Positions 1-64,000 are shown, counted from the stretch's first letter. The stretch: 64,000 bases of DNA from Aliiruegeria lutimaris (GCF_900099935.1 NZ_FNEK01000024.1:1-64000); one strand, 5' to 3'. Numbers and translations are program-made. The notes: a model not told the origin generated them from the sequence alone.

Positions 1-309
1 GAACTCGGCCGGATGTCATCGGGTGAGATTGCTGCCATGACCGGTTTGGCACCGGTCCCACATGACAGCGGGGCGATGCAAGGCAGACGCGTTATCGCGG
101 GCGGACGAAGATCATTGCGACATGTGCTGTACCAGGCCGCGCTCGCCGCCGCTTGTCACAATCCGGTTCTGAAGCCGGTCGCAAAACGCCTCAAGGAGCG
201 TGGAAAGCCACACAAGCTCGTCATCATCGCAATCGCCCGAAGGTTGGTCACAATCGCTAACGCGATCATCAAAACCGATACCCCATGGCGTCTTAAGCTC
301 GATGAATAG
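1..309 (+). CDS. IS110-family transposase, C-terminal part (cut by window edge)
   Basis: The frame is open from base 1 to a TAG at 307-309, so the start lies outside the window. The first in-window residues (ELGRMSSGEIAAMTGLAPVP) and the following SG..QGRR.I.GGRR.LRHVLYQAA stretch match the C-terminal catalytic half (Transposase_20) of IS110/IS116/IS902 transposases. It ends in the usual basic tail. These enzymes carry a DEDD/serine-type domain pair and move elements that lack long terminal inverted repeats, so the element's right end cannot be placed by eye. Whether the element is complete depends on sequence to the left. A tail remnant is equally possible. Confidence 0.85.
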   Translation, partial: ELGRMSSGEIAAMTGLAPVPHDSGAMQGRRVIAGGRRSLRHVLYQAALAAACHNPVLKPVAKRLKERGKPHKLVIIAIARRLVTIANAIIKTDTPWRLKLDE

Positions 310-487
310 ACACAGTTGCTAGACTTTTTTGGGAGCGGGCCCGATGAAATAGAAGGGGCGCCAGATAGCAAGGTTGCCCCGAAAGCTGGCGGGTCGTTGT
401 GCGCGTGAGATGCAACCTTGACGATTATCCACAGGTTCTGAAGACCTGCCCGCAGCTGCGTCCATTCCGACCAGACTTGCCGACAGA

Positions 488-515
488 CGGAGGAGACACG
501 CACGTGTCTCCTCCG
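488..515 (-). terminator. Strong hairpin downstream of the TRAP dctM gene
   Basis: CGGAGGAGACACG (488-500) is followed after two bases by its exact complement CGTGTCTCCTCCG (503-515). This gives a stem of about 12 bp with a 4-base loop, 12 bases past the dctM stop codon. No clear U-tract follows on the minus strand, so it may act as an RNA 3'-end stabiliser rather than as an intrinsic terminator. The rest of 310-527 shows no gene. Confidence 0.55.
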
Positions 516-527
516 CCATGAATTCCT

Positions 528-1838
528 TCAGTTCCCCATCGCGTCCGGCAGCATGGTCACGATCCCCGGGAAAACGGTGATCAGCAGCAGCCCCAGCATC
601 AGCAACAGGAAGAAGGGCAGCGCGGCCTTGGCGACTCTCAGGATATCGATGCCGGTCAGTCCCTGGATGACAAAGAGATTGAAGCCCACGGGCGGGGTGA
701 TCTGGCTCATCTCCACCACCAGCACGAGGAAGATGCCGAACCAGAGCGGGTCGATACCGACCGCCTGCACGATCGGCAAGATGATCGAGGTGGTGAGCAC
801 CACCACCGAGATGCCATCCAGGAAGCAGCCCAGCAGCACGAAGAACACCGTCAGAACCGTCAGCAGCGCATGGGGTGACAGGTCGAAAGTGCCAATCCAG
901 GTGGCGAGGTTGCGCGGAATGCCGGTGAATCCCATGGCGATGGCGAGGAAGCCCGCACCGAACAGGATCAGCGCGATCATGCACGAGGTGCGCGTGGCCG
1001 ACATCAGCGCCTCGATGAACTCCTTGCGCCCGAAGCTGCCGGTCATCACGGCGAGCACGGCTGCCAATACCACGCCCACGGCGGCGGCATCGGTCGGCGA
1101 GGCGACGCCGGTATAGATCGTCCCGATCACGCCGACGATCAGCAGCATCACCGGCAGCAATCGGCGCGAGGCGGCGATCTTTTCCCGCAAGGACATCGTG
1201 TCGTCTTCCTTCGGGATCGTGTCCGGCGCCATCCAGGCACGGACCATCACGTAGCCGCCGAAGAGACAGACCAGCATGATGCCCGGCAGAACACCGGCGA
1301 TGAAGAGGCGGGCGATGGATTGCTCGGTGGCCACGCCGTAGACGATCAGGATGATCGAGGGCGGGATCAGGAAGCCGAGCGTGGCCGAGCCCGCAAGCGT
1401 GCCAAGGATCAGGCTCTCGGGATAGCCGCGCTCCTTGAGCTCCGGCACCGACATGCGCCCGATGGTAGCCGCCGTTGCCGCCGAGGAGCCGGACACCGCT
1501 GCAAAGATCGCGCAGCCAAGCACATTCACATGCAGGAGCCGCCCGGGCAGACGGGTGAGCCACGGGGCGAGGCCCGAGAACATGTCCTCCGACAGGCGGG
1601 ACCTGAGCAGGATCTCTCCCATCAGGATAAAGAGCGGCAGGGCGGCCAACGGCCAGGAATGGCTGTGCCCCCAGAGCGTGGTGGCCAGCACCAGCCCGGC
1701 CGGCGCATTGGAAAAGGCAACAATGGCGACGAAGGCCATGATCATCAGCGACAGCGCCACCCAGACGCCGGCGGCCAGAAGCGCGATCAGCAGTGTGAGG
1801 AGGATACCGAAGATGACGGGATCGGAAAGTTCGGCCAT
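528..1838 (-). CDS. dctM: TRAP transporter large permease subunit (DctM family)
   Basis: A 436-residue, very hydrophobic protein with about 12-13 membrane segments, the normal length and composition of a DctM large permease. These inner-membrane subunits carry out ion-coupled import of a carboxylate or related solute delivered by the periplasmic binding protein. Family-like patches include FILMGEILLRS near residue 70, the SGSSAATAATIGRMSVPE region near 117, and ITPPVGFNLFVIQG near 380. The start is taken at ATG 1838. A GTG just ahead at 1841 would add one residue, and a GGAG lies upstream within the end of dctQ. It is the last gene of dctP-dctQ-dctM on the minus strand. Confidence 0.95.
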   Translation of the reverse strand: MAELSDPVIFGILLTLLIALLAAGVWVALSLMIMAFVAIVAFSNAPAGLVLATTLWGHSHSWPLAALPLFILMGEILLRSRLSEDMFSGLAPWLTRLPGRLLHVNVLGCAIFAAVSGSSAATAATIGRMSVPELKERGYPESLILGTLAGSATLGFLIPPSIILIVYGVATEQSIARLFIAGVLPGIMLVCLFGGYVMVRAWMAPDTIPKEDDTMSLREKIAASRRLLPVMLLIVGVIGTIYTGVASPTDAAAVGVVLAAVLAVMTGSFGRKEFIEALMSATRTSCMIALILFGAGFLAIAMGFTGIPRNLATWIGTFDLSPHALLTVLTVFFVLLGCFLDGISVVVLTTSIILPIVQAVGIDPLWFGIFLVLVVEMSQITPPVGFNLFVIQGLTGIDILRVAKAALPFFLLLMLGLLLITVFPGIVTMLPDAMGN

Positions 1839-1842
1839 CACG

Positions 1843-2367
1843 TCACTCCGATCCGAAATCGATGATAACCGGCGCGCGGTTGCGCAGCGACTCTACCAGC
1901 GTGTCGAGCAGCGCAACCGTCAGCAGGACCAGCCCGGTCACCATCGTGAGCTGCGGGATCCAGAGCGGCACGGCAATGATGCCGGGCGAGGTATCGCCGT
2001 AATGCAGGCTCTCCATCAGAAGCTGCACGGAAAACCAGGTGGCATAGCCAACCATCGCCGTGCCAAGCGCTAGCGACAGCATCTCGGCCACCCATTGTGC
2101 CCCCTGCGGCAGGCGGGAGACCAGCAGGTTCACCCGGATATGGGCGCCCGCGCGCAGCGTGTAGGCCATGGCAAGAAAACTCGCGGCTGCCAGCCCGAAG
2201 CCCGCGAAATCGGCATAGGACGGAATGGTAAAGGAGAGCGCCGGCCCTCCGACCCGCGCGAGGATATTCAACCCGACCTGGGCCGAAATGAGCAGGCAGA
2301 TCGCCAATATGCAGAGCGCCGCCAACCCGCCCGCGGCGGTGTATAGCGCATCTAGGACACGTCGCAT
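1843..2367 (-). CDS. dctQ: TRAP transporter small permease subunit (DctQ family)
   Basis: A 174-residue protein with four predicted membrane helices (roughly residues 10-32, 47-68, 90-112 and 132-155), the standard DctQ design. It forms the membrane complex with DctM. The ATG at 2367 is preceded by GGGGGAG at good spacing. The stop falls four bases before the dctM ATG, consistent with translational coupling. A GC-rich hairpin separates it from the binding-protein gene upstream. Confidence 0.93.
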   Translation of the reverse strand: MRRVLDALYTAAGGLAALCILAICLLISAQVGLNILARVGGPALSFTIPSYADFAGFGLAAASFLAMAYTLRAGAHIRVNLLVSRLPQGAQWVAEMLSLALGTAMVGYATWFSVQLLMESLHYGDTSPGIIAVPLWIPQLTMVTGLVLLTVALLDTLVESLRNRAPVIIDFGSE

Positions 2368-2391
2368 TCAGGGCTCCCCCGGAAAGCAAAA

Positions 2392-2418
2392 GGCCCCCCG
2401 CAAAGGCGCGGGGGGGCC
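2392..2418 (-). terminator. Intercistronic hairpin between dctP and dctQ
   Basis: GGCCCCCCGC (2392-2401) can pair with GCGGGGGGGCC (2408-2418) with one bulged base. On the minus strand the stem lies just after the dctP stop and is followed by a short U-containing stretch (TTTTGCTTTCC) before dctQ. Such a structure could terminate part of the transcripts or protect the dctP 3' end. Either would give more binding protein than permease. Confidence 0.6.
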
Positions 2419-2425
2419 GATTGGA

Positions 2426-3388
2426 TTACTGGTTGTAGGCTTCGAGAATGGCTTTTGCCTCGTCGGAGGCCTTCTCGTTCCAATTCTCGAGCATTGCCGC
2501 GCCGATGGCCTGCAGCCCGGAAACCAGTTCCGCAGAGGGTTGAACGATGGTGATGCCGTTCTCTTCCATGACCTTGGTCTTGGCCGCGGCCTCTTCCTTG
2601 GACATCTCCCAACCACGCGTTTCGGCGGCGGCAGCAGCGGTCATCACGGCCTCCTGAACCGCCGGGTCGAGACGGTCGAAGACGCGCTGGTTCACCACCA
2701 CGATATTCTTCGGTACCCAGGCGTCGATTGCGGTGTAGTGGGTGACAAAATCCCAGGCCTTTGAATTGGCGCCGGTGGAGGGCGAGGTGATCATCGCCTC
2801 GACCTGGCTTGTGGAGAAGGCCTGCGGAATGTCGGCGGCCTCGATCTGTACCGGGGCAGCTTTGGCCAGTGCCGCGAATTCTTCCAGCGCGGCGTTATAG
2901 GCGCGGAAACGCAGGCCGGCGAGGTCATCGACCGTCTTGATCTCGCCGTTGGTATAGAGCCCCTGGGCGGGCCACGGCACCGAGAAGAGCGGCATCAGGC
3001 CTTCCTTGGCCAGAAGCTCCGTTACCACCGGCTTCTGCGCAGCCCAGAGCTTCGCGGCATCCTCGTAGGAAGTGGCCACGAAAGGCTGGCTGTCCAGGCC
3101 GTAGGCGAGGTCATCGTTGGACAGGCGCGACAGGAAGAACTCGCCGATCGGCACCTGGCGCGAGCGCACCGCGTTCTTGATCTCGGCATGCGGGAACAGC
3201 GAATTGGCCGAGTGGACGGTGATCTCGAGCGCGCCATCGGTCGCCGCGGCGACCTCCTCGGCGAAGGTACGGATATTCTGAGTGTGGAAGGTGGCGTCGC
3301 CATAGGGCGTCGGCATGTCCCATGTCTCGGCGGCGAGCGGCGCTGCAATCATCAGCGCGGCCATGGCCGGCGCGGCAAACCTGATCAT
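2426..3388 (-). CDS. dctP: TRAP transporter substrate-binding protein (DctP family)
   Basis: A 320-residue periplasmic binding protein. It starts at ATG 3388, preceded by AGGAGAG, and opens with a Sec signal peptide (MIRFAAPAMAALMIAAPLAA) cut near residue 20. The mature part has the DctP fold pattern, with the family patch LRFRAYNAALEEFAALAKA and a region around QAFSTSQVEAMITSP where solute-binding residues usually lie. It supplies substrate to the DctQ/DctM permease. An upstream in-frame extension to 3514 exists but would run through the divergent promoter region and lacks a ribosome site. The substrate is unknown; divergent pxpBCA suggests an oxoproline-like or related amide or carboxylate. 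Confidence 0.93.
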   Translation of the reverse strand: MIRFAAPAMAALMIAAPLAAETWDMPTPYGDATFHTQNIRTFAEEVAAATDGALEITVHSANSLFPHAEIKNAVRSRQVPIGEFFLSRLSNDDLAYGLDSQPFVATSYEDAAKLWAAQKPVVTELLAKEGLMPLFSVPWPAQGLYTNGEIKTVDDLAGLRFRAYNAALEEFAALAKAAPVQIEAADIPQAFSTSQVEAMITSPSTGANSKAWDFVTHYTAIDAWVPKNIVVVNQRVFDRLDPAVQEAVMTAAAAAETRGWEMSKEEAAAKTKVMEENGITIVQPSAELVSGLQAIGAAMLENWNEKASDEAKAILEAYNQ

Positions 3389-3425
3389 CTTGTTCTCTCC
3401 TGGTGGTTCTCCCCGGCATACCCGG

Positions 3426-3449
3426 GTTCTTGATAATTTCATCAAGAAC
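3426..3449. promoter_or_regulatory. Operator-like dyad between dctP and pxpB
   Basis: A perfect inverted repeat GTTCTTGAT-N6-ATCAAGAAC lies in the 153-base region between the divergent dctP and pxpB starts. It is 38 bases upstream of the dctP ATG. A regulator bound here could control both transcription units. No regulator gene is present in this cluster inside the window. Confidence 0.6.
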
Positions 3450-3455
3450 ATTACG

Positions 3456-3483
3456 TTGACAATTTGCAAGCGTTTTGTAACCT
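3456..3483 (+). promoter_or_regulatory. Possible sigma-70-type promoter of pxpBCA
   Basis: TTGACA (3456-3461) is followed 16 bases later by TAACCT (3478-3483), reading toward pxpB. The -35 box is a consensus match and the -10 box is weak. It lies immediately downstream of the operator-like dyad. Confidence 0.4.
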
Positions 3484-3541
3484 GAACCCACAGCACGCCG
3501 CCAGAAATCGACATTTAACCGTTCAAAAAGACAGCATTGAC

Positions 3542-4279
3542 GTGAAATCAGATCAAGAAACGGGCTTTCCGCAGATCTCCCCGCTGGGCATCGACGGCCT
3601 GTTGGTACGATTCGCCGACCGGTTCGACGATTCCGCCAACCGCGCAGCCCTCGCATTCCGCGAGTTGGCCGATGAGATGGCGGATGTTCAGGAAACCTCC
3701 ACCTCGCTTGGCGCCGTCTATCTGCGCTTCGATCCCCACGAACTGCCCCATGCCGCGCTTATGGACAGGCTCAGGGGGCTTCTGGCCGAGCGGAACTGGT
3801 ACAACGCGCCGCTGCCGGCAAACCACCGGATCTGGCGGATTCCGACCGTCTATGGCGGCGCGCATGGCCCCCAACTCGACGCGACCGCCGATCTGGCCGG
3901 CACCGATGCCGACAGCGCCATCGAGGAACTGTCGACCGCCCGCCTGCGGGTGATGGCCATCGGCTTCGCCCCCGGATTTCCCTATCTCGGCCAACTTCCC
4001 GAACGCTGGAACCTGCCGCGCCATGACGACCTGAAAACCGCCGTGCCGCCGGGCGCGCTTTGCCTGGCGATCCGCCAATGCGTGCTCTTTCCCGCCCAGA
4101 GCCCGACCGGCTGGCGTCATGTCGGCAGCACGGCCTTCCGCAGCTTCCGGCCCGATCACGACCAGCCCTTCCTGCTGCAACCGGGCGACGAGATCCTTTT
4201 TCCCGCAGTGCCCGCGCGCGATTTCGACCGCCTCACCGAGGCACCGCATGGCGGCGCCAGTTGCGAGCCAGCCCAATGA
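3542..4279 (+). CDS. pxpB: 5-oxoprolinase subunit PxpB
   Basis: A 245-residue protein of the KipI/PxpB (allophanate hydrolase subunit 1-like) family. Recognisable signatures are AIGFAPGFPYLGQLP near residue 150, the following PP.G.L.L..RQCVLFPAQSPTGW region, and LQPGDEILF near the C terminus. With PxpC and PxpA it makes the ATP-dependent bacterial 5-oxoprolinase, which opens pyroglutamate to glutamate. The start is taken as GTG 3542 because the upstream in-frame ATG (3464) overlaps the promoter. Its TGA overlaps the pxpC start as ATGA, so the genes are coupled. Confidence 0.93.
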   Translation: MKSDQETGFPQISPLGIDGLLVRFADRFDDSANRAALAFRELADEMADVQETSTSLGAVYLRFDPHELPHAALMDRLRGLLAERNWYNAPLPANHRIWRIPTVYGGAHGPQLDATADLAGTDADSAIEELSTARLRVMAIGFAPGFPYLGQLPERWNLPRHDDLKTAVPPGALCLAIRQCVLFPAQSPTGWRHVGSTAFRSFRPDHDQPFLLQPGDEILFPAVPARDFDRLTEAPHGGASCEPAQ

Positions 4280-5292
4280 CCACGTTGATCCTTCATCGCA
4301 CCGGCCCCGGCACCAGCGTGCAGGACCTCGGGCGCAGCGGCTACCTCGCTCAAGGTCTTTCGCGCGGCGGCGCCGCCGACCCCATCGCGCTGGCCGAAGG
4401 GGCTGCGCTGCTCAACCAGCCCCCGGCCCTCGCCGCGCTGGAAATCGTCTCCAGCATCGAGGTCGAGGTCACGGAGCCGACTTGGATCGCACTTACCGGC
4501 GCGCCGAAAAAGGCCAGCCGCGACGGCCAGCCGCTGAGCTGGAACGCTTGCCACCGGCTCGCCCCCGGACAGCGCCTGACGCTCGGCGCCGCGACGGAGG
4601 GAAACTACGCCTATCTCCATCTCGCGGGCGGCATCGAGACGCCGCAGCAGGTGGGCGGACGCGGCGCGCATCTGACCGCCGGGCTAGGCCCCACTCTGTC
4701 CGATGGCATGCGCCTGCCGATCGGCCCGCCCCCGGCGCCCGTCCAGCGCGAGCGCGCCCTGCCATCCGAGGACCGCTTCGGCGGCGGCGAGATCCGCGTG
4801 CTTGCAGGGCCGCAAACCGGACTCTTTCCCGCCGAGGTGCTGGAACGCTTCCTCGCCACGCCCTTCATCCGGACCGCCTGGGGCAATCGCCAGGGCGTGA
4901 AGCTCGGCCATGAAGGCGAAGGCTTCCGCCCTGCCGGCGGGCTCGACCTCATGTCCGAGGTCATCGTGCCGGGCGATATCCAGGTGACCGGCGACGGCAC
5001 GCCTTATGTGCTCGGACCCGAATGTCAGACCATCGGCGGTTATCCTCGCATCGCGACTGTCGCTCCGCAGGATCTGCCTCGCGTCATGCAGGCCACGCCC
5101 GGCGCGCGGTTGCGCTTTCGCATGGTGACGCTTGAGGAGGCGTTGGCCTCCCACCGGGCGATAGAAAGGGTGCACGAAGATGCGAGCGGCCAATTGCAGG
5201 CGCAGGAAGCCAACCCATATCACAACCTGATGGTGCACAACCTGATCTCGGGGGTGGCCATCGACATTTTCGACAATAAGGACGAGACATGA
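4276..5292 (+). CDS. pxpC: 5-oxoprolinase subunit PxpC (biotin-dependent carboxyltransferase fold)
   Basis: 338 residues from ATG 4276, overlapping pxpB by four bases. The N terminus (LILHRTGPGTSVQDLGRSGY) is the hallmark of the KipA/PxpC (allophanate hydrolase subunit 2-like) family, and GVPRGGAADP-like sequence follows as LSRGGAADP. The C-terminal part carries SEVIVPGDIQVTGDGTPYVL and the conserved QTIGGYPRIATV patch. It pairs with PxpB as the ATP-dependent half of 5-oxoprolinase. Its TGA overlaps the pxpA ATG. Confidence 0.93.
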   Translation: MTTLILHRTGPGTSVQDLGRSGYLAQGLSRGGAADPIALAEGAALLNQPPALAALEIVSSIEVEVTEPTWIALTGAPKKASRDGQPLSWNACHRLAPGQRLTLGAATEGNYAYLHLAGGIETPQQVGGRGAHLTAGLGPTLSDGMRLPIGPPPAPVQRERALPSEDRFGGGEIRVLAGPQTGLFPAEVLERFLATPFIRTAWGNRQGVKLGHEGEGFRPAGGLDLMSEVIVPGDIQVTGDGTPYVLGPECQTIGGYPRIATVAPQDLPRVMQATPGARLRFRMVTLEEALASHRAIERVHEDASGQLQAQEANPYHNLMVHNLISGVAIDIFDNKDET

Positions 5293-6047
5293 ACCGCCGG
5301 ATCGATCTCAACGCAGACATGGGCGAAGGCTATGGCCGCTGGAGCATCGGCAACGATGCCGCGCTGCTGGAACATATTACCTCGGCAAATATCGCCTGCG
5401 GTCTGCATGCGGGCGACCCCGACGTGATGGCGTCCACCATGGCCGCAGCACTGGAAAAGGGCGTGAACCTTGGCGCGCATCCGGGCTTCCCGGACATTCA
5501 GGGCTTCGGCCGCCGCCGGATGACGCTGCCCGAGGCCTCGCTGCGCAACATGATCCGCTACCAGCTCGGCGCGGCCGACGCGATGGCGCGCGCGGCGGGT
5601 GGGCGGCTCCAGCATTTCAAGCTGCATGGCGCGCTTTCCAACATGGCGTCCGAGGATACCGCGCTAGCGCGGGCCTGCTACGAGACCGCGCTCGATTTCG
5701 ACCCGGACCTGACGATCCTCATCCTGCCGCTGACGGCGATGGAAGAGGCCATGGAGGCGCTTGGCGGCGAGTGGGCTGGCGAGATCTTTGCCGACCGCGC
5801 CTATAACGAGGACGCGACGCTGGTGGACCGTTCCCAGCCGGGCGCGATGATCCATGACGGGGCGCAGGCGGCGGCGAACATGGCGGCGATGGTGCGCGAA
5901 CAGGCGATCATCTGCGCCTCCGGCAAACACCTGCCCTGCCGCGTCGATACGATCTGCGTGCATGGCGACACACCCGAAAGCCTCGAAATTGCCCGCACCG
6001 TCCGCGCCGGACTCGAAGCAGACGGGCACGAGGTCGCGCCGCTCTGA
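5289..6047 (+). CDS. pxpA: 5-oxoprolinase subunit PxpA (LamB/YcsF family)
   Basis: 252 residues, the family's usual length. It begins RIDLNADMGEGYGRW, the typical LamB/YcsF opening. NIACGLHAGDP, LGAHPGFPD and the LQHFKLHGAL patch follow, with CVHGDTPESLE near the end. In E. coli this subunit binds and cleaves 5-oxoproline together with PxpBC. ATGA overlap with pxpC puts all three in one operon, although the order here is B-C-A. It ends 12 bases from the convergent dehydrogenase gene. Confidence 0.94.
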   Translation: MNRRIDLNADMGEGYGRWSIGNDAALLEHITSANIACGLHAGDPDVMASTMAAALEKGVNLGAHPGFPDIQGFGRRRMTLPEASLRNMIRYQLGAADAMARAAGGRLQHFKLHGALSNMASEDTALARACYETALDFDPDLTILILPLTAMEEAMEALGGEWAGEIFADRAYNEDATLVDRSQPGAMIHDGAQAAANMAAMVREQAIICASGKHLPCRVDTICVHGDTPESLEIARTVRAGLEADGHEVAPL

Positions 6048-6059
6048 CGGCGGGCGGGG

Positions 6060-7316
6060 TTATCCCCGCTTCAGCCGCAGTTCGGCGGCGCGGGCATGGC
6101 CCTCCATCCCCTCGCTGCGACTGATACGGGCGGTTCTGCGGGCCAGCTCATGCGCCGCCTCGGCGGTGCAACGCTGCCAAGTCACCGTCTTGGTGAACTT
6201 GTGCACGGACAGCCCGCCGGTATAGCGCGCAGCCCCGCTCGTCGGCAGAACATGGTTCGGCCCGGAGCTCTTGTCGCCAAAGGGCACGGTCGTCTCCTGG
6301 CCCAGAAACAGCGAACCATAGGCGGTCAACCGGCCCATCCACCAGTCCAGATCCTCCGCCTGCACCTGAAGGTGCTCGGGGGCATAGCTGTCGGCGACGC
6401 TCGCGGCCTCTTCCCGCGTATCGCACAGGATGACTTCGGCCCGGTCCTCCCACGCGGTCCGCGCGGCGGTGGCATTGGGCTCGGGCAGGCTCCCGGCCAG
6501 TTCCCGCGCGCGCAGCATGACGCCGTCGGCGAGCCTGCGATCCGTCGAGACCAGCCAGACCGGGCTGTCCGCCCCATGCTCGGCCTGGCTGACCAGGTCC
6601 CAGGCGACGGTTTCGGCGCAAGCGCTGTGATCGGCGATGACCATGGAATCCGTCGGACCGGCAAACATGTCGATGCCGACCGCGCAAAACAACATGCGCT
6701 TGGCCTCGGCCACATAGGAATTGCCGGGGCCGACGAGGATATCCGCCGGCCGCGCGCCGAACAGGCCCTGCGCCATGGCGGCGACCCCCTGCACCCCGCC
6801 GAGGTTCAGGATCAGGTCCGCGCCGCTGAGATCCATGGCATAGACGATCGCATCCGGAATGCCCTCCGCGCGCGGCGGCGAGACGGCGGTGATATGCGGC
6901 ACGCCCGCGACCTTGGCCGTGGTGATGGTCATCAGCGCGCTGGCAATGTGGCTATAGCGCCCGCCCGGCACGTAGCAGCCCGCACTGGAAACCGGGATCT
7001 GCTTCTGCCCCGCGATCACCTCGACCTCGCACTCCCGTACGGTTTCCATTTGCGCCTCGGCAAAGCGGCGGATATTGCCGTGGGCGAAGCGGATATCGGC
7101 CTTCATCTCGTCGGGCACACGCGCACAGGCGGCCGCCCGGCTGGCATCAGACAACACGATATCGCCGCGCCAGCCATCGAGTTGCTCGGCGTAGCGGCGC
7201 ACGGCCTGCTCGCCATCGCGCTCGATATTCGCCAGCATGATCCGGACAATGTCGCGGATATCGTTGTTTTCCGCGGCCGGCCGGGGGTCCGCTTGTTTGA
7301 GATACGTGACCGTCAT
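6060..7316 (-). CDS. Histidinol dehydrogenase-family NAD-dependent dehydrogenase (catabolic paralogue)
   Basis: 418 residues. The zinc and catalytic positions of histidinol dehydrogenase are all present: QAEHG (Q244, H247), APEH (E314, H315), D348 in GDKSSGPNHVLPT, and H407 near the C terminus. A four-electron alcohol-to-acid oxidation is therefore plausible. The SAGCYVPGGRYSHIASALMT patch and the TRAP neighbourhood resemble catabolic relatives such as sulfopropanediol dehydrogenase (HpsN) more than biosynthetic HisD. Its neighbours are not histidine genes. It converges on pxpA, so it is a separate transcription unit. The assignment to the superfamily is firm; the substrate is not known. Confidence 0.85.
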   Translation of the reverse strand: MTVTYLKQADPRPAAENNDIRDIVRIMLANIERDGEQAVRRYAEQLDGWRGDIVLSDASRAAACARVPDEMKADIRFAHGNIRRFAEAQMETVRECEVEVIAGQKQIPVSSAGCYVPGGRYSHIASALMTITTAKVAGVPHITAVSPPRAEGIPDAIVYAMDLSGADLILNLGGVQGVAAMAQGLFGARPADILVGPGNSYVAEAKRMLFCAVGIDMFAGPTDSMVIADHSACAETVAWDLVSQAEHGADSPVWLVSTDRRLADGVMLRARELAGSLPEPNATAARTAWEDRAEVILCDTREEAASVADSYAPEHLQVQAEDLDWWMGRLTAYGSLFLGQETTVPFGDKSSGPNHVLPTSGAARYTGGLSVHKFTKTVTWQRCTAEAAHELARRTARISRSEGMEGHARAAELRLKRG

Positions 7317-7429
7317 CGGGGTCCCTCGTGAAAGTATATCGGGCTAAAAATGGCGTCTGCCGGAAATTCGACTGTTTCGTTGAGAAAGAACTCCCCCGCA
7401 ATCCAAGCCGGATCCGGGAGAAAATGGAA

Positions 7430-7451
7430 GGGGCGGCCTGAAAGCCGCCCC
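7430..7451 (-). terminator. Probable ppc terminator
   Basis: GGGGCGGC-CTGAAA-GCCGCCCC forms an 8-bp perfect stem about 100 bases past the ppc stop. On the minus strand it is followed by CTTCCATTTTCTCC, a modest U-run. It also lies upstream of the HisD-like gene on the same strand, which supports separate transcription of the two. Confidence 0.6.
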
Positions 7452-7553
7452 GTCGCGCAAATGCAAATGCACATTCGTTGGTCCTGTGCATCACCTGAAT
7501 GACGCTGAACTACCCTCGTCTGGATCGCGCGCGGCGCCAGCCCACGCCCCGGC

Positions 7554-10292
7554 CTAGCCGGTATTCCGCAGACCCGACGCAACCCCATTGATCGACAGCA
7601 GCAGGCCGCGTTGCAGGCGGGCGCTGACTTCCTGGCCCCGGGACTTCTTGAGCAGCGCCACCTGGATGTGGTTGAGTGGGTCGAGATAGGGCGTGCGGTC
7701 GGAGAGCTCCTCTTCCAGTTGCTCCCCGGTCAGGATCTCCAGCGCCGCGACAGTGGCATTCCATTCATCCGAGATGCGGGTGAAGATCCGCTCGCGCAAC
7801 GCCTCGTCCTCGACAAGCTCGGCATAGTGGGCGGCGATGGACAGGTCGCTCTTGCGGATCACGGAAGTTACCTTTTCCACCATCGAGTGGAAGAAGGGCC
7901 ATTCGCGGTAGAGCCGCGCCAGTTCCTCCCCTGCCCCGTCGCCATTGGCCGCGATCCATTGCTGAATGGCGGTGCCGAACCCGTACCAGCCGGGAAGCAT
8001 CAGCCGGCATTGCGCCCAGGAGAACACCCAGGGGATCGCCCGCAGGGAGCGGATCTCGCGGGTGGCCGAGCGGGAGGCCGGGCGGGAGCCGATATTCAGC
8101 TCGGCGATCTCGTTGATGATGGTCGAGGACCAGAAGAAATCCTGGAACCCCTCGGTATTGAAGACCAGATCGCGATAGGCGTGGAAGGCGTTCTCCGAAA
8201 GCGTCTCCATGATCGCGGCCGATTCTTCGGTAGCGAGGTCTTCGCCCGGCAAAAGCGAGGCCTCGATGGTCGCGGAAACCAGCGTCTCAAGGTGAGCATA
8301 GCCGCTCTCGGAATGGCTGTAGCGGGAGGAGATGACCTCGCCCTGTTCGGTCAGCCGGATCTGGCCGTCCACCGCGCCCGGCGGCTGGGCGACGATCGCC
8401 TCGCGGGCCGGTCCGCCCCCGCGACCGACAGAGCCGCCGCGGCCATGGAACAGGCGCATCCGCAGCGCGCGCGCCTTAAACAGCTTCACCAGCTCACGTT
8501 CCGCCTTGTAAAGCTCCCAGCCGGAGGTGACAAACCCGCCATCCTTGTTGGAATCCGAGTAGCCGAGCATGATCTCCTGCGTGCCGGACTGGCTGTCGAG
8601 AACGCGGGCATATTCCGGCAGATCGAGCAGGTTGGCCACGATCTGCGGGCCCATCTGAAGGTCGGCAATGGTTTCGAAGAGTGGCACGACCGAAATCGAG
8701 CACTGCCCGTCGAGGTCCATCAGCCCCACCTGCTTGAGCAGCACGCAGACCTCCAGCACATCGGAGACCGACTGCGCATTCGAGATGATCGAGGTGGTAA
8801 TCGCCTTCGGGCCGAAACGGGCGATGATCTCCTGCGCGGCGCGGAAGATGCGCAGCTCCGTCTCGGTGGCCTCGGAGTAGTTCCAGAACGGCCGGATCAG
8901 GGAGCGCGGCGAGTTGAGCTCTCCGCGCAGAAGTACAATCCGCGCATCTTCGTCCAGGTTCCTGTAATCCGTACCGGGCGCGATCGCCTCGAACAGCTCC
9001 GCCACCGTGGCTTCGTGCACGGAAGAGTTCTGGCGCAGATCGACCGAGGAGAGATGGAAGCCGAAGCTGCGGATCTTGCGCCGCAGCGACAGAAGCCGGC
9101 CATCGGCAATGATCGCGGCCTGGTTGGCGCGCAGCGAGGCGTCCACCGCGTCGAGCACATCCAGAAGTTCGTCCGTGCCGTCGTAGGCCGCCGCCGGCAA
9201 GGCGGGGCGCGGCAGCTGCGCGTCCGGGTCGAGCTCCTTCAACGTCGCGGCCAGACGGGCGAACACACCAATCATGACGCGCTTGTAGGGCTCGTCCTCC
9301 CGGTGCGGGTTGTCGTCGGGCGAAGCATCGGACAGCGCCAGAACCGCGTCGTTCACCTTGACGACACGGGTGGAGATCGACAGCTCGCGCGAGAGCATGT
9401 CCACCTCGTTCAGGTAATGGGTCAGCACATGCCCGGCCTGCATTCGGAACACGTTGCGCAGCACCTCGTCGGTCACGAAAGGGTTGCCGTCGCGGTCGCC
9501 TCCGATCCAGGAGCCGATACGCAGAAAGGGCGGCACCGGCTCGCCCGGGCGGAATTCGAGCGCCTCGCGGGTGCTTTCAAGGATCTTCGGCACGGCCTGG
9601 AAAAAGGTGTGATCGAAATAGGCCAGACCGTTCTTGATCTCGTCATTGACTGTCAGCTTGGTGCGGCGCAGCAGGTGCGTCTGCCAGAGTGTGGCAATCT
9701 CGCGCTCGATGGCGCGGTCGATCTCGGCATGCTCCATCCCGACGGCGCGCGCGCGCGAGCGCTCGTCCAGCAGCCGCACGATGGAGAATTCCGAACGCAT
9801 GGTGCTCTGGCGGCGGATCTCGGTCGGATGCGCGGTGAGGATCGGGCTGACCAGCGCTTCCCGGAAGAACTTCAGGATCTGCTCCTCGGTATAGCCGGCA
9901 TCGCGCACAGCCTTCAGCACCGTGTCGAGCTGCGACTCCGCGTTGCGCCCTTCCGCCAGCGTCTCCTGATCCTGCGCCATGTTGAGCAGGTGCAGGAAAT
10001 AGGTGAAGGCCCGCAGCACCTGCAACGTGCGTTCCTCGGACAGCCCGGCGATGGTGCGTTGCAGCTTGGCATAGGCATTCTCGTCGCCCGTGCGGTGGTA
10101 CTCAATAGAGGCCAGGCGGATGTTTTCAACCGTGTCGAAGGCAAGACCGCCTTCCTGCGCATGCAGAACCCGGCCAAGAATCCGACCCAGGAAACGGATA
10201 CCTTCATTGGATTGCGGGTTGCGTTCGCCGGTTTCGGGGGCGGAATTGGATTGTGCCAAAATGACGACTCCCAGAATTGTTTCGCCATTCAT
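7554..10292 (-). CDS. ppc: Phosphoenolpyruvate carboxylase
   Basis: A 912-residue cytosolic enzyme that makes oxaloacetate from PEP and bicarbonate to refill the TCA cycle. Signatures include LTAHPTE with the catalytic histidine near residue 155, GGDRDGNPFVT near 270, GYSDSNKDGGF near 575, and the glycine-rich FHGRGGSVGRGGGP loop near 620. The C terminus is the classic RNTG. The length is close to the usual 880-930. The start at ATG 10292 lacks a clear Shine-Dalgarno site; a few residues further in could be the true start. Confidence 0.97.
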   Translation of the reverse strand: MNGETILGVVILAQSNSAPETGERNPQSNEGIRFLGRILGRVLHAQEGGLAFDTVENIRLASIEYHRTGDENAYAKLQRTIAGLSEERTLQVLRAFTYFLHLLNMAQDQETLAEGRNAESQLDTVLKAVRDAGYTEEQILKFFREALVSPILTAHPTEIRRQSTMRSEFSIVRLLDERSRARAVGMEHAEIDRAIEREIATLWQTHLLRRTKLTVNDEIKNGLAYFDHTFFQAVPKILESTREALEFRPGEPVPPFLRIGSWIGGDRDGNPFVTDEVLRNVFRMQAGHVLTHYLNEVDMLSRELSISTRVVKVNDAVLALSDASPDDNPHREDEPYKRVMIGVFARLAATLKELDPDAQLPRPALPAAAYDGTDELLDVLDAVDASLRANQAAIIADGRLLSLRRKIRSFGFHLSSVDLRQNSSVHEATVAELFEAIAPGTDYRNLDEDARIVLLRGELNSPRSLIRPFWNYSEATETELRIFRAAQEIIARFGPKAITTSIISNAQSVSDVLEVCVLLKQVGLMDLDGQCSISVVPLFETIADLQMGPQIVANLLDLPEYARVLDSQSGTQEIMLGYSDSNKDGGFVTSGWELYKAERELVKLFKARALRMRLFHGRGGSVGRGGGPAREAIVAQPPGAVDGQIRLTEQGEVISSRYSHSESGYAHLETLVSATIEASLLPGEDLATEESAAIMETLSENAFHAYRDLVFNTEGFQDFFWSSTIINEIAELNIGSRPASRSATREIRSLRAIPWVFSWAQCRLMLPGWYGFGTAIQQWIAANGDGAGEELARLYREWPFFHSMVEKVTSVIRKSDLSIAAHYAELVEDEALRERIFTRISDEWNATVAALEILTGEQLEEELSDRTPYLDPLNHIQVALLKKSRGQEVSARLQRGLLLSINGVASGLRNTG

Positions 10293-10470
10293 TAGCGGGG
10301 TTTACACGGAAGTGATAGCGCAAACAAACCTGCACATGGCGGGACCATTGCCAATGAATGGTCGAAAAGGAAACTGCCCGCAAAACACGCATTTGCCAAG
10401 CCGGCCCTGACGGATTTCCACTCAATCTGCCGGGTTCATGCGCAGCCAAAACCGGCGCGGCCGGGACGCC

Positions 10471-11034
10471 TCAGCAGGCGCCGCCTTCGCGGGCCGGCGC
10501 GCAGCTCGCCGCTTTCTGGTTATGCCAAGGCAGCCCGGCATTCTTCCAGCCATTGACGTCGCGCTGACCCGCGTTCGGGCCGGAGGCCGCGCGATCCCCC
10601 TCGTAGCCGTCGGTCACCGTGTAAAGCTGCGTGAACCCGTATTGGGAAAGCGCATCCACGGCTTGCGCGCTGCGGTTCCCCGACCGGCAGATGACGACAA
10701 TCGGGTGATCGGCCTTGATGCCACGATCCTGCACCAGCTTCGCGATGCCGGGAATGAAATCGGGATTGAAGACGAGGCGCTTGCTCTTGTCGACAATCGC
10801 CAGCGGGATCAGTGCATCCACTTCGTCGGCAATGCCCGTCTCGTCGATCTCCTCTGGCGTGCGCACGTCGATCATGATCGCGGAGGGATGCTCGGCCATG
10901 AAACCGGCGGCCTCGCTGGCCGAAAGATACAGGCCCAGGGCGGTTTGCTTCGACGCCGGAAGATCGGCTGCATGTACCAGGGTGGCTCCGACAAGCGACA
11001 GCAGGAACGCGGCGGGCGCAAGGATCAGTTTCAT
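10471..11034 (-). CDS. Periplasmic rhodanese-domain protein
   Basis: 187 residues with an N-terminal Sec signal peptide (about 22 residues, ending VHA). A single rhodanese domain follows. The active-site loop CRSGNRS places the catalytic cysteine at C116, and the domain also shows MIDVRTPEE near residue 54. The tail (DGYEGDRAASGPNAG, then DVNGWKNAGLPW) is typical of exported single-domain rhodaneses in alphaproteobacteria. It probably handles sulfane sulfur in the periplasm, but no partner genes are adjacent. It is divergent from pnp. Confidence 0.85.
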   Translation of the reverse strand: MKLILAPAAFLLSLVGATLVHAADLPASKQTALGLYLSASEAAGFMAEHPSAIMIDVRTPEEIDETGIADEVDALIPLAIVDKSKRLVFNPDFIPGIAKLVQDRGIKADHPIVVICRSGNRSAQAVDALSQYGFTQLYTVTDGYEGDRAASGPNAGQRDVNGWKNAGLPWHNQKAASCAPAREGGAC

Positions 11035-11271
11035 GATCGCCTCGTTGTGATTTCCCGCGGACTATAGGCAGGCTGGCCTGCGGGTGAAAGACACGGGATC
11101 GCGAGCCGGCCGCCGCGGCGTCCAGTCGGTCGAGAAATTCGCGAAATCTCGCGATTCCGTGCGGAAAACCCGGCAATCAAGTGCTTTCCAAAGCAGTTTA
11201 TCTGCTGTATTGCCCGCCCATCTGAGACGTGACGCTTCTGACCCTGGGCGCGTGCAACAGGATTAAGGGTC

Positions 11272-11329
11272 GGCGGCAATGGGGCCGCCAATCAAACGGG
11301 AGACCCGGGATACGCCCGGGAGGGCTCCC
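11272..11329 (+). promoter_or_regulatory. Structured pnp leader with two hairpins
   Basis: The region just before pnp can fold into GGCGGC-AATGGG-GCCGCC (11272-11289). A second stem has GGGAG (11298-11302) pairing with CTCCC (11325-11329) around CCCGGG-ATACG-CCCGGG (11304-11320). It ends 16 bases from the ATG. Leader hairpins are the targets of RNase III and PNPase autoregulation of pnp in enterics. The rest of 11035-11271 shows no gene. Confidence 0.5.
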
Positions 11330-11345
11330 AGACAGGATACGATAG

Positions 11346-13478
11346 ATGTTCAATGAAGTGAAAAAATCGATGCAGTGGGGTCAGGAGACTCTCACGCTCG
11401 AAACCGGCAAGGTTGCCCGTCAGGCCGACGGCTCCGTGATCGCCACGCTGGGCGAAACCTCGGTCATGGCCAACGTGACCTTTGCCAAGGAACCGAAGCC
11501 GGGTCAGGATTTCTTCCCGCTGACGGTGCATTACCAGGAAAAATACTACGCTGCCGGCAAGGTTCCGGGTGGTTTCTTCAAGCGTGAAGCCCGCCCCACC
11601 GAAAAAGAGACGCTGACCGCGCGCCTGATCGACCGTCCGATCCGCCCGCTCTTCGTTCCCGGCTTCAAGCATGAAGTGCTCGTCATGTGCACCGTGCTCA
11701 GCCACGACCTCGTCAACGACCCCGACATGGTCGCCATGATCGCCGCCTCTGCCGCGCTGACGATCTCGGGCGTGCCCTTCATGGGCCCGATCGGCGCCTG
11801 CCGCGTCGGCTTCAGCGATGGCGAATACGTGCTGAACCCGGACGTTGCCGACATGGATCAGCTGCGCCTGAACCCGGAACAGCGCCTGGACCTCGTCGTC
11901 GCCGGCACCAAGGACGCCGTGATGATGGTCGAGTCGGAAGCCTACGAGCTTTCGGAAGACGAGATGCTCGGCGCCGTGACCTTCGCCCATGAGCAGATCC
12001 AGCCGGTGATCGACCTGATCATCTCGCTGGCCGAGGAAGGCGCGAAAGAGCCCTTCAACTTCCAGCCGCCGGATTACTCCGAGTTGCTGGCCGCGGTGAA
12101 AGCCGCCGGCGAGGAAGACATGCGCGCTGCCTACGCGATTCTCGACAAGCAGGAACGCACCACGACGGTTGCCGCCGTCCGTGCGAAGATTGTCGAAGCG
12201 CTTTCCGAAGAGCAGCGTGAAGACGCCAATCTCGGCTCGGCGCTGAAGAAGCTGGAAAGCGCGATCCTGCGTGGCGACGTGGTCAAGAACGGCAAGCGCA
12301 TCGACGGCCGCTCCACCACGCAAGTGCGCCCGATCTCCGTGGAAACCGGCCTGCTGCCGCGCACCCACGGCTCCGCTCTGTTCACCCGCGGCGAAACCCA
12401 GGGCCTCGTGGTCACCACGCTGGGCACCGGCGAGGACGAGCAGATCATCGACGCGCTGCACGGTAATTTCCGCTCGAACTTCCTGCTGCACTACAACTTC
12501 CCGCCGTACTCGGTTGGTGAAGTTGGCCGCGTGAGTGGCCCGGGCCGTCGTGAAATCGGCCATGGCAAGCTGGCCTGGCGTGCGCTGCAGGCTGTCCTGC
12601 CGGCTCCGACCGAATTCCCCTACACGATCCGCATCGTGTCGGAGATCACCGAGTCCAACGGCTCCTCCTCGATGGCCTCCGTCTGCGGCGGCTCGCTGTC
12701 GATGATGGATGCGGGCGTTCCGCTCAAATCCGCCGTTGCCGGTGTTGCCATGGGCCTGGTGCTGGAAGAGGACGGCTCCTATGCCATCCTGACCGACATC
12801 CTGGGCGACGAGGATCACCTCGGCGACATGGACTTCAAGGTTGCCGGCACCGAGAACGGCATCACCTCGCTGCAGATGGACATCAAGGTCGCCGGCATCA
12901 CGCCAGAGATCATGAAGAACGCCCTGGCCCAGGCCAAGGACGGACGGATGCATATCCTCGGCGAAATGGGCAAGGCGCTTTCCGCCGGCCGGTCCGAGTT
13001 CTCCGCCCATGCCCCGCGCATCGAGACAATGAACATTCCCACCGACAAGATCCGCGAAGTGATCGGCTCGGGCGGTAAGGTCATCCGCGAGATTGTCGAG
13101 ACCTCGGGTGCCAAGGTCGACATCAACGACGATGGCGTCATCAAGATCGCCTCGCCGAATGCCGAAGCCATCCAAAAGGCCTATGACATGATCTACTCGA
13201 TCGTGGCCGAGCCGGAAGAAGGCAAGATCTACAAGGGCAAGGTCGTGAAGATCGTCGATTTCGGCGCCTTCGTGAACTTCTTCGGCAAGCGTGACGGCCT
13301 CGTGCACGTCTCCCAGATCGAGAACCGCCGCCTGAACCATCCCTCCGATGTGCTCAAGGAAGGCCAGGAAGTCTGGGTCAAGCTGCTGGGCTTCGACGAT
13401 CGCGGCAAGGTCAAGCTGTCGATGAAGGTCGTGGACCAGGCAACTGGCGAGCCGGCCAAGAAGGACGACGAGGCGTAA
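11346..13478 (+). CDS. pnp: Polyribonucleotide nucleotidyltransferase (PNPase)
   Basis: 710 residues, the normal length. Domains in order are a first RNase PH core (about 1-210), the all-alpha linker (240-310), a second RNase PH core (about 315-545) with [11 protein letters not shown] and the active-site [14 protein letters not shown] patch, a KH domain (about 550-615, GSGGK loop) and an S1 domain (about 620-690, [11 protein letters not shown]). It degrades RNA 3' to 5' using phosphate and belongs to the degradosome. The usual upstream neighbour rpsO is missing here; a divergent rhodanese gene takes its place. A strong terminator follows. Confidence 0.98.
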
Positions 13479-13501
13479 GCCTCCCGGCCTCACGGAAATT
13501 G

Positions 13502-13537
13502 AAAGGGCGGCGAAGTTTCCACTTCGCCGCCCTTTAT
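13502..13537 (+). terminator. pnp Rho-independent terminator
   Basis: AAAGGGCGGCGAAG (13502-13515) and CTTCGCCGCCCTTT (13522-13535) form a perfect 14-bp stem with a 6-base loop. T-rich sequence follows, 23 bases past the pnp stop. Confidence 0.92.
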
Positions 13538-13607
13538 TCATTGCCGGGGCACTGGATCGCATTTTCCAGCACCGTAGTGGTCATGTCTTTTGGTCATGTC
13601 GTCCCAA

Positions 13608-13760
13608 GGGCGCGCGCTCCGCGCGCGTGAACGATCCTGCGGATCGTGCCTCCGGCGGGGATATTTTGAGAAAGATGATGATGAAGGGGTCTTCCGATCA
13701 TCTTTCCACAAATATCCCGGGGGGAGCGCTCGCGAGAGCGCGGGGGGGGCAGCGCCCCCC
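13608..13760 (+). repeat. Dispersed palindromic element, copy A
   Basis: A non-coding mosaic of palindromes. In order: a GCGCGCG-type hairpin, ACGATCC-TGC-GGATCGT, the box CTCCGGCGGGGATATTT (13650-13666), AAAGATGAT and its complement ATCATCTTT, the mirrored box AAATATCCCGGGGGGAG (13710-13726), GCGCTCGC/GAGCGC, and a GGGGGGC/GCCCCCC stem. The same arrangement recurs at 24862 and, inverted, at 31851. It fills most of the gap between the pnp terminator and the monooxygenase gene. No ORF or transposase is inside. Confidence 0.85.
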
Positions 13761-13808
13761 TTGCAACGGTCGAGCCCGGGCCGACACCGGCACGGGCCCG
13801 GCCGAAGA

Positions 13809-14099
13809 TCAGCCGATGACGGTCATCTCGCTCACGACGATGGCCTCGATGCAGCCCTCGGTGGCGACCTGGTGCGCCTTCAGGTGATCGCTGTTCATAT
13901 GGGACAGCCACAGATCGCGAGTCTCCCAGTTCTCGTAGAAGAAGAAATGCGCCGGGTCGTCATTGTCCTGGTGCAGGTCGTAATTGATGCAGCCTTCTTC
14001 GGCGCGCGTCGGTTCGATGAGCTTGAGCAACGCGGCCTTCACGAGGTCGACCTTGTCCGGGTTGGCCTTGATATCGGCGATGATGGTGAGCTTGGACAT
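13809..14099 (-). CDS. Putative quinol monooxygenase (ABM-domain protein)
   Basis: 96 residues from ATG 14099, which has AGGAAG upstream; a longer in-frame start at 14141 is unlikely. It is one antibiotic-biosynthesis-monooxygenase (ABM) domain: MSKLTIIADIKANPD at the start, then EEGCINYDLHQD, and FFFYENWETRDLW followed by H...DHLKAH. Such small dimeric ferredoxin-fold proteins (YgiN type) are often called quinol monooxygenases, but many have no proven activity. It stands alone between repeat copy A and the feo promoter. Confidence 0.85.
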   Translation of the reverse strand: MSKLTIIADIKANPDKVDLVKAALLKLIEPTRAEEGCINYDLHQDNDDPAHFFFYENWETRDLWLSHMNSDHLKAHQVATEGCIEAIVVSEMTVIG

Positions 14100-14301
14100 C
14101 TCTCTGCTTCCTTCGTTGTGATGTCCCGGAGCTAAGCCCACGACGTGCCCGCGTAAACCTGCAAAAAACGAAAGTCACATGCGGCGCGCGACAGTTCCGC
14201 CCGCGCAAGTGGTCTGTCAGCGCCCGTTTTCGACGCCAGATATGGCATTGGCACATTTGAGCCGCCCAAATTTGCGCGAAGTGCATGGGAGAAATGCAAA
14301 C

Positions 14302-14315
14302 TTGATCGAAGTCAA
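14302..14315. promoter_or_regulatory. FNR-like site upstream of feo
   Basis: TTGATCGAAGTCAA matches the FNR/FnrL consensus TTGAT-N4-ATCAA with one mismatch. It lies 105 bases upstream of the first feoA start. Ferrous iron is the available form under low oxygen, and feo operons are known FNR-family targets, so activation at low oxygen is a reasonable inference. Confidence 0.6.
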
Positions 14316-14318
14316 AGA

Positions 14319-14365
14319 AGTCTTTTTGTCAGATAGATATTCGAAACACAGTCTTTTTGTCGGAT
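14319..14365 (+). repeat. Pair of direct repeats in the feo promoter region
   Basis: AGTCTTTTTGTCAGAT (14319-14334) recurs as AGTCTTTTTGTCGGAT (14350-14365). Fifteen of 16 bases are identical and the spacing is 31 bases, close to three helical turns. The pair lies between the FNR-like site and feoA. It may be a binding site for a second, iron-responsive regulator, but it does not match an iron box I recognise. Confidence 0.6.
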
Positions 14366-14419
14366 TTCCTTGGATGTCTGCGAAAGAATGTGGAAACGGA
14401 TGCTTCTGGAGAACCGCAG

Positions 14420-14737
14420 ATGAGTCTCAACGGGCTGCCGCTTGCACTGACCTCGACCGGTGAATGGGTCGAGGTAACCGCCGTCGGCGGGGGAAGAGCA
14501 ATGGAAAAAAGGCTCGGGGATCTTGGGGTTATTGCCGGCAGGGTGCTGCAGGTGGTCCAGAAGGATGGCCGCGGCCAGATGGTTGTTGCCGTGGGCGAGA
14601 CACGGTTTGCCCTGGGCCAGGGAATGGCCCAGAAAATCCTCGTGTCTCCGTCGCAGGACAAGGGGAACGTGCGCGATGAATGCCAAGCTGAAGGATCTTG
14701 CCGTCGGCGACCGTGCCGTCGTGGTTGGTTTCGCTGA
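14420..14737 (+). CDS. feoA: FeoA-domain protein, first copy
   Basis: 105 residues from ATG 14420 (GGAGAA upstream). It is an SH3-like FeoA domain: SLNGLPLALTSTGEWVEVT at the start, KRLGDLGVIAG in the middle, and DGRGQMVVAVGETRFALGQGMAQKI near residue 70. These small cytosolic proteins assist the FeoB ferrous iron permease. The last 20 or so residues lie within a 62-base overlap with the second feoA in another frame and are probably a poorly conserved tail. It is the first gene of feoA-feoA-feoB-feoC. Confidence 0.85.
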   Translation: MSLNGLPLALTSTGEWVEVTAVGGGRAMEKRLGDLGVIAGRVLQVVQKDGRGQMVVAVGETRFALGQGMAQKILVSPSQDKGNVRDECQAEGSCRRRPCRRGWFR

Positions 14738-14912
14738 AAGCGGAAAGGCCTACCGGCAGAAATTGCTGTCGATGGGCCTGACGCCCGGCGCCGAGATCAG
14801 CGTGACCCGCGTCGCACCGATGGGCGACCCGGTTGAAATCCGCGTGCGCGGTTTTGCCCTGACCCTGCGCAAGACCGAGGCCGATGCGCTCGACGTGCGG
14901 AAAGTCTCGTAA
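14676..14912 (+). CDS. feoA: FeoA-domain protein, second copy
   Basis: 78 residues, the classic FeoA size. MNAKLKDLAVGDRAVVVGF opens the domain, then YRQKLLSMGLTPGAEISVTRVAPMGDP and the EIRVRGFALTLRKTEA segment follow. The ATG at 14676 lies inside the end of the first copy, with AAGGGGAA upstream. The stop overlaps the feoB start as TAATG. The two copies are clearly diverged from each other, so this is an old duplication rather than a recent one. Confidence 0.92.
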   Translation: MNAKLKDLAVGDRAVVVGFAESGKAYRQKLLSMGLTPGAEISVTRVAPMGDPVEIRVRGFALTLRKTEADALDVRKVS

Positions 14913-17230
14913 TGGCCGATCTGACCATTGCCATCGCCGGCAACCCGAATTGCGGCAAGACCACGCTTTTCAACGCCCTGACCGGCACGCATCAGCATGT
15001 CGGCAACTGGCCCGGCGTAACCGTCGAAAAGAAGGTCGGGGATTTCCGCCACAGGGACATCAAGGTCGAACTGGTGGACCTGCCCGGAGTCTATTCCCTC
15101 AGCGTGGCTGGCGGTGCGACCTCGCTCGATGAACGGTTGGCGCGGGACTATCTCGTCTCCGAGAAGCCCGACCTCGTCATCAACGTGCTCGACGCCTCCA
15201 ACCTGGAGCGCAACCTCTACCTCACTGTGCAGCTGCTGGAGATCGGCGGGCCGATGGTGGTGGCGCTCAACATGATGGACGTGGCCAAGGGGCGCCATAT
15301 CGAGATCGATATCGCCAGGCTCTCCGGGCATCTGGGCTGCCCGGTCGTTCCGCTCGTGGCCGCCAGCGGCAACGGCGTCGATGCGCTGGTAGATGCGGCC
15401 GTTCAGACGGCGCGGGATGGCAAGACGCCCTCTGGCGACGTGGAATTCGGGCCGGAGCTGGAAACGGCCATCGCGCAACTCTTGCCGGCCATCGTCGGCT
15501 CCATCGAGAATGCATCGCCCCGCTGGTTGGCCATCAAGCACCTGGAAAGCGACGAGCTCTGCCCCGCGATGACCGACCCGGCGCTGCAGGTTCCCGTTGC
15601 CCAGGCGCAGGCCGACCTGGAAGAAGCGGTCGAGATGGACGCCGACACGGCGATCGCCTGCGGCCGCTACGATTTCGTCACCCGCATCGCCGCCGACAGC
15701 ATGCGCAGGACGACCGAGTTGACCCAGACCATGTCGGACCGGCTCGACCGGATCGTTCTCAGCCGCGCCGCGGGCATCCCGTTCTTCCTGCTGGTGATGT
15801 ACCTGATGTTCATGTTCACTATTAACATCGGCGGCGCATTCATTGATTTCTTTGATATTCTTGCCGGCACGCTCCTGGTGGAAGCGCCCGCGGCACTGTT
15901 CTCCGCCATCGGACTGCCGGACTGGCTCAACACGCTCCTGAGCACCGGCATCGGCGGCGGCATCCAGACGGTGGCAACTTTCATTCCCATCGTCGGCTTC
16001 CTGTTCCTGTTCTTCTCAGTGCTGGAGGATTCCGGCTACATGGCCCGCGCGGCCTTTGTCATGGACCGCTTCATGCGGATGATCGGCCTGCCGGGAAAAA
16101 GTTTCGTGCCGCTGATCGTGGGCTTTGGCTGCAACGTGCCGGCGATCATGGCGACGCGCACGCTCGAAAACCAGCGCGACCGCACGCTGACGATCATGAT
16201 GACGCCTTTCATGTCCTGCGGCGCGCGCCTGCCCGTCTATGCCCTCTTCGCCGCCGCCTTCTTCCCCACCGGCGGGCAGAACCTCGTTTTCGCGCTCTAC
16301 CTGATCGGGCTGGGCGCGGCCGTCGGCACCGGGTTGCTTTTGAAAATAACTTTGCTTCAGGGCGAAACCGCGCCCTTCGTGATGGAGCTGCCGCCCTATC
16401 ACCTGCCCACCCTGCGCGGGCTGCTGCTGCGCACATGGGAGCGGCTGAAAACCTTCATCATCGATGCTGGTCGGGTGATCGTGGCCATGGTGCTGGTGCT
16501 GACCTTCCTCAATTCCTGGGGCATGGATGGAAGCTTCGGCAACGAGGACAGCGACAATTCCGTGCTCTCCGAGATCGGACGCAGTTTGACGCCGGCTTTC
16601 GGGCCGATGGGGCTGGAGGAAGACAACTGGCCGGCAACAGTCGGCATCTTCACCGGCATTCTTGCCAAGGAGGCTGTGGTCGGCACGCTGAACACGCTCT
16701 ACGAGGGCATGTCGCAGGCTGGAGATGACGACGCGGGAACCTTCTCGCTGGGCGCAGGCGTGGCGGAGGCTTTCGGCACCATCGGGCCCAACCTGCGCGA
16801 CGCGTTCGGCATGGCGACGGACCCGCTGGGCCTAGATGTCGGCTCCATTGAGAACATGGAACTGGCAGCCGAGGAGCAGGAGGTCGCCGTGGGCACCTTC
16901 GGCACCATGGTCAACCTCTTCGACGGCAAGATCGGCGCCTTTGCCTACCTGCTGATGGTGCTTCTCTATATGCCCTGCGCGGCGACGATTGGGGCGATCT
17001 GGCGGGAAACCAACCTCGGCTGGACCATGTTTGCCGGCTTGTGGACGCTCGCGCTCGGCTACGGCTCGGCTGTTCTGTTCTACCAACTCGCCAGCTATGG
17101 TGCCCACCCCGTCGCGTCGATGCTGTGGATCGGTGGCATCGCCCTGGCCTTTGCCGGTTTCTTCCTTCTGCTGCGGTGGATCGGCAAACGCGATCAGGAC
17201 AATAGCGTGCCCGTCACCATCGCAGAATAG
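14912..17230 (+). CDS. feoB: Ferrous iron transport protein FeoB
   Basis: 772 residues. The N-terminal G domain shows G1 GNPNCGKTT (residues 10-18), G3 VDLPGVYSL near 52 and G4 NMMD near 120. A helical GDI-like segment follows, then the polytopic permease with the two Gate regions; GFGCNVPAIMATRTL and MSCGARLPVY are typical. Near the C terminus is a strongly acidic insert around residues 590-650. It takes up Fe(II) across the inner membrane. It is translationally coupled to feoA and followed after 8 bases by feoC. Confidence 0.97.
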   Translation: MADLTIAIAGNPNCGKTTLFNALTGTHQHVGNWPGVTVEKKVGDFRHRDIKVELVDLPGVYSLSVAGGATSLDERLARDYLVSEKPDLVINVLDASNLERNLYLTVQLLEIGGPMVVALNMMDVAKGRHIEIDIARLSGHLGCPVVPLVAASGNGVDALVDAAVQTARDGKTPSGDVEFGPELETAIAQLLPAIVGSIENASPRWLAIKHLESDELCPAMTDPALQVPVAQAQADLEEAVEMDADTAIACGRYDFVTRIAADSMRRTTELTQTMSDRLDRIVLSRAAGIPFFLLVMYLMFMFTINIGGAFIDFFDILAGTLLVEAPAALFSAIGLPDWLNTLLSTGIGGGIQTVATFIPIVGFLFLFFSVLEDSGYMARAAFVMDRFMRMIGLPGKSFVPLIVGFGCNVPAIMATRTLENQRDRTLTIMMTPFMSCGARLPVYALFAAAFFPTGGQNLVFALYLIGLGAAVGTGLLLKITLLQGETAPFVMELPPYHLPTLRGLLLRTWERLKTFIIDAGRVIVAMVLVLTFLNSWGMDGSFGNEDSDNSVLSEIGRSLTPAFGPMGLEEDNWPATVGIFTGILAKEAVVGTLNTLYEGMSQAGDDDAGTFSLGAGVAEAFGTIGPNLRDAFGMATDPLGLDVGSIENMELAAEEQEVAVGTFGTMVNLFDGKIGAFAYLLMVLLYMPCAATIGAIWRETNLGWTMFAGLWTLALGYGSAVLFYQLASYGAHPVASMLWIGGIALAFAGFFLLLRWIGKRDQDNSVPVTIAE

Positions 17231-17238
17231 GAAGCGCC

Positions 17239-17496
17239 ATGATGTTGATGGAAATCCGGGCCTACCTGAAACTGCACGGCTCGGCGAATATTCTCGACCT
17301 GTCCAACCATTTCCGCGTGTCGCCGGACGCGCTGCGCGGGATGCTCCAACACTGGATCGCCAAGGGCGAGGTCGTCCGGCACGATTTCTCCGGCAGTTGC
17401 GGCGACTGCCACAGCTCCGGCCATTGCTCCGGCTGCGGGACCGCGGCGAGTTTCGAGGTCTACGAATGGCATGAGGTGGTACGGCGGGCTGTCTGA
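17239..17496 (+). CDS. feoC: FeoC-like winged-helix protein
   Basis: 85 residues. The N-terminal half is a small winged helix (EIRAYLKLHGSANILDLSNHF..SPDALRGMLQHWI.KGEV), as in FeoC. Four cysteines (C54, C57, C63, C66) form a cluster that can hold an iron-sulfur centre. FeoC proteins bind the FeoB G domain and protect or regulate it. The position directly after feoB supports the call. Confidence 0.88.
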   Translation: MMLMEIRAYLKLHGSANILDLSNHFRVSPDALRGMLQHWIAKGEVVRHDFSGSCGDCHSSGHCSGCGTAASFEVYEWHEVVRRAV

Positions 17497-17577
17497 GAGA
17501 CGCTTGCCAGCGGATCTGTCGTGCGCTTCGCCTCGGGAAACCGGGCGTCTCGAAGATCGTAATATTTCTTCATCTCC

Positions 17578-17595
17578 CTGTCACATGCCCGTTAC
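17578..17595 (+). promoter_or_regulatory. Possible Pho box upstream of the PhoX-like gene
   Basis: CTGTCAC-ATGC-CCGTTAC fits the PhoB pattern of two 7-base direct repeats (CTGTCAT type) separated by four bases. The first half is near perfect and the second matches five of seven positions. It is 73 bases upstream of the start of a PhoX-family gene, where phosphate control would make sense. Confidence 0.5.
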
Positions 17596-17668
17596 CCGGC
17601 TCTGCTCAATGGGGCCCAGCGCGACTTAGCGGCGATGTTGCCGCCGAATCCAGCCAACGGAGACATAC

Positions 17669-19225
17669 ATGAAAACGTCCATTGCCTCTGCTCTTCTTCT
17701 GACGAGCGCCCTGACCGCCCCAGCCTTTGCCGAAAGCCTGACCCGCGTGGCCACCGTCCCGCTTGGCGGCGAAATCACCGGAATGTTCCAGCAGGGCGAA
17801 GACCTGTTCTTCAACGTCCAGCACCCCGCCAACGATCTGGCCAACGAATTCGCCAAGGCAACCGTGGGCGTGATCGCCAATGCCGATTTCTCTGGCCGCG
17901 CGCTGGCCGTTGCGGAGGGCGACGACAGGAAACGCGTCAAGTCCTCCTTGGGCGCATACCAGATCCTGTTCCAGGAAGGGGATTTCGGCAAGATTGGTCA
18001 CATCGTCGGCGCCGGCGGCGAGATCAAGGTGTCCAACGACCCCGACTTCAACGCCTATGTCGCCACCGGCGACGCCGAAGGATACCTCTTCACCAACTGG
18101 GAAGACCGCCCCGGCGGCATGTCCCGCGTCAAGCTGATGCGCGCCGCGGACGGCACCTATTCGGTCGACGAAGCCGACGCGATGATGATCGACTTCTCCG
18201 CCGTTCAGGGCACTTGGGTCAACTGCTTCGGCACGCTGTCGCCGTGGTCCACCCCGCTGACCTCCGAAGAACTCTATTTCGACGACACCGCCGACTGGAA
18301 CAACCCCAACTACAAGTATATCGACGGCGTCGAGGACCTTGCCAGCTATGTCGGTGCCTGGCCGAACCCCTACCGCTACGGCTACATCGTCGAGATCACC
18401 GATCCCGCAGGCAGCGCCACCCCGGTCAAGCACTTCTCCATGGGCCGCTACAGCCACGAAAACTCGGTCGTCATGCCCGACGACAAGACGGTGTATCTCT
18501 CCGATGACGGCACCAATGTGGTCTTCTACAAGTTCGTCGCCGACGCGGCAGGCGACCTCTCGGCCGGCACGCTCTACGCCGCGAAGATGACCCAGTCCGC
18601 CGAGTCCGGCGCCGATGCCGCCACCACCGGTTTCGATATCGAGTGGATCGAGTTGGCCTCCGGCAACAATGCCGAAATCGAAGGCTGGATCGCCGAGTAT
18701 GACGGCATCACCACGGACGACTACAAGGCCGATGCCACCTCCTACATCTCCGATGAGGATGTTGCCGCCTGGGCCGCCGGAGAGGCCGCCGACAGCCGCG
18801 TTGCCTTCCTCGAAAGCCGCAAGGCCGCGAGCGCCAAGGGGGCGACCGCCGAATTCCGCAAGATGGAAGGCGTGAACATCAACTATGCCGCGGCCAAGGA
18901 TGGCTCGGTTCCGTTCATGTACATGGCGATGTCGGAAGTGGCCAAGGGCATGTCGGACGCCGAGGGCGACATCCAGGTGTCCGAGGTCAAGTGCGGCGTC
19001 GTCTACGAGTTCCCGCTCGAAGCCGACTACAACACGACGAAAATGGTCCCGGTCGTTGCCGGTGGCGCCTATGACAAGAACGCCGAGGCCAATGCCTGCA
19101 ACGTGGACGCCATCTCCAACCCGGACAACCTGCTGGTGCTGTCCAATGGCGACGTGCTGATCGGCGAAGACACCGGCGCGCACGAGAACAACGCCATGTG
19201 GCTGTGGAGCAAAGGCTCGATGTAA
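17669..19225 (+). CDS. PhoX-family (DUF839) periplasmic protein
   Basis: 518 residues with a Sec signal peptide cut after about A21 (APAFA|ES). The mature protein reads as a DUF839/PhoX beta-propeller. It has the family-like FFNVQHPAND near residue 47, the HENSVVMPDDKTVYLSDDG stretch near 270, and a late PDNLLVLSNGDVLIGEDTG block that resembles the metal-site strand of PhoX. PhoX enzymes are calcium- and iron-dependent alkaline phosphatases, often Tat-exported and longer. This one is short and Sec-exported, so phosphatase activity is probable but not certain. A two-heme cytochrome gene follows after 75 bases. Confidence 0.82.
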   Translation: MKTSIASALLLTSALTAPAFAESLTRVATVPLGGEITGMFQQGEDLFFNVQHPANDLANEFAKATVGVIANADFSGRALAVAEGDDRKRVKSSLGAYQILFQEGDFGKIGHIVGAGGEIKVSNDPDFNAYVATGDAEGYLFTNWEDRPGGMSRVKLMRAADGTYSVDEADAMMIDFSAVQGTWVNCFGTLSPWSTPLTSEELYFDDTADWNNPNYKYIDGVEDLASYVGAWPNPYRYGYIVEITDPAGSATPVKHFSMGRYSHENSVVMPDDKTVYLSDDGTNVVFYKFVADAAGDLSAGTLYAAKMTQSAESGADAATTGFDIEWIELASGNNAEIEGWIAEYDGITTDDYKADATSYISDEDVAAWAAGEAADSRVAFLESRKAASAKGATAEFRKMEGVNINYAAAKDGSVPFMYMAMSEVAKGMSDAEGDIQVSEVKCGVVYEFPLEADYNTTKMVPVVAGGAYDKNAEANACNVDAISNPDNLLVLSNGDVLIGEDTGAHENNAMWLWSKGSM

Positions 19226-19257
19226 TCGCCCCTTTCCAACGGAAATGACGACATTGG

Positions 19258-19279
19258 AGGGCGGGGAAATTCCCGCCCT
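19258..19279 (+). terminator. Hairpin between the PhoX-like and cytochrome genes
   Basis: AGGGCGGG-GAAATT-CCCGCCCT is a perfect 8-bp stem in the 75-base gap. It has no T-run, so it more likely attenuates or protects the upstream message than fully separates the two genes. Confidence 0.4.
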
Positions 19280-19300
19280 ACCTGCCTTACGGAGACCACG

Positions 19301-20914
19301 ATGAAACGCGCGCCCCTGCTCCCCCTTTTCTTGCTGATGCCGCTGGCGGCCATCGCCGAAGACCTTTCCGGACTCGGCGAGAGCGACCTGATGCAGCGCC
19401 GACCGCGCTCGCAGGATGTCGCCGCCGCCGGTCGCATCTACAACCCCGAAGCACCGGTTCCACCGCAGTGTTACACCCGGATCGAGGGGCGCCATAACCC
19501 CTGCTATGTCTGCCACCAGGGTAATGACGACCGGACCCGGACCAATTTCATGCAGGATGGCGACCTGCAGGCCGAATATGCCTTCTCGGAGGCGGGGCTG
19601 ACCAACCACCACGTGAACCTCTTCGTGGACCGCTCCGCCGAGGTGGCCGCGATCTCGGATGCGGAAATCCTCGAATGGACCCGTGGCGACAATTACTCGG
19701 ATCTCAGCGGCCGCCTGGAGGCCGCGGGCTTCGAGGGTTGGATCCCCGATCTCGCGGGTTATGAGAATGCCGCCGAGGCTTTCGACGCGAACGGGCTGGC
19801 GCGAGACGGCTCGTGGTGGGTGGCTTTCAACTACAAGCCGCAGCCCTCGACCTTCTGGCCCACGAACGGCTCCACCGACGACGTGCTGATACGCCTGCCC
19901 GCGCCTTTCTACACGACCCAGAGCGGCGTTGAGAGTCGCGATGTGTATTTCGCCAATCTCGCGCTTTTGGAAATGGCCTTCCAGGATCTGGACCGCGTCT
20001 CGCTTCCGCCCGTGGATGAAACCGTGATTGGCGTGGATATCGACGACGACGGCGCGCTTGGCATGGCGTCCGAGATCGACCGTCGGGAAACCTATCTCGG
20101 CGCGGCCAGCGCTGAGCCGGTCATCCGCATGAATTATCCCGAACGGACGGATTTCCTCCATTCGGTCCGCTATGTCGGCATAAACGAGGATGGGTCGATC
20201 AAACCGGCGCGGCGGATGAAGGAGCTGCGCTACATGGTCAAGTCGCGCCAGCTCTCCATCGCGGCGCTGGCCTCGCGCTATGGCAACGAGATCCAGGAGA
20301 AGCTCGACGAGAACCTGCCCCGCTATATCGATCTCGGCGACCGGGGCATGGACAACGGCATGGGCTGGACGCTGCTGGCCTGGATCGAGGATGAAACCGG
20401 CGCGCTCCGCCGGCAGCCCAACGAGGAGACGTTCTTTTGCCGCGGCTGCCACACCTCCGCCGGGGCCAATATCGACCAGACATGGGCCTTCCCGCGCAAG
20501 ATGACCGGCGTGGCGGGCTGGGGCTATATCGACCTCAGGAGCCAGAAGGACGTGCCCAATATCGGCGAGGAGATGGGCGAGATCGCGCTCTACCTGCAAC
20601 GTGCGGGCGGCGGCGACGAGTTCCGCTCCAATACCGAGATGCTGGAACGCTGGTTCAAGGAAGATGGCAGCATCGACATGGAAGCGATAGCGGGCAAGAG
20701 CGTCTACGATCTGATCGCGCCCTCGCGCGAACGCGCGCTGATGCTCAACAAGGCCTACCGCGTCCTGGTCGCAGAGCAGAGCTTCCTGTTTGGTCGCGAT
20801 GCGACGGTGACACCGCCGGTCAACGTGCATGCCCGGATCGACGAGGCCACCGCCCCCACGCTGCCGCCGGAACATCGCTACTCGCACGACATCCGGCTGA
20901 ATTGGGCGGAGTGA
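19301..20914 (+). CDS. Exported two-heme c-type cytochrome of unknown function
   Basis: 537 residues with a Sec signal peptide (about 19 residues, ending AIA). Two heme-attachment motifs are far apart: CYVCH (C68-H72) and CRGCH (C380-H384). The roughly 300 residues between them contain no further CxxCH and hold many aromatic and acidic residues, including GVDIDDDGALG near 244, which could bind a divalent metal. I do not recognise a named enzyme family. The size and layout suggest a catalytic or electron-accepting periplasmic protein rather than a simple carrier. The neighbours are the PhoX-like gene upstream and a broken small cytochrome gene downstream and convergent. Confidence 0.75.
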   Translation: MKRAPLLPLFLLMPLAAIAEDLSGLGESDLMQRRPRSQDVAAAGRIYNPEAPVPPQCYTRIEGRHNPCYVCHQGNDDRTRTNFMQDGDLQAEYAFSEAGLTNHHVNLFVDRSAEVAAISDAEILEWTRGDNYSDLSGRLEAAGFEGWIPDLAGYENAAEAFDANGLARDGSWWVAFNYKPQPSTFWPTNGSTDDVLIRLPAPFYTTQSGVESRDVYFANLALLEMAFQDLDRVSLPPVDETVIGVDIDDDGALGMASEIDRRETYLGAASAEPVIRMNYPERTDFLHSVRYVGINEDGSIKPARRMKELRYMVKSRQLSIAALASRYGNEIQEKLDENLPRYIDLGDRGMDNGMGWTLLAWIEDETGALRRQPNEETFFCRGCHTSAGANIDQTWAFPRKMTGVAGWGYIDLRSQKDVPNIGEEMGEIALYLQRAGGGDEFRSNTEMLERWFKEDGSIDMEAIAGKSVYDLIAPSRERALMLNKAYRVLVAEQSFLFGRDATVTPPVNVHARIDEATAPTLPPEHRYSHDIRLNWAE

Positions 20915-20960
20915 CCCTATGGCCCGGTCGGGCGGGGCGTCCCCCTGCCCGGCCCGCGGC

Positions 20961-21240
20961 TCACGCGCGGTCGAGATCCCTCAGATACGCCTGCAACGCC
21001 TGAATCTCCTCTTCGGTGAAATCGAATTCCGGCATCTGGTCAAATCCCGGCAAGGCCCGGTCAAGCGCGCTGCGGTTGGCGCCCCGGATATCGGGCGCGG
21101 CATCATCGTCGCGTCTCGCCTGCCTCACCGTGGCAGTCGATGCAGTTCTCCGTGTAGAGCCATTTTCCGGAGGGAGCCTCCTGCGCCGTGAGCGCTCCGG
21201 CGGCAGCAAGAAGAAGAAGCGTCAGGGTCAGTCGTCTCAT
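20961..21240 (-). pseudogene. Small c-type cytochrome, frameshifted
   Basis: From ATG 21240 the frame gives a signal peptide (MRRLTLTLLLLAAAGALTA), then GKWLYTENCIDCHGEAGET with a CxxCH heme motif, and stops at 21103. The rest of a class I monoheme cytochrome continues in another frame: PDIRGANRSALDRALPGF, MPEFDFTEEEIQALQAYLRDL (the methionine-ligand region and last helix), ending at 20961. The shift is close to 21110-21118. Joined, the product would be about 92 residues. Either the gene is broken or the read has an indel. It points toward the two-heme cytochrome gene and may be its redox partner. Confidence 0.75.
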
Positions 21241-21502
21241 GGTCGGTTCCGTTTGGGCGGCGCGTCGCCGCCTAGCTAGCGGCAGTACATGTGATTTTCG
21301 TGATGCTTTCCCGCAAACCTGCCATGTGCGCAGCGGAACGCTGCGCCCGCGCATTTTCACAATCTGTCCCAAAATCCTCGTCTGAGACAGGAATCTTGCC
21401 GTTCCGCCCCCCGGTTGGAGAGCCATTGTGTCGCGGAAACCGGATGACCGGCTTGCGGATCGCAAACGGTTTCGGCATGTGGCTGACGACAAGGAGAAAC
21501 GG

Positions 21503-22000
21503 ATGACCGTCCTCACGACAAGCGCCGCACGGATACACTCCCTCACCCGCCGTATCTGCCAATTCCTTCTCGGTTTGATCTTTATTGGCCAGATGGCCGT
21601 GGTCATCCTTCGCTATGTATTCGGCGTGGGGTTCATCGAGTTGCAGGACGCCATCGCCTACAGCTTCGCCGCACTGGTGGTTCTGGGGCTTCCAGTGGCG
21701 CTGGTGCTCGATTCCCATGTGCGGGTCGATGTCATCCGCACGCGCCAGTCCGAGGCCACGAAGAAATGGTTCGACCGTTTCGGCACCGTTTTCTTCCTGA
21801 TCCCCGTCTTCGGGCTGACGATCTGGTGGGTCTGGCCCGACATCGCCTTTTCCTGGTCGATCCGCGAACGCTCCGTGGAAACGGGCGGCTTGCCGGGGCT
21901 CTACCTGGTCAAGACGACGCTGCCTGTCGCCTGCGCCCTGATGATCCTGCAGGGGATCGCAGGCTTCGTCGCCTCTTTCGAAAGACCCAAAGATGATTGA
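21503..22000 (+). CDS. dctQ: TRAP transporter small permease subunit (second system)
   Basis: 165 residues from ATG 21503, preceded by AAGGAGAAA. Four membrane helices lie near residues 18-38, 50-70, 93-113 and 135-155, as in DctQ proteins. It overlaps the following dctM by eight bases. The order Q-M-P is typical of TRAP systems whose binding protein is of the TakP (2-oxo-acid/lactate) type, which is the type encoded downstream. No distinct promoter element was identified in 21241-21502. Confidence 0.9.
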   Translation: MTVLTTSAARIHSLTRRICQFLLGLIFIGQMAVVILRYVFGVGFIELQDAIAYSFAALVVLGLPVALVLDSHVRVDVIRTRQSEATKKWFDRFGTVFFLIPVFGLTIWWVWPDIAFSWSIRERSVETGGLPGLYLVKTTLPVACALMILQGIAGFVASFERPKDD

Positions 22001-23609
22001 GCATTTCTGGCTGATCGTTCTCGGCCTGAGCCTGCTGGGCGGCATTCTTTCGGGCATTCCCGTCATGCTGATCCTGTCGGGCGTGCCGGTGGCCGTCTCT
22101 TTCATTGCCGCCGCTTTCGGTGCCTTCGACCTGAGCTTCCTGCAGGCCTATCCGCAACGCGCCTTCGGCGTGATGCAGAACTCGCTTCTGGTCGCCGTGC
22201 CGCTCTTCGTGCTCATGGGCGTGCTGCTGGAACGCTCGCGCGTGGCCGAACGCACGCTGATGCAGGTCAGCCGCCTGCTGGGCGGCAGCCCGCGCGCGCT
22301 GGCGCTCTCCGTGCTCATGATCTCCACGCTGATCGCCGCCTCGACCGGCATCATCGGCGCCACCATCGTCATGCTCGGGCTGATCAGCCTGCCGGCGATG
22401 CGCCAGGTCGGCGTGCCCGACAGCACCGCGAGCGGCTTGATCTGCGCCTCCGGAACGCTGGGGCAGATCATTCCCCCCTCCATCGTCCTGATCCTGCTGG
22501 GCGATCAGGTCTCCAACGCCTATCTGGACGCGCAACAACGCGCGGGCAATTTCGCCCCCGATGCCGTCACCGTGGGCGATCTTTTCGCCGGGGCCCTGCT
22601 GCCCGGCCTGCTGCTGGTGGCGCTTTACGGACTGTTCGTTACGGTCCGCCTCGCCCGCACCCCGGCAAAGACAAACGTGGTAACCGACCCGATCGGCCCT
22701 TGGGAATTCGTCCGCGAAGTCCTGCCCCCCATCCTGCTCATCCTCGCCGTGCTCGGCTCGATCCTCGCCGGCGTTGCCACGCCCACCGAGGCCGCGGCCA
22801 TCGGCGTTGCGGGTACGCTGCTGATCACCGCGGCCCGCGTCAGCGCGGCCAGCGACACCCAATCCCTGCCCGGCGGCCCGCAGGCCCGGGCGCCCGGCGA
22901 CCGCAGCAGCCCGGCCTGGCTCCGCCATGTCATGACAGCGACCGCCGTGGTCGGCTTCGGGCTGGTGATACTGCGCCTCTCCGGCGTTGCCCGCATCAAC
23001 CTCAACGCCGCCGAGATCAGCTTCTCGGGCGGCTCGCTGCTGGCGCTGGCGATGACCGTCATGCTGGTGACCGGCCTGATCATCGCGGTCGTCGTGCTGA
23101 CCCGCGCCGGCGTCTTCGGCGACGCGCTCGCACAGGCGGCCCGGATCTCGGCGATGATCTTCGGCATCATCCTTGCCGCCTCCATGCTGTCGCTCGTCTT
23201 CCGCGGTTTCGGCGGTGACGAATGGGTGCATGAGCTGCTGAGCAACCTGCCCGGCGACCACACCACCATGCTGCTCTTCACCCTCCTGGTGATCTTCATC
23301 ATGGGCTTCATCCTCGAATTCATCGAGATCGTCTTCATCGTGATCCCTCTGGTCGGCCCGATCCTGCTGCAGGATATCGACCCGGTCTGGTTCGCCGTTC
23401 TGGTGGCGCTCAACCTCCAGACCTCGTTCCTGACACCGCCCTTCGGCTTCGCCCTGTTTTACTACCGCTCTGCGGCCCCGGAAGAGATCAAGACAACGAC
23501 CATCTACAAGGCCGTCATTCCCTTCGTGCTGATCCAGGTGATCACGCTCGGAGTGGTGTTCTTGTGGCCACCGCTTGCGACATGGCTGCCGCAGGTACTG
23601 TTCGGATGA
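21993..23609 (+). CDS. dctM: TRAP transporter large permease subunit (second system)
   Basis: 538 residues, longer than the 430-residue norm and typical of the extended DctM subunits that go with TakP-type systems. The extra length is a middle segment (about residues 275-330) holding a polar stretch (SDTQSLPGGPQARAPGDRSS) and an added helix pair. Family patches include LFVLMGVLLERS near 72, SASTGIIGATIVMLG-like sequence near 110, GQIIPPSIVLILLGD near 160, and LTPPFGFALFYYR near 480. It imports a carboxylate with ion coupling. Confidence 0.93.
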   Translation: MIEHFWLIVLGLSLLGGILSGIPVMLILSGVPVAVSFIAAAFGAFDLSFLQAYPQRAFGVMQNSLLVAVPLFVLMGVLLERSRVAERTLMQVSRLLGGSPRALALSVLMISTLIAASTGIIGATIVMLGLISLPAMRQVGVPDSTASGLICASGTLGQIIPPSIVLILLGDQVSNAYLDAQQRAGNFAPDAVTVGDLFAGALLPGLLLVALYGLFVTVRLARTPAKTNVVTDPIGPWEFVREVLPPILLILAVLGSILAGVATPTEAAAIGVAGTLLITAARVSAASDTQSLPGGPQARAPGDRSSPAWLRHVMTATAVVGFGLVILRLSGVARINLNAAEISFSGGSLLALAMTVMLVTGLIIAVVVLTRAGVFGDALAQAARISAMIFGIILAASMLSLVFRGFGGDEWVHELLSNLPGDHTTMLLFTLLVIFIMGFILEFIEIVFIVIPLVGPILLQDIDPVWFAVLVALNLQTSFLTPPFGFALFYYRSAAPEEIKTTTIYKAVIPFVLIQVITLGVVFLWPPLATWLPQVLFG

Positions 23610-23664
23610 CACGGAAATGCGCAAACCGGAACGGGGTGAGGAGCCCCTCATTGGGAGATAGAAG

Positions 23665-24729
23665 ATGAAACGTCGTGCATTCCTCAAGAGCGGTGTTCTC
23701 GCCGCTCCGGCCGCCGCGCTCGCGGCGCCCGCGCTCGCCTCGGGCGTGATCGAGTGGAAATGTCCCACCGCCTTCCCGGCCAAGGCGCCAGGGATCGGGA
23801 CGAACGCGACCTCCTTCGTGGACCGCGTCAACAAGATGGCCGAGGGCCGGCTCAAGCTGAAGCTCTACTCGGGTGGCGAACTGGTCCCGCCTTTCGCCGT
23901 CGAGGATGCCGTCCAGCAGGGCACTGCCGAGATCGGCCACACCACCGCCTATTACGCCGCCGGCAAGAACTCGGCGCACCACTTTTTCACCACCATCCCC
24001 TTCGGCCTGACCGCGGGCGAGGTCGGCGCCTGGCTGCGTTTTGGTGGCGGGCAGGAGCTTTATGACGAGATCTACGGCCAGCGGGATCTCGTGCCCTTCA
24101 TGTGCGGCAACACCTCCGTGCAGGCTGCCGGCTGGTTCAAGAACGAGATCACCAGCGTCGAGGACCTGTCGGGCCTCAACATGCGCATCGCGGGCCTCGG
24201 CGGCGAGGCCATGCGCAAGCTGGGGGTGAACGCGGTGTTGCTGCCGCCCACCGAGATCTTCCCCGCCTTCCAGTCGGGCGCCATCGACGCGACCGAATGG
24301 GTTGGCCCGATGCTCGACCTGGCATTCGGCATGAACAAGGTGGCGGACTACTGCTATGCCCCGGCCTTCAGCGAGCCCGGCTCCGGCCTGCATGTGGTGG
24401 TCAACAAGGAGGCCTGGGCGAGCCTGACCCCGGATCTTCAGGAGATGATCCGCTCCGCGGCCAGCGCCTGCGAGATCGAGAACATCAACCGCTTCGAATA
24501 TTTCAACGCACAGGCGTTCAAGGCGCTGCAGGAAGCGGGCGTCCAGTTCAAGACCTTCCCCGAGGATGTGCTGGCCGCCCTCAAGACCGCCTCGGCTGAA
24601 GTTCTGGCGGAGCAGGCTGCGGCCAATCCGGATTTCGCCAAATGCCTCGAGAGCTACAACGCCTATCTTGAGTTGGCCCGCCCGTTCAACGCCGCTTTCG
24701 CAGCCCAGTCGCTGCTGCAACGCGTCTGA
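23665..24729 (+). CDS. TRAP transporter substrate-binding protein, TakP-like, copy 1
   Basis: 354 residues. The leader KRRAFLKSGVLAAPAAALAAP has a twin-arginine motif, so it is probably exported folded by Tat. The mature part fits the TakP/lactate-binding branch of DctP-type proteins: a GELVPPFAVEDAVQQGTAEIGHT-like stretch near 72, and FQSGAIDATEWVGPM near 202, where the 2-oxo-acid or lactate metal site lies in characterised members. It is the third gene of the QMP operon. A second gene about 79% identical over its full length follows after the repeat element. Confidence 0.93.
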   Translation: MKRRAFLKSGVLAAPAAALAAPALASGVIEWKCPTAFPAKAPGIGTNATSFVDRVNKMAEGRLKLKLYSGGELVPPFAVEDAVQQGTAEIGHTTAYYAAGKNSAHHFFTTIPFGLTAGEVGAWLRFGGGQELYDEIYGQRDLVPFMCGNTSVQAAGWFKNEITSVEDLSGLNMRIAGLGGEAMRKLGVNAVLLPPTEIFPAFQSGAIDATEWVGPMLDLAFGMNKVADYCYAPAFSEPGSGLHVVVNKEAWASLTPDLQEMIRSAASACEIENINRFEYFNAQAFKALQEAGVQFKTFPEDVLAALKTASAEVLAEQAAANPDFAKCLESYNAYLELARPFNAAFAAQSLLQRV

Positions 24730-24751
24730 GCAAACAGGCGTACCCTACGAC

Positions 24752-24775
24752 CTCCCGGCGCGCGGGCGCCGGGAG
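24752..24775 (+). terminator. Hairpin downstream of the first TRAP binding-protein gene
   Basis: CTCCCGGCGC-GCGG-GCGCCGGGAG is a perfect 10-bp stem 23 bases past the stop codon. No T-run follows. It probably marks the 3' end of the QMP transcript. Confidence 0.55.
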
Positions 24776-24861
24776 TGCCATATCGCTGCACAAATCCCTC
24801 GGGCACCCGACGGAAACGCCCAACCAAGACTGTTACGGTTCCCCACCTGGCTGCCGTTCGA

Positions 24862-25010
24862 GGGCGCGCGCTTCGCGCGCGAGAACGATCCTACGGATCG
24901 TGCCTCCGGCGGGGATATTTCAGGAAAGATGAAGACAGACACTTCATTCTTTCCTCTTTCCAATAAGTATCCTGGCGGAGCGCTCGCAAGAGCGCGGGGG
25001 CAAAGCCCCG
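24862..25010 (+). repeat. Dispersed palindromic element, copy B
   Basis: Same order of blocks as copy A: GCGCGCGC-TTC-GCGCGCG, ACGATCC-TAC-GGATCGT, CTCCGGCGGGGATATTT, GGAAAGATGAA paired with TTCATTCTTTCC, the mirrored AAGTATCCTGGCGGAG, GCGCTCGC/GAGCGC and GGGGCAAAGCCCC. It lies between the two duplicated TRAP binding-protein genes. The rest of the 521-base gap (24730-25250) shows only the hairpin above and no gene. Confidence 0.85.
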
Positions 25011-25250
25011 TTCTATGACTTCGAATGACTGACAATAATTTCGTATCCGGCCAGATCGCCCGCATTGTTTTCCCGGTAGTCCGGGCAGCCAAGGTTTTCA
25101 GTCAGACCGAATACGCTATATGCCCGCATTTTCATCACCGGCCGACAAATGCCTGCGGCTTTCTGTAGCCTATCCTTGCGATCCTTCGCTTCACATGTTG
25201 ATTGCCACGTGAAGTCGGTGCGACAGAGGCCCGGCAAATCGGAGGATCAG

Positions 25251-26315
25251 ATGAAACGTCGTTCATTCCTGAAGACCGGGGTACTTGCCGCCCCCGCCGC
25301 CGCACTGGCTGCACCCGCAATTGCCTCGGGCGTGATCGAGTGGAAATGCCCCACGTCTTTCCCGGCCCAGGCTCCCGGCGTCGGAACCAATGCCACGACC
25401 TTTGTCGATGCCGTCAACGCCATGGCCGAGGGCAAGCTGAAACTGAAGCTCTACTCGGCCGGCGAGCTGGTGCCGCCCTTCGCGGTGGAAGACGCCGTGC
25501 AACAGGGCACGGTCGAGATTGGCCACACCACCGCTTACTACAACGCCTCCAAGAACTCGGCGAACCACTTCTTCACCACCATCCCCTTCGGCATGTCGGC
25601 CACCGAAATGTCCGCCTGGTTGCGCTATGGCGAAGGGCAGGCGCTCTTTGACGAAATCTACGGCAAACGCGGGCTGGTGCCGCTCTATTGCGGCAACTCC
25701 ACCGTTCAGGCCGCGGGCTGGTTCAAGAAAGAGATCAACTCGCTGGAGGACTTCTCCGGTCTCAACATGCGTATTGCGGGTCTTGGCGGCGAAGCCATGC
25801 GCAAGCTCGGCGTCAATGCCGTGCTGTTGCCGCCAACCGAGATCTTCCCGGCCTTCCAGTCCGGCGCAATCGACGCGGCCGAGTGGGTCGGCCCGATGCT
25901 CGATCAGGCATTCGGCCTCAACAAGGTGGCCAATATCTGTTACGCACCGGCCTTCCACGAGCCCGGCGCCGGCCTCAACATTGCCGTCAACAAGGACGCA
26001 TGGGACTCGCTCAGCCCGGATCTGCAGGCGATCCTGCGCGGCGCGGCATCGATGGCCGAGAGCGTCAGCATCGCGCAGTTCGAGTATTTCAATATCCAGG
26101 CCTTCAAGGCGCTTCAGGATAGCGGTGTCGAATTCAAGGCCTTCCCCGAAGACGTCCTCGCTGCGCTGAAAACGGCGGTGGCCGAGGTGCTCCAGGAACA
26201 AGCCGCAGCCAATCCCGATTTCGCCAAATGCCTGGAGAGCTACAATGCCTTCCTCGACCTGGCCAAGCCCTATGCCGCGGCCTTCAGCGCGCCTTCACTG
26301 ATGCAGCGCATCTGA
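25251..26315 (+). CDS. TRAP transporter substrate-binding protein, TakP-like, copy 2
   Basis: 354 residues from ATG 25251 (GGAGG upstream). It aligns without gaps to the preceding gene's product; by hand I count about 74 differences, so about 79% identity. The Tat leader (KRRSFLKTG) and the FQSGAIDAAEWVGPM region are kept. Changes gather around residues 110-155, 225-275 and at the C terminus, which could shift substrate range. No permease genes follow, so it probably shares the upstream DctQM. A strong terminator closes it. Confidence 0.93.
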   Translation: MKRRSFLKTGVLAAPAAALAAPAIASGVIEWKCPTSFPAQAPGVGTNATTFVDAVNAMAEGKLKLKLYSAGELVPPFAVEDAVQQGTVEIGHTTAYYNASKNSANHFFTTIPFGMSATEMSAWLRYGEGQALFDEIYGKRGLVPLYCGNSTVQAAGWFKKEINSLEDFSGLNMRIAGLGGEAMRKLGVNAVLLPPTEIFPAFQSGAIDAAEWVGPMLDQAFGLNKVANICYAPAFHEPGAGLNIAVNKDAWDSLSPDLQAILRGAASMAESVSIAQFEYFNIQAFKALQDSGVEFKAFPEDVLAALKTAVAEVLQEQAAANPDFAKCLESYNAFLDLAKPYAAAFSAPSLMQRI

Positions 26316-26340
26316 CGCTTCAGATACAGAGATAAAACGA

Positions 26341-26377
26341 AACAGCCCCGGGGTTCTTCTCCGGGGCTGTTTTCTTT
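26341..26377 (+). terminator. Rho-independent terminator after the second binding-protein gene
   Basis: AACAGCCCCGG (26341-26351) pairs with CCGGGGCTGTT (26361-26371), followed by TTCTTT. It lies in the gap between this gene and the convergent epimerase gene. Confidence 0.9.
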
Positions 26378-26418
26378 CACCGACTTCGTCCCATCTCGGT
26401 GGCGTCGACGGGAACGCC

Positions 26419-27432
26419 CTATTTCCCGTAATAATCCCGGAACCAGGAAACGAAACGCGCGATCCCTTCGCGGAACTCCGTCGCGGGCCGGTAACCGGTC
26501 AGCTCCTGCAACAGGCTGGCATCGGCCCAAGTGGCCGGCACGTCGCCTTTCTGCATATCCATATAATTGCGCACGGCAGGAACGCCCAGTTCCGCCTCGA
26601 TTGCATCGACGAAATCGAGCAGGCGAACCTTGTCCGAATTGCCGATATTCACGATCCGGTAAGGCGCCACCGGCGACAGGCTGTCGCCTTCGGGAATGTC
26701 CTCGGAGCTTTCCGGGCGCACGGGAGCGGCGTCCATCAGCAAGCGGATACCGCGCACGAGATCGTCCACATAAGTGAAATCTCGGAACATCTCGCCATGG
26801 TTGTAGATGTCGATGGGTCGGCCATCGAGGATCGCATCCACGAACTTGTAGAGCGCCAAATCCGGCCGCCCCCAGGGGCCGTAGACGGTGAAAAAGCGGA
26901 ACATGGTCGTCGGCAGGTTCCACAGATGGGCATAGGCATGGCCCATGCTTTCATTGGCCTTCTTCGTCGCTGCATAGATCGTCAGCTGGTTATCCGCCTT
27001 GTCCGTCTCGGTGAAGGGCATCTGCTCGTTGGCGCCGTAAACAGAGGAGGTCGAGGCCATCATCAGGTGACGCACCGCGTTCCGGCGGGCCGCTTCCATG
27101 ACGTTGAAAGTGCCGACAACGTTCGAATCGATATAGGAGCGCGGGTTCTCGAGACTGTAACGCACCCCGGCCTGACCGGCCAGGTGGATGATCACGTCCG
27201 GCTTGAAAGCGTCGATCGCGGCGTCGACCGCCGCGCTGTCCTCCAGCATCGCCTCGGTAAAGCCGTAGCCCGGAAACTGCAGCAGGTTCTGGTTGCGACG
27301 CTGCTTGAGGCGCACGTCGTAATAGTCGGTCATCCCGTCGAGACCGTGGACGCTATACCCTTCATCCAGAAGAAGCCGCGCAAGGTGATAGCCGATGAAA
27401 CCCGCGGTTCCGGTAATAAAGATGCGTTCCAT
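26419..27432 (-). CDS. NAD-dependent sugar epimerase, UDP-glucuronate 4-epimerase type
   Basis: 337 residues of the extended short-chain dehydrogenase family. The N terminus has the NAD-binding GTAGFIGYH motif (residues 8-16). The catalytic region shows STSSVYG near 128 and Y-A-A-T-K near 154, followed by FRFFTVYGPWGRPDLA near 178. The last stretch and the DYYDVRLKQRR segment near 41 are typical of enzymes that interconvert UDP-glucuronate and UDP-galacturonate. It would supply a uronic acid for the surface polysaccharide made by the locus starting about 5 kb to the right. Confidence 0.88.
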   Translation of the reverse strand: MERIFITGTAGFIGYHLARLLLDEGYSVHGLDGMTDYYDVRLKQRRNQNLLQFPGYGFTEAMLEDSAAVDAAIDAFKPDVIIHLAGQAGVRYSLENPRSYIDSNVVGTFNVMEAARRNAVRHLMMASTSSVYGANEQMPFTETDKADNQLTIYAATKKANESMGHAYAHLWNLPTTMFRFFTVYGPWGRPDLALYKFVDAILDGRPIDIYNHGEMFRDFTYVDDLVRGIRLLMDAAPVRPESSEDIPEGDSLSPVAPYRIVNIGNSDKVRLLDFVDAIEAELGVPAVRNYMDMQKGDVPATWADASLLQELTGYRPATEFREGIARFVSWFRDYYGK

Positions 27433-27582
27433 GTCCGTATTTCCGCTGCAATCCGTTGGTTCGGGCGCCGTTGCCCCACGCAGTCATAGAGGACGACGCC
27501 GGGAATGTCAGGAACCCTGTGCATGCGGCGTCGTCGCAACCCGACCGTCATTGCCGCTCCTTCGGCGCGGCATCCGGATAAC

Positions 27583-28980
27583 CTACGCCAGCAAAAACGC
27601 AAAGATCAGCACCCAGAGCGAGAGTACCATGCCGGCGCAAAGGACGAAGATCCCGTTCCAGCGCCATCCGACATGCAGCGCGCTGACACCGCCAAAGGAT
27701 CCGATCAGCAAGGTTGTCGCGGTAAATGGCGAGAAGGCGCCGCTCAGCGCCCAACCCGCCGCGATGGAGACAACAAGCGCAGCGGGGGTGACGCCCAGTT
27801 GCGACGCGGCGGGGATGAGTGGCGCGATCAGGGTGACCGCGAGGATCGGGTTCATCCCGAACTGGCCGAGAATGGGAATAACCCAGACGAAGGAAACCAC
27901 GACCAGCCAAGACGGCAAGCCCGTTACATCCAATCCCATCGCGGGGACGACGGGCAGCAGCAATGGTGCACCGACCGTTCCGATATAGCCGGCCATCGTC
28001 AGCAAGGTGAGTTCGCCGCGATAGCCCGGCAGGTCCTTCCACAGGTAATCGCGCAGCCTGTCGCGAAAGGAAAAGCGCATCGCCCCGCCCGCATGCTGCA
28101 GGGCCGCCCAGCCCAGCGACAGAAACGGCACGATCAGCATCACGATGCCGACAACCGCAACCCCGCTCAGCTCATGCAGCCCCCCCACGATCAGCCCCAT
28201 CCCGACAAGCAGCGCCAGAAGCGGCACCAGCACTGTCCAGGAGCCCTCGACCGGGCCGCGCGGGGGTGCCGGCGCCGACAAGCGTGGCTTGAAGACGGTA
28301 TCGAGCGCCCAGCCGGTCCCCGCGATGATCGCCGCGGTCACGAGCCCCGGCCCGACGACGTCCGCCCAACGGGCGCCTGGGATCAGGGCATTGGTGATCG
28401 CCATGGAGAAGGCCAGTGGGGACCAGGAGAGCGAGGAAACGAACCCGCGCTGAATGGCGAGCAGCATTCGGCGCGTCCGGTGATGCCGGATTTCGGCATT
28501 CGGCTCGGCGCGGGCGCTCGCCGTGGCCAGCCCGCCCAGCAGCGAGATCGCGCCGTAATTGAGCAGCAGCGCGAAGAGATGACCGCCAAGCGTGAGTGCC
28601 GCGTATCTCCGGCCGGGGGGCTGCACAGCAAGATAGGTGCCGCCGGCGGCAATGGCCGGCGAGGTTTCCGACACGTTCCGGAGCGTCGAGAGCGCCATGA
28701 AGAACGCCGCGATGAAGGCCGCGGTCCGCAGGCCCGCACGCACGACGTCCTTCCAACCGGGGACATAGAGTATGAGCAGGCCGGTCAGAACGACGGCAGC
28801 GATCACGAAGGCCTTGCGGGAAGCCCGAACCCGCATAGCCATGAGCAGGACGGCCATCGCCGTGATGCCAAGGACCGGCAGCGGCAACGGCAGCAACCGC
28901 CATTGATCCAGTGTCACGAAGAGCGTCACGACGAGGAGCAAGAGCACCGCGACACGTTCGTTCCAGTGGCTCGATTTCAT
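27583..28980 (-). CDS. Polytopic membrane protein, ion-transporter-like, unassigned
   Basis: 465 residues, mostly hydrophobic, with roughly 11-13 membrane segments spread over the whole length. There is a polar loop near residues 225-240 and another near 295-325. The C-terminal part has GQFGMNPILAVTLIAPLIP and a glycine/serine-rich ALSGAFSPFTATTLLIG stretch, re-entrant-loop-like sequences seen in the ion transporter (ArsB/TRAP/DASS-like) group. I cannot assign a family or substrate. It is alone on the minus strand between the epimerase and tRNA genes, and no clear promoter was found in the 200 bases upstream. Confidence 0.75.
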   Translation of the reverse strand: MKSSHWNERVAVLLLLVVTLFVTLDQWRLLPLPLPVLGITAMAVLLMAMRVRASRKAFVIAAVVLTGLLILYVPGWKDVVRAGLRTAAFIAAFFMALSTLRNVSETSPAIAAGGTYLAVQPPGRRYAALTLGGHLFALLLNYGAISLLGGLATASARAEPNAEIRHHRTRRMLLAIQRGFVSSLSWSPLAFSMAITNALIPGARWADVVGPGLVTAAIIAGTGWALDTVFKPRLSAPAPPRGPVEGSWTVLVPLLALLVGMGLIVGGLHELSGVAVVGIVMLIVPFLSLGWAALQHAGGAMRFSFRDRLRDYLWKDLPGYRGELTLLTMAGYIGTVGAPLLLPVVPAMGLDVTGLPSWLVVVSFVWVIPILGQFGMNPILAVTLIAPLIPAASQLGVTPAALVVSIAAGWALSGAFSPFTATTLLIGSFGGVSALHVGWRWNGIFVLCAGMVLSLWVLIFAFLLA

Positions 28981-29180
28981 TCCGGCTCTCCTGCTGGAAG
29001 CGATTCAGCGACCGCTCACGCGTGCAATATCGCCCCGGGACGGCGGCTGCATCACCCAACTTCCCGTTCAGGCCAGCACCCGCCGAACCGACATCACCGG
29101 CCAAGGACATGGAAAGGTTGCAATATCCAACATCGCCCGCCCCCGGAAGGACCAGCACAGGCCGGTGCGCTTTTCTGGAA

Positions 29181-29256
29181 TGGTGCCCCCACACGGACTC
29201 GAACCGCGGACCTACTGATTACAAATCAGTTGCTCTACCAGCTGAGCTATAGGGGC
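29181..29256 (-). tRNA. tRNA-Thr (anticodon UGU)
   Basis: The minus strand folds as a full 76-base cloverleaf with an encoded CCA end. The acceptor stem pairs GCCCCTA with TGGGGGC, the D arm is GCTC-AGCTGGTA-GAGC, and the T arm contains GTTCGAGTC. The anticodon stem ACTGA/TCAGT holds the loop TTTGTAA, giving anticodon TGT, which reads ACA threonine codons. Confidence 0.96.
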
Positions 29257-29428
29257 GCCGTCCCAGTGGTATATTGGCTGCTTTCAACCGGTGCAAGACG
29301 CTCTGTCGACCATCTTTTGCCGGCGCCGAGACTGCCGCGAACGCCTGCGCTCGGCCAAGTTGGCCCGCGTTACATACTTTCGTATAGTGGGGGCATACCT
29401 ATGTGCCATGTCGCACCGATTGAAATAC

Positions 29429-29440
29429 CCTACCGGTAGG
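29429..29440. promoter_or_regulatory. Perfect 12-base palindrome upstream of the H-NOX gene
   Basis: CCTACCGGTAGG is centred about 50 bases before the H-NOX start. It does not match the FNR/NnrR, NsrR or NorR sites I know. The dyad loosely recalls LuxR-type boxes. It may be an operator for the sensor operon. Confidence 0.35.
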
Positions 29441-29483
29441 ATAAGTTGGGATAGCGGCCCGTGAACACCGATAGGAATGGACC

Positions 29484-30029
29484 ATGAAAGGCGTTGTATT
29501 CGTCGAATTGCTCGCCATGGCGGAAGATGCGTTTGGCGAAGACGTGGTGGACGCCGTGATCGACAAGGCCGATCTTGCGCATGGCGGCGCCTATACGGCC
29601 GTCGGAAACTACCCTTGCGCGGAACTCGTGAAGATCGTGGACGCCTTCAGCGACCATTCCGGGCTGAGCCCGGATCTCTTGCAGCGCAAGTTCGGCCACT
29701 GGATGATGGGTTTCTTCGCGCAGCATTACCCGGCCTTCTTCGAGAACAAATCCTCGTCCTTCGAGATGCTCGAAGCCGTGGACCAGGAGATCCATGTCGA
29801 GGTGCTCAAGCTCTACCCGGATGCCGAACTGCCGCGGTTCGAAACGGATCGCACCGGCGAGGGTCAATTGCAGATGGTCTATTCCTCTCCGCGCCCGCTG
29901 GTCTCCTTCTGTCATGGGCTGATCGAGGCCTGTGTCGAGCGATTTGACGAGACGGCGGAGATTGCCATCGAGGCCACGCCGGCGCAGAACAACAGCACGA
30001 CATTCCGGATCGACATCACCGGCAGGTAG
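29484..30029 (+). CDS. H-NOX heme nitric oxide sensor
   Basis: 181 residues, the length of a stand-alone bacterial H-NOX. It starts MKGVVFVELLAMAED. H104, in IHVEVLKLYPDAELP, is the expected proximal heme ligand. The heme-propionate motif YxSxR is present as Y133-S-S135-P-R137. There is no distal-pocket tyrosine evident of the oxygen-binding type, which agrees with NO selectivity. It is followed after 11 bases by a histidine kinase without its own sensor domain, the usual partner whose autophosphorylation NO-bound H-NOX blocks. Confidence 0.93.
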   Translation: MKGVVFVELLAMAEDAFGEDVVDAVIDKADLAHGGAYTAVGNYPCAELVKIVDAFSDHSGLSPDLLQRKFGHWMMGFFAQHYPAFFENKSSSFEMLEAVDQEIHVEVLKLYPDAELPRFETDRTGEGQLQMVYSSPRPLVSFCHGLIEACVERFDETAEIAIEATPAQNNSTTFRIDITGR

Positions 30030-30040
30030 GAGATCGGCTC

Positions 30041-31768
30041 TTGGCATCCGAACAGGACGATCGCGTTTCGCGCAGCAGGTACGAACGCGAAAAAGCCGCG
30101 CGCAAGGAGGCTGAGGCACTGCTGGAAGGCAAGAGCCGGGAGCTGTTTCTTGCCAACCAGAGTCTCAGCCAGCAATCGGAAATCCTCGAACGAACGGTTA
30201 CCGAGCGAACCTCGGAACTGCGCATTGCACTGGACAAGGCCGAAGCCGCGTCGGCGATGCGCGCCCGTTTCATCGCCACGATGAGCCACGAGATCCGCAC
30301 GCCGCTGGGCGGGCTGCTGGGCATGATCGACCTGATGTATGGCGACGAGACCGACCCCGCCAGGCGCGAGCTTCTCGAATACGCGAAAACCTCCGGCGAC
30401 GCGCTGAAGCGGATCGTCAATGATGTGCTGGACTTCTCCAAGATGGAGGCCGGCGCCTTCCAGTTCGAAAATGAAAAGGTCGATATCCGCGCCCTGATTG
30501 GCGGCGTGCTGGCACTGGCCGCCGCCTCCATGCCCGATGGCGAGTCACGGCTGCGCAGTTCGATCTCGCCAACCGTGCCGCCGATTTTTGCCGGCGATGC
30601 CACCCGCATCCGACAGGTATTGTCGAATCTGGTATCCAATGCCGCACGCTACTCGGCCGACGGCCAGATCGAACTGCGCGCCTTTGCCTCTGAGCACGAG
30701 AAAGGCGCCCTGCTCCGTGTCGAGATCGAGGACCAGGGGATCGGCATCTCGGCCGAGCAACAGAAGAACCTGTTCAAGGATTTCACCCAGGTCCCCAACA
30801 AGCTGACCTCCGCGGCGCAGGGAACCGGCCTCGGCCTCGCTATCAGCCGTCGGATCATCGAGGGCGCCGATGGAAGGATCGGTGTCTTCAGCGAGCCGGG
30901 CGTGGGCTCGACCTTCTGGTTCGAACTGCCGGTGGAAGTGCTGGAAGCGTGCCCGCCCTCGAAGGGAGAGGGCAAAGCCAGGCTCCGCGATGTCAAGGCC
31001 CGGGTAGAGGGCGCACGGATCCTCTTGGCCGAGGACAACAAGATCAACCAGAAGCTCCTGCTGACCTTCCTCAAACGGATGAACGTGAGCGCGGAACTGG
31101 CCGAGAACGGGCGGGAGGCGGTCGAGAAATTCGCCCCCGGCAAATACGACCTCGTGCTGATGGACGTGGCGATGCCGGAGATGGACGGGTTGGAAGCGAC
31201 GCGGATCATCCGCGACAGTTGGCCCGCCGAGAAGATCCCTCCCATCGTCGTGTTGACGGCGCATGTGCTCGACGCCATCCATGAGGACAGCGCCCGGGTC
31301 GGCATCGACCGGGTCCTGAGCAAGCCGATCACCTTCGGTGACCTGCGTGACGCGATCTCCGAGGAGCTCGGCGCCCATGGCAACCCGGATCACCATACGC
31401 CCCGCCAGTTCGGCGCCCGCCCGGCCATTTTCGCGCATCTCTCCAATCCGATCCTGGAAGGTCTGATCGAGTCCATGAGCGAGAATGAGGTGATCGCGCT
31501 GGTGGAGGAGTTCGTGATCGACGCGCGCCGCCTGCTGGCAGCGATTACCGCCAATCTCAGGCGCGGCGAGAGCGAGGCGGCCGCCGCCGAAGCCCATGCG
31601 CTCAAGGGCATGTCGGGACTGATCGGCGCGCTTGGCGTATCCGAACTGGCCGGACAGCTTGAGCAAAGCGCGGCGTATCTGGACGCGGACTCCATCGAAG
31701 AGGTCATCGATGCCCTGTCGGGCCAGGTGGACACGCTCGACCGTGCGCTGTCGGCATCAATCGAGTAA
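30041..31768 (+). CDS. H-NOX-associated hybrid histidine kinase (HisKA-HATPase-REC-Hpt)
   Basis: 575 residues from TTG 30041, preceded by TAGGAGA. There are no membrane segments. A coiled coil (about 15-75) leads to HisKA with the phospho-histidine H83 (MSHEIRTPLG), then HATPase_c with NLVSNAARYS near 196 and GTGLGLAISRR near 261. A receiver domain has D375 (LVLMDVAMPEMDG), and a C-terminal Hpt domain has H519 (AEAHALKG). This is a full phosphorelay in one soluble protein, with NO input supplied by the H-NOX gene before it. No cognate DNA-binding regulator is adjacent. Confidence 0.93.
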   Translation: MASEQDDRVSRSRYEREKAARKEAEALLEGKSRELFLANQSLSQQSEILERTVTERTSELRIALDKAEAASAMRARFIATMSHEIRTPLGGLLGMIDLMYGDETDPARRELLEYAKTSGDALKRIVNDVLDFSKMEAGAFQFENEKVDIRALIGGVLALAAASMPDGESRLRSSISPTVPPIFAGDATRIRQVLSNLVSNAARYSADGQIELRAFASEHEKGALLRVEIEDQGIGISAEQQKNLFKDFTQVPNKLTSAAQGTGLGLAISRRIIEGADGRIGVFSEPGVGSTFWFELPVEVLEACPPSKGEGKARLRDVKARVEGARILLAEDNKINQKLLLTFLKRMNVSAELAENGREAVEKFAPGKYDLVLMDVAMPEMDGLEATRIIRDSWPAEKIPPIVVLTAHVLDAIHEDSARVGIDRVLSKPITFGDLRDAISEELGAHGNPDHHTPRQFGARPAIFAHLSNPILEGLIESMSENEVIALVEEFVIDARRLLAAITANLRRGESEAAAAEAHALKGMSGLIGALGVSELAGQLEQSAAYLDADSIEEVIDALSGQVDTLDRALSASIE

Positions 31769-31850
31769 CGACCCTGACTGCCTTGCCAAGCTAACGGTCG
31801 CCCCACGAAAAGGTCCGCCTGCTGGTTCCGTGCTATCGGTGCATCTTTAA

Positions 31851-32001
31851 GGGGGCTTTCCCCCCCGCCCTCTTGCGAGCACTCCCCCCAGGATATTTTG
31901 GGAAAGAGGAAGACGCCGCGGTCTACAATCATCTTTCCAGCAAATATCCCCGCCGGAGGCACGATCCGCAGGATCGTAAACGCGCGCGAAGCGCGCGCCC
32001 C
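31851..32001 (-). repeat. Dispersed palindromic element, copy C (inverted)
   Basis: Read on the minus strand it has the same blocks as copies A and B: GCGCGCGC-TTC-GCGCGCG, ACGATCC-TGC-GGATCGT, CTCCGGCGGGGATATTT, GGAAAGATGA with its partner, AAATATCCTGGGGGGAG, a CTCGCAAGAG block and GGGGGAAAGCCCCC. It fills much of the 347-base gap between the hybrid kinase and the RTX gene. No gene was found in the remainder. Confidence 0.85.
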
Positions 32002-32115
32002 GGAACGGCCTAAAGCTCCGCAACCAACCTATGGCCAGATTTCCATTACGGCCGTCACGTCCCGCTTTTCCTTGCCCTGCCCCGCCGATGCAACACCGAC
32101 GGGGTGGCGGCTTGC

Positions 32116-34512
32116 TCACGCGACAAGGGCGTCCTCGAAACCGATATCGAACTCGGCGTAATCCTCGGCGCTCACGCCAAGCATGTAGATATCACTCTCG
32201 CCATAGTGGAGCTTGATCCCCTTGCCATAATCCTCGACCCAGATATCCTCCTCGGAGAGCCCGGAGAACTGCAGGCTGTCGGTGCCAATCTCGAAATCGT
32301 AAAGAACGTCGTTGCCATCGCCGGCATTGAACACAAACACATCCTCACCCGAGCCGCCCGCGAGGCGATCATTGCCGCTGCCGCCCTCAAGGCGGTCATT
32401 GCCAGAGCCGCCCTTGAGCTTGTCATGGCCGGAGCCGGCCGTGAGAATGTCATTATCCGCACCGCCATCGAGGCTGTCATTGCCGGCGCCGCCATCGACC
32501 AGGTCGTCGCCCATGCCGCCGACAAGCCGGTCCGCCCCATCACCGCCCGAAAGGATATTGTCGGCGTCATTGCCCCAGATGGAGTTGTTGGCGGCATTCC
32601 CGGTGCCCGAGATCGCGTCGCCTTCCATCAAGAGGTCCTCGACATTGTCGCTCAGCACGATGTCGACCGAGCTGCGAACGCGGTCCGTGCCGCCATCGGC
32701 CGCCTCGATCACCACGTCGCCGGCATTCTCGACGATATATTCGTCGTCTCCCGCACCGCCCTCCATGTGATCCGCCCCGGTCCCGCCGCCCAGGATATCG
32801 GCGCCATCGCCGCCCAGCAGGATATCGTCGCCATCCCCGCCGCAGAGCGTGTCCTGCCCGGCGCCGCCATCGAGCTGGTCAGCACCCTCTCCGCCCGTGA
32901 GCTTGTCGTCGCCCGCGCCGCCATCGAGCGTATCCGCCCCGGCGCCACCGTCGATTTTGTCGGCGCCATTGCCGCCCTCGATCACGTCATTGCCGTCATA
33001 GCCCAGTAACTCGTCGTCGCCGTCCAGACCCAGGAGGAAATTGTCGTTGCCATTGCCGTGGATGAAGTTGCTGGAGGCGTTCCCGGTGCCGCGGATCGCG
33101 GCACTGTCATCCATCAGCCAGAGATCCTCGAAGGCAATGTCGAGCGTGTGATCCAGCGCGGAATGCACAGTGTCATGGCCGCCGGTCTCGCCGGTCAGCA
33201 CATCGCCCGCGTCATGGATGTAATAGCTGTCGTCGCCATCGCCGCCCGCCATGACGTCATCGCCCTGCCCGCCATCGATCACGTCATTACCCGCGCCGCC
33301 CTCGATCACATCCGCGCCGTCCTCGCCGCGGATGAAATCGTCGCCATCGCCGCCATAGATGTCGTCATCGCCCTCGCCGGCAAAGATCTTGTCATTTCCG
33401 CCATGGCCGTAGATCACGTCGTCCACGCCGTCCGCGCCGTCGATGATCTGGCCGTCCGCGTCCGTGTAGCCGCCGACCATGTGGTCATTGCCCGCGGTGC
33501 CGTCCACCGGCGAGGTGGTGATGGTCAGGAAGGCAACATCGGTGGTGCCTTCGGGACTTTCCAACGTGTAGGAAATAGTGCTGTTCTGGGCATTGGGCGC
33601 GGCGGTGACGGTCACGGTGCCATCCTCGTTGAGGCGCACCGTCTCGCCACTCTCCAGCGCCACCACGTCGCCCGCGATCACGTCGACACCGTTGATCTTG
33701 CTGATCCGCGCCCCCTCCGGCGCATCGTCATTGGCGGTAAGATCGATTGTCTGCGCGTTCTTGCTGGCGACGGTAACGCTGTCGTCTTCGGCGATCACCG
33801 CGCTCTGGATCGAGTCGCCCACGATCAGCAGGTTGCTGTCATAGATCGCGTCGCCATCGTCGGCGATGGCGATCTTGATCGTGTTCACTTCCCCCGGCTG
33901 GACTGTTGCCTTCACGGTGACCACAACAGTCACCCCGTCCATCTCGGTGTTGAGCGCTCCGTCGGTGTTGTCGATGAAGAGATTCTCGTTGGAGGTGTCG
34001 TTGATGTTGTCGATGGAGATGGCGCCATCGCCGATGGTCATCTCGGCCAACTCACCATTGACCCAGATGCCGACCACGTCGTTATAGCCGGAATTCACCC
34101 ATTCCAGGTATTCTTCCGAGCCGAAGACGAGCTGCATGGTGACGGTGTCGCCCTCGGGGATGAACTCCGCCTCGAAGACCGCCGCGTCATAGACAGGGCG
34201 ACCGACGAGGGCGCTCAGATCGGCCTCACCATCGATGCCGCTGGTATTGGTGGAGGTGTTGGTGGCCAGGTTGTTCTGATCCGACCCGCCCTCATTGGTG
34301 AAATCCGCCGCCGCGCCGGTGGACAGGATCACGCCGCTATCGGCGGGCACGACATCGGGCGCGACCGTATTGCCGTCGGTGTAGATACCACTGGAGGCGT
34401 CGTCGCCGGTATAGGTGGCGCTGATCACGGTGATGCCTTCGCCGAACATGGCATTGGCCATCTCCTCGGCGCTGGCCGTGGTATCGACGGGGAGCTTGGT
34501 GGATATGGTCAC
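32116..34512 (-). CDS. Secreted RTX calcium-binding protein with choice-of-anchor L-type domain
   Basis: 798 acidic residues from GTG 34512 (AGAGGT upstream) and no N-terminal signal peptide. The N-terminal region (about 15-235) resembles a choice-of-anchor L domain, with FGSEEYLEWVNSGYNDVVGIW near 130 and a DNINDTSNENLF stretch. A tandem-like domain near 240-340 comes next. Then a long array of GGxGxDxLx/GGAGND nonapeptides (about 345-745) forms calcium-bound beta-rolls, interrupted by two linker blocks. The C-terminal IGTDSLQFSG region fits a type I secretion signal area. It is probably an adhesin or matrix protein at the edge of the exopolysaccharide locus. Confidence 0.88.
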   Translation of the reverse strand: MTISTKLPVDTTASAEEMANAMFGEGITVISATYTGDDASSGIYTDGNTVAPDVVPADSGVILSTGAAADFTNEGGSDQNNLATNTSTNTSGIDGEADLSALVGRPVYDAAVFEAEFIPEGDTVTMQLVFGSEEYLEWVNSGYNDVVGIWVNGELAEMTIGDGAISIDNINDTSNENLFIDNTDGALNTEMDGVTVVVTVKATVQPGEVNTIKIAIADDGDAIYDSNLLIVGDSIQSAVIAEDDSVTVASKNAQTIDLTANDDAPEGARISKINGVDVIAGDVVALESGETVRLNEDGTVTVTAAPNAQNSTISYTLESPEGTTDVAFLTITTSPVDGTAGNDHMVGGYTDADGQIIDGADGVDDVIYGHGGNDKIFAGEGDDDIYGGDGDDFIRGEDGADVIEGGAGNDVIDGGQGDDVMAGGDGDDSYYIHDAGDVLTGETGGHDTVHSALDHTLDIAFEDLWLMDDSAAIRGTGNASSNFIHGNGNDNFLLGLDGDDELLGYDGNDVIEGGNGADKIDGGAGADTLDGGAGDDKLTGGEGADQLDGGAGQDTLCGGDGDDILLGGDGADILGGGTGADHMEGGAGDDEYIVENAGDVVIEAADGGTDRVRSSVDIVLSDNVEDLLMEGDAISGTGNAANNSIWGNDADNILSGGDGADRLVGGMGDDLVDGGAGNDSLDGGADNDILTAGSGHDKLKGGSGNDRLEGGSGNDRLAGGSGEDVFVFNAGDGNDVLYDFEIGTDSLQFSGLSEEDIWVEDYGKGIKLHYGESDIYMLGVSAEDYAEFDIGFEDALVA

Positions 34513-34551
34513 AGTCTACCTCTTTGGAGACAGGGGGATGGGGAAAGGCGC

Positions 34552-35214
34552 TCAGTAGGCGCCGCGGGCGGTCACGACGGCTGACACGGTGGCCAGAAGC
34601 AGCCGCAGGTCGGTCAGCAGCGAGCAATCGCGGATATAGGCAAGGTCGAGCCGGATCATCTCCTCGAAGGAGATGTCGGCCCGGCCGGAAACCTGCCAGA
34701 GCCCGGTAATGCCGGGCAACGCGGCAAGGCGATTGCGGTCATTGGCGGAATATTGGGCGACTTCGCGCGGCAGCGCCGGGCGCGGTCCAACAAGCGACAT
34801 ATCTCCCAGCAGAACGTTGAAGAGCTGCGGCAACTCATCGAGCGAGCTGCGGCGCAACAGACGGCCGACCGCCGTAACGCGGGGATCGTCACGCATCTTG
34901 AAGCAAACGCCGTCGCGTTCGCTGGCGCCCTGCAACGCGGCCAGCCGCGCCTCGGCATCCACATACATGCTGCGGAATTTCCACATGGTGAAAGGAGACC
35001 CGTTGCGACCGACCCGCTCCTGGCGAAAGAAGACTGGCCCGCGGCTGCCCAGCTTGATGGAGAGCGCAATCAGCGCCAGCAGCGGCGCGATGGCCAGCAG
35101 GATCGCGGTGGCGGCCAGTATGTCGAAGGGACGCTTGAAGAGTGGCACCTCACCGGCACGGATGCCCGGCGCGGCGAGGGAAACAAAGGCAGGAACTTTC
35201 TGAGTGGCAGGCAT
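34552..35214 (-). CDS. Undecaprenyl-phosphate sugar phosphotransferase (ExoY type)
   Basis: 220 residues, the size of ExoY-like priming enzymes. After a short head and one membrane helix (about 30-55) comes the bacterial sugar transferase domain: FFRQERVGRNG..F.M.KFRSM near 65-85, LLRRSSLDELPQLFNVLLGDMS near 120, GPRPALPREV near 145, and the terminal LPGITGLWQVSGR motif. It puts the first sugar phosphate on the lipid carrier. The start at ATG 35214 has GGAG at ideal spacing; a GTG at 35328 would add 38 residues. Confidence 0.92.
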   Translation of the reverse strand: MPATQKVPAFVSLAAPGIRAGEVPLFKRPFDILAATAILLAIAPLLALIALSIKLGSRGPVFFRQERVGRNGSPFTMWKFRSMYVDAEARLAALQGASERDGVCFKMRDDPRVTAVGRLLRRSSLDELPQLFNVLLGDMSLVGPRPALPREVAQYSANDRNRLAALPGITGLWQVSGRADISFEEMIRLDLAYIRDCSLLTDLRLLLATVSAVVTARGAY

Positions 35215-35537
35215 CTGATAACTCCAAATCGGTGTGGAGCTAAACTGCGCTGGCCGTGCCACGTCTTCGAGCGCAAACAAGGATGGAGCATCCCTCATTG
35301 GGTGTGTCGCGGCACCGGAAGTTTCCACTTCCTGCCTGAAGGCGTTTTAAAGCTATCCAGAAGTATATTTTCGTCTCATATGCGTCTGGACGATGCCCAG
35401 AATTCTCCGGAATGCTGAAAAAACGGGCCTATATAGAAAAGCCCACATCGCTTTGGCTCCCGCCGGGCGAAGACTGCGGACGGTTTTCACGCCGATTTTT
35501 CGCAGCTAGAAGAGAAACAGGTTAGGGAGACTAAACC
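35215..35537. other. Divergent intergenic region between priming transferase and response regulator
   Basis: This 323-base stretch is lower in GC than its surroundings near its middle and must hold the promoters of both flanking genes. A possible small stem (GGAAGT-TTCC-ACTTCC, about 35321-35336) is visible. I saw no further gene or clear operator. Confidence 0.4.
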
Positions 35538-36158
35538 ATGATCCGCGTTTTGATCGCAGATGACCATGTTCTCGTGCGCGAGACGCTGGGAGCCTTCGTC
35601 GAGAATGCCGGCGGGTTCGAGCTGACGCTTGTAGAGGATTTGGACGCGGCCTGCGTCAGCATGCGGGAATCGCGCGGCTACGATCTCGTCCTGCTGGATT
35701 ACCAGATGCCGGGCATGAACGGGCTGGAGGGTCTGTCGCGTGCGATGGAGTCCAATCGCGGCAAGCCGGTGGCGCTGATGTCGGGCGTTGCCAATCGCAA
35801 GATCGCGCAGGATGCGATGGAGGCCGGGGCAATCGGCTTTCTGCCCAAGACGATGGGAGCGAAATCGCTGGTGAACGCGATCCGCTTCATGGCGATGGGC
35901 GAGCAATTCATCCCCGTGGCCTTCATGAACGAACCCGACGAAACGGAGATCGACCACCCGCTTGCCGAAAAGCTGACCCCGCGCGAACTCGAGGTGCTGG
36001 GCGGACTCTGCCGCGGCATGGCCAACAAGGAGATCGCGCGCGAGCTGGACCTGCAGGAGGTGACGATCAAGATGAACGTCAAGACGCTCTGCCGCAAGCT
36101 GGAGGCCAAGAACCGCACCCATGCCGCGATGATCGCCAAGGAAGCCGGGCTGTTCTGA
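35538..36158 (+). CDS. LuxR/NarL-family response regulator
   Basis: 206 residues. The N-terminal receiver domain has the acidic pair in IADDH (near 7-9) and phosphoacceptor D54 (LVLLDYQMPGMNG). The C-terminal LuxR-type helix-turn-helix runs from LTPRELEVLGGLCRGMANKEIARELDL-type sequence near 145 to the end. GGGAGA precedes the ATG. It sits in the exopolysaccharide locus between the priming transferase and the export lipoprotein and probably controls that locus. No histidine kinase is next to it. Confidence 0.92.
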   Translation: MIRVLIADDHVLVRETLGAFVENAGGFELTLVEDLDAACVSMRESRGYDLVLLDYQMPGMNGLEGLSRAMESNRGKPVALMSGVANRKIAQDAMEAGAIGFLPKTMGAKSLVNAIRFMAMGEQFIPVAFMNEPDETEIDHPLAEKLTPRELEVLGGLCRGMANKEIARELDLQEVTIKMNVKTLCRKLEAKNRTHAAMIAKEAGLF

Positions 36159-36173
36159 ACCCGCGCCTGCGGC

Positions 36174-37262
36174 CTATTTCTGCAAGCTGTCAATCAGCGC
36201 GAATGGCGTGAGAATCCCCGAGATGAGCTGCAGGCTCGGCAGGATCTGGTCGATCGCCTGGTTCCAGGAGCCGAGCGCATTCTTCGGCACATAGACGACA
36301 TCGCCCGGCTGCAGCGGGAAATCGAGCTTGTCGCCCTTTAGCATCGCCGCCACATCCACCACGATCAGCTCGCCGCGCGTGGCCGAGTGGGAACGCACGA
36401 TGCGCACATCTCCAAGCGCGCTCGCCCCCTCGTCCGGTCCACCCGCCATTGACAGGGTTTCGAGCAACCTGCGCCCATCCTCGCCAAAGGGCACCGCCTG
36501 CGGCGTGCCGACCGCGCCGAGCACATAAACCCGCATGTCCTCCTTGCGCGGCGCAAACAGGATATCGCCCGACTGCATCCAGACATTCTGCGAGAAATCG
36601 CCATTGCGCAGCAGCGCGGCGAGATCGACCGTGCAGACGTGATCGCGCCGGATCAGCCGCGCACCGGGCAGGTAGGCATCCTCTTCCAGCCCCTCGGCCA
36701 GCGCCAGAGCCTCGATCAGCTCGGTGGCGAATTCCATGTGTTTGACGCCCGGCTCGCGGAACTCGCCGAGGAAATAGATCGGGTGGCTCTCGGCATGGGC
36801 CAGCTCGACCGTCACCCAAGGTTCCTGGAACTGCACCGCGTAAAGCGCCTTCAGGTCCGCCTGGATCTCGCGCGTGGTCCGGCCGCTGACGCGGACCGCC
36901 TCGACGATGGGAAGCTGCACGAAACCCTCGGCATCGACCCGCGCCGTCAGGTCACGCATTCCCTCTTCGCCGAAGATGTTGAACCGCAGCTCGTCGCCCG
37001 GCCCCACGCGGTAGCTGCGCGCCGCCGTGCCCTTGGCCCGCGGTCCTGCCGAGGCCTTGCCGCCCGTCTCCATGCTCTTACCGAAGCAACGCGGCCCGTC
37101 GCTGGTGGACGGCGTGTTGCCTTCGACCGCCATGCGCGAGACGACGCCGTCATAATTCAGGTGTTCGCGGTCGAGCGTCGTGCCGCAACCGGCCAGCAGG
37201 GCAAGCGCAAATGGCGCCACAAGGCGCCGTGCCATAGCCATGGCGAAAGGGTATCTGCTCAT
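36174..37262 (-). CDS. Polysaccharide export lipoprotein (OPX/Wza family)
   Basis: 362 residues from ATG 37262 (GGAGCAGG upstream). The signal peptide ends in the lipobox LLAGC, so it is an outer-membrane lipoprotein. The Poly_export domain begins YRVGPGDELRFNIFGEEG near 88. SLBB-type beta-grasp domains follow, with VYVLGAVGTPQAVPF near 250 and a late LQPGDVVYVPKN motif typical of the family. It forms the outer-membrane exit pore for exopolysaccharide together with the Wzc-like protein at 46641. It is divergent from the pyruvyltransferase gene. Confidence 0.93.
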   Translation of the reverse strand: MSRYPFAMAMARRLVAPFALALLAGCGTTLDREHLNYDGVVSRMAVEGNTPSTSDGPRCFGKSMETGGKASAGPRAKGTAARSYRVGPGDELRFNIFGEEGMRDLTARVDAEGFVQLPIVEAVRVSGRTTREIQADLKALYAVQFQEPWVTVELAHAESHPIYFLGEFREPGVKHMEFATELIEALALAEGLEEDAYLPGARLIRRDHVCTVDLAALLRNGDFSQNVWMQSGDILFAPRKEDMRVYVLGAVGTPQAVPFGEDGRRLLETLSMAGGPDEGASALGDVRIVRSHSATRGELIVVDVAAMLKGDKLDFPLQPGDVVYVPKNALGSWNQAIDQILPSLQLISGILTPFALIDSLQK

Positions 37263-37429
37263 CTTGCCTGCTCCGCCCCGAAGCGCTCGGAGTCTCTTTC
37301 TGGCGCCTGTACTATACTTTTTTGACATGCCCCCCTCCCTCTGCCAAGCTCCCGCGATTGCCACCCACGGGTTAAAAGAACGCCAGTGGCGCGCTTGCGT
37401 CACTTCATTGAACAAAGACGGGATTTGGC

Positions 37430-38677
37430 ATGTATACGCTCCTCAACGCCGCGCCGGACACGGGCAACCAGGGGGTCAGTGCGCTTTCGGCGGCGGCAGT
37501 GGACGGGCTTTCGCGGCGGGGGATCGACCGGATCGCCGTGGCCGATCACGGAAGCGGGCGTCGCATTGCTGCCGATGGCACGGAGCGTTTCGGCCTCACC
37601 CATAACCGTCGCCTGTGGCGCGGCGATTGCCTGCGCACGGTGTCCTTCTGCGCGCCGCTGGGCGGGCTCGCGAGCCCCTCGGCACGCCTGCTCGCTACGA
37701 GCCGCGCGGTTCTGGATGTCTCCGGCGGTGACAGCTTCACCGATCTCTACGGCCCGCACCGCTTTCGGGCGATGATCATGACCAAGCGGCTCGCCTTGCG
37801 CTGTGGCCGCCCGCTTTTCCTGCTGCCGCAGACCATCGGCCCGTTCCGCAGCGAAGAGGCGCGTCGCGAGGCGACCGAGATCCTTCGTGCCGCACATGGC
37901 ATCTGGCTGCGCGACAAGCGCAGCGAGGAGATGCTCAAGGAGCTTCTCGGCGCCGATTTCGACCCTGCCCGTCATCGTCGCGGCCCGGACATGGCCGTGT
38001 TGCTGCCGCGCGTCGCGCCCGAGGGCCTGCCCGTTGAAATCCTTGACTGGTTGGTCGCCGACCGCGCCGCGCCCGTGGCCGGGCTGAACGTGAGCGGGTT
38101 GCTCTGGCACGACGCGGCGGCCTCGAAGGCCCGGTTCGGCCTCGCCGCCTCCCATCGCGACCAGATCGAGGCCGCCGCCCGCGCACTTCTCGACAGCGCC
38201 CCCGACATGCGCCTGCTGCTCGTTCCGCATGTGCACCGCCCCGATGGCCACCCCGAAAGCGACCGCGCCGCCGCCGAGGCGCTTGCCATGCGCCTCGGCC
38301 CGGCCTACGCTGAACGCGTCGCGGTGCTGCCCGGGGAACTCTCCGCGCAGGAGCTGAAATGGGTGCTTGCCCGGCTCGACTGGTTTGCCGGCGCCCGGAT
38401 GCATGCCACGATCGGGGCATTTTCCTCCGGCGTGCCGACGCTGGGGCTGGGATATTCGGACAAGGCAGAGGGCGTGTTCGAGGAATGCGGGCTGGCCGGG
38501 CATGTTGCCGACCTGCGCAAATTGGACGTTGCGGCGCTTGCCGCGCGCGTGTCGGCCTCTGTCGCCACGCGCAGCGAGACCAGTGCCGCGCTCGCGCAAG
38601 TCCTGCCGGGAGTTAAGGCACGGGCCGAGGCCCAGATGGACGCCATTGCCGGAGCGCTGAAAGCCCTGCCGGCATGA
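37430..38677 (+). CDS. Polysaccharide pyruvyl transferase family protein
   Basis: 415 residues. N-terminal NAAPDTGNQGVSALSAA, SGGDSFTDLYG near 98, LLPQTIGPF near 132 and the C-terminal GARMHATIGAFSSGVPTLGLGYSDKAEGVFEECGL pattern are those of the CsaB/WcaK family. These enzymes transfer pyruvate from PEP onto a sugar as an acidic ketal, giving the polymer charge. It is the first gene of a tightly packed plus-strand operon; its stop overlaps the flippase start as ATGA. Confidence 0.93.
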   Translation: MYTLLNAAPDTGNQGVSALSAAAVDGLSRRGIDRIAVADHGSGRRIAADGTERFGLTHNRRLWRGDCLRTVSFCAPLGGLASPSARLLATSRAVLDVSGGDSFTDLYGPHRFRAMIMTKRLALRCGRPLFLLPQTIGPFRSEEARREATEILRAAHGIWLRDKRSEEMLKELLGADFDPARHRRGPDMAVLLPRVAPEGLPVEILDWLVADRAAPVAGLNVSGLLWHDAAASKARFGLAASHRDQIEAAARALLDSAPDMRLLLVPHVHRPDGHPESDRAAAEALAMRLGPAYAERVAVLPGELSAQELKWVLARLDWFAGARMHATIGAFSSGVPTLGLGYSDKAEGVFEECGLAGHVADLRKLDVAALAARVSASVATRSETSAALAQVLPGVKARAEAQMDAIAGALKALPA

Positions 38678-39915
38678 GCGCCTCTCGAACCCAGAAACTC
38701 ACCGCCTGGTCGGTGCCGCTTTGCGTCGAGGCACTGGCGCTCGCGCGCTCGGTGCTTCTGGCGCGGCTGATCGGCCCGGAGGAGCTGGGAAAGGCAATGA
38801 TGCTGGCCCTCGTGCTGCGTCTGGTGGAAATGTTGAGCGATCTCGGGGTCGAGCGCCTGCTCGTACAGGCGCCCGAGGGCGCGACCGAGCGGCTGCAGGC
38901 AAACTTGCAGGGCGCATTGCTGTTGCGTGGGATGGCGCTGGCACTCGTTCTGCTGGCACTTTCGCCGCTGCTCGGTCTCGCTTTTGCCGATGGCCCGCAG
39001 GCCCAAACCTATGCCGCGCTGGCGCTGGTGCCCTTCCTGCGCGGGTTCCTGCATCTCGACTATCGCCGCGCCGAGCGGATCTTCAACTATCGTCCGCTGG
39101 CCATCGTCGAGCTGGGGGCCGCTGCCGCCATGCTCGCCGCGCTTGGCGCTGCTCTGGCCGCGGGGCTTGCCGATCACCGCGTCCTGCCCATCGCGCTGGC
39201 CGCGCAGGCGGCGAGCCAGGTCGCGCTCTCCCACCGCGTCGCCCATCGCCGCTGGCAATTGAGCTTCGAGCGCGCGGGCCTGATGCGCGCCTTTGCTTTC
39301 GGCGCCCCGCTGGCGCTGAATGCCGGGTTGATGTTCCTGACCCTTCAGGCCGACCGGCTCATCGTCGCCGCCGGCTGGAGCTGGTCGGACCTCGCCATCT
39401 ACGGCGTCGCGGCCCAGCTCGCCATGCTGCCGGCGCAGATCTTTGGCCGCGCCGCCGGCTCGCTGCTGCTGCCAGCCCTTGGCCGGGCCCGCGACGAGGC
39501 GCGCGTCGAGACCGTCGCCCGAGCCGCCCTGACCCGCGCCGCCCTTGCCGGCCTCGCATTCGCGCTGGTCTTCACCACGCTGGCCCCCGCCGCCATCGGC
39601 CTCGTCTATGGCGCCACGATGGCCCCGAACCTCGCGCTCGCCGCTGCCTTCGCCACCGCCGCCGGGCTGCGCATCGCCCGCACGCCGCTCTCGGTGTTGG
39701 CCGTTGCCACAGGGCGAACCGCCGACACCCTTCGCGCCAATAGCTGGCGCGCCGCTGCCCTGCTGCCCGGCCTCGCCGTGCTTGCCCTCGCCGGGCCGCT
39801 GTCTCTTTTCGCCGCCACTTCGGCCCTTGGTGAAGCTGCTGCCGCCCTGCGCGGCTGGCAGCTCGCCAAGCTGACGGCGCGGCCGTCCCGAACCCAAACG
39901 GAGTGCCCCGCATGA
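38674..39915 (+). CDS. Lipid-linked oligosaccharide flippase (MOP/Wzx-like)
   Basis: 413 residues with about 10-12 membrane segments. The beginning (LTAWSVPLCVEALALARSVLLARLIGPEELG) is typical of MOP-superfamily polysaccharide transporters that flip undecaprenyl-linked repeat units across the inner membrane. It overlaps both neighbours by four bases (ATGA at each end), so it is part of one operon with the pyruvyltransferase and the FrhB-like gene. Confidence 0.87.
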   Translation: MSASRTQKLTAWSVPLCVEALALARSVLLARLIGPEELGKAMMLALVLRLVEMLSDLGVERLLVQAPEGATERLQANLQGALLLRGMALALVLLALSPLLGLAFADGPQAQTYAALALVPFLRGFLHLDYRRAERIFNYRPLAIVELGAAAAMLAALGAALAAGLADHRVLPIALAAQAASQVALSHRVAHRRWQLSFERAGLMRAFAFGAPLALNAGLMFLTLQADRLIVAAGWSWSDLAIYGVAAQLAMLPAQIFGRAAGSLLLPALGRARDEARVETVARAALTRAALAGLAFALVFTTLAPAAIGLVYGATMAPNLALAAAFATAAGLRIARTPLSVLAVATGRTADTLRANSWRAAALLPGLAVLALAGPLSLFAATSALGEAAAALRGWQLAKLTARPSRTQTECPA

Positions 39916-41165
39916 GCCGTTCCATCGAATCCGTCAGCGACGTTGTCGCCTGCAATCTCTGCACTGGTTGTGGTGCCTGCGCGGGCCTGTTCCCGAACGC
40001 GATCCGCATGATCGAGGACGAGATCGAGGGCCGCCGCCCCGTTGCCAACACGCCGGGCGGCGCCGAAGACCGGGCGGCGCTTGGCGTCTGCGCCGGGATC
40101 GGCGCGCCGGAGCAGCCCGCGCGCGACGCGGTCGAAGCCGATTGGGGGCCGGTCCTCGCCTGCTGGGAAGGTTATGCCGCCGATCCGGACATCCGTCATC
40201 GCGGCTCCTCGGGCGGCGCGGCCACCGCGCTTGCCGCCTTTGCCGTAGAAAGCGGCGTCGTAGACGGCGTGGCCCATGTCACAGCCCGCACGGACGACCC
40301 GCGCCGCAACACCGTCTCGATCAGCCGCGACCGCGACGCCCTGCTGCGCGGCGCGGGCTCGCGTTATGCGCAGGCCAGCCCGGCCGAGATCCTGCCGGCA
40401 CTGAAGGAACAGCCCACCGGCTTCATCGGCAAGCCCTGCGACGTGGCGAGCCTGGCCAAGGCCCGCGCGCTGGACGCCGAGCTTGATGCTTCCATCCCAC
40501 TCACCATCGCCATCTTCTGCGCCGGCGCGCCGACGCTCACCGCCACCGAGACCCTGCTCGACCGGCTCGGCGTGCCGAAGGGGGCAAAGCTCACCGACCT
40601 GCGCTATCGCGGCATGGGCTGGCCGGGGCTGATGCAGGCGCGCTGGATCGACGCCGAGGGAGCGGAGCGCGCAAGCGACGCCATCCCCTATGCCGAGGGC
40701 TGGGGCAAGCTGCTGCAGGGCTCGCGCCGCTGGCGCTGCCGGATCTGCGACGACCATACGGGCGCGCTGGCCGATATCTCGGTGGGCGATCCCTGGCACA
40801 ACCCGCCCGAAGGCGACACCGATGCCGGCCGCTCGCTGATCGTGGCACGCAGCGAAGCCGGCCGCGCGCTGGTCGAGGCAGCGATCATTTCCGGCGCGCT
40901 CGTCGCCAAGGCCCGCCGGCGCGAAGTGATCGCCGCCGCCCAGCCCAACCTGCTGGCCACCAACGCCGCCGTCTGGGGCCGCCGCTTCGCGATGCGCCTC
41001 GCCGGTATGCCGGTGCCCGCGGCCAGCCGCGCCTCGGGCTTCGGCACATGGGCGCGGCGGCTCGGGTTCAAGGCTAAAGCGCAATCGATCCTCGGCACGC
41101 TGCGCCGGATCCGCCGCGATCGCCTCCGTCACCCCGTGACGCTCACCGCTTCCGGGCGCGGCTGA
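39912..41165 (+). CDS. FrhB-like (coenzyme F420 hydrogenase/dehydrogenase beta subunit) iron-sulfur protein
   Basis: 417 residues from ATG 39912, which overlaps the flippase stop; a GTG three codons earlier is less likely. The N terminus has a ferredoxin-like cysteine run C14-x2-C17-x2-C20-x2-C23. The FrhB_FdhB domain follows, with RGSSGGAATALAAFA near 97, LLRGAGSRYAQASPAE near 145, FIGKPCDVASL near 170, CRICDDHTGALADISVGDPW near 280, and SLIVARSEAGRALVEAA. Members of this family often sit in polysaccharide loci beside pyruvyltransferases, but the reaction there is not established. A redox step on the sugar or its donor is possible. Confidence 0.88.
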   Translation: MSRSIESVSDVVACNLCTGCGACAGLFPNAIRMIEDEIEGRRPVANTPGGAEDRAALGVCAGIGAPEQPARDAVEADWGPVLACWEGYAADPDIRHRGSSGGAATALAAFAVESGVVDGVAHVTARTDDPRRNTVSISRDRDALLRGAGSRYAQASPAEILPALKEQPTGFIGKPCDVASLAKARALDAELDASIPLTIAIFCAGAPTLTATETLLDRLGVPKGAKLTDLRYRGMGWPGLMQARWIDAEGAERASDAIPYAEGWGKLLQGSRRWRCRICDDHTGALADISVGDPWHNPPEGDTDAGRSLIVARSEAGRALVEAAIISGALVAKARRREVIAAAQPNLLATNAAVWGRRFAMRLAGMPVPAASRASGFGTWARRLGFKAKAQSILGTLRRIRRDRLRHPVTLTASGRG

Positions 41166-41167
41166 AG

Positions 41168-42502
41168 GTGGCGGCATCGGCACATATGGCCACCCGCGCG
41201 AACGCGGGCGGCTACGGGCGACGTCTTTGGGGCGTGCCGATCGTTGTCGTGTTCTTCTTTCTCGGCATGGTGCTGCCCACGGCAATCTCGGTCAGCGCAG
41301 GCGGGCTGCGGCTCTCGGCCTACCGGGTGGTGTTGCTCGTGATGTTCGTGCCGATGCTCTTCACACTGATCTCCGGCAAGCGCGGCGCGCTCAACATCTT
41401 CGACGGCTTCGCCATCGCCCACTCCGTCTGGGCGCTGCTGGCGCTGATCAAATGGGGCGGGCTGGCGCAGGGGATCGAATCCGGCGGGATCTACATCGTC
41501 GAGGCGCTCGGCGCCTATCTGGTGGGGCGGCTCTACATCCGCTCGGTGGAAGATTTCAACGCCATGGCCCGCGCTTACGTCGCGCTCGTCGTCGGCATGC
41601 TCGCCTTCACCATCCCCGAGGCAGTGACCGGCAACCACATCCTCAAGGACGGCGCGGCCTCGATCTTTGGCGGCCCGCGGGCGCATTACATCGACAAGCG
41701 CATGGGGCTGGAACGCGCCTTCGGCTCCTTCGACCACCCGATCCTCTACGGCGTCTTCTCGGCCTCGGCCTTTTCCATGGCCTATTACATCTGCGCCCGT
41801 GCAACACTCACCAATTTCAAGGGCATGGCACTGGCGATGGGCATTGTGGTCGCCACCTTCATCTCCGCTTCTGGCGGTCCCTACGTGGTGCTGCTGATGC
41901 AGATCTTCGTTGCCGGTTACGACCGCGCCATGAAAGGCATCACCGGGCGCTGGAGAATGCTATTCACCTTTTTCGGGCTGGTCTATCTGGCCATCGACCT
42001 GTTCTCCAACCGCACCCCCTTCCACGTCTTCGTCTCCTATTTCACCTTCTCGGCCCATTCCGCCTATAACCGGATCAACATCTGGATCTATGGCACCGCC
42101 GAGGTCGGCCGGAACCCGATCTTCGGCATCGGCCTGGGCGACTGGATCCGCGCGCCCTGGATGTCCGACAGCATGGACAATTTCTGGCTGCTGATCACCG
42201 TGCGCTACGGGCTGCCTGCGCTCTTCTTCCTGCTGGCGCTGATGCTGGGCCTCGTCATCGCCGCCGGCCGGCGCAAGAACCTGCCGAAAGACTGGATCAA
42301 CGCCCGCCACGCCTGGGCCTTCACGCTGTTCGGTATTTCGGTCGCCGCCGCCACAGTGCACTTGTGGAATGCGCTTTTCGTGCTGTTCATGTTCCTCGTC
42401 GGCTCGGGCGCCTGGCTGGTGGATACGAAACCCCGCTCCCCCCGCGCGCCCGCGCCTCGCAATTTCGTCCGGCCCATCGGCCGCCCGCAAACCCTTTTCT
42501 GA
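41168..42502 (+). CDS. O-antigen ligase/polymerase-like membrane protein (Wzy-like)
   Basis: 444 residues with about 11-12 membrane segments and a large periplasmic loop (about residues 150-200) that contains RAHYIDKRMGLERAFGSFDHP. The H-P at the loop end and the late NPIFGIGLGDW motif are seen in O-antigen ligase/polymerase (Wzy_C-like) proteins. It would polymerise the repeat units flipped by the upstream MOP protein. The start is uncertain: GTG 41168 follows the previous stop by two bases, and ATG 41186 is an alternative. Both lack a strong ribosome site. Confidence 0.8.
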   Translation: MAASAHMATRANAGGYGRRLWGVPIVVVFFFLGMVLPTAISVSAGGLRLSAYRVVLLVMFVPMLFTLISGKRGALNIFDGFAIAHSVWALLALIKWGGLAQGIESGGIYIVEALGAYLVGRLYIRSVEDFNAMARAYVALVVGMLAFTIPEAVTGNHILKDGAASIFGGPRAHYIDKRMGLERAFGSFDHPILYGVFSASAFSMAYYICARATLTNFKGMALAMGIVVATFISASGGPYVVLLMQIFVAGYDRAMKGITGRWRMLFTFFGLVYLAIDLFSNRTPFHVFVSYFTFSAHSAYNRINIWIYGTAEVGRNPIFGIGLGDWIRAPWMSDSMDNFWLLITVRYGLPALFFLLALMLGLVIAAGRRKNLPKDWINARHAWAFTLFGISVAAATVHLWNALFVLFMFLVGSGAWLVDTKPRSPRAPAPRNFVRPIGRPQTLF

Positions 42503-42516
42503 ACCCGGAGCCTTTC

Positions 42517-43443
42517 ATGGACCTCTCCATTGTCATCGTGAACTGGAACACCCGCGACATGCTGCGCGACTGCCTGAATACCGTGTTGGCCGGGCTGGGC
42601 GGGCTGGAGGCCGAGATCTGGGTGGTGGACAATGCCTCCGAGGATGGCTCGCCGGAAATGGTCGAGGGCCTCTTTCCGCAGGTGAAGCTGATCCGCAACG
42701 TCGAAAACCGCGGTTTCGCCGCAGCCAACAACCAGGCACTGGCGCGGGCCACGGGGCGGCATGTGCTGCTGCTCAATTCCGACACGCTGGTGCGCGGCGA
42801 GGTGCTGCCGGCTTCGGTCGCCTGGATGGACGCGCATCCGGAGGCGGGCGTCATGGGCTGCCGAGTGCTCAACAGCGATGGCAGCCTGCAGATCACCGGC
42901 TCGCGCTTCCCCACCCTGCTCAACCTCTCGCTGCAAGCCTGCGGCCTGACCCGCCTGCCCGGGGCCTTTTTCGACCGCTACCGGATGGAACGCTGGGACC
43001 GGCGCGATGCCCGCCCGCTCGACGTGATCTCGGGCTGCTACATGCTGGTGCGGCGCGAGGCGATGGAGGTGGTTGGGCTGCTCGACGAGAGCTTCTTCTT
43101 CTATGGCGAGGAGACGGACTGGTGCCGCCGTTTCTCGCAAGCCGGCTGGGAGCTGTGGCTGGCGCCCGTGGGCGAGATCATCCACCATGGCGGCGGCTCG
43201 GTGCGCAAGCTCAGCCACCGCAAGGACGTGCTGCTCACCGAGGGCACCGTGCGACTTCACGCCAAGCATTTCGGCCCGCTCGGCGGCACCGCCTGCTGGA
43301 CGCTTCTGGCCGGGTTCAACCTCAGCCGCGCCATCGCCTGGACGCTGCTCTCGCCGCTCACCGGCCCGTCGGGTCGCGCACGGGCGGCGCATTTCCGGCG
43401 CGTGACCGCCGATCTCGGCGCGGCGCTGCCGAAGGCGGGTTGA
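42517..43443 (+). CDS. Family 2 glycosyltransferase (rhamnosyltransferase-like)
   Basis: 308 residues from ATG 42517 (CCGGAG upstream). It is a GT-A fold: MDLSIVIVNWNTRDMLRDCL at the start, VVDNASEDGSPEMV near 38, LLLNSDT (DxD region) near 86, and ISGCYMLVRREAMEVVGLLDESFFFYGEETDW near 170-205. These are the marks of WbbL-like transferases that add a rhamnose or similar sugar to a lipid-linked acceptor at the cytosolic face. It lies between the polymerase and the GT4 gene in the same operon. Confidence 0.92.
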   Translation: MDLSIVIVNWNTRDMLRDCLNTVLAGLGGLEAEIWVVDNASEDGSPEMVEGLFPQVKLIRNVENRGFAAANNQALARATGRHVLLLNSDTLVRGEVLPASVAWMDAHPEAGVMGCRVLNSDGSLQITGSRFPTLLNLSLQACGLTRLPGAFFDRYRMERWDRRDARPLDVISGCYMLVRREAMEVVGLLDESFFFYGEETDWCRRFSQAGWELWLAPVGEIIHHGGGSVRKLSHRKDVLLTEGTVRLHAKHFGPLGGTACWTLLAGFNLSRAIAWTLLSPLTGPSGRARAAHFRRVTADLGAALPKAG

Positions 43444-43450
43444 GCGAGCC

Positions 43451-44680
43451 ATGCACGTCCTCCTGATCGCCCCAAATATCGACGGCACGGATGTCGGCGA
43501 GGCCTTCGTCGCCTTCAAATGGGCCGAGGCGCTGGCCGATCGTGTCGCGTTGACCGTGCTGTCCTTCGAGCGCCCGGGCCGTACGCCGCTGGCCGCGCAA
43601 CTGCCGAAGGCGGAGGTGATCACCTGGCCCGAGCCGGCCATTGCCCGTGTTCACGAGCGGTTCAATGCCATGGCCAAGCCCGCCTGGCCGGCCTTCTGCC
43701 GACGGGTGCGCGGCTTCCTGAAATCCGCCCTCGGCGACGGGCGGCATTTCGACATCGCCCACCAACTCATGCCGCAGGCCGCACGCTACCCCTCGCCGCT
43801 GCGCCATTTCGACAGTCCCTACGTGATCGGCCCGCTCGGCGGCGCGCTGGACACGCCCGAGAGCTTTCGCGGCGAGGCTGGCAGCGCGCCGCTCTTCACC
43901 CGTCTGCGCGGGCTGGACGCCTGGCGGTTTCGCAACGACCCGTGGTTGCGCGCGAGCTATTCCGGCGCGGCGGCGGTGCTGGGCGTGGCGCCCTATGTCT
44001 GCGAGATCCTTGCCGAGGTGCCGCTGCAGCGTTTCGAGCCGGTGCTGGAGCTGGGCATTGACGGGCTGGCCCCGGAGGTTGGCCGCAGCGCGACACCGGG
44101 CGCGTTGAAGCTGCTCCATGTCGGCCGGGGCGTGCGCACCAAGGGGCTGCGCGATGCAGTGCGGGCCATGGCCCATCTGAAGGACCTGCCCGGCGTCACC
44201 CTGACCAGCGCCGGCGCGGGCGAGGAGATCGATCTTTGCCGCGCGGAGGCCGAAAGGCTGGGCGTGGCCGACCGGGTGAGCTTTCGCGGCCGCATCCCGC
44301 GCGAGGAGGTCGAGGCGCTCTACATGTCGCATGATGTCTTCTGCTTCCCGTCCTTCCGCGAACCGGCGGGCGGCGTGCTCTACGAGGCGATGCGGTGGGG
44401 CCTGCCAGTGATCACGGCGGCGCGGGGCGGGCCGGACTGGATCGTCGACGAGACCTGCGGCGTCCGCCTGCCGGTCACCGAGCCGGAGCGCTATGCGAGG
44501 GATATCGCGGAATCCATCCGCCATCTCGCCGAGGATTGCGCCCTGCGGTTGCGACAGGGACAGGGCGCGCGACAGAAGGTGCTGCGCGAAGGGTTGTGGA
44601 GCGCCAAGGCGGAGCGGCTCGTGGCGCTCTATCGGGAGCTGGCACATCCGGAAGAGTTGCGGGCCGTCTCGAAAGTATAG
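43451..44680 (+). CDS. Family 4 glycosyltransferase (GT-B fold)
   Basis: 409 residues. The C-terminal half has the GT4 signatures: LLHVGRGVRTKGLRDAVRAMAHL near 220, VSFRGRIPREEVEALYMSHDVFCFPSFREPAGGVLYEAM near 275-315, with the E-x7-E-like pair, then GLPVITAARGGPDWIVDE. It transfers a nucleotide-activated sugar with retention. It is packed between the GT2 gene (eight bases) and an intergenic stem-loop. Confidence 0.92.
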   Translation: MHVLLIAPNIDGTDVGEAFVAFKWAEALADRVALTVLSFERPGRTPLAAQLPKAEVITWPEPAIARVHERFNAMAKPAWPAFCRRVRGFLKSALGDGRHFDIAHQLMPQAARYPSPLRHFDSPYVIGPLGGALDTPESFRGEAGSAPLFTRLRGLDAWRFRNDPWLRASYSGAAAVLGVAPYVCEILAEVPLQRFEPVLELGIDGLAPEVGRSATPGALKLLHVGRGVRTKGLRDAVRAMAHLKDLPGVTLTSAGAGEEIDLCRAEAERLGVADRVSFRGRIPREEVEALYMSHDVFCFPSFREPAGGVLYEAMRWGLPVITAARGGPDWIVDETCGVRLPVTEPERYARDIAESIRHLAEDCALRLRQGQGARQKVLREGLWSAKAERLVALYRELAHPEELRAVSKV

Positions 44681-44688
44681 TCCCACCA

Positions 44689-44735
44689 GACCAAAGCGGC
44701 GGCGACTGCCCCTTTGCGGGGCGTCCGCCTTGGTC
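44689..44735. other. Two-tier stem-loop between glycosyltransferase and pssD-like genes
   Basis: GACCAA (44689-44694) pairs with TTGGTC (44730-44735). Inside, GCGG can pair with CCGC and GCCCC with GGGGC around a short loop. It occupies the one sizeable gap in this part of the operon and may attenuate transcription or stabilise the upstream message. Confidence 0.4.
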
Positions 44736-44784
44736 AACAAACCCTTAAAAAAGGGGCATCGAAACCCGAAACTGGAGATCGTCG

Positions 44785-45255
44785 ATGCCCACGTCCCCAA
44801 AGACCCACCGCCCGAAGGTGCTCGCCATCTCCTCCGGCGGTGGCCACTGGATCCAGCTTTTGCGCCTGCGTCCGGCCTTCGAGGGCGCGGAGGTGCATTT
44901 CGCCTGCTCCGATCCCGGCGCGGCCGAGATGGTCGGCCCGGCGCCTTTTTCGAGCTTTCCCGATGCCAACAAGGACCAGCCGCTGAAGCTCCTGTTCTGC
45001 GCCTTTGCGGTGCTGCGCATCCTGCTGCGCACTCGGCCGGACGCGATTGTCACCACCGGCGCCGCGGGCGGCTATCTCGCCATCGCGCTCGGGCGGCTCT
45101 TCGGTATTCGCGGCATGTTCGTCGATTCCATCGCCAATGCACATGAGCTTTCGATCTCCGCCCGGCTGGCGCTGCGCATCACCGACAAGGTGCTGACGCA
45201 ATGGCCCGGCGTCGCCGACGCGACCCCCGCCGCCTTCCACGGCCGCGTGCTCTGA
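44785..45255 (+). CDS. PssD/Alg14-like glycosyltransferase membrane subunit
   Basis: 156 residues. KVLAISSGGGHWIQLLRLRPAF at the start is the typical Alg14/PssD opening, and ATVTTGAAGG-like sequence (DAIVTTGAAGGYLAIALGRL) near 93 is the second signature. Alg14-type proteins anchor the catalytic Alg13/PssE partner at the membrane; that partner is the next gene. GGAG lies ahead of ATG 44785. The N terminus lacks an obvious long anchor; a hydrophobic stretch near 70-80 may serve. Confidence 0.88.
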   Translation: MPTSPKTHRPKVLAISSGGGHWIQLLRLRPAFEGAEVHFACSDPGAAEMVGPAPFSSFPDANKDQPLKLLFCAFAVLRILLRTRPDAIVTTGAAGGYLAIALGRLFGIRGMFVDSIANAHELSISARLALRITDKVLTQWPGVADATPAAFHGRVL

Positions 45256-45278
45256 AACCTGAACAACGGATTGCTGCC

Positions 45279-45770
45279 ATGATCCTCGCCACCGTGGGAA
45301 CCCAGTTGCCCTTCGACCGCCTGCTGCGGGCGCTTGACGCCTGGGCCGCCCGCAACCCCGACCAGCGCGTGCGCGCGCAGAGCGGGAACAGCCAGGAAGT
45401 GTTCAAGAACATGGACTGTACCGCCTTTCTTTCCCCCGCGGCCTATGCCGGGGCCGTCGAAGAGGCGGATATCATTGTCTCCCATGCTGGCATGGGCTCG
45501 ATCCTGACTGCCGCCGAGCTGGGCAAGCCCATCGTCATCCTGCCGCGGCTGGCCGCCCATGGCGAGCACCGGACCGATCACCAGCTCGCCACGGCGGCGG
45601 AGATGGCGAGCCTCGCCAATGTGACCGTCATCGAGAGCGCCGAGGAGCTCGGCCCGGCACTCGACCGGCTGTCCGGCGCGCCAACCCTGCCCGCCGCCGA
45701 GCGGATCTCGGCCAGCGCGGATGCGGGCCTGATCGGTGCGGTGGCGCATTTCCTGCGAGGCGCCGCCTGA
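45279..45770 (+). CDS. PssE/Alg13-like glycosyltransferase catalytic subunit
   Basis: 163 residues from ATG 45279. MILATVGTQLPFDRLLRALD and VEEADIIVSHAGMGSILTAAELGKPIVILPRLA (about 65-95) are the GT28 C-terminal-domain features of Alg13/PssE proteins. HGEHRTDHQL follows. It works as a pair with the PssD-like subunit; in rhizobia PssDE adds glucuronic acid, which would fit the epimerase at 26419. Its stop shares a base with the next start (TGATG). Confidence 0.9.
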   Translation: MILATVGTQLPFDRLLRALDAWAARNPDQRVRAQSGNSQEVFKNMDCTAFLSPAAYAGAVEEADIIVSHAGMGSILTAAELGKPIVILPRLAAHGEHRTDHQLATAAEMASLANVTVIESAEELGPALDRLSGAPTLPAAERISASADAGLIGAVAHFLRGAA

Positions 45771-46627
45771 TGCGAAAACCAACCGTTTCCGTGCTGGTGC
45801 CCGCCTATAACGAGGCCGCCGTCATCGCCCGCAGCCTTGCCCCCCTGGCCGAGGCCTGCGAAGCGGGACGTATCGAGCTGATCGTGATCGCCAATGGCTG
45901 CTGGGACGAAACCGCGCAAGCCGCCCGCTCCATCTGCCCCGCAGCCGCCGTGATCGAGACGGATTTTGCGTCCAAGACCAACGCGCTCAACCTTGGCGCC
46001 GAGCGGGCGATCGGGCGCGCCATCATCTGCCTCGATGCGGATCTGAGCCTGCCGGAGGCGAGCCTCATGCGCCTTGCCGCGCCGATCCTCGAAGGCCGGG
46101 CCGATGTCGCCTGCGGCCGCATGGAACCCGATCTCGCCGCCGCCACGCCGCTGGTGCGCGCCTTCTATCGTGGCTGGCAGCTCAATCCCTATTTCGACGG
46201 CGGCAAGTTCGGCGGCGTCTTCGCGCTTTCGAACCAGATCACGCGCGGCCTGTTTCCGTTGCCCGAAGTGGTGGCCGATGACGAGTATATCGCGCGCAGC
46301 ACCGCGTTCAGACGCCGCGCCTATGTACCCGAGGCGGGCTTTGCCGTTGCCGTTCCAACCACGCTCCGCGCGCTCTTCCGCATCCGCCGCCGCAGCCGCC
46401 GGGGCACCGACGCGCTGCGTCTCGGCGGGGTCTGTGGCGCCGCGACCGAACCCCAAGGCCGTTTCGGCACAGCCGCCCTCCGCGCCGCCTGCCGCCCCGC
46501 CCGTTGGTTCGATTTCGCCGTCTATGGCGCCGTCATGGCGGCCGTTGCAATCAGCCTGAAGCTCGCACCCGCCGTGCCGAACGGCGCCTGGGAACGCGAC
46601 GAAACCAGCCGGCTCCCAACGGCTTGA
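45770..46627 (+). CDS. Family 2 glycosyltransferase
   Basis: 285 residues, coupled to pssE by the TGATG overlap. VSVLVPAYNEAAVIARSL at the start and LDADLSLPEASL (DxD) near 87 define a GT-A fold GT2 enzyme. The IELIVIANGCWDETAQAA variant in place of the usual DDGS is seen in one branch of family members. A hydrophobic segment near the C terminus (about 246-268) could anchor it. The acceptor and donor cannot be told from sequence. Confidence 0.88.
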   Translation: MRKPTVSVLVPAYNEAAVIARSLAPLAEACEAGRIELIVIANGCWDETAQAARSICPAAAVIETDFASKTNALNLGAERAIGRAIICLDADLSLPEASLMRLAAPILEGRADVACGRMEPDLAAATPLVRAFYRGWQLNPYFDGGKFGGVFALSNQITRGLFPLPEVVADDEYIARSTAFRRRAYVPEAGFAVAVPTTLRALFRIRRRSRRGTDALRLGGVCGAATEPQGRFGTAALRAACRPARWFDFAVYGAVMAAVAISLKLAPAVPNGAWERDETSRLPTA

Positions 46628-46640
46628 ACGAAAGAACAAG

Positions 46641-48641
46641 ATGATGGACGGAACCATGACCATGCCCGTGGGCGCGCCCATGCAGGACGTCGAGCCCATG
46701 GCCCCATGGCACGCGGCGGAGGCCCCGGCCACCAACCCGCTCGCCCCGCTCCTGCGCGCCATGCGCGGCCGCTGGTCGGCCTGGTTCGCCCTCAGTCTCG
46801 TGCTTGGCGGTGCGTTCGGCGCGGCCGGCTTTTTGAGCGGCACCAAGACATACGAGAGCCAGGCCGTACTGCGGGTGTATCCCAAGGAAGCCGGCATTCT
46901 CTACAATTCCGGCGATGACAGCGTGCTCAAGACCTTCGACAGCTTCGTCAAGGCCGAGACAGCCTTTGCCAACAGCCCCGACGTGATGTCGCGCGCCGCA
47001 GAAACTTTGAGGGCCGATTTCCCGGAGCTGACCTCCGAGATGACCGATTCCGACCTGCGTCAGTCCGTGGCCGTGAAGCGTTCGGATACGCTGATCGTGC
47101 TGGACACCAAGAGCAAGAACGCCGCGTTCGCCGCCGCAAAGCTCAGAGCGGTAACCGACGCCTATCTCTCGCTCAAATCCGAGGCGGACGGGCGACAGAT
47201 GCGGATGCGCTCCTCCGAGCTGACCCGGCGGGAGGCGGAACTGTTGGAGGCATTGCGCGAGCTGGACCGACGCATTCTCGAAATCGGCCGCGAATATGGC
47301 TCCTTCGCCATCGCCAAGGCCCATAGCGAGAAGATCGCCCAGATCGACACGCTCGCCACCCGCAAGGCAGACGTGGAGCGCACGCTGGCCTCGATGCGCC
47401 TGAATGACGGGCAGGCCAGTGCCGACATGAATGACGAGCATATCCTGCGTGCAACCCTGCTGGATCGTGGCCTCGCCGATATCAATATCGAGCTGGCACG
47501 GCAGGCAGCGGAGCTGGCCACGCTGCGGGAGCGTTACACGGAGACCTCGCGGCAGGTGCGCGACAAGCGCGCCGAGATCGCGATCCTGGAGAAGGCGATG
47601 GCCGAGCGCCGCAACCAGATACAGGTGCTGGGCCAGACCGGCGCGCTGACCGATCAAAGCGATGCCGGCGACGAGGACAATATCGAGACCATCGCTGCGC
47701 TGCTGGCGAAGGTCGCCGGCGAGCTGGAGGAGGCGCGGCAGGAGGCGCGCGCACTCAACGCGCAGCGGGTCGAACTGGATTTTCTGGAGGAGGAACGCTC
47801 CGAGACCCGCCGGATGCTGGATGACACCCGCGCCGCGCTGGACGTGATCCGGGTGGAGAGCCGCAAGACCTCGCCCGGTCTGACAGATATCATGTCGCCC
47901 GCCGTGACGCCCGACGAACCGGCCGAGGACAGTTCCAAGATGCAGGCCGCGATGGGCCTTGTCGGTGGCGGAATGCTGGCCAGCCTGCTGACGCTCGGGC
48001 TTGGCCTTGGCAGCCGCCGCCTGCGCTGGAGCGACGAGTTGAACCTCGCCGCGATGGGCGTCGACCCGCTCGCGGTGCTTACCGGAGATCCCGACAGCGA
48101 CGGCGCTCGGCTTGCCCCGGAGATCGACCGGTTGCGCACGACGCTGCAACTGGTGCCCGCACGCAGCACATCAGCGGCCGGTTCGGGCCGGTCGCTTGCC
48201 CTGTTGCGTACCGGCTCGGGCGGAGGAACGGCGCTGGCCCACGCGCTGGCTGAGAGCTTTTCGCGCACCGACCTCTCCGTCGCCTTGCTCCAGATCGATC
48301 CCGCGCAGAACGCGGCACCGGCGAATGCCGGCTACCATGTGGAGAGGGCTTTCGGGGACGCATGCTCCGAGATGTCCCTGCCCCGCCTGCGCCGCCGCAT
48401 CGCCGAGATGACGGCTCGCCATGACGTTGTTCTGATTGATGGCGGCAACCTGCAACAGACGACAAGCGCGAGCCTTGTCGCCAGCGCCGCCGATTACGCG
48501 ATTGTCGAGTTGCGGCGCGGAGAGGACAAACAGGCTGCGCGCGCGACCCTCGAACGGGCCTCCAACCGCTGCCCGCAAGGCATTGGCGCTGTTTTCAGCC
48601 GCGCCAGGCGCGGCGATCCGGGCCTGAGCCGGGCCTGGTAG
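46641..48641 (+). CDS. Polysaccharide co-polymerase (Wzz/Wzc-like) with degenerate tyrosine-kinase domain
   Basis: 666 residues. One membrane helix near 47-67, a long periplasmic coiled coil (about 170-420), a second helix near 437-457, and a cytosolic domain at the end. This is the layout of a PCP-2a protein that controls chain length and couples to the OPX pore. The cytosolic part resembles a BY-kinase, but the Walker A position reads LLRTGSGGGTALAH (residues 521-534) with no lysine, the second P-loop strand reads ALLQIDPAQ, and there is no tyrosine cluster at the C terminus. ATP-driven autophosphorylation is therefore unlikely. Confidence 0.87.
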   Translation: MMDGTMTMPVGAPMQDVEPMAPWHAAEAPATNPLAPLLRAMRGRWSAWFALSLVLGGAFGAAGFLSGTKTYESQAVLRVYPKEAGILYNSGDDSVLKTFDSFVKAETAFANSPDVMSRAAETLRADFPELTSEMTDSDLRQSVAVKRSDTLIVLDTKSKNAAFAAAKLRAVTDAYLSLKSEADGRQMRMRSSELTRREAELLEALRELDRRILEIGREYGSFAIAKAHSEKIAQIDTLATRKADVERTLASMRLNDGQASADMNDEHILRATLLDRGLADINIELARQAAELATLRERYTETSRQVRDKRAEIAILEKAMAERRNQIQVLGQTGALTDQSDAGDEDNIETIAALLAKVAGELEEARQEARALNAQRVELDFLEEERSETRRMLDDTRAALDVIRVESRKTSPGLTDIMSPAVTPDEPAEDSSKMQAAMGLVGGGMLASLLTLGLGLGSRRLRWSDELNLAAMGVDPLAVLTGDPDSDGARLAPEIDRLRTTLQLVPARSTSAAGSGRSLALLRTGSGGGTALAHALAESFSRTDLSVALLQIDPAQNAAPANAGYHVERAFGDACSEMSLPRLRRRIAEMTARHDVVLIDGGNLQQTTSASLVASAADYAIVELRRGEDKQAARATLERASNRCPQGIGAVFSRARRGDPGLSRAW

Positions 48642-48797
48642 ACGGCACCAGCGCCCAATAGCAATGGCGGCAGGGCAACAGGGCAACGGATTGCCCCTGC
48701 CCTGCCGCATCGTGTTTGCTCCCGAGCCCGCGCCTTTGTAACCTGCGCCGCAGAGACCGGGGCGGCGTCCCGGGCAACGTGAGGACGGGCGGCCGAC

Positions 48798-49676
48798 ATG
48801 AAGGTTATCTATCACATCGGCCTGCACTCGACCGACGAGGACCGCGCCCTGCGCTGCCTGCTGCGCAATGACAGCCAGTTGCAGCAAAAGGGGATCGTGG
48901 TGGCGCAACCGGGGCGTTTCCGGCCGGTGCTGCGCGAGGCGATGATCCAGCTCAAGGGACAGCCGGCGACCGAGGAAATGCAGGACCACATCCTTGAAGA
49001 GATCACCGAGATCGACCACCCGCAACAGGTCCTCTTTTCCAACGACTCATTCCTCTGCGTGCCGAAACGGGCCATCCAGGAGGGAACGCTCTATCCCCTG
49101 GTGGCCGAACGCGCGCCGTGGATCCGCAACCTCTTTCCCGGGCAGCCGGCGGAGTTTGCCCTCGGCCTGCGCAACCCCGCGACCCTGATCCCGGCCCTGC
49201 ACGCCCGTTTTGCCGCCGAGGAGAGCTTCGAGGGCTATCTCGCCCGCATCGACCCCGAGGCGCTCAGCTGGGCGGACATGGTCGAGCGGCTGCACGCGGC
49301 GATGCCCGATGCAAGGCTGACCATCTGGTGCAACGAGGACAGCCCGCTGATCTGGCTCGACATCCTGGAGGCCCTCTCGGGCCTGCCCGACGCGAGTCAA
49401 CTGGACGGAAACTACGATTTCATTGCCAGCCTGATGACTGAGGACGGCTTTTCCCGCCTGCAAGCCTATCTCGATGGCCACCCGGCCTCCGGGCGGGAAC
49501 ATTGGCGCCGGATCATCTCGGCCTTTCTCGACAAGTTCGCGCGTCCCGAGGCGGTCGAGGAAGAATTCGACCTGCCCGGATGGACACAACAGCGCGTCGC
49601 GGATCTGTCGGCGCGTTACGAGGCCGATATCGAGCGGATCGCCGGGATGGATGGCGTCGACTTCCTGTCCCCCTGA
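48798..49676 (+). CDS. Hypothetical protein, possibly sulfotransferase-like
   Basis: 292 residues, soluble, no signal peptide. The opening KVIYHIGLHSTDEDRALRCLLRN has the shape of the PAPS-binding strand and loop of sulfotransferase-fold proteins (a beta strand, then G-x-H/K-x-T/S), but the usual lysine and glycine spacing is not kept. The rest has no motif I can name; a tryptophan-rich middle (about 105-195) is visible. It is not clearly part of the polysaccharide operon (157 bases after the co-polymerase). It is followed after 14 bases by the broken racemase gene. Confidence 0.6.
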   Translation: MKVIYHIGLHSTDEDRALRCLLRNDSQLQQKGIVVAQPGRFRPVLREAMIQLKGQPATEEMQDHILEEITEIDHPQQVLFSNDSFLCVPKRAIQEGTLYPLVAERAPWIRNLFPGQPAEFALGLRNPATLIPALHARFAAEESFEGYLARIDPEALSWADMVERLHAAMPDARLTIWCNEDSPLIWLDILEALSGLPDASQLDGNYDFIASLMTEDGFSRLQAYLDGHPASGREHWRRIISAFLDKFARPEAVEEEFDLPGWTQQRVADLSARYEADIERIAGMDGVDFLSP

Positions 49677-49690
49677 TCAAAGGACAAGCC

Positions 49691-50381
49691 ATGAAAACCA
49701 TCGGTCTCATTGGCGGGATGAGCTGGGAAAGCACGATCACCTATTACCAGTTGCTCAACCGCCATGTGCGGGAACGTCTCGGCGGGCTGCATTCGGCGAA
49801 TGCTGCTGCTCTGGTCCTTCGACTTTGCCGAGATCGAAGCCTATCAGGCCGAAGGCGACTGGGCTGCGGCGACGCAGGCCATGGTAGCGGCGGCGCAGGC
49901 GTTGGAACGCGGTGGCGCCGAAATGCTGCTGATCTGCACCAACACGATGCACAAGATGGCCGACGACGTGCAGGCGGCGGTTTCGGTGCCCCTGTTGCAT
50001 ATCGCCGATGTGACGGCGGACGCCTTGCTGAAGGCGGGCCGCCGCAAGCCGCTCCTTCTGGCCACCGCCTACACGATGGAACAGGAATTCTACACTGGCC
50101 GGCTGAAGGCGCGCGGCCTCGACGTCATGATCCCCGCCGCTCCGGACCGTGCCTGCGTGCACGGCGTGATCTATGACGAGCTGTGCAAGGGCATCGTCGA
50201 ACCGGCCTCCCGCGCGCAGTGGAACGCCATCGTGGACCGCGCCGCCGCCGCGGGCGCGGATTCGGTGATCTTCGGATGCACCGAGGTCGGCCTGCTGCTG
50301 GAGCCCGAAGAGCTTCCGCTGCCCTGTTTCGACACGACGGAGATCCACGCGGTCGCCGCACTCGACCGGGCATTGGCCTAA
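49691..50381 (+). pseudogene. Aspartate/glutamate racemase family gene, frameshifted
   Basis: From ATG 49691 the frame reads MKTIGLIGGMSWESTITYYQ...GGLHSA and then leaves the family pattern. The remainder (LLLWSFDFAEIEAYQAEGDW onward) continues one frame over to 50381. The shift is near 49800-49804, where AATGCTGCTG would fit as AAGCTGCTG, i.e. one extra base. The two expected catalytic cysteines are present in the second part (LICTNTMHK and IFGCTEVGLLL). The restored length is about 230 residues, as in YgeA/RacX-type racemases. Either a real mutation or a base-call error. Confidence 0.8.
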
Positions 50382-50483
50382 GCGGGAAAACAGCGCATCG
50401 GCGACGCTGCGCATGAGCGCTTGAGGACGGACGGCCCGACGGTTATCCGCTTGTGTGAAAAAGATTTTGTGAAGGGTTGCCCC

Positions 50484-51659
50484 ATGTCCGAGACCGAAAC
50501 TCTCGAAACCGAAACAGACCTGACCAACTGGCGCACCCACCCTTTCTGCCGGTGGAGCTTTCACCATGTGGACCGGCTGCTTCATGGCCAGCCGATTGCG
50601 GCCCCGGCGCAGGCCGGCGCGGTGGAGCAGGGCAACTCGATTGATCTGGCGCGCCTCGCGCTCCCCTCCGGCAAGAGCATCGCCGAGGCGCTGGAGCTGT
50701 CCTATTCCGACGCGCTCCTGGTCCTGCACCGGGGGCGGATCGTCCATGAAAGCTATGACGGGCTGATGGCGCCAGAGGACCGGCATATCATCTTCTCGGT
50801 CTCGAAATCCGTGACCGGCGCGCTGGCTGGGATCCTGGTGGGCGAAGGCCGGCTCGATCCCGAGAAACCAGTGACCGACTACATCCCCGAGCTTGCGAAC
50901 TCCGCCTGGGGCGATGCCACGGTCCGCCACGTGCTCGACATGGTTGTCTCGATCCGCTTCATCGAGGATTACCTCGACCCGAAGGGCGATGTTTCCCGCT
51001 ACCGCGTGGCGATGGACTGGAACCCGCCGGGCGATTTCCCCTACGAGGGCGGGCTGCACAGCTTCCTGCCGAGCTTGCCGAAGGATAGCGGCCCGCATGG
51101 CGCGGCCTTCCATTACGTGTCGCCCAATTCGGACGTGCTGGGCTGGATCCTCGAACGCGCGGCCGGGTGCAAAATGGCCGATCTTCTCTCCGAGAAGATC
51201 TGGCGCCCGCTTGGCGCGGAGGCCGATGCCTGGATCACGGTCGACCGGGAGGACGGCTCGCGCACGGCGGGCGGTATCTGCACCCGCGCGCGCGATCTCG
51301 CCCGTTTCGGCGAGATGATGCGCAACGGGGGCCGGGCGAATGGCGTCCAGATCGTGCCCGAGGCCTGGATCGAGGATATCGTGCAGAATGGCGACCGGCA
51401 GGCATGGAGCCGCGGCACGGGGCTCGACGTACTTGTGCCCACGGGATCTTATCGCAACCAATGGTACCTGCCAGACTGCCTGCCCGGCGCGATGGTCGCC
51501 ATCGGCATCCACGGTCAATGGATCTATGCCGATCCGCGAAACGAGGTAACGATTGTCAAGCTCTCCTCCCAACCCTTGCCGGAAGATGACGCGCTGGACG
51601 CGATGATGCTGGAGATTTTCGGGACGGTCGCCGGGCACTTCTGCGAAGAGACGTCGTAA
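50484..51659 (+). CDS. Serine hydrolase, beta-lactamase (class C) fold
   Basis: 391 residues from ATG 50484 (GAAGGG upstream), no signal peptide. The SxxK active site is S105-V-S-K108 in IIFSVSKSVTG. A later YVSPNSD segment near 212 supplies the tyrosine of the second motif, and GIHGQWIYADP near 345 stands where the KTG-like strand lies. It is closest in feel to the cytosolic 6-aminohexanoate-dimer-hydrolase/esterase group rather than to a resistance enzyme. It is followed after 26 bases by a P-loop kinase gene. The substrate is unknown. Confidence 0.88.
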   Translation: MSETETLETETDLTNWRTHPFCRWSFHHVDRLLHGQPIAAPAQAGAVEQGNSIDLARLALPSGKSIAEALELSYSDALLVLHRGRIVHESYDGLMAPEDRHIIFSVSKSVTGALAGILVGEGRLDPEKPVTDYIPELANSAWGDATVRHVLDMVVSIRFIEDYLDPKGDVSRYRVAMDWNPPGDFPYEGGLHSFLPSLPKDSGPHGAAFHYVSPNSDVLGWILERAAGCKMADLLSEKIWRPLGAEADAWITVDREDGSRTAGGICTRARDLARFGEMMRNGGRANGVQIVPEAWIEDIVQNGDRQAWSRGTGLDVLVPTGSYRNQWYLPDCLPGAMVAIGIHGQWIYADPRNEVTIVKLSSQPLPEDDALDAMMLEIFGTVAGHFCEETS

Positions 51660-51685
51660 GCGAAAAGCTGACCAAGAGAGTTTTG

Positions 51686-52180
51686 ATGTCCCCTGAATTG
51701 CCGACGCTGCACCTGCTCTGTGGAAAGATCGCCTCGGGAAAGTCCACCCTGACGGCAGAGCTTGGCCGCTCTGCCGGAACCGTCGTGATTGCCGAGGACG
51801 TGTGGCTGAACGCGCTCTATTCCGACGAGATCGCCTCGATCGCAGATTACCTGCGCTGTGCGGCGAGGCTCCGGGGTGTCATCGCGCCCCATATCGCGTC
51901 GGTACTGAATGCCGGGGTGTCGGTTGTCCTGGATTTCCCGGCCAACACGGTCGAGACCCGCAACTGGATGCGCGGCATTCTGAACCGGACAAGCGCGGAT
52001 CATATCCTGCACGTTCTGGATGTGCCCGACGAGGTCTGCCTGGCAAGGCTGCGCGCCCGCAACGCCAAGGGGGTTCATCCCTTTGCCGCAACGGACGAAC
52101 AGTCTCAGCGGATCTCCAGGCATTATGCCCCGCCCTCACCGGATGAGGGCTTCACCATCGTGACCCACACCCAGTCCTGA
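51686..52180 (+). CDS. P-loop (AAA_33-type) kinase-like protein
   Basis: 164 residues from ATG 51686; a TTG just ahead is less likely. The Walker A motif GKIASGKST lies near residues 13-21, after a LHLLC strand. VLDFPANTVETRNWMRGIL near 92 and CLARLRARN near 125 fit the small-molecule or zeta-toxin-like kinase group that phosphorylates an antibiotic, sugar or tRNA. No antitoxin gene is next to it. Function beyond ATP binding is not certain. Confidence 0.85.
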   Translation: MSPELPTLHLLCGKIASGKSTLTAELGRSAGTVVIAEDVWLNALYSDEIASIADYLRCAARLRGVIAPHIASVLNAGVSVVLDFPANTVETRNWMRGILNRTSADHILHVLDVPDEVCLARLRARNAKGVHPFAATDEQSQRISRHYAPPSPDEGFTIVTHTQS

Positions 52181-52309
52181 GCAAGACAGCCGTTCGCGCC
52201 AAGCGCTGTTTGGATCGAACGGCAGCGATCCGGCCCGACGCTGATGTCACGACGCCATTTTGAACGCGCGCGAGCCGAGTATTCTCTTAGACGGAACCGC
52301 ACCTGGCGG

Positions 52310-52588
52310 TCACGACATGCCGAGCGCTTCCTTGTACATCTCCAGCACCGCTTCTTCCTCGGCGATGTCATCGGGCTCGCGCTTGCGCAGCGCAATCACC
52401 TTGCGCATCACCTTGGTGTCGTATCCGCGCGCCTTGGCCTCGGCCATGACTTCCTTCTGCTGCTCGGCGACGTCCTTCTTCTCCGCCTCAAGGCGTTCGT
52501 AACGCTCTATGAACTGGCGCAGCTCGCCCGCAGCCACCTTGTAGGTGGCGTCGCCTGCACTCGTGGCCTCGATGCTCGTTTCGTCCAT
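52310..52588 (-). CDS. gapR: GapR-family (DUF2312) DNA-binding protein
   Basis: 92 residues. AAGELRQFIERYERLEAEKK..A.....VMAEAKARGYDTKVMRKVIALRKRE is the conserved pattern of DUF2312, a coiled-coil protein nearly universal in alphaproteobacteria. In Caulobacter, GapR is an essential nucleoid protein that clamps overtwisted DNA ahead of replication and transcription. No nearby operon partner; the promoter must lie between 52589 and 52734, shared with a divergent small membrane protein gene. Confidence 0.93.
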   Translation of the reverse strand: MDETSIEATSAGDATYKVAAGELRQFIERYERLEAEKKDVAEQQKEVMAEAKARGYDTKVMRKVIALRKREPDDIAEEEAVLEMYKEALGMS

Positions 52589-52734
52589 GGCTGCCCGCGC
52601 CTCCTGCGCTGTTGAATTCTATGGATGCCGAAGCCTTGATCTAACCAGCCGCGCCCCCGCTCGCAAGGCCGGTTGCAACCGACGCCGCGAGCCGGTAGCG
52701 CAGGGTGGCAGAAAACCGGCGGCGGGAGGGAAAC

Positions 52735-52950
52735 ATGGAAATTCTGATCTGGATCGGGGCGGCGATCTCGCTGACCGGGCTTGCCGGCATCATCGGCTGC
52801 GTGGTTGCAGTGGCACGGGCCAAGCGTGCGCAGCTCGAAGACGAGGTGATGCGGGCGAAACTTCAAAAGGTCGTGGCCTGGAATCTCGGCTCGCTCTTCG
52901 TCTCGGCCATTGGCCTGATGATGGTGATCGTCGGTATTTTCCTCGGCTGA
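52735..52950 (+). CDS. Small two-helix membrane protein
   Basis: 71 residues from ATG 52735, preceded by GGAGGG. Two hydrophobic helices (about 3-24 and 48-69) flank a charged linker rich in lysine, arginine and glutamate (ARAKRAQLEDEVMRAKLQK). This is a common layout of conserved but uncharacterised roseobacter proteins. It is divergent from gapR. Confidence 0.78.
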   Translation: MEILIWIGAAISLTGLAGIIGCVVAVARAKRAQLEDEVMRAKLQKVVAWNLGSLFVSAIGLMMVIVGIFLG

Positions 52951-52960
52951 CGCGCGCCTT

Positions 52961-54991
52961 TCACGCGCCGGGTCGCTCTCCGGCAGCGATCAGCCGGTCG
53001 AGATAGGCCGGCGGGGTCCAGAAGCGGGCATCCTCTGTCTTCGCGAGAAGCTGCAACCGGTCCCTGAGCGTGGACAGCCCCTGCTGGCCGGCCTCATACA
53101 TCGGCCCGCCGCTGCGGCGCGGATAGCCGAGCCCGCCAATCGCCACCAGATCGATGTCGGCGGCCCGCTGCGCCCAGCCGGCTTCGAGCAGGCGAACGCC
53201 CTCCAGCACCAGAGCGAGGTGACAGCGCCGGCGGATTTCCTCCGGCGAAACCTCCCGCGCCACGACGCCAGCGTCCGCCCGCAACTGTCTCACGAGCGCG
53301 TCCACCTCGCCGGAAGCCACGCCTTCGGGGATGCCCTCGGGGTAATCGTAGAACCCCTGCCCGGCTGCGCGCCCAAAGCGGCCGGCGGCGGCAAGGCGCT
53401 CCAGAACCGGCACATGGCGGTCGCGCGGATCGCGCCCTGCGGCGGCGGCCTGCCGACGGGCAAGGAAAGTCTGCAGCCCTGCGCGGTCCAGCATCCGGAA
53501 CGGTCCTTCCGCATAGCCTGCTGCCTCCAGACAGGAATCGATCTGGCGCGGCGTCGCGCCGTCTTCCAGCAGGTGTTCGGCGGCCAGCAGCAGCGCTTCG
53601 GTCAGCCGCCCGGCCATGGCGCCAGTGGCCCGGCGACTTGTCACGACCGGTTGCCACCCAAGATGCCGCGCGAGCCGGAGAAGAGCCACAAGGCTCTCCT
53701 GCGAAAGTTGCGCCCCGGGCAGGATCTCCAAGATCCCTGCGGCGTTTTCGGGAGATGCCGGGAACAGGGCACAGGCGTCGCCCATGTCCAATGCGGCATT
53801 TGTCAGCTGCGGGGTGACGGTCCCTTCACGCAGAAAACCGACAATGCCACTCGCAGTCGCATTTCGGGGGGCGCTGCTGCCGTAAAGGATCAAATCACAG
53901 TGCCCAGGCGCGCTGGCGCTGCTCAGGCGGGCAAGCTGCGCGGCCCGCCCGGCAGGGTCCAGCAGTCCGGCGGCAAGCGCCGCCGCAACCCGCGCCCCGA
54001 TGCGGGAGAGCCCCGCGCGCAGACGCCTGGCATCGCCATCCGACAGGACGATTTCATACCCCGCCGCCAACAGGCCGTGCCCAAGATCCGCCGCTTGCGG
54101 GGTTGTACCGTGAATGGCAACCGAACGAAGCGGACGCGCTGTGGCATCCGCGGATCGCAGAACCGCAGTTTCCGCCTTGAACACGTGTTCCAGCGCCCTG
54201 GCAGCTTCGGACCGGTTCACCTCCTTGGCGGCGGCGAGTTCGAAGGCAAGGCCGGTTTCGAAAGGCAGGACAAGCGCCGCCTCCACGCATTCCACCAGAT
54301 GCGCCTCGGCAGAGTCTGGCTCCGGCGCCCATAGCTTGCGGATCCGCGCCACGCCGGACACAAAGCCCGCCCGGTCGGCGAGGCCCTCGCTGCGCTCCCG
54401 GCTGCGGCGCGGCCCGGCACCGGCTTCCAGCAGGCGGCGTGCGAGCGAGACCGCCGCGCCCTGCAGGTCGCCCTGCACCACGCCATCGACCAGCCCGATT
54501 TCGACCGCTTCGAGCGCGCCGACCGGTCCGCCGGACAGCAAAAGTTCCAAAGCCCGCTCCGCCCCGACGATCCGGGCCAGCCGCTGGCTGCCGCCGCCAG
54601 CCGCGATCCCGCCGCGCGTGATATCGGGCCAGCCGAGCCGCGCATTCTCCTCGGCAAGGCGGAAATGGGCCGCGAGAGCAAGCTCCGCTCCGGCCCCGGT
54701 CGCATCGCCGCGCAGCCCAATGATGACGGGCATTTCCAGCATTTCCAATGCAGAGCAAAGCGCGGCCAGACCGTCCTCGGCAGCCGGATCTGCCGGCAGC
54801 GGACGCGCCGCCGGCTCGGCCACGTCGCCGGAGCACAGGATCACCAGCGCCCGTGCCCGCGACGCGGGCAGGGCCCGACCGACGAGATCGAACAGCGCCG
54901 CACGGGCCTGGGCACCGGGCGCGTTTGCGGGCGGCGTTTCCAACCGTGCGACCAGCACATTGCCGGATTGTTCGAGCTTCAGCCGCTCCAC
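52961..54991 (-). CDS. FadJ-like enoyl-CoA hydratase/3-hydroxyacyl-CoA dehydrogenase, degenerate
   Basis: 676 residues from GTG 54991 with the domain order of the fatty acid oxidation trifunctional alpha chain: crotonase (about 1-190), linker, 3HCDH NAD-binding (about 285-465), two 3HCDH C-terminal domains (about 470-670). Key sites are altered. The crotonase second glutamate position reads WPDI. The NAD loop reads HGTTPQAADLGHG with the GxGxxG pattern lost. The HFF.P catalytic stretch reads ALFPASPENAAG without the histidine. The last domain keeps GQGFYDYPEG and RSGGPMYEAG. It may have a reduced or new activity. No thiolase gene is adjacent. Confidence 0.85.
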   Translation of the reverse strand: MERLKLEQSGNVLVARLETPPANAPGAQARAALFDLVGRALPASRARALVILCSGDVAEPAARPLPADPAAEDGLAALCSALEMLEMPVIIGLRGDATGAGAELALAAHFRLAEENARLGWPDITRGGIAAGGGSQRLARIVGAERALELLLSGGPVGALEAVEIGLVDGVVQGDLQGAAVSLARRLLEAGAGPRRSRERSEGLADRAGFVSGVARIRKLWAPEPDSAEAHLVECVEAALVLPFETGLAFELAAAKEVNRSEAARALEHVFKAETAVLRSADATARPLRSVAIHGTTPQAADLGHGLLAAGYEIVLSDGDARRLRAGLSRIGARVAAALAAGLLDPAGRAAQLARLSSASAPGHCDLILYGSSAPRNATASGIVGFLREGTVTPQLTNAALDMGDACALFPASPENAAGILEILPGAQLSQESLVALLRLARHLGWQPVVTSRRATGAMAGRLTEALLLAAEHLLEDGATPRQIDSCLEAAGYAEGPFRMLDRAGLQTFLARRQAAAAGRDPRDRHVPVLERLAAAGRFGRAAGQGFYDYPEGIPEGVASGEVDALVRQLRADAGVVAREVSPEEIRRRCHLALVLEGVRLLEAGWAQRAADIDLVAIGGLGYPRRSGGPMYEAGQQGLSTLRDRLQLLAKTEDARFWTPPAYLDRLIAAGERPGA

Positions 54992-55080
54992 CTTGCGCTG
55001 CCCCTTAAGCGTGTTGCCTGCGGGGCATCAAAGCCGCGACGAGCTGGGAAGACAAGGCCAAGAGCGGCGGTCGTGGTGGC

Positions 55081-55410
55081 TCAACGCTGAAGATTGCGGG
55101 CACATTGAGCGCAGAACGGAGTGTAGGGCAGCAGGTCCAGCCGAGCTTCGGCGATATCTTCGCCACATTGGACGCATTCGCCATAGCTGCCCTCTTCGAT
55201 CCGATCGAGCGCCGCCCGGATCGCAGCGATCTCCGCCTTGCCCGCGCGCCCCTCGCCTTCCAGTACCTCATCGGTTTCGCGTTCGACGGCCAGTTCCTCC
55301 CAGTCTCGGGATTGGTGGCTGTCGAGTTCGGCGCCGATCTCGTGCAGCTTCACATCCAACGCGGCCAGCCGCGCTTCAAGCTGTGCCTTGCGTTCCTGGA
55401 TGTTGGTCAT
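55081..55410 (-). CDS. DksA/TraR-type C4 zinc-finger protein
   Basis: 109 residues. A long helical coiled coil (about 5-75) leads to a zinc finger with four cysteines C79-x2-C82 and C100-x2-C103 (CVQCGEDIAEARL....PFCAQCA). This is the size and layout of short DksA/TraR-like proteins that enter the RNA polymerase secondary channel. The coiled-coil tip lacks the DxxDxA motif of true DksA, so the effect on transcription may differ. Confidence 0.88.
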   Translation of the reverse strand: MTNIQERKAQLEARLAALDVKLHEIGAELDSHQSRDWEELAVERETDEVLEGEGRAGKAEIAAIRAALDRIEEGSYGECVQCGEDIAEARLDLLPYTPFCAQCARNLQR

Positions 55411-55532
55411 AGCTCACTCCTCCGCGCCAAGTATTGGCAAATCAGGCTAAGACGCCTGCGCGGAGCCGTCCTTGACGCAAATCAACTCAATTCGCTGCTT
55501 GATTTCCCCTCGGGAGTAACAGATCAAGGCGC

Positions 55533-55958
55533 ATGGATATTCGCGCCCTTACAGATGCCTATGCCGTCTCGCCCCAGATCACGCCGGACGATATCCCGGA
55601 GATCGCGGCGGCAGGCTTCGGCACGATCATCTGCAACCGACCGGACGAGGAAATCGTCCCAGGATTGCGCGCCGCCGACATTCGTGCCGCTGCGCTGGAA
55701 GCGGGGCTGAAATTCCTCGAAATCCCGCTCTCGCAAAGCGAGAATTTCGTACGCGACGTGGCACGCCAGCGCGAGGCACTGGAAACCGCCGAGGGACCGG
55801 TCCTGGCCTACTGCGCCTCCGGGACCCGCTCGACCATCGTGTGGATGTTCGGCGCGGCCAAATCGGTTCCCATCGGGGACCTGCTGGAGACGGCGAACCG
55901 CGCCGGCTACCCGCTGGCCGCCCTGCGCCCACAACTCGAAGCCGCCGCACAACTGTAA
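55533..55958 (+). CDS. TIGR01244/DUF442 sulfur transferase-phosphatase family protein
   Basis: 141 residues. It starts DIRALTDAYAVSPQITPDDIPEIAAAGF, a strong match to this family, which is often fused to Blh beta-lactamase-like sulfide oxidation enzymes. The active-site loop is C94-ASGT-R99-S, a rhodanese/PTP-like cradle. It probably works on a persulfide or phosphoester. It stands alone here, and no sulfide-handling enzyme is adjacent. The 247 bases that follow show no gene. Confidence 0.88.
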   Translation: MDIRALTDAYAVSPQITPDDIPEIAAAGFGTIICNRPDEEIVPGLRAADIRAAALEAGLKFLEIPLSQSENFVRDVARQREALETAEGPVLAYCASGTRSTIVWMFGAAKSVPIGDLLETANRAGYPLAALRPQLEAAAQL

Positions 55959-56205
55959 GTTGCCCGCCTTCCGACGTGTTACGACATCCCTGGAAGCGGG
56001 ACGCCGAACGCGGCTCAAACGCCATCCGACCTGTCTTTTACCCTTGGCCGATGGCTCTACTCTCCCCAACTTGCGCAAAAGCGACGCCTGACCGCCCTTG
56101 CCGGCCTTAAGACGATCCGGACCCGCGCTGCAACCGACCCTGCCCGATGCTGGCTATCCCTGCAACTACCCCCTCGGCCCGGGAAAAGCGCAAGACGAGC
56201 GCCCA

Positions 56206-57276
56206 TCACGTTATATCGGGCAACCCTTGCAACGCCGACAAGTCCATTGGAGTCGCCATGGGTGCGACGCCGAGATCCGGCAAACCGCCCTCGGAGAGCG
56301 GTTCCGCTGCAAAGGCGTCTTCGCTCATGCCAACCGGATCGGGCAATGCCGCTTGCGCCATCGGCGCGGAGCCGCCCGCGCCGGCACCGACCAGGTTCGA
56401 CAGGCCGGATTGAGAATGCTGTGCCCCGGATTCTCCCGCCCCAAGCCGAACCGCGCGCTGCCCCAGGCTCTGCCCGAGCCTGCAGCGGCCAAGCGGAATC
56501 TCCTCCGTGCCGGTGAGCCGCACATTGTCGATGGCGGTGAGAGGGATCGGGATCTCGTCGCCCACCTTGAGCGATGGGATTGCGGAGATCGGCAACTTGA
56601 AACGATGCAGGATGGCCTCCAGCCGAACCTCGCCCTCCAGCACGAGCCCCTCCAGACCAGGCTCCCAGTGCGGGTCCGCCGGTTTTTCCACCGACAGGCG
56701 CGGCGCGATGTCCGGCAAGGCTTCACTGCGCCCCTCCGCCGGGAGTGCGAGCAGGAGCTGGCCTTCGCGCGTGCCTATCTCGAAATCGAGCGAAAGCCCG
56801 AAAATCCGGCAGTCGATCTCTTCCAGCAACAGGCCCAGCGGGCGCAGGTCCTCGACATGGCTGGAATAGCCGAATCCGCTCGCCCACCGTGCCTCAGGCC
56901 GTCCCGCGAGCGCCGCATCCGTCCGGGTAACCCGCCGCGATGGCGGCGGCGCCTGGGCAACGGCACCGGTCATCTGTTTCTCGATGATCGCGGAGAGCGC
57001 TTCGACGTCCATGGACAAGAGGCCCTGCCCGTCTCCCGGCCCTTCCAAAACCGCCAGCAGCCCCTGTTCCGGCAAACGCTCCAACAGATCGGCAAGAAAA
57101 ACGATTCGTTCCGAGCAGCTTGTTACCACGACGGCCAGCCCGAAACTGTCCTCGGCGGCCTTGCTCAGGGCGCTCGACAACGCCTTGGCGGGCAAAACGG
57201 TCTGGCTGGCCGGGGCGGAGTTCCGCCCGGCTTCCACCTTGCGTCTGAGAACTTCTTCCCGGGCCTCCTCGGCCAT
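56206..57276 (-). CDS. FliM/FliN-family (SpoA domain) C-ring-like protein
   Basis: 356 residues from ATG 57276; a GTG 42 bases upstream is less likely. Residues 20-190 resemble the FliM core only loosely. The SpoA domain lies near 210-280, with LEGLVLEGEVRLEAILHRFKLPISAIPSLKVGDEIPI and a GRCRLGQSLGQRAVRL tail. The C-terminal 70 residues are low-complexity and acidic. Such proteins form the flagellar switch ring or related type III export platforms. No other flagellar genes are nearby in the window. Confidence 0.85.
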   Translation of the reverse strand: MAEEAREEVLRRKVEAGRNSAPASQTVLPAKALSSALSKAAEDSFGLAVVVTSCSERIVFLADLLERLPEQGLLAVLEGPGDGQGLLSMDVEALSAIIEKQMTGAVAQAPPPSRRVTRTDAALAGRPEARWASGFGYSSHVEDLRPLGLLLEEIDCRIFGLSLDFEIGTREGQLLLALPAEGRSEALPDIAPRLSVEKPADPHWEPGLEGLVLEGEVRLEAILHRFKLPISAIPSLKVGDEIPIPLTAIDNVRLTGTEEIPLGRCRLGQSLGQRAVRLGAGESGAQHSQSGLSNLVGAGAGGSAPMAQAALPDPVGMSEDAFAAEPLSEGGLPDLGVAPMATPMDLSALQGLPDIT

Positions 57277-57392
57277 TGCGATCTCATCCCATTTTCTGCG
57301 CGGCTGGCAGGAGCGCACAGTTCACACAGGGGCAGATTGACCAGAACTCCCTTGGGAAATGGTTAAAGGCCGAGATCAATCAAAAAAAACGC

Positions 57393-60101
57393 CTAGCTGG
57401 CGGCAGCAACCAGCCCCCGCGGCTCGGCCAGCGGCACGCTCACGCGGAAGGCCGCGCCGCCCTGGCCGGGCAGATATTCGATATTGCCACCCAGCCGCGT
57501 CATGATCTCGCGGCAGATCGCGAGCCCCAGACCCGCCCCGCCGGCGGCGGACTGGTCTGACAGGCGCGAGAACTTCTCGAAGATGATATCCTGGCTCCGC
57601 GCCGGAATACCGCTGCCATTGTCGATGAAATCAACCACGATGCGGCCGTCTCGCTGTCGCACGCGGATCTTCAGGATCGGCGCCTCGGCATCGCAGTACT
57701 TGCGCGCATTTCCGATGAGATTGATGAAGACCTGCGTGAGCCGGTCCGCATCCGAGACCAGGTTCACCTCCTCGCGTGCGCGGTCGCGCTCGATGCACAT
57801 CGCACCCTCGGCGCGTACTTCGATCATTTCGCCTGTCGCGGCAATTGCCCGGTCGATCATGTCCACCAGCCGCGCCGGTCCGATGCTCAGGCTGACCTGG
57901 GCATTCTCCAGCACCGACAGTTCCAGCAGATCGTCGAGAAGGCGCGTGAGACGGATCGCCTCGTCATGGATGATCCCGGCGAAGCGCGCGGTCTCCTCCG
58001 CACTCATGTCGCCTTCGCGCAGGATCTCGGAAAAGGCGCGGATGGAGGTCATCGGCGTGCGCAGCTCGTGGCTGATCTGGCTGAGGAACGCGTCCTTCTG
58101 GATCGACAGCTCGGTGAGTTTCTGGTTTGCCTCCCGGAGCTGCCGCGCCGTACGCTCCAGCTCGGCCGACTGGGTTTCGAGCTGATTGGAATATTCCAGG
58201 ATCTGCTGCGCCTCGTCGGCCACGCGGATCAGGTCCTCCACCAGCACCGAGGAGGATCCGGCGATCTGGCCGACCATCGCATGTGCCGTGGCCGCGCCGA
58301 CCGATGCCGCAAGCTCACGCTCAAGGATATCGAGGAATTCCGGCGTCGTATCGGGCAGGTAGCCGACCTTGCCCTGCCGGGTGGCCTCGGCGTGAAAAAG
58401 CGCCTGCGCCTCGCTGGAGCCGAGGATGCGCTGCGCCATCATCAGCAGGTCCTCCGCCTCCGCCGAACCGCGCGTCCAGCCGCGCGCGCCCAGGGTGTGC
58501 TCGAACACGTTCACCACCTGCGCCCCCTGCAGCCGCTCCAGCGGCGTCGGAAAGCTGATGATGGACACCCAGCAATAGGCGACCGTGTTCAGCATGATCG
58601 ACCAGAACAAGGCGTGGATCAGCGGGTCCATCCCCTCGACGCCGAACAGGGCGTTCGGGCGGAGCCAGTGGAGGCCGAAAAGGCCGTTCTCCAGCATATG
58701 GCCGCCGATCGGGCCGGAGGGGCCAAAGCTCGGCAGGAACAACGTGTAGGCCCAGACGGCAAAGCCGGTGATCAGCCCCGCCGCGGCCCCCGCGCGGGTG
58801 CCCCCGCGCCAGAAAAGCCCGCCCAGCAACGCCGGCAACACCTGCGAGACACCGACGAAGGAGATCAGGCCGATGGAGGCCAGCGCCGCCGAGCCACCCG
58901 AGAAACGGTAGTAGAGATAGCCGAAGAGCAGCACCGCGACGATCGCGAAGCGCCGCGCCTGAAGCACCACCCTGCGCACGTCGCCCGAGACGACAGCACC
59001 TTCCTTGTGACGGTGCAGGTAGAGCGGCATGACGACATGGTTGGAGACCATCGTGGCCAGCGCGAGCGCTGCAACGATGACCATGGAAGTGGCCGAAGAG
59101 AACCCGCCCAGGAACGCGAACATGGCCAGCCCGTGCCATTCTTCCTTGAGCGGCAGCGTGAGCACGAAGAGGTCCGGGTTGGCGGCCTCCGGCATCTGTT
59201 CCAGCCCGATAACGGCAATGGGCACCACGAAGAGGCTCATCAGGCAGAGATAGAGCGGGAAAGCCCAGGAGGCGAAGGCGAGATGCGCCTCGTCGTCGTT
59301 CTCGACCACGATCACCTGGAACATGCGCGGCAGACACAGGATCGCCGCGGCCGAGGTGAAGATCAGCCCCGCCCAACGCGATGGCTGGATCTCCCAGCCG
59401 GCGATCTGCGAGTTGTCGATACGCTGGAGTATGTCCGCCGGCCCGTCCGCCAGCCCCCAGACCACGAAGATCCCGACCGAAATCAGCGCCAGCAGCTTGA
59501 CCACGGCTTCCACGGCAATGGCCATGACAATGCCGTGGTGGCGCTCGTTGGAATTGAGATTGCGGGTACCGAAGATTATTGTGAACACCGCCAGCCCGAA
59601 AGCGACCAGAAGGCCGGTGGAGGCGGGGTTCGTCGGATCCCAGAACTCGCTTTCGGGATTGGCGAAGACGCCAAAAGACAGCGTAACAGACTGCAATTGC
59701 AGCGCGATATAGGGCGTTGTGCCGATCACCGCGAGGATCGTGACCAGCACGCCAAGACCGTTGGACTTGCCGTAGCGCGACGAGATCATGTCGGCGATGG
59801 AGGTGATCCGTTGCGAGCGGCCCACCCGGACCAGCTTTCGCAGCAACAGCCACCAACCTGTAAAGACCAGCGTCGGGCCGAGATATATCGTGATGAATTC
59901 GAGCCCCGAGCGCGCCGCGTAGCCGACCGCGCCGTAAAAAGTCCAGGCCGTACAATAGACCGAAAGCGACAGCGTGTAGACCAGCGGCGTTCGGAGCCAG
60001 CCGCCCCCCACCCGTTGCGTCCGCCGCTCCGCGAAGGCCGCGACCCCGAACAGGAAGGCGACATAGATCAGCGAGACCGCCACCAGCATGTTGAAGGACA
60101 T
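57393..60101 (-). CDS. SSS-transporter-fused sensor histidine kinase (CbrA/PutP-like)
   Basis: 902 residues. An N-terminal sodium/solute symporter domain (about 1-520, 13 helices; VYTLSLSVYCTAWTFYGAVGYAARSG near 43) is joined through a linker and coiled coil (about 530-665) to HisKA with H678 (QISHELRTPM) and HATPase_c (NLIGNARKY, GGAGLGLAICREIM). The symporter part probably senses or couples to transport of a metabolite. The order in the operon is receiver protein, small membrane protein, kinase, with spacing of only a few bases. Confidence 0.94.
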   Translation of the reverse strand: MSFNMLVAVSLIYVAFLFGVAAFAERRTQRVGGGWLRTPLVYTLSLSVYCTAWTFYGAVGYAARSGLEFITIYLGPTLVFTGWWLLLRKLVRVGRSQRITSIADMISSRYGKSNGLGVLVTILAVIGTTPYIALQLQSVTLSFGVFANPESEFWDPTNPASTGLLVAFGLAVFTIIFGTRNLNSNERHHGIVMAIAVEAVVKLLALISVGIFVVWGLADGPADILQRIDNSQIAGWEIQPSRWAGLIFTSAAAILCLPRMFQVIVVENDDEAHLAFASWAFPLYLCLMSLFVVPIAVIGLEQMPEAANPDLFVLTLPLKEEWHGLAMFAFLGGFSSATSMVIVAALALATMVSNHVVMPLYLHRHKEGAVVSGDVRRVVLQARRFAIVAVLLFGYLYYRFSGGSAALASIGLISFVGVSQVLPALLGGLFWRGGTRAGAAAGLITGFAVWAYTLFLPSFGPSGPIGGHMLENGLFGLHWLRPNALFGVEGMDPLIHALFWSIMLNTVAYCWVSIISFPTPLERLQGAQVVNVFEHTLGARGWTRGSAEAEDLLMMAQRILGSSEAQALFHAEATRQGKVGYLPDTTPEFLDILERELAASVGAATAHAMVGQIAGSSSVLVEDLIRVADEAQQILEYSNQLETQSAELERTARQLREANQKLTELSIQKDAFLSQISHELRTPMTSIRAFSEILREGDMSAEETARFAGIIHDEAIRLTRLLDDLLELSVLENAQVSLSIGPARLVDMIDRAIAATGEMIEVRAEGAMCIERDRAREEVNLVSDADRLTQVFINLIGNARKYCDAEAPILKIRVRQRDGRIVVDFIDNGSGIPARSQDIIFEKFSRLSDQSAAGGAGLGLAICREIMTRLGGNIEYLPGQGGAAFRVSVPLAEPRGLVAAAS

Positions 60102-60104
60102 ACC

Positions 60105-60476
60105 CTAGTGCTCCCCGCCATCCGTGCCGGGCGGGTTGTCGCTCTTGCGCAACGGTTCGGACAGGCGATGAGCCAGTAAAGCGGCAATAATGATCAGCAG
60201 GAACCAGACCAGAAAGGTGTAAACCGCGCCGGCGGCGGTGCCGTGATCGGGCGCCCAGAGCATCGGCAGCATCAAAAGCGCGGTCCCGAAGGCGGGCAGA
60301 AGCCGCGCGGCATCCATGATGCGGCGACGGCGATAGATCTCGCGGCCGAGGAAAAGCGGCACCCGGCTGCGTTCGTCCCCGTCGAGGGGTATTTCGGCCC
60401 AGCTATCCCAGCTGTCCGGCAAGCGGCCCGATTGGCCCGATTGCGGACCCTCCGGTCCTCCAGGCGCGCCGTTCAC
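60105..60476 (-). CDS. Small membrane protein between receiver and kinase genes
   Basis: 123 residues. A proline/glycine-rich polar head (about 1-55) is followed by two membrane helices (about 57-77 and 82-104) and a polar tail. It overlaps the receiver gene by four bases and ends three bases before the kinase start, so all three are co-translated. It resembles the small DUF485-like or accessory proteins that accompany symporters, but I cannot name the family. Confidence 0.78.
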   Translation of the reverse strand: MNGAPGGPEGPQSGQSGRLPDSWDSWAEIPLDGDERSRVPLFLGREIYRRRRIMDAARLLPAFGTALLMLPMLWAPDHGTAAGAVYTFLVWFLLIIIAALLAHRLSEPLRKSDNPPGTDGGEH

Positions 60477-60856
60477 GCCGCCCCCGTGGCGCCCTCGAGC
60501 AGCGCGTTCACGGCCTCAAGGACCTCGGCATTGGCAAAGGGCTTGGTCATGAAGCGATTGACACCGTAACGCTCGGCCAGTTCCCGGTCGCGCCCCTGGC
60601 CCTTGGCCGTCAGCATCAAAACGGGCAGCGTGCCCGTCGCGGGAACGCCGCGCAGCTCCTTGAGAATGTCGAAACCGGATTTTCCGGGAAGCATCACGTC
60701 GAGCACGAGCACATCGGGCGGGTTGGCCAGAACGGCTTCCACGGCCGATGCACCGTCGGAATGGGTGTCTACCACCCAGCCGTCGCGTGACAGGATGAAA
60801 CGGATGGCCTCGATGATGTTTGGTTCATCTTCGACCAACAATACGCGCTTGCCCAT
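60473..60856 (-). CDS. Single-domain response regulator
   Basis: 127 residues from ATG 60856 (GGAGGGG upstream). It is one CheY-like receiver with the acidic pair ED-E near 9-11, phosphoacceptor D53 (VLVLDVMLPGKSG), and K near 107 (TKPF). There is no output domain, so the signal must pass by protein contact or through a phosphorelay. It is the first gene of the three-gene operon with the symporter-kinase. Confidence 0.92.
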   Translation of the reverse strand: MGKRVLLVEDEPNIIEAIRFILSRDGWVVDTHSDGASAVEAVLANPPDVLVLDVMLPGKSGFDILKELRGVPATGTLPVLMLTAKGQGRDRELAERYGVNRFMTKPFANAEVLEAVNALLEGATGAA

Positions 60857-61036
60857 TCGGCTCCCCTCCGTCAGGCCGGAAGCCTCCTCCGAACCTCCTG
60901 CCCGCACACACTATGCCGCTTCTGGCGGCGGTGTCAAAATGCCTATGACATGATCGAGGGTCTTGGCCAATCGAAGCAGCTTAAGTGGCATTTCGTCTTT
61001 TGAGTAATGCGGCCAAAGGGAAAAACTGCGGGCACC

Positions 61037-61094
61037 TTCCTCTTTCCCAAAATATCCTGGGGGAGTGCTCGCAAGAGCACGGGGCAAAGCCCCC
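61037..61094 (+). repeat. Dispersed palindromic element, half copy D
   Basis: Only the right half is present: TTCCTCTTTCCC, AAATATCCTGGGGGAG, GTGCTCGC-AA-GAGCAC and GGGGCAAAGCCCC. These match the right end of copies B and C closely. The left half with the GCGCGCG and ACGATCC hairpins is missing. It lies between the receiver operon and the scfR-like gene. The remaining bases of 60857-61190 show no gene. Confidence 0.75.
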
Positions 61095-61190
61095 ACCCTT
61101 GAGCGCCCGATATCGGTAGGGAACGAACTCCGGGACTCGTCGTGGGATAACCGGTCGGTCGCCTTGTCCACCAACCACTTTTCTCCGGCA

Positions 61191-62504
61191 TCAAAACGCC
61201 TCCGCCATGATCGAAGGCTCCCGCCGCGCGGCACAGACAGCGCGCGGGCAGATACGGCAGGAGGTGCCGACTTCCTGCGGCGGTTCGGCAATCTCGGCGC
61301 CCACGATCTCCAGCGGCAGGATCAGCATCGCTGCCTCTAGCACCTGCGGGCCGTCGAAACCGGCGGGCTGCGCCGGCTGGCAGACGGCATAGGCGACAAA
61401 GCCGCGCGGGTTGCGCCCGCCGATTTCCACCCGGCGGCGCACCGGCGCCATGGGGCGCGAGAGCGCCTGGTAAAGCGGCCAGAGCGGGCAAGCGGCCGAG
61501 TAGCGCGGCAGGGGAAAGTCCTCGACCGGCTTGCGGAAAGTCAGCGTGCCCGAGCCGTCGCAGGTGACCAGCCCGATCTCCGCCCCGGCAAGCTCGGTCG
61601 GAAGCGTCGCCAATCGCCGGAACACCGCCGTCAGGTCCACCCCGAAACGCAGCGACAGCGCGGCCGGGTCGAACCCCGTCGCCGTGGCCGCTTCAGCGAA
61701 AGGGTTGAGCGGCATCTGCTCGGCATCCTTGCGATAGCGTTCGAGGAACCCCAACGCCATCTCCCGCGCGGCCGCGCTCTGCAATTCGGGGCTGCGATTG
61801 ACCAGGGTTTCGGGCTCCAGCGCCAGCGTGCGTTCCAGCTCCGCGATGTGGAAACCCCTGCCCCGCAGCCAGCCATCGAGCTCTTCCTGCGGCGTGGAGC
61901 CGGCGATATCGGTCGCGCTGGCATCGTCGAGATAGCGCACGAGCGCCTCGGCGCTCTCGGCCAGCCGCGCGCTTTCCTCGGCCATGTTGCGATGGAAACG
62001 GTCGCGCCATTCGGGGTCGATGTCGCGGGTCTCGGCCAGGATCGTCGCCGTGGAGCGGATCGCGGTCACGGTGGAGATCACCTCGTGCAGCGACGTCGAC
62101 AGGAAGGGATCGTGGGTCATGCGGTCCGACAGCACCTCGACGCTGTGCTCCAGCTCGACGGCGCGGCGCCGCGTATCCGACAGAAGACGCGCCCAGCCGG
62201 GAAAGCGGCCGACGAATTCCTCAAGCCGCGGCAGATCCTCCGCCGCGCGGTCATGATCCGCCGCCGCCTCGCGCAGAGTATTCAGCAGCTCCGCCTCCGC
62301 GCCCTCCGTCAGCGCGGCGGCATCGACGCCCAGTTCCCGCGCAATATCGTTAATCAGTTTCCCCCCGATTCTTCGCCGATTGTGCTCGATCAGGTTCAAA
62401 TATGACGGAGAAATACCGACCGCCCGGGCCAGATCGGCCTGTTTCCGGCCCACCATGTTCCGCCTTTCGCGGATACGGCTGCCCGTCAGAGAACTGCGTG
62501 CCAT
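61191..62504 (-). CDS. XRE-family short-chain-fatty-acyl regulator (ScfR/PccR/RamB type)
   Basis: 437 residues. An N-terminal XRE helix-turn-helix (about 8-62: IRERRNMVGRKQADLARAVGISPSYLNLIEHNRRRIG) is followed by the DUF2083-type effector domain. The C terminus carries the cysteine/arginine motif GTSCRICPRAVCAARREP typical of this family. In characterised members (PccR, RamB) these proteins sense short-chain acyl-CoAs and control propionate or acetate metabolism. It is divergent from the ABC binding-protein gene. Confidence 0.93.
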   Translation of the reverse strand: MARSSLTGSRIRERRNMVGRKQADLARAVGISPSYLNLIEHNRRRIGGKLINDIARELGVDAAALTEGAEAELLNTLREAAADHDRAAEDLPRLEEFVGRFPGWARLLSDTRRRAVELEHSVEVLSDRMTHDPFLSTSLHEVISTVTAIRSTATILAETRDIDPEWRDRFHRNMAEESARLAESAEALVRYLDDASATDIAGSTPQEELDGWLRGRGFHIAELERTLALEPETLVNRSPELQSAAAREMALGFLERYRKDAEQMPLNPFAEAATATGFDPAALSLRFGVDLTAVFRRLATLPTELAGAEIGLVTCDGSGTLTFRKPVEDFPLPRYSAACPLWPLYQALSRPMAPVRRRVEIGGRNPRGFVAYAVCQPAQPAGFDGPQVLEAAMLILPLEIVGAEIAEPPQEVGTSCRICPRAVCAARREPSIMAEAF

Positions 62505-62554
62505 TAACTTTTTCCCATCTTCCCAAGGGCTTTCTGCACTGCGTAGACGATTAA

Positions 62555-62594
62555 TTTACAAAGTATACGGTTGCATTGTGTAAGTCTTTACAAA
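62555..62594. promoter_or_regulatory. TTTACAAA direct repeats between scfR-like and ABC genes
   Basis: TTTACAAA occurs at 62555-62562 and again at 62587-62594, 32 bases apart, about three helical turns. It resembles the TTTGCAAA-like sites bound by RamB/PccR regulators. TTGCATTGTGTAA lies between them. It could serve for autoregulation and for control of the ABC gene. Confidence 0.4.
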
Positions 62595-62721
62595 AAAATC
62601 GTGTATAAAAAAGGAGTTGTTGCCAGATTTGCCAATCCACCCTGATAATGTGACCACTCGTAGACTACGGGTCGTGCCGGCGTAGAGGACCGCAGGCACA
62701 AAAAAAAATTGGGAGGACTAC

Positions 62722-64000
62722 ATGTCGAAATTCAACGTCACCCGTCGGGGTGCGATCAAGACCACCGCTGCCGCAGGCGCGGGTCTGGCCCTGCCGACGA
62801 TCTTTACGTCGTCGGCCTACGCGATCACCAACAACCCCACCGGCGGCAGCGTGACCCTCGGTTTCAACGTACCGCAGACCGGCCCCTACGCGGACGAGGG
62901 CGCCGACGAACTGCGCGCCTACGAGCTTGCTGTCGAGCACCTGAACGGTGGCGGCGATGGCGGCATGCTGAACACCTTCTCTTCCAAGGTGCTGGATGGC
63001 ACCGGCATCATGGGCAAGAAGGTCGAATACGTCACCGGCGACACCCAGACCAAGTCCGACGCCGCCCGCGCCTCCGCCAAGTCGATGATCGAAAAAGACG
63101 GCGCGATCATGATCACCGGCGGTTCTTCCTCTGGTGTTGCCATCGCCGTGCAGGGCCTCTGCCAGGAAGCCGGCGTCATCTTCATGGCCGGTCTGACCCA
63201 CTCCAACGACACCACCGGCAAGGACCGCAAGGCCAACGGTTTCCGTCACTTCTTCAACGGCTACATGTCCGGTGCGGCCCTCGCCCCGGTGCTGAAGAAC
63301 CTCTATGGCGACGACCGCAAGGCCTATCACCTGACCGCGGACTACACCTGGGGCTGGACGCAGCAGGAATCCATCGCCGCCGCCACCGAGGCGCTCGGCT
63401 GGGAAACCGTGAACAACGTTCTCACCCCGCTGGCTTCCACGGACTTCTCCTCCTATATCGCCCCGGTCCTTAACTCCGGCGCCGACGTTCTGGTTCTGAA
63501 CCACTATGGCGGCAACATGGTCAACTCGCTGACCAACGCGGTTCAGTTCGGCCTTCGCGAGAAGCAGGTGAACGGCAAGAACTTCGAGATCGTCGTTCCG
63601 CTCTTCTCCCGCCTGATGGCGCGCGGCGCCGGCGAGAACATCAAGGGCATCGTCGGTTCGACCAACTGGCACTGGTCGCTGCAGGACGACGGCTCCAAGG
63701 CCTTCGTGAAGTCCTTCGGTGAGAAGTACGGCTTCCCGCCGAGCCAGGCTGCGCATACCTGCTACGTGCAGACCCTGCTCTATGCCGATGCCGTGACCCG
63801 CGCCGGCTCCTTCGCGCCCTGCGATGTCGCCGCCGCCCTCGAAGGCTTCGAGTTCGACGGCATGGGCAACGGCAAGACGCTCTACCGTGCCGAAGACCAC
63901 CAGTGCTTCAAGGACGTCCTCGTCGTGAAGGGCAAGGAGAACCCGCAATCCGAGTTCGACCTTCTCGAGGTTGTCGAAGTTACCCCGGCCGCTCAGGTTA
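62722..64000 (+). CDS. ABC transporter substrate-binding protein (Peripla_BP_6 type), 3' end outside window
   Basis: The frame from ATG 62722 (GGGAGGA upstream) is open to the last base, giving at least 426 residues. The leader (MSKFNVTRRGAIKTTAAAGA) has a twin-arginine motif. The mature part has the type I periplasmic binding fold of the branched-chain amino acid/amide family: VTLGFNVPQTGPYADEGADE, ITGGSSSGVAIAVQ, and ADYTWGWTQQESI. Substrates of such proteins include branched-chain amino acids, urea and short amides. The permease genes would lie to the right. Confidence 0.9.
   Translation, partial: MSKFNVTRRGAIKTTAAAGAGLALPTIFTSSAYAITNNPTGGSVTLGFNVPQTGPYADEGADELRAYELAVEHLNGGGDGGMLNTFSSKVLDGTGIMGKKVEYVTGDTQTKSDAARASAKSMIEKDGAIMITGGSSSGVAIAVQGLCQEAGVIFMAGLTHSNDTTGKDRKANGFRHFFNGYMSGAALAPVLKNLYGDDRKAYHLTADYTWGWTQQESIAAATEALGWETVNNVLTPLASTDFSSYIAPVLNSGADVLVLNHYGGNMVNSLTNAVQFGLREKQVNGKNFEIVVPLFSRLMARGAGENIKGIVGSTNWHWSLQDDGSKAFVKSFGEKYGFPPSQAAHTCYVQTLLYADAVTRAGSFAPCDVAAALEGFEFDGMGNGKTLYRAEDHQCFKDVLVVKGKENPQSEFDLLEVVEVTPAAQV

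Follow-up and report, generated by a model that had tools for sequence, protein, structure and literature searches.

Why should a phosphatase be encoded beside a large heme protein? The question arises in Aliiruegeria lutimaris, a member of the Rhodobacteraceae/Roseobacteraceae group whose nearest relative is Aliiruegeria sabulilitoris (95% protein identity). In its genome a gene for a PhoX-family protein is followed by a gene for an exported protein with two c-type heme motifs, here called CYT. PhoX is one of the major marine alkaline phosphatases, and we know of no established route by which its iron-calcium centre is assembled. The features of the locus are listed in Table 1 by their positions in the window, the whole stretch of 64,000 nucleotides that was analysed. 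We conclude that phoX and CYT very probably constitute a module of two exported proteins under Pho control. The best explanation as a whole, to which we assign a probability of about 0.45, is a Pho-induced phosphatase module in which CYT would act as the dedicated redox partner of PhoX.

Table 1. Features of the phoX-CYT locus and its surroundings in the window.
Feature	Position	Strand	Basis or remark
feoA	14357-	+	
feoA, second copy	14586-	+	
feoB	14912-17230	+	
feoC	17239-17496	+	
Pho-box-like direct repeat, CTGTCAC and CCGTTAC separated by atgc (CTGTCACatgcCCGTTAC)	17578-17595	+	91 bp 5' of the phoX ATG
Weak third Pho half-site, CTCTGCT	17600-17606	+	
phoX, PhoX-family exported protein, 518 aa	17669-19225	+	Pfam, PDB, AlphaFold/Foldseek, permutation test
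Sec-type signal peptide of PhoX, MKTSIASALLLTSALTAPAFA, without twin arginine	17669-17731	+	sequence
PhoX residues 22-60 (GGEITG...FFNVQHP), blade segment found at the C-terminus of ordinary PhoX	17732-17848	+	profile/PDB match
CYT, exported two-heme c-type protein, 537 aa, Sec signal	19301-20914	+	two CxxCH motifs
CYT heme motif 1, C68YVCH72, closely preceded by invariant C57	19502-19516	+	
CYT putative P460/c'-beta-like core, residues 136-408	19706-20524	+	structure and profile comparison
CYT His287 codon, at the P460 cross-linking-lysine position	20159-20161	+	profile alignment
CYT heme motif 2, C380RGCH384, inside the P460-like core	20438-20452	+	aligned with P460 CxxCH
Small monoheme cytochrome c gene, convergent to phoX-CYT	20961-21240	-	tblastn and sequence
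TRAP transporter dctQMP	21428-24729		

The initial annotation described the first protein as a short, Sec-exported member of the PhoX family. Its family and its Sec signal are borne out. The protein matches Pfam PhoX (PF05787) with E=1.8e-36 and 126.8 bits against a cut-off of 24, and it matches PDB PhoX in a sequence search with E=1.7e-10. Its AlphaFold model (pLDDT 83.4, pTM 0.86) is a six-bladed beta-propeller, for which the best Foldseek matches are the PhoX structures 4a9v (E=7.5e-15) and 3zwu. The shortness, however, is misleading, as the protein proves to be a circular permutant. When a profile of length 585 built from 30 stand-alone PhoX proteins was run on the window PhoX, profile positions 179-353 aligned with residues 178-335 and positions 515-554 with residues 23-60, in reversed order; residues 513-556 of PDB PhoX likewise correspond to the N-terminal blade segment. 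When the sequence of the window PhoX was doubled, one profile match began at residue 178, spanned the junction and ended at residue 578. Reversed blade order was found in all eight permuted proteins tested, and the normal order is clear in four of five canonical heme-linked PhoX proteins and weakly visible in the fifth, from locus L026. We conclude from these alignments that the window PhoX is circularly permuted, its last propeller blade having moved to the N-terminus; the permutation test rules out reading it as a truncated PhoX.

Partners of permuted PhoX cluster in the CYT tree, with 4 changes compared with 16.7 when the labels are shuffled. In locus L191 a permuted PhoX adjoins a CYT of the canonical-partner clade, a mismatch that points to either a partner swap or a second event. 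A separate PhoX-like group of 640-850 residues (loci L110-L117), mostly with Tat-like lipoprotein signals, has no accompanying heme protein of the CYT type, and a different two-heme gene lies near L110 and L111. These divergent PhoX proteins have the usual blade order, and the permutation is thus seen only together with the heme partner in the sample examined.

Permutation appears to have left the active site intact. In a rotated alignment with stand-alone PhoX, with Pseudomonas fluorescens numbering matched to 3zwu, all 30 permuted PhoX proteins aligned retain the residues at C179, E194, E273, D292 and E387, and 26 of them also the one at R385; the window PhoX has all six. We take C179, E194, E273 and E387 to be residues of the PhoX iron/calcium site, and R385 and D292 are described as active-site residues in PMC11098088. 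The window PhoX is a predicted Fe/Ca-dependent phosphomonoesterase. Among the canonical heme-linked PhoX proteins the cysteine is absent in 3 of 13, and the distant partners (Verrucomicrobiota and the L026 type) are without some PhoX residues, so not all pairs can have one chemistry. The L026 PhoX also bears a PEP-CTERM-like tail.

The window PhoX thus resembles P. fluorescens PhoX (3zwu, 4a9v; PF05787) in family, modelled six-bladed propeller, site residues and putative Pho-box control, but differs in its permuted blades, in its use of Sec rather than Tat, and in always having a two-heme neighbour or co-resident. A second point of comparison is Psip1 of picocyanobacteria, which like the window PhoX is a non-standard iron-calcium beta-propeller phosphatase, from low-phosphate marine bacteria; in the available text of PMC11098088 it has no overall sequence identity to PhoX and no heme partner is seen, whereas the window PhoX is heme-linked and clearly homologous to PhoX.

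The export route separates the heme-linked enzymes from their relatives. A Tat motif is present in none of 50 heme-linked PhoX proteins, which carry Sec or lipoprotein signals instead (the start codon being uncertain for L026, L041, L044 and L171), whereas all 30 stand-alone PhoX proteins sampled have a twin arginine, 23 of them matching the strict Tat motif and 7 judged by eye. Tat substrates fold prior to export (PMC3197622), and since the heme-linked PhoX proteins do not carry Tat motifs they would have to take up their metals after export. This Sec/Tat contrast is our main reason for favouring a maturation or redox-poise role of CYT over that of an independent enzyme, although other metalloenzymes are metallated unaided in the periplasm, and Sec export alone is therefore no proof that a maturase is required.

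CYT had been noted as an unrecognised 537-residue exported protein with CxxCH motifs about 310 residues apart. The motifs, C68-x-x-C71-H72 and C380-x-x-C383-H384, are 312 residues apart, and the protein does not correspond to any well-described enzyme in the databases searched: Pfam and NCBIfam gave no match above cut-off and no named family, PDB sequences no credible match, and PHROGs no match. The annotation of Pseudoalteromonas xiamenensis lists it as a 'hypothetical protein' beside an 'alkaline phosphatase PhoX'. Across 53 distinct homologues 62 residues are invariant, many of them charged, as one would expect of an enzyme more than of a simple electron carrier. They include C57, both heme motifs, R290, R305, K307, E308, R310, Y311, W356 and H287, the last being the sole invariant histidine outside the two heme motifs. 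In L022 and L026, and also in L023, CYT has extracellular-looking versions with long C-terminal extensions, which in L026 contain thrombospondin type 3 repeats.

The search for remote homologues that the initial annotation proposed yielded no named family, as above, but profile and structure comparison gave weak scores to a P460/c'-beta-like core. The structure model of CYT has a mean pLDDT of 64, its better part spanning residues 136-408, with no confident model for the N-terminal heme part or the C-terminal 130 residues. For the core of this pLDDT 64 model, the 14 best VIA-align entries are all P460 or c'-beta proteins (9hrk_A with Z 5.4 over 132 residues, a Z under 8), and Foldseek places such proteins at ranks 1-4. 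Comparison of the CYT and P460 profiles gave E=1.2e-4, calculated for a single comparison, with a probability of 55%; the window CYT matches Pfam P460 (PF16694) at E=0.0076, below cut-off, as do, weakly, 14 of 20 CYT members. CYT may have a P460/c'-beta-like core fold. It would then share with that superfamily (6hiu, 9hrk, 6amg, 6hih; PF16694) a similar core with a CxxCH at its end, but where these are small single-heme proteins CYT has 537 residues and a second heme domain. In the profile alignment the column of the P460 cross-linking lysine (Lys106 of NsP460; PMC11928373 Table 2) holds the invariant His287 of CYT, and that of the distal carboxylate (residue 131) the invariant Arg310. As CYT on this alignment is without both defining features of catalytic P460, we do not class it as a P460.

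These features bear on two other roles for CYT. P460-fold proteins include heme enzymes that oxidise hydroxylamine (PMC11928373), and in CYT a conserved pocket, predicted to be charged and with His287 and Arg310 invariant, replaces that of P460; together with Pho-box control this could indicate a two-step pathway, in which CYT would oxidise a small molecule, a phosphorus-containing or phosphorus-linked substrate, and PhoX would hydrolyse the phosphoester, or the reverse. We consider such a pathway unlikely, given that the cross-linking lysine and distal carboxylate of P460 are not conserved in CYT and that no dehydrogenase, transporter or phosphonate gene is seen in common among the neighbourhoods. 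The suggestion of phosphonate scavenging likewise gains no support, as phosphonate genes were not recognised next to phoX and CYT in the neighbourhoods inspected. The same fold also occurs in cytochromes c'-beta, which bind NO and CO (PMC11928373), and CYT, co-inherited with phoX, might instead sense gases or redox state, or scavenge peroxide, and so guard the oxygen-exposed iron centre of PhoX without building it. We judge this distinctly unlikely, because the distal pockets of known c'-beta proteins are mostly hydrophobic and that of CYT is predicted to be charged, and because CYT has two hemes rather than one.

The maturation role that we prefer has a parallel elsewhere. MauG is a heme enzyme encoded beside methylamine dehydrogenase, the one protein that it matures. 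The resemblance of CYT to MauG-type diheme enzymes would be one of idea only, namely that a protein with two hemes serves the one exported enzyme encoded next to it; the predicted fold is different, and CYT gave no match to MauG or diheme peroxidase families in Pfam or NCBIfam at E up to 1.

Conservation of the gene pair in other genomes, which the initial annotation had put forward as a check, is found across phyla. After removal of near-copies there are 53 distinct CYT loci, in Alphaproteobacteria, Gammaproteobacteria and Verrucomicrobiota, and in 48 of them phoX adjoins CYT on the same strand, lying downstream of it in 4 of the 48 and upstream in the rest. In the five loci with no adjacent phoX the genome holds PhoX elsewhere, and PhoX is present in every checked genome that carries CYT. 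The distribution of CYT is sporadic: it occurs in 7 of 100 relatives, in 9 of 345 genomes of the family, in 8 of 398 Pseudomonadota genomes (about 2% of the sample) and in 27 of 194 genomes of one gammaproteobacterial order (14%), and also in a Verrucomicrobium (Roseibacillus). Two genomes carry a pair of CYT genes from different clades, each with its own PhoX neighbour in one (L184 and L191, genome G541) and with a PhoX neighbour for one only in the other (L189 and L192, genome G660). PhoX and CYT divergence are correlated, with r=0.94 for 31 permuted pairs and 0.90 for 13 canonical pairs, and none of 2000 permutations gave a value as high. Such matching divergence is expected of genes that travel together and partly reflects common ancestry; on its own it does not establish that the two proteins are in contact.

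The Pho-box-like repeat reported upstream of phoX also stands: it is conserved and strand-specific in relatives, and the same genome has PhoB, above cut-off. Its layout agrees with the definition of the Pho box as two 11-nt repeats (PMC4415409). The window site is the sole match of at least 12/14 to CTGTCAY-N4-CTGTCAY on either strand of the 64 kb; by the strict Escherichia coli consensus CTGTCAT-N4-CTGTCAT it scores 10/14, not above chance, and its support is therefore comparative. Relatives have CTGTCAY-type heptamers in 11-bp steps upstream of phoX, in most cases at 65-160 bp from the start codon, with four in tandem in L025. As the relaxed consensus, which allows C or T at the seventh base, was picked after the first set of loci had been seen, the fair tests are a second set and a pst control. 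For the first set the score was 245, where shuffled sequences gave 199±3.6; once start codons had been adjusted these values became 257 and 210.5±3.8. The independent second set scored 282 against 230.5±4.0 for shuffles (maximum 243), with the reverse strand at chance (233); both sets include some close relatives, so that the apparent significance is overstated. The control is an operon adjacent to phoB whose ORF layout resembles that of pst; it starts with TTGTCATcaatCTGTTACactgGTGTCAC, containing two overlapping 12/14 sites, the only ones in 17 kb; the pstS model TIGR00975 found no match in this genome. By these sequence comparisons the phosphate linkage of phoX-CYT is well supported.

The position of the feo genes raises a further possibility. 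PhoX binds iron, and feoA-feoA-feoB-feoC lie directly upstream of the pair in the window and in L011, as they might in an iron module in which CYT was a ferroxidase and PhoX a PhoX-like iron binder. Such a module is highly improbable: feo accompanies the pair in these Aliiruegeria-like genomes and in no other locus tested, and the Pho box, which sits between feoC and phoX, is conserved before phoX in loci without feo. We conclude that the feo genes are outside the phoX-CYT module. The small cytochrome c gene was rejected as a third core gene, since it is found in few close relatives only, and is accessory at most. Its copy in the window has a frameshift near 21100-21120, which would make it a pseudogene or reflect a sequencing error; it is intact in L011, L012 and L017. 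In another genome of the same genus (locus L048, G007:C14:58000-72000) the entire phoX-CYT pair is disrupted by frameshifts, a recent loss.

A redox-helper role for CYT is plausible, and the preferred reading could operate as follows. On phosphate starvation PhoB would induce both phoX and CYT. PhoX would leave through Sec in an unfolded state (in many Gammaproteobacteria as a lipoprotein) and would acquire its iron and calcium once outside the cytoplasm. CYT would oxidise Fe(II) while the Fe(III)-oxo-calcium centre is being assembled, or keep the PhoX iron ferric, or both, with small c-type cytochromes accepting the electrons. Ordinary PhoX, folded in the cytoplasm before Tat export, would have no such need for a redox partner. 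That CYT is the redox-maturation partner of PhoX we advance tentatively, at somewhat less than even odds. The most specific form of the proposal, in which CYT is a P460-fold enzyme with a new His/Arg distal pocket and, outside the cytoplasm, builds the Fe(III)-oxo-calcium centre into a permuted PhoX exported by Sec, must be considered doubtful.

The literature that we searched, which excluded most subscription papers, contains no description of the phoX-CYT pair or of a permuted PhoX. The PhoX and P460 folds are already known; what we did not find described there is how they are combined, the permuted blade order, export through Sec and the altered heme pocket. The locus brings to light a large family of heme proteins that lacks annotation, as well as a metalloenzyme that is circularly permuted in nature, and it offers a natural comparison, in which equal active-site residues are found with another export route and an added redox protein. 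If the most specific form of the proposal is true, CYT would be the first redox maturase known to be devoted to an iron-calcium phosphatase, and the pair would represent another solution than folding the enzyme first and exporting it by Tat.
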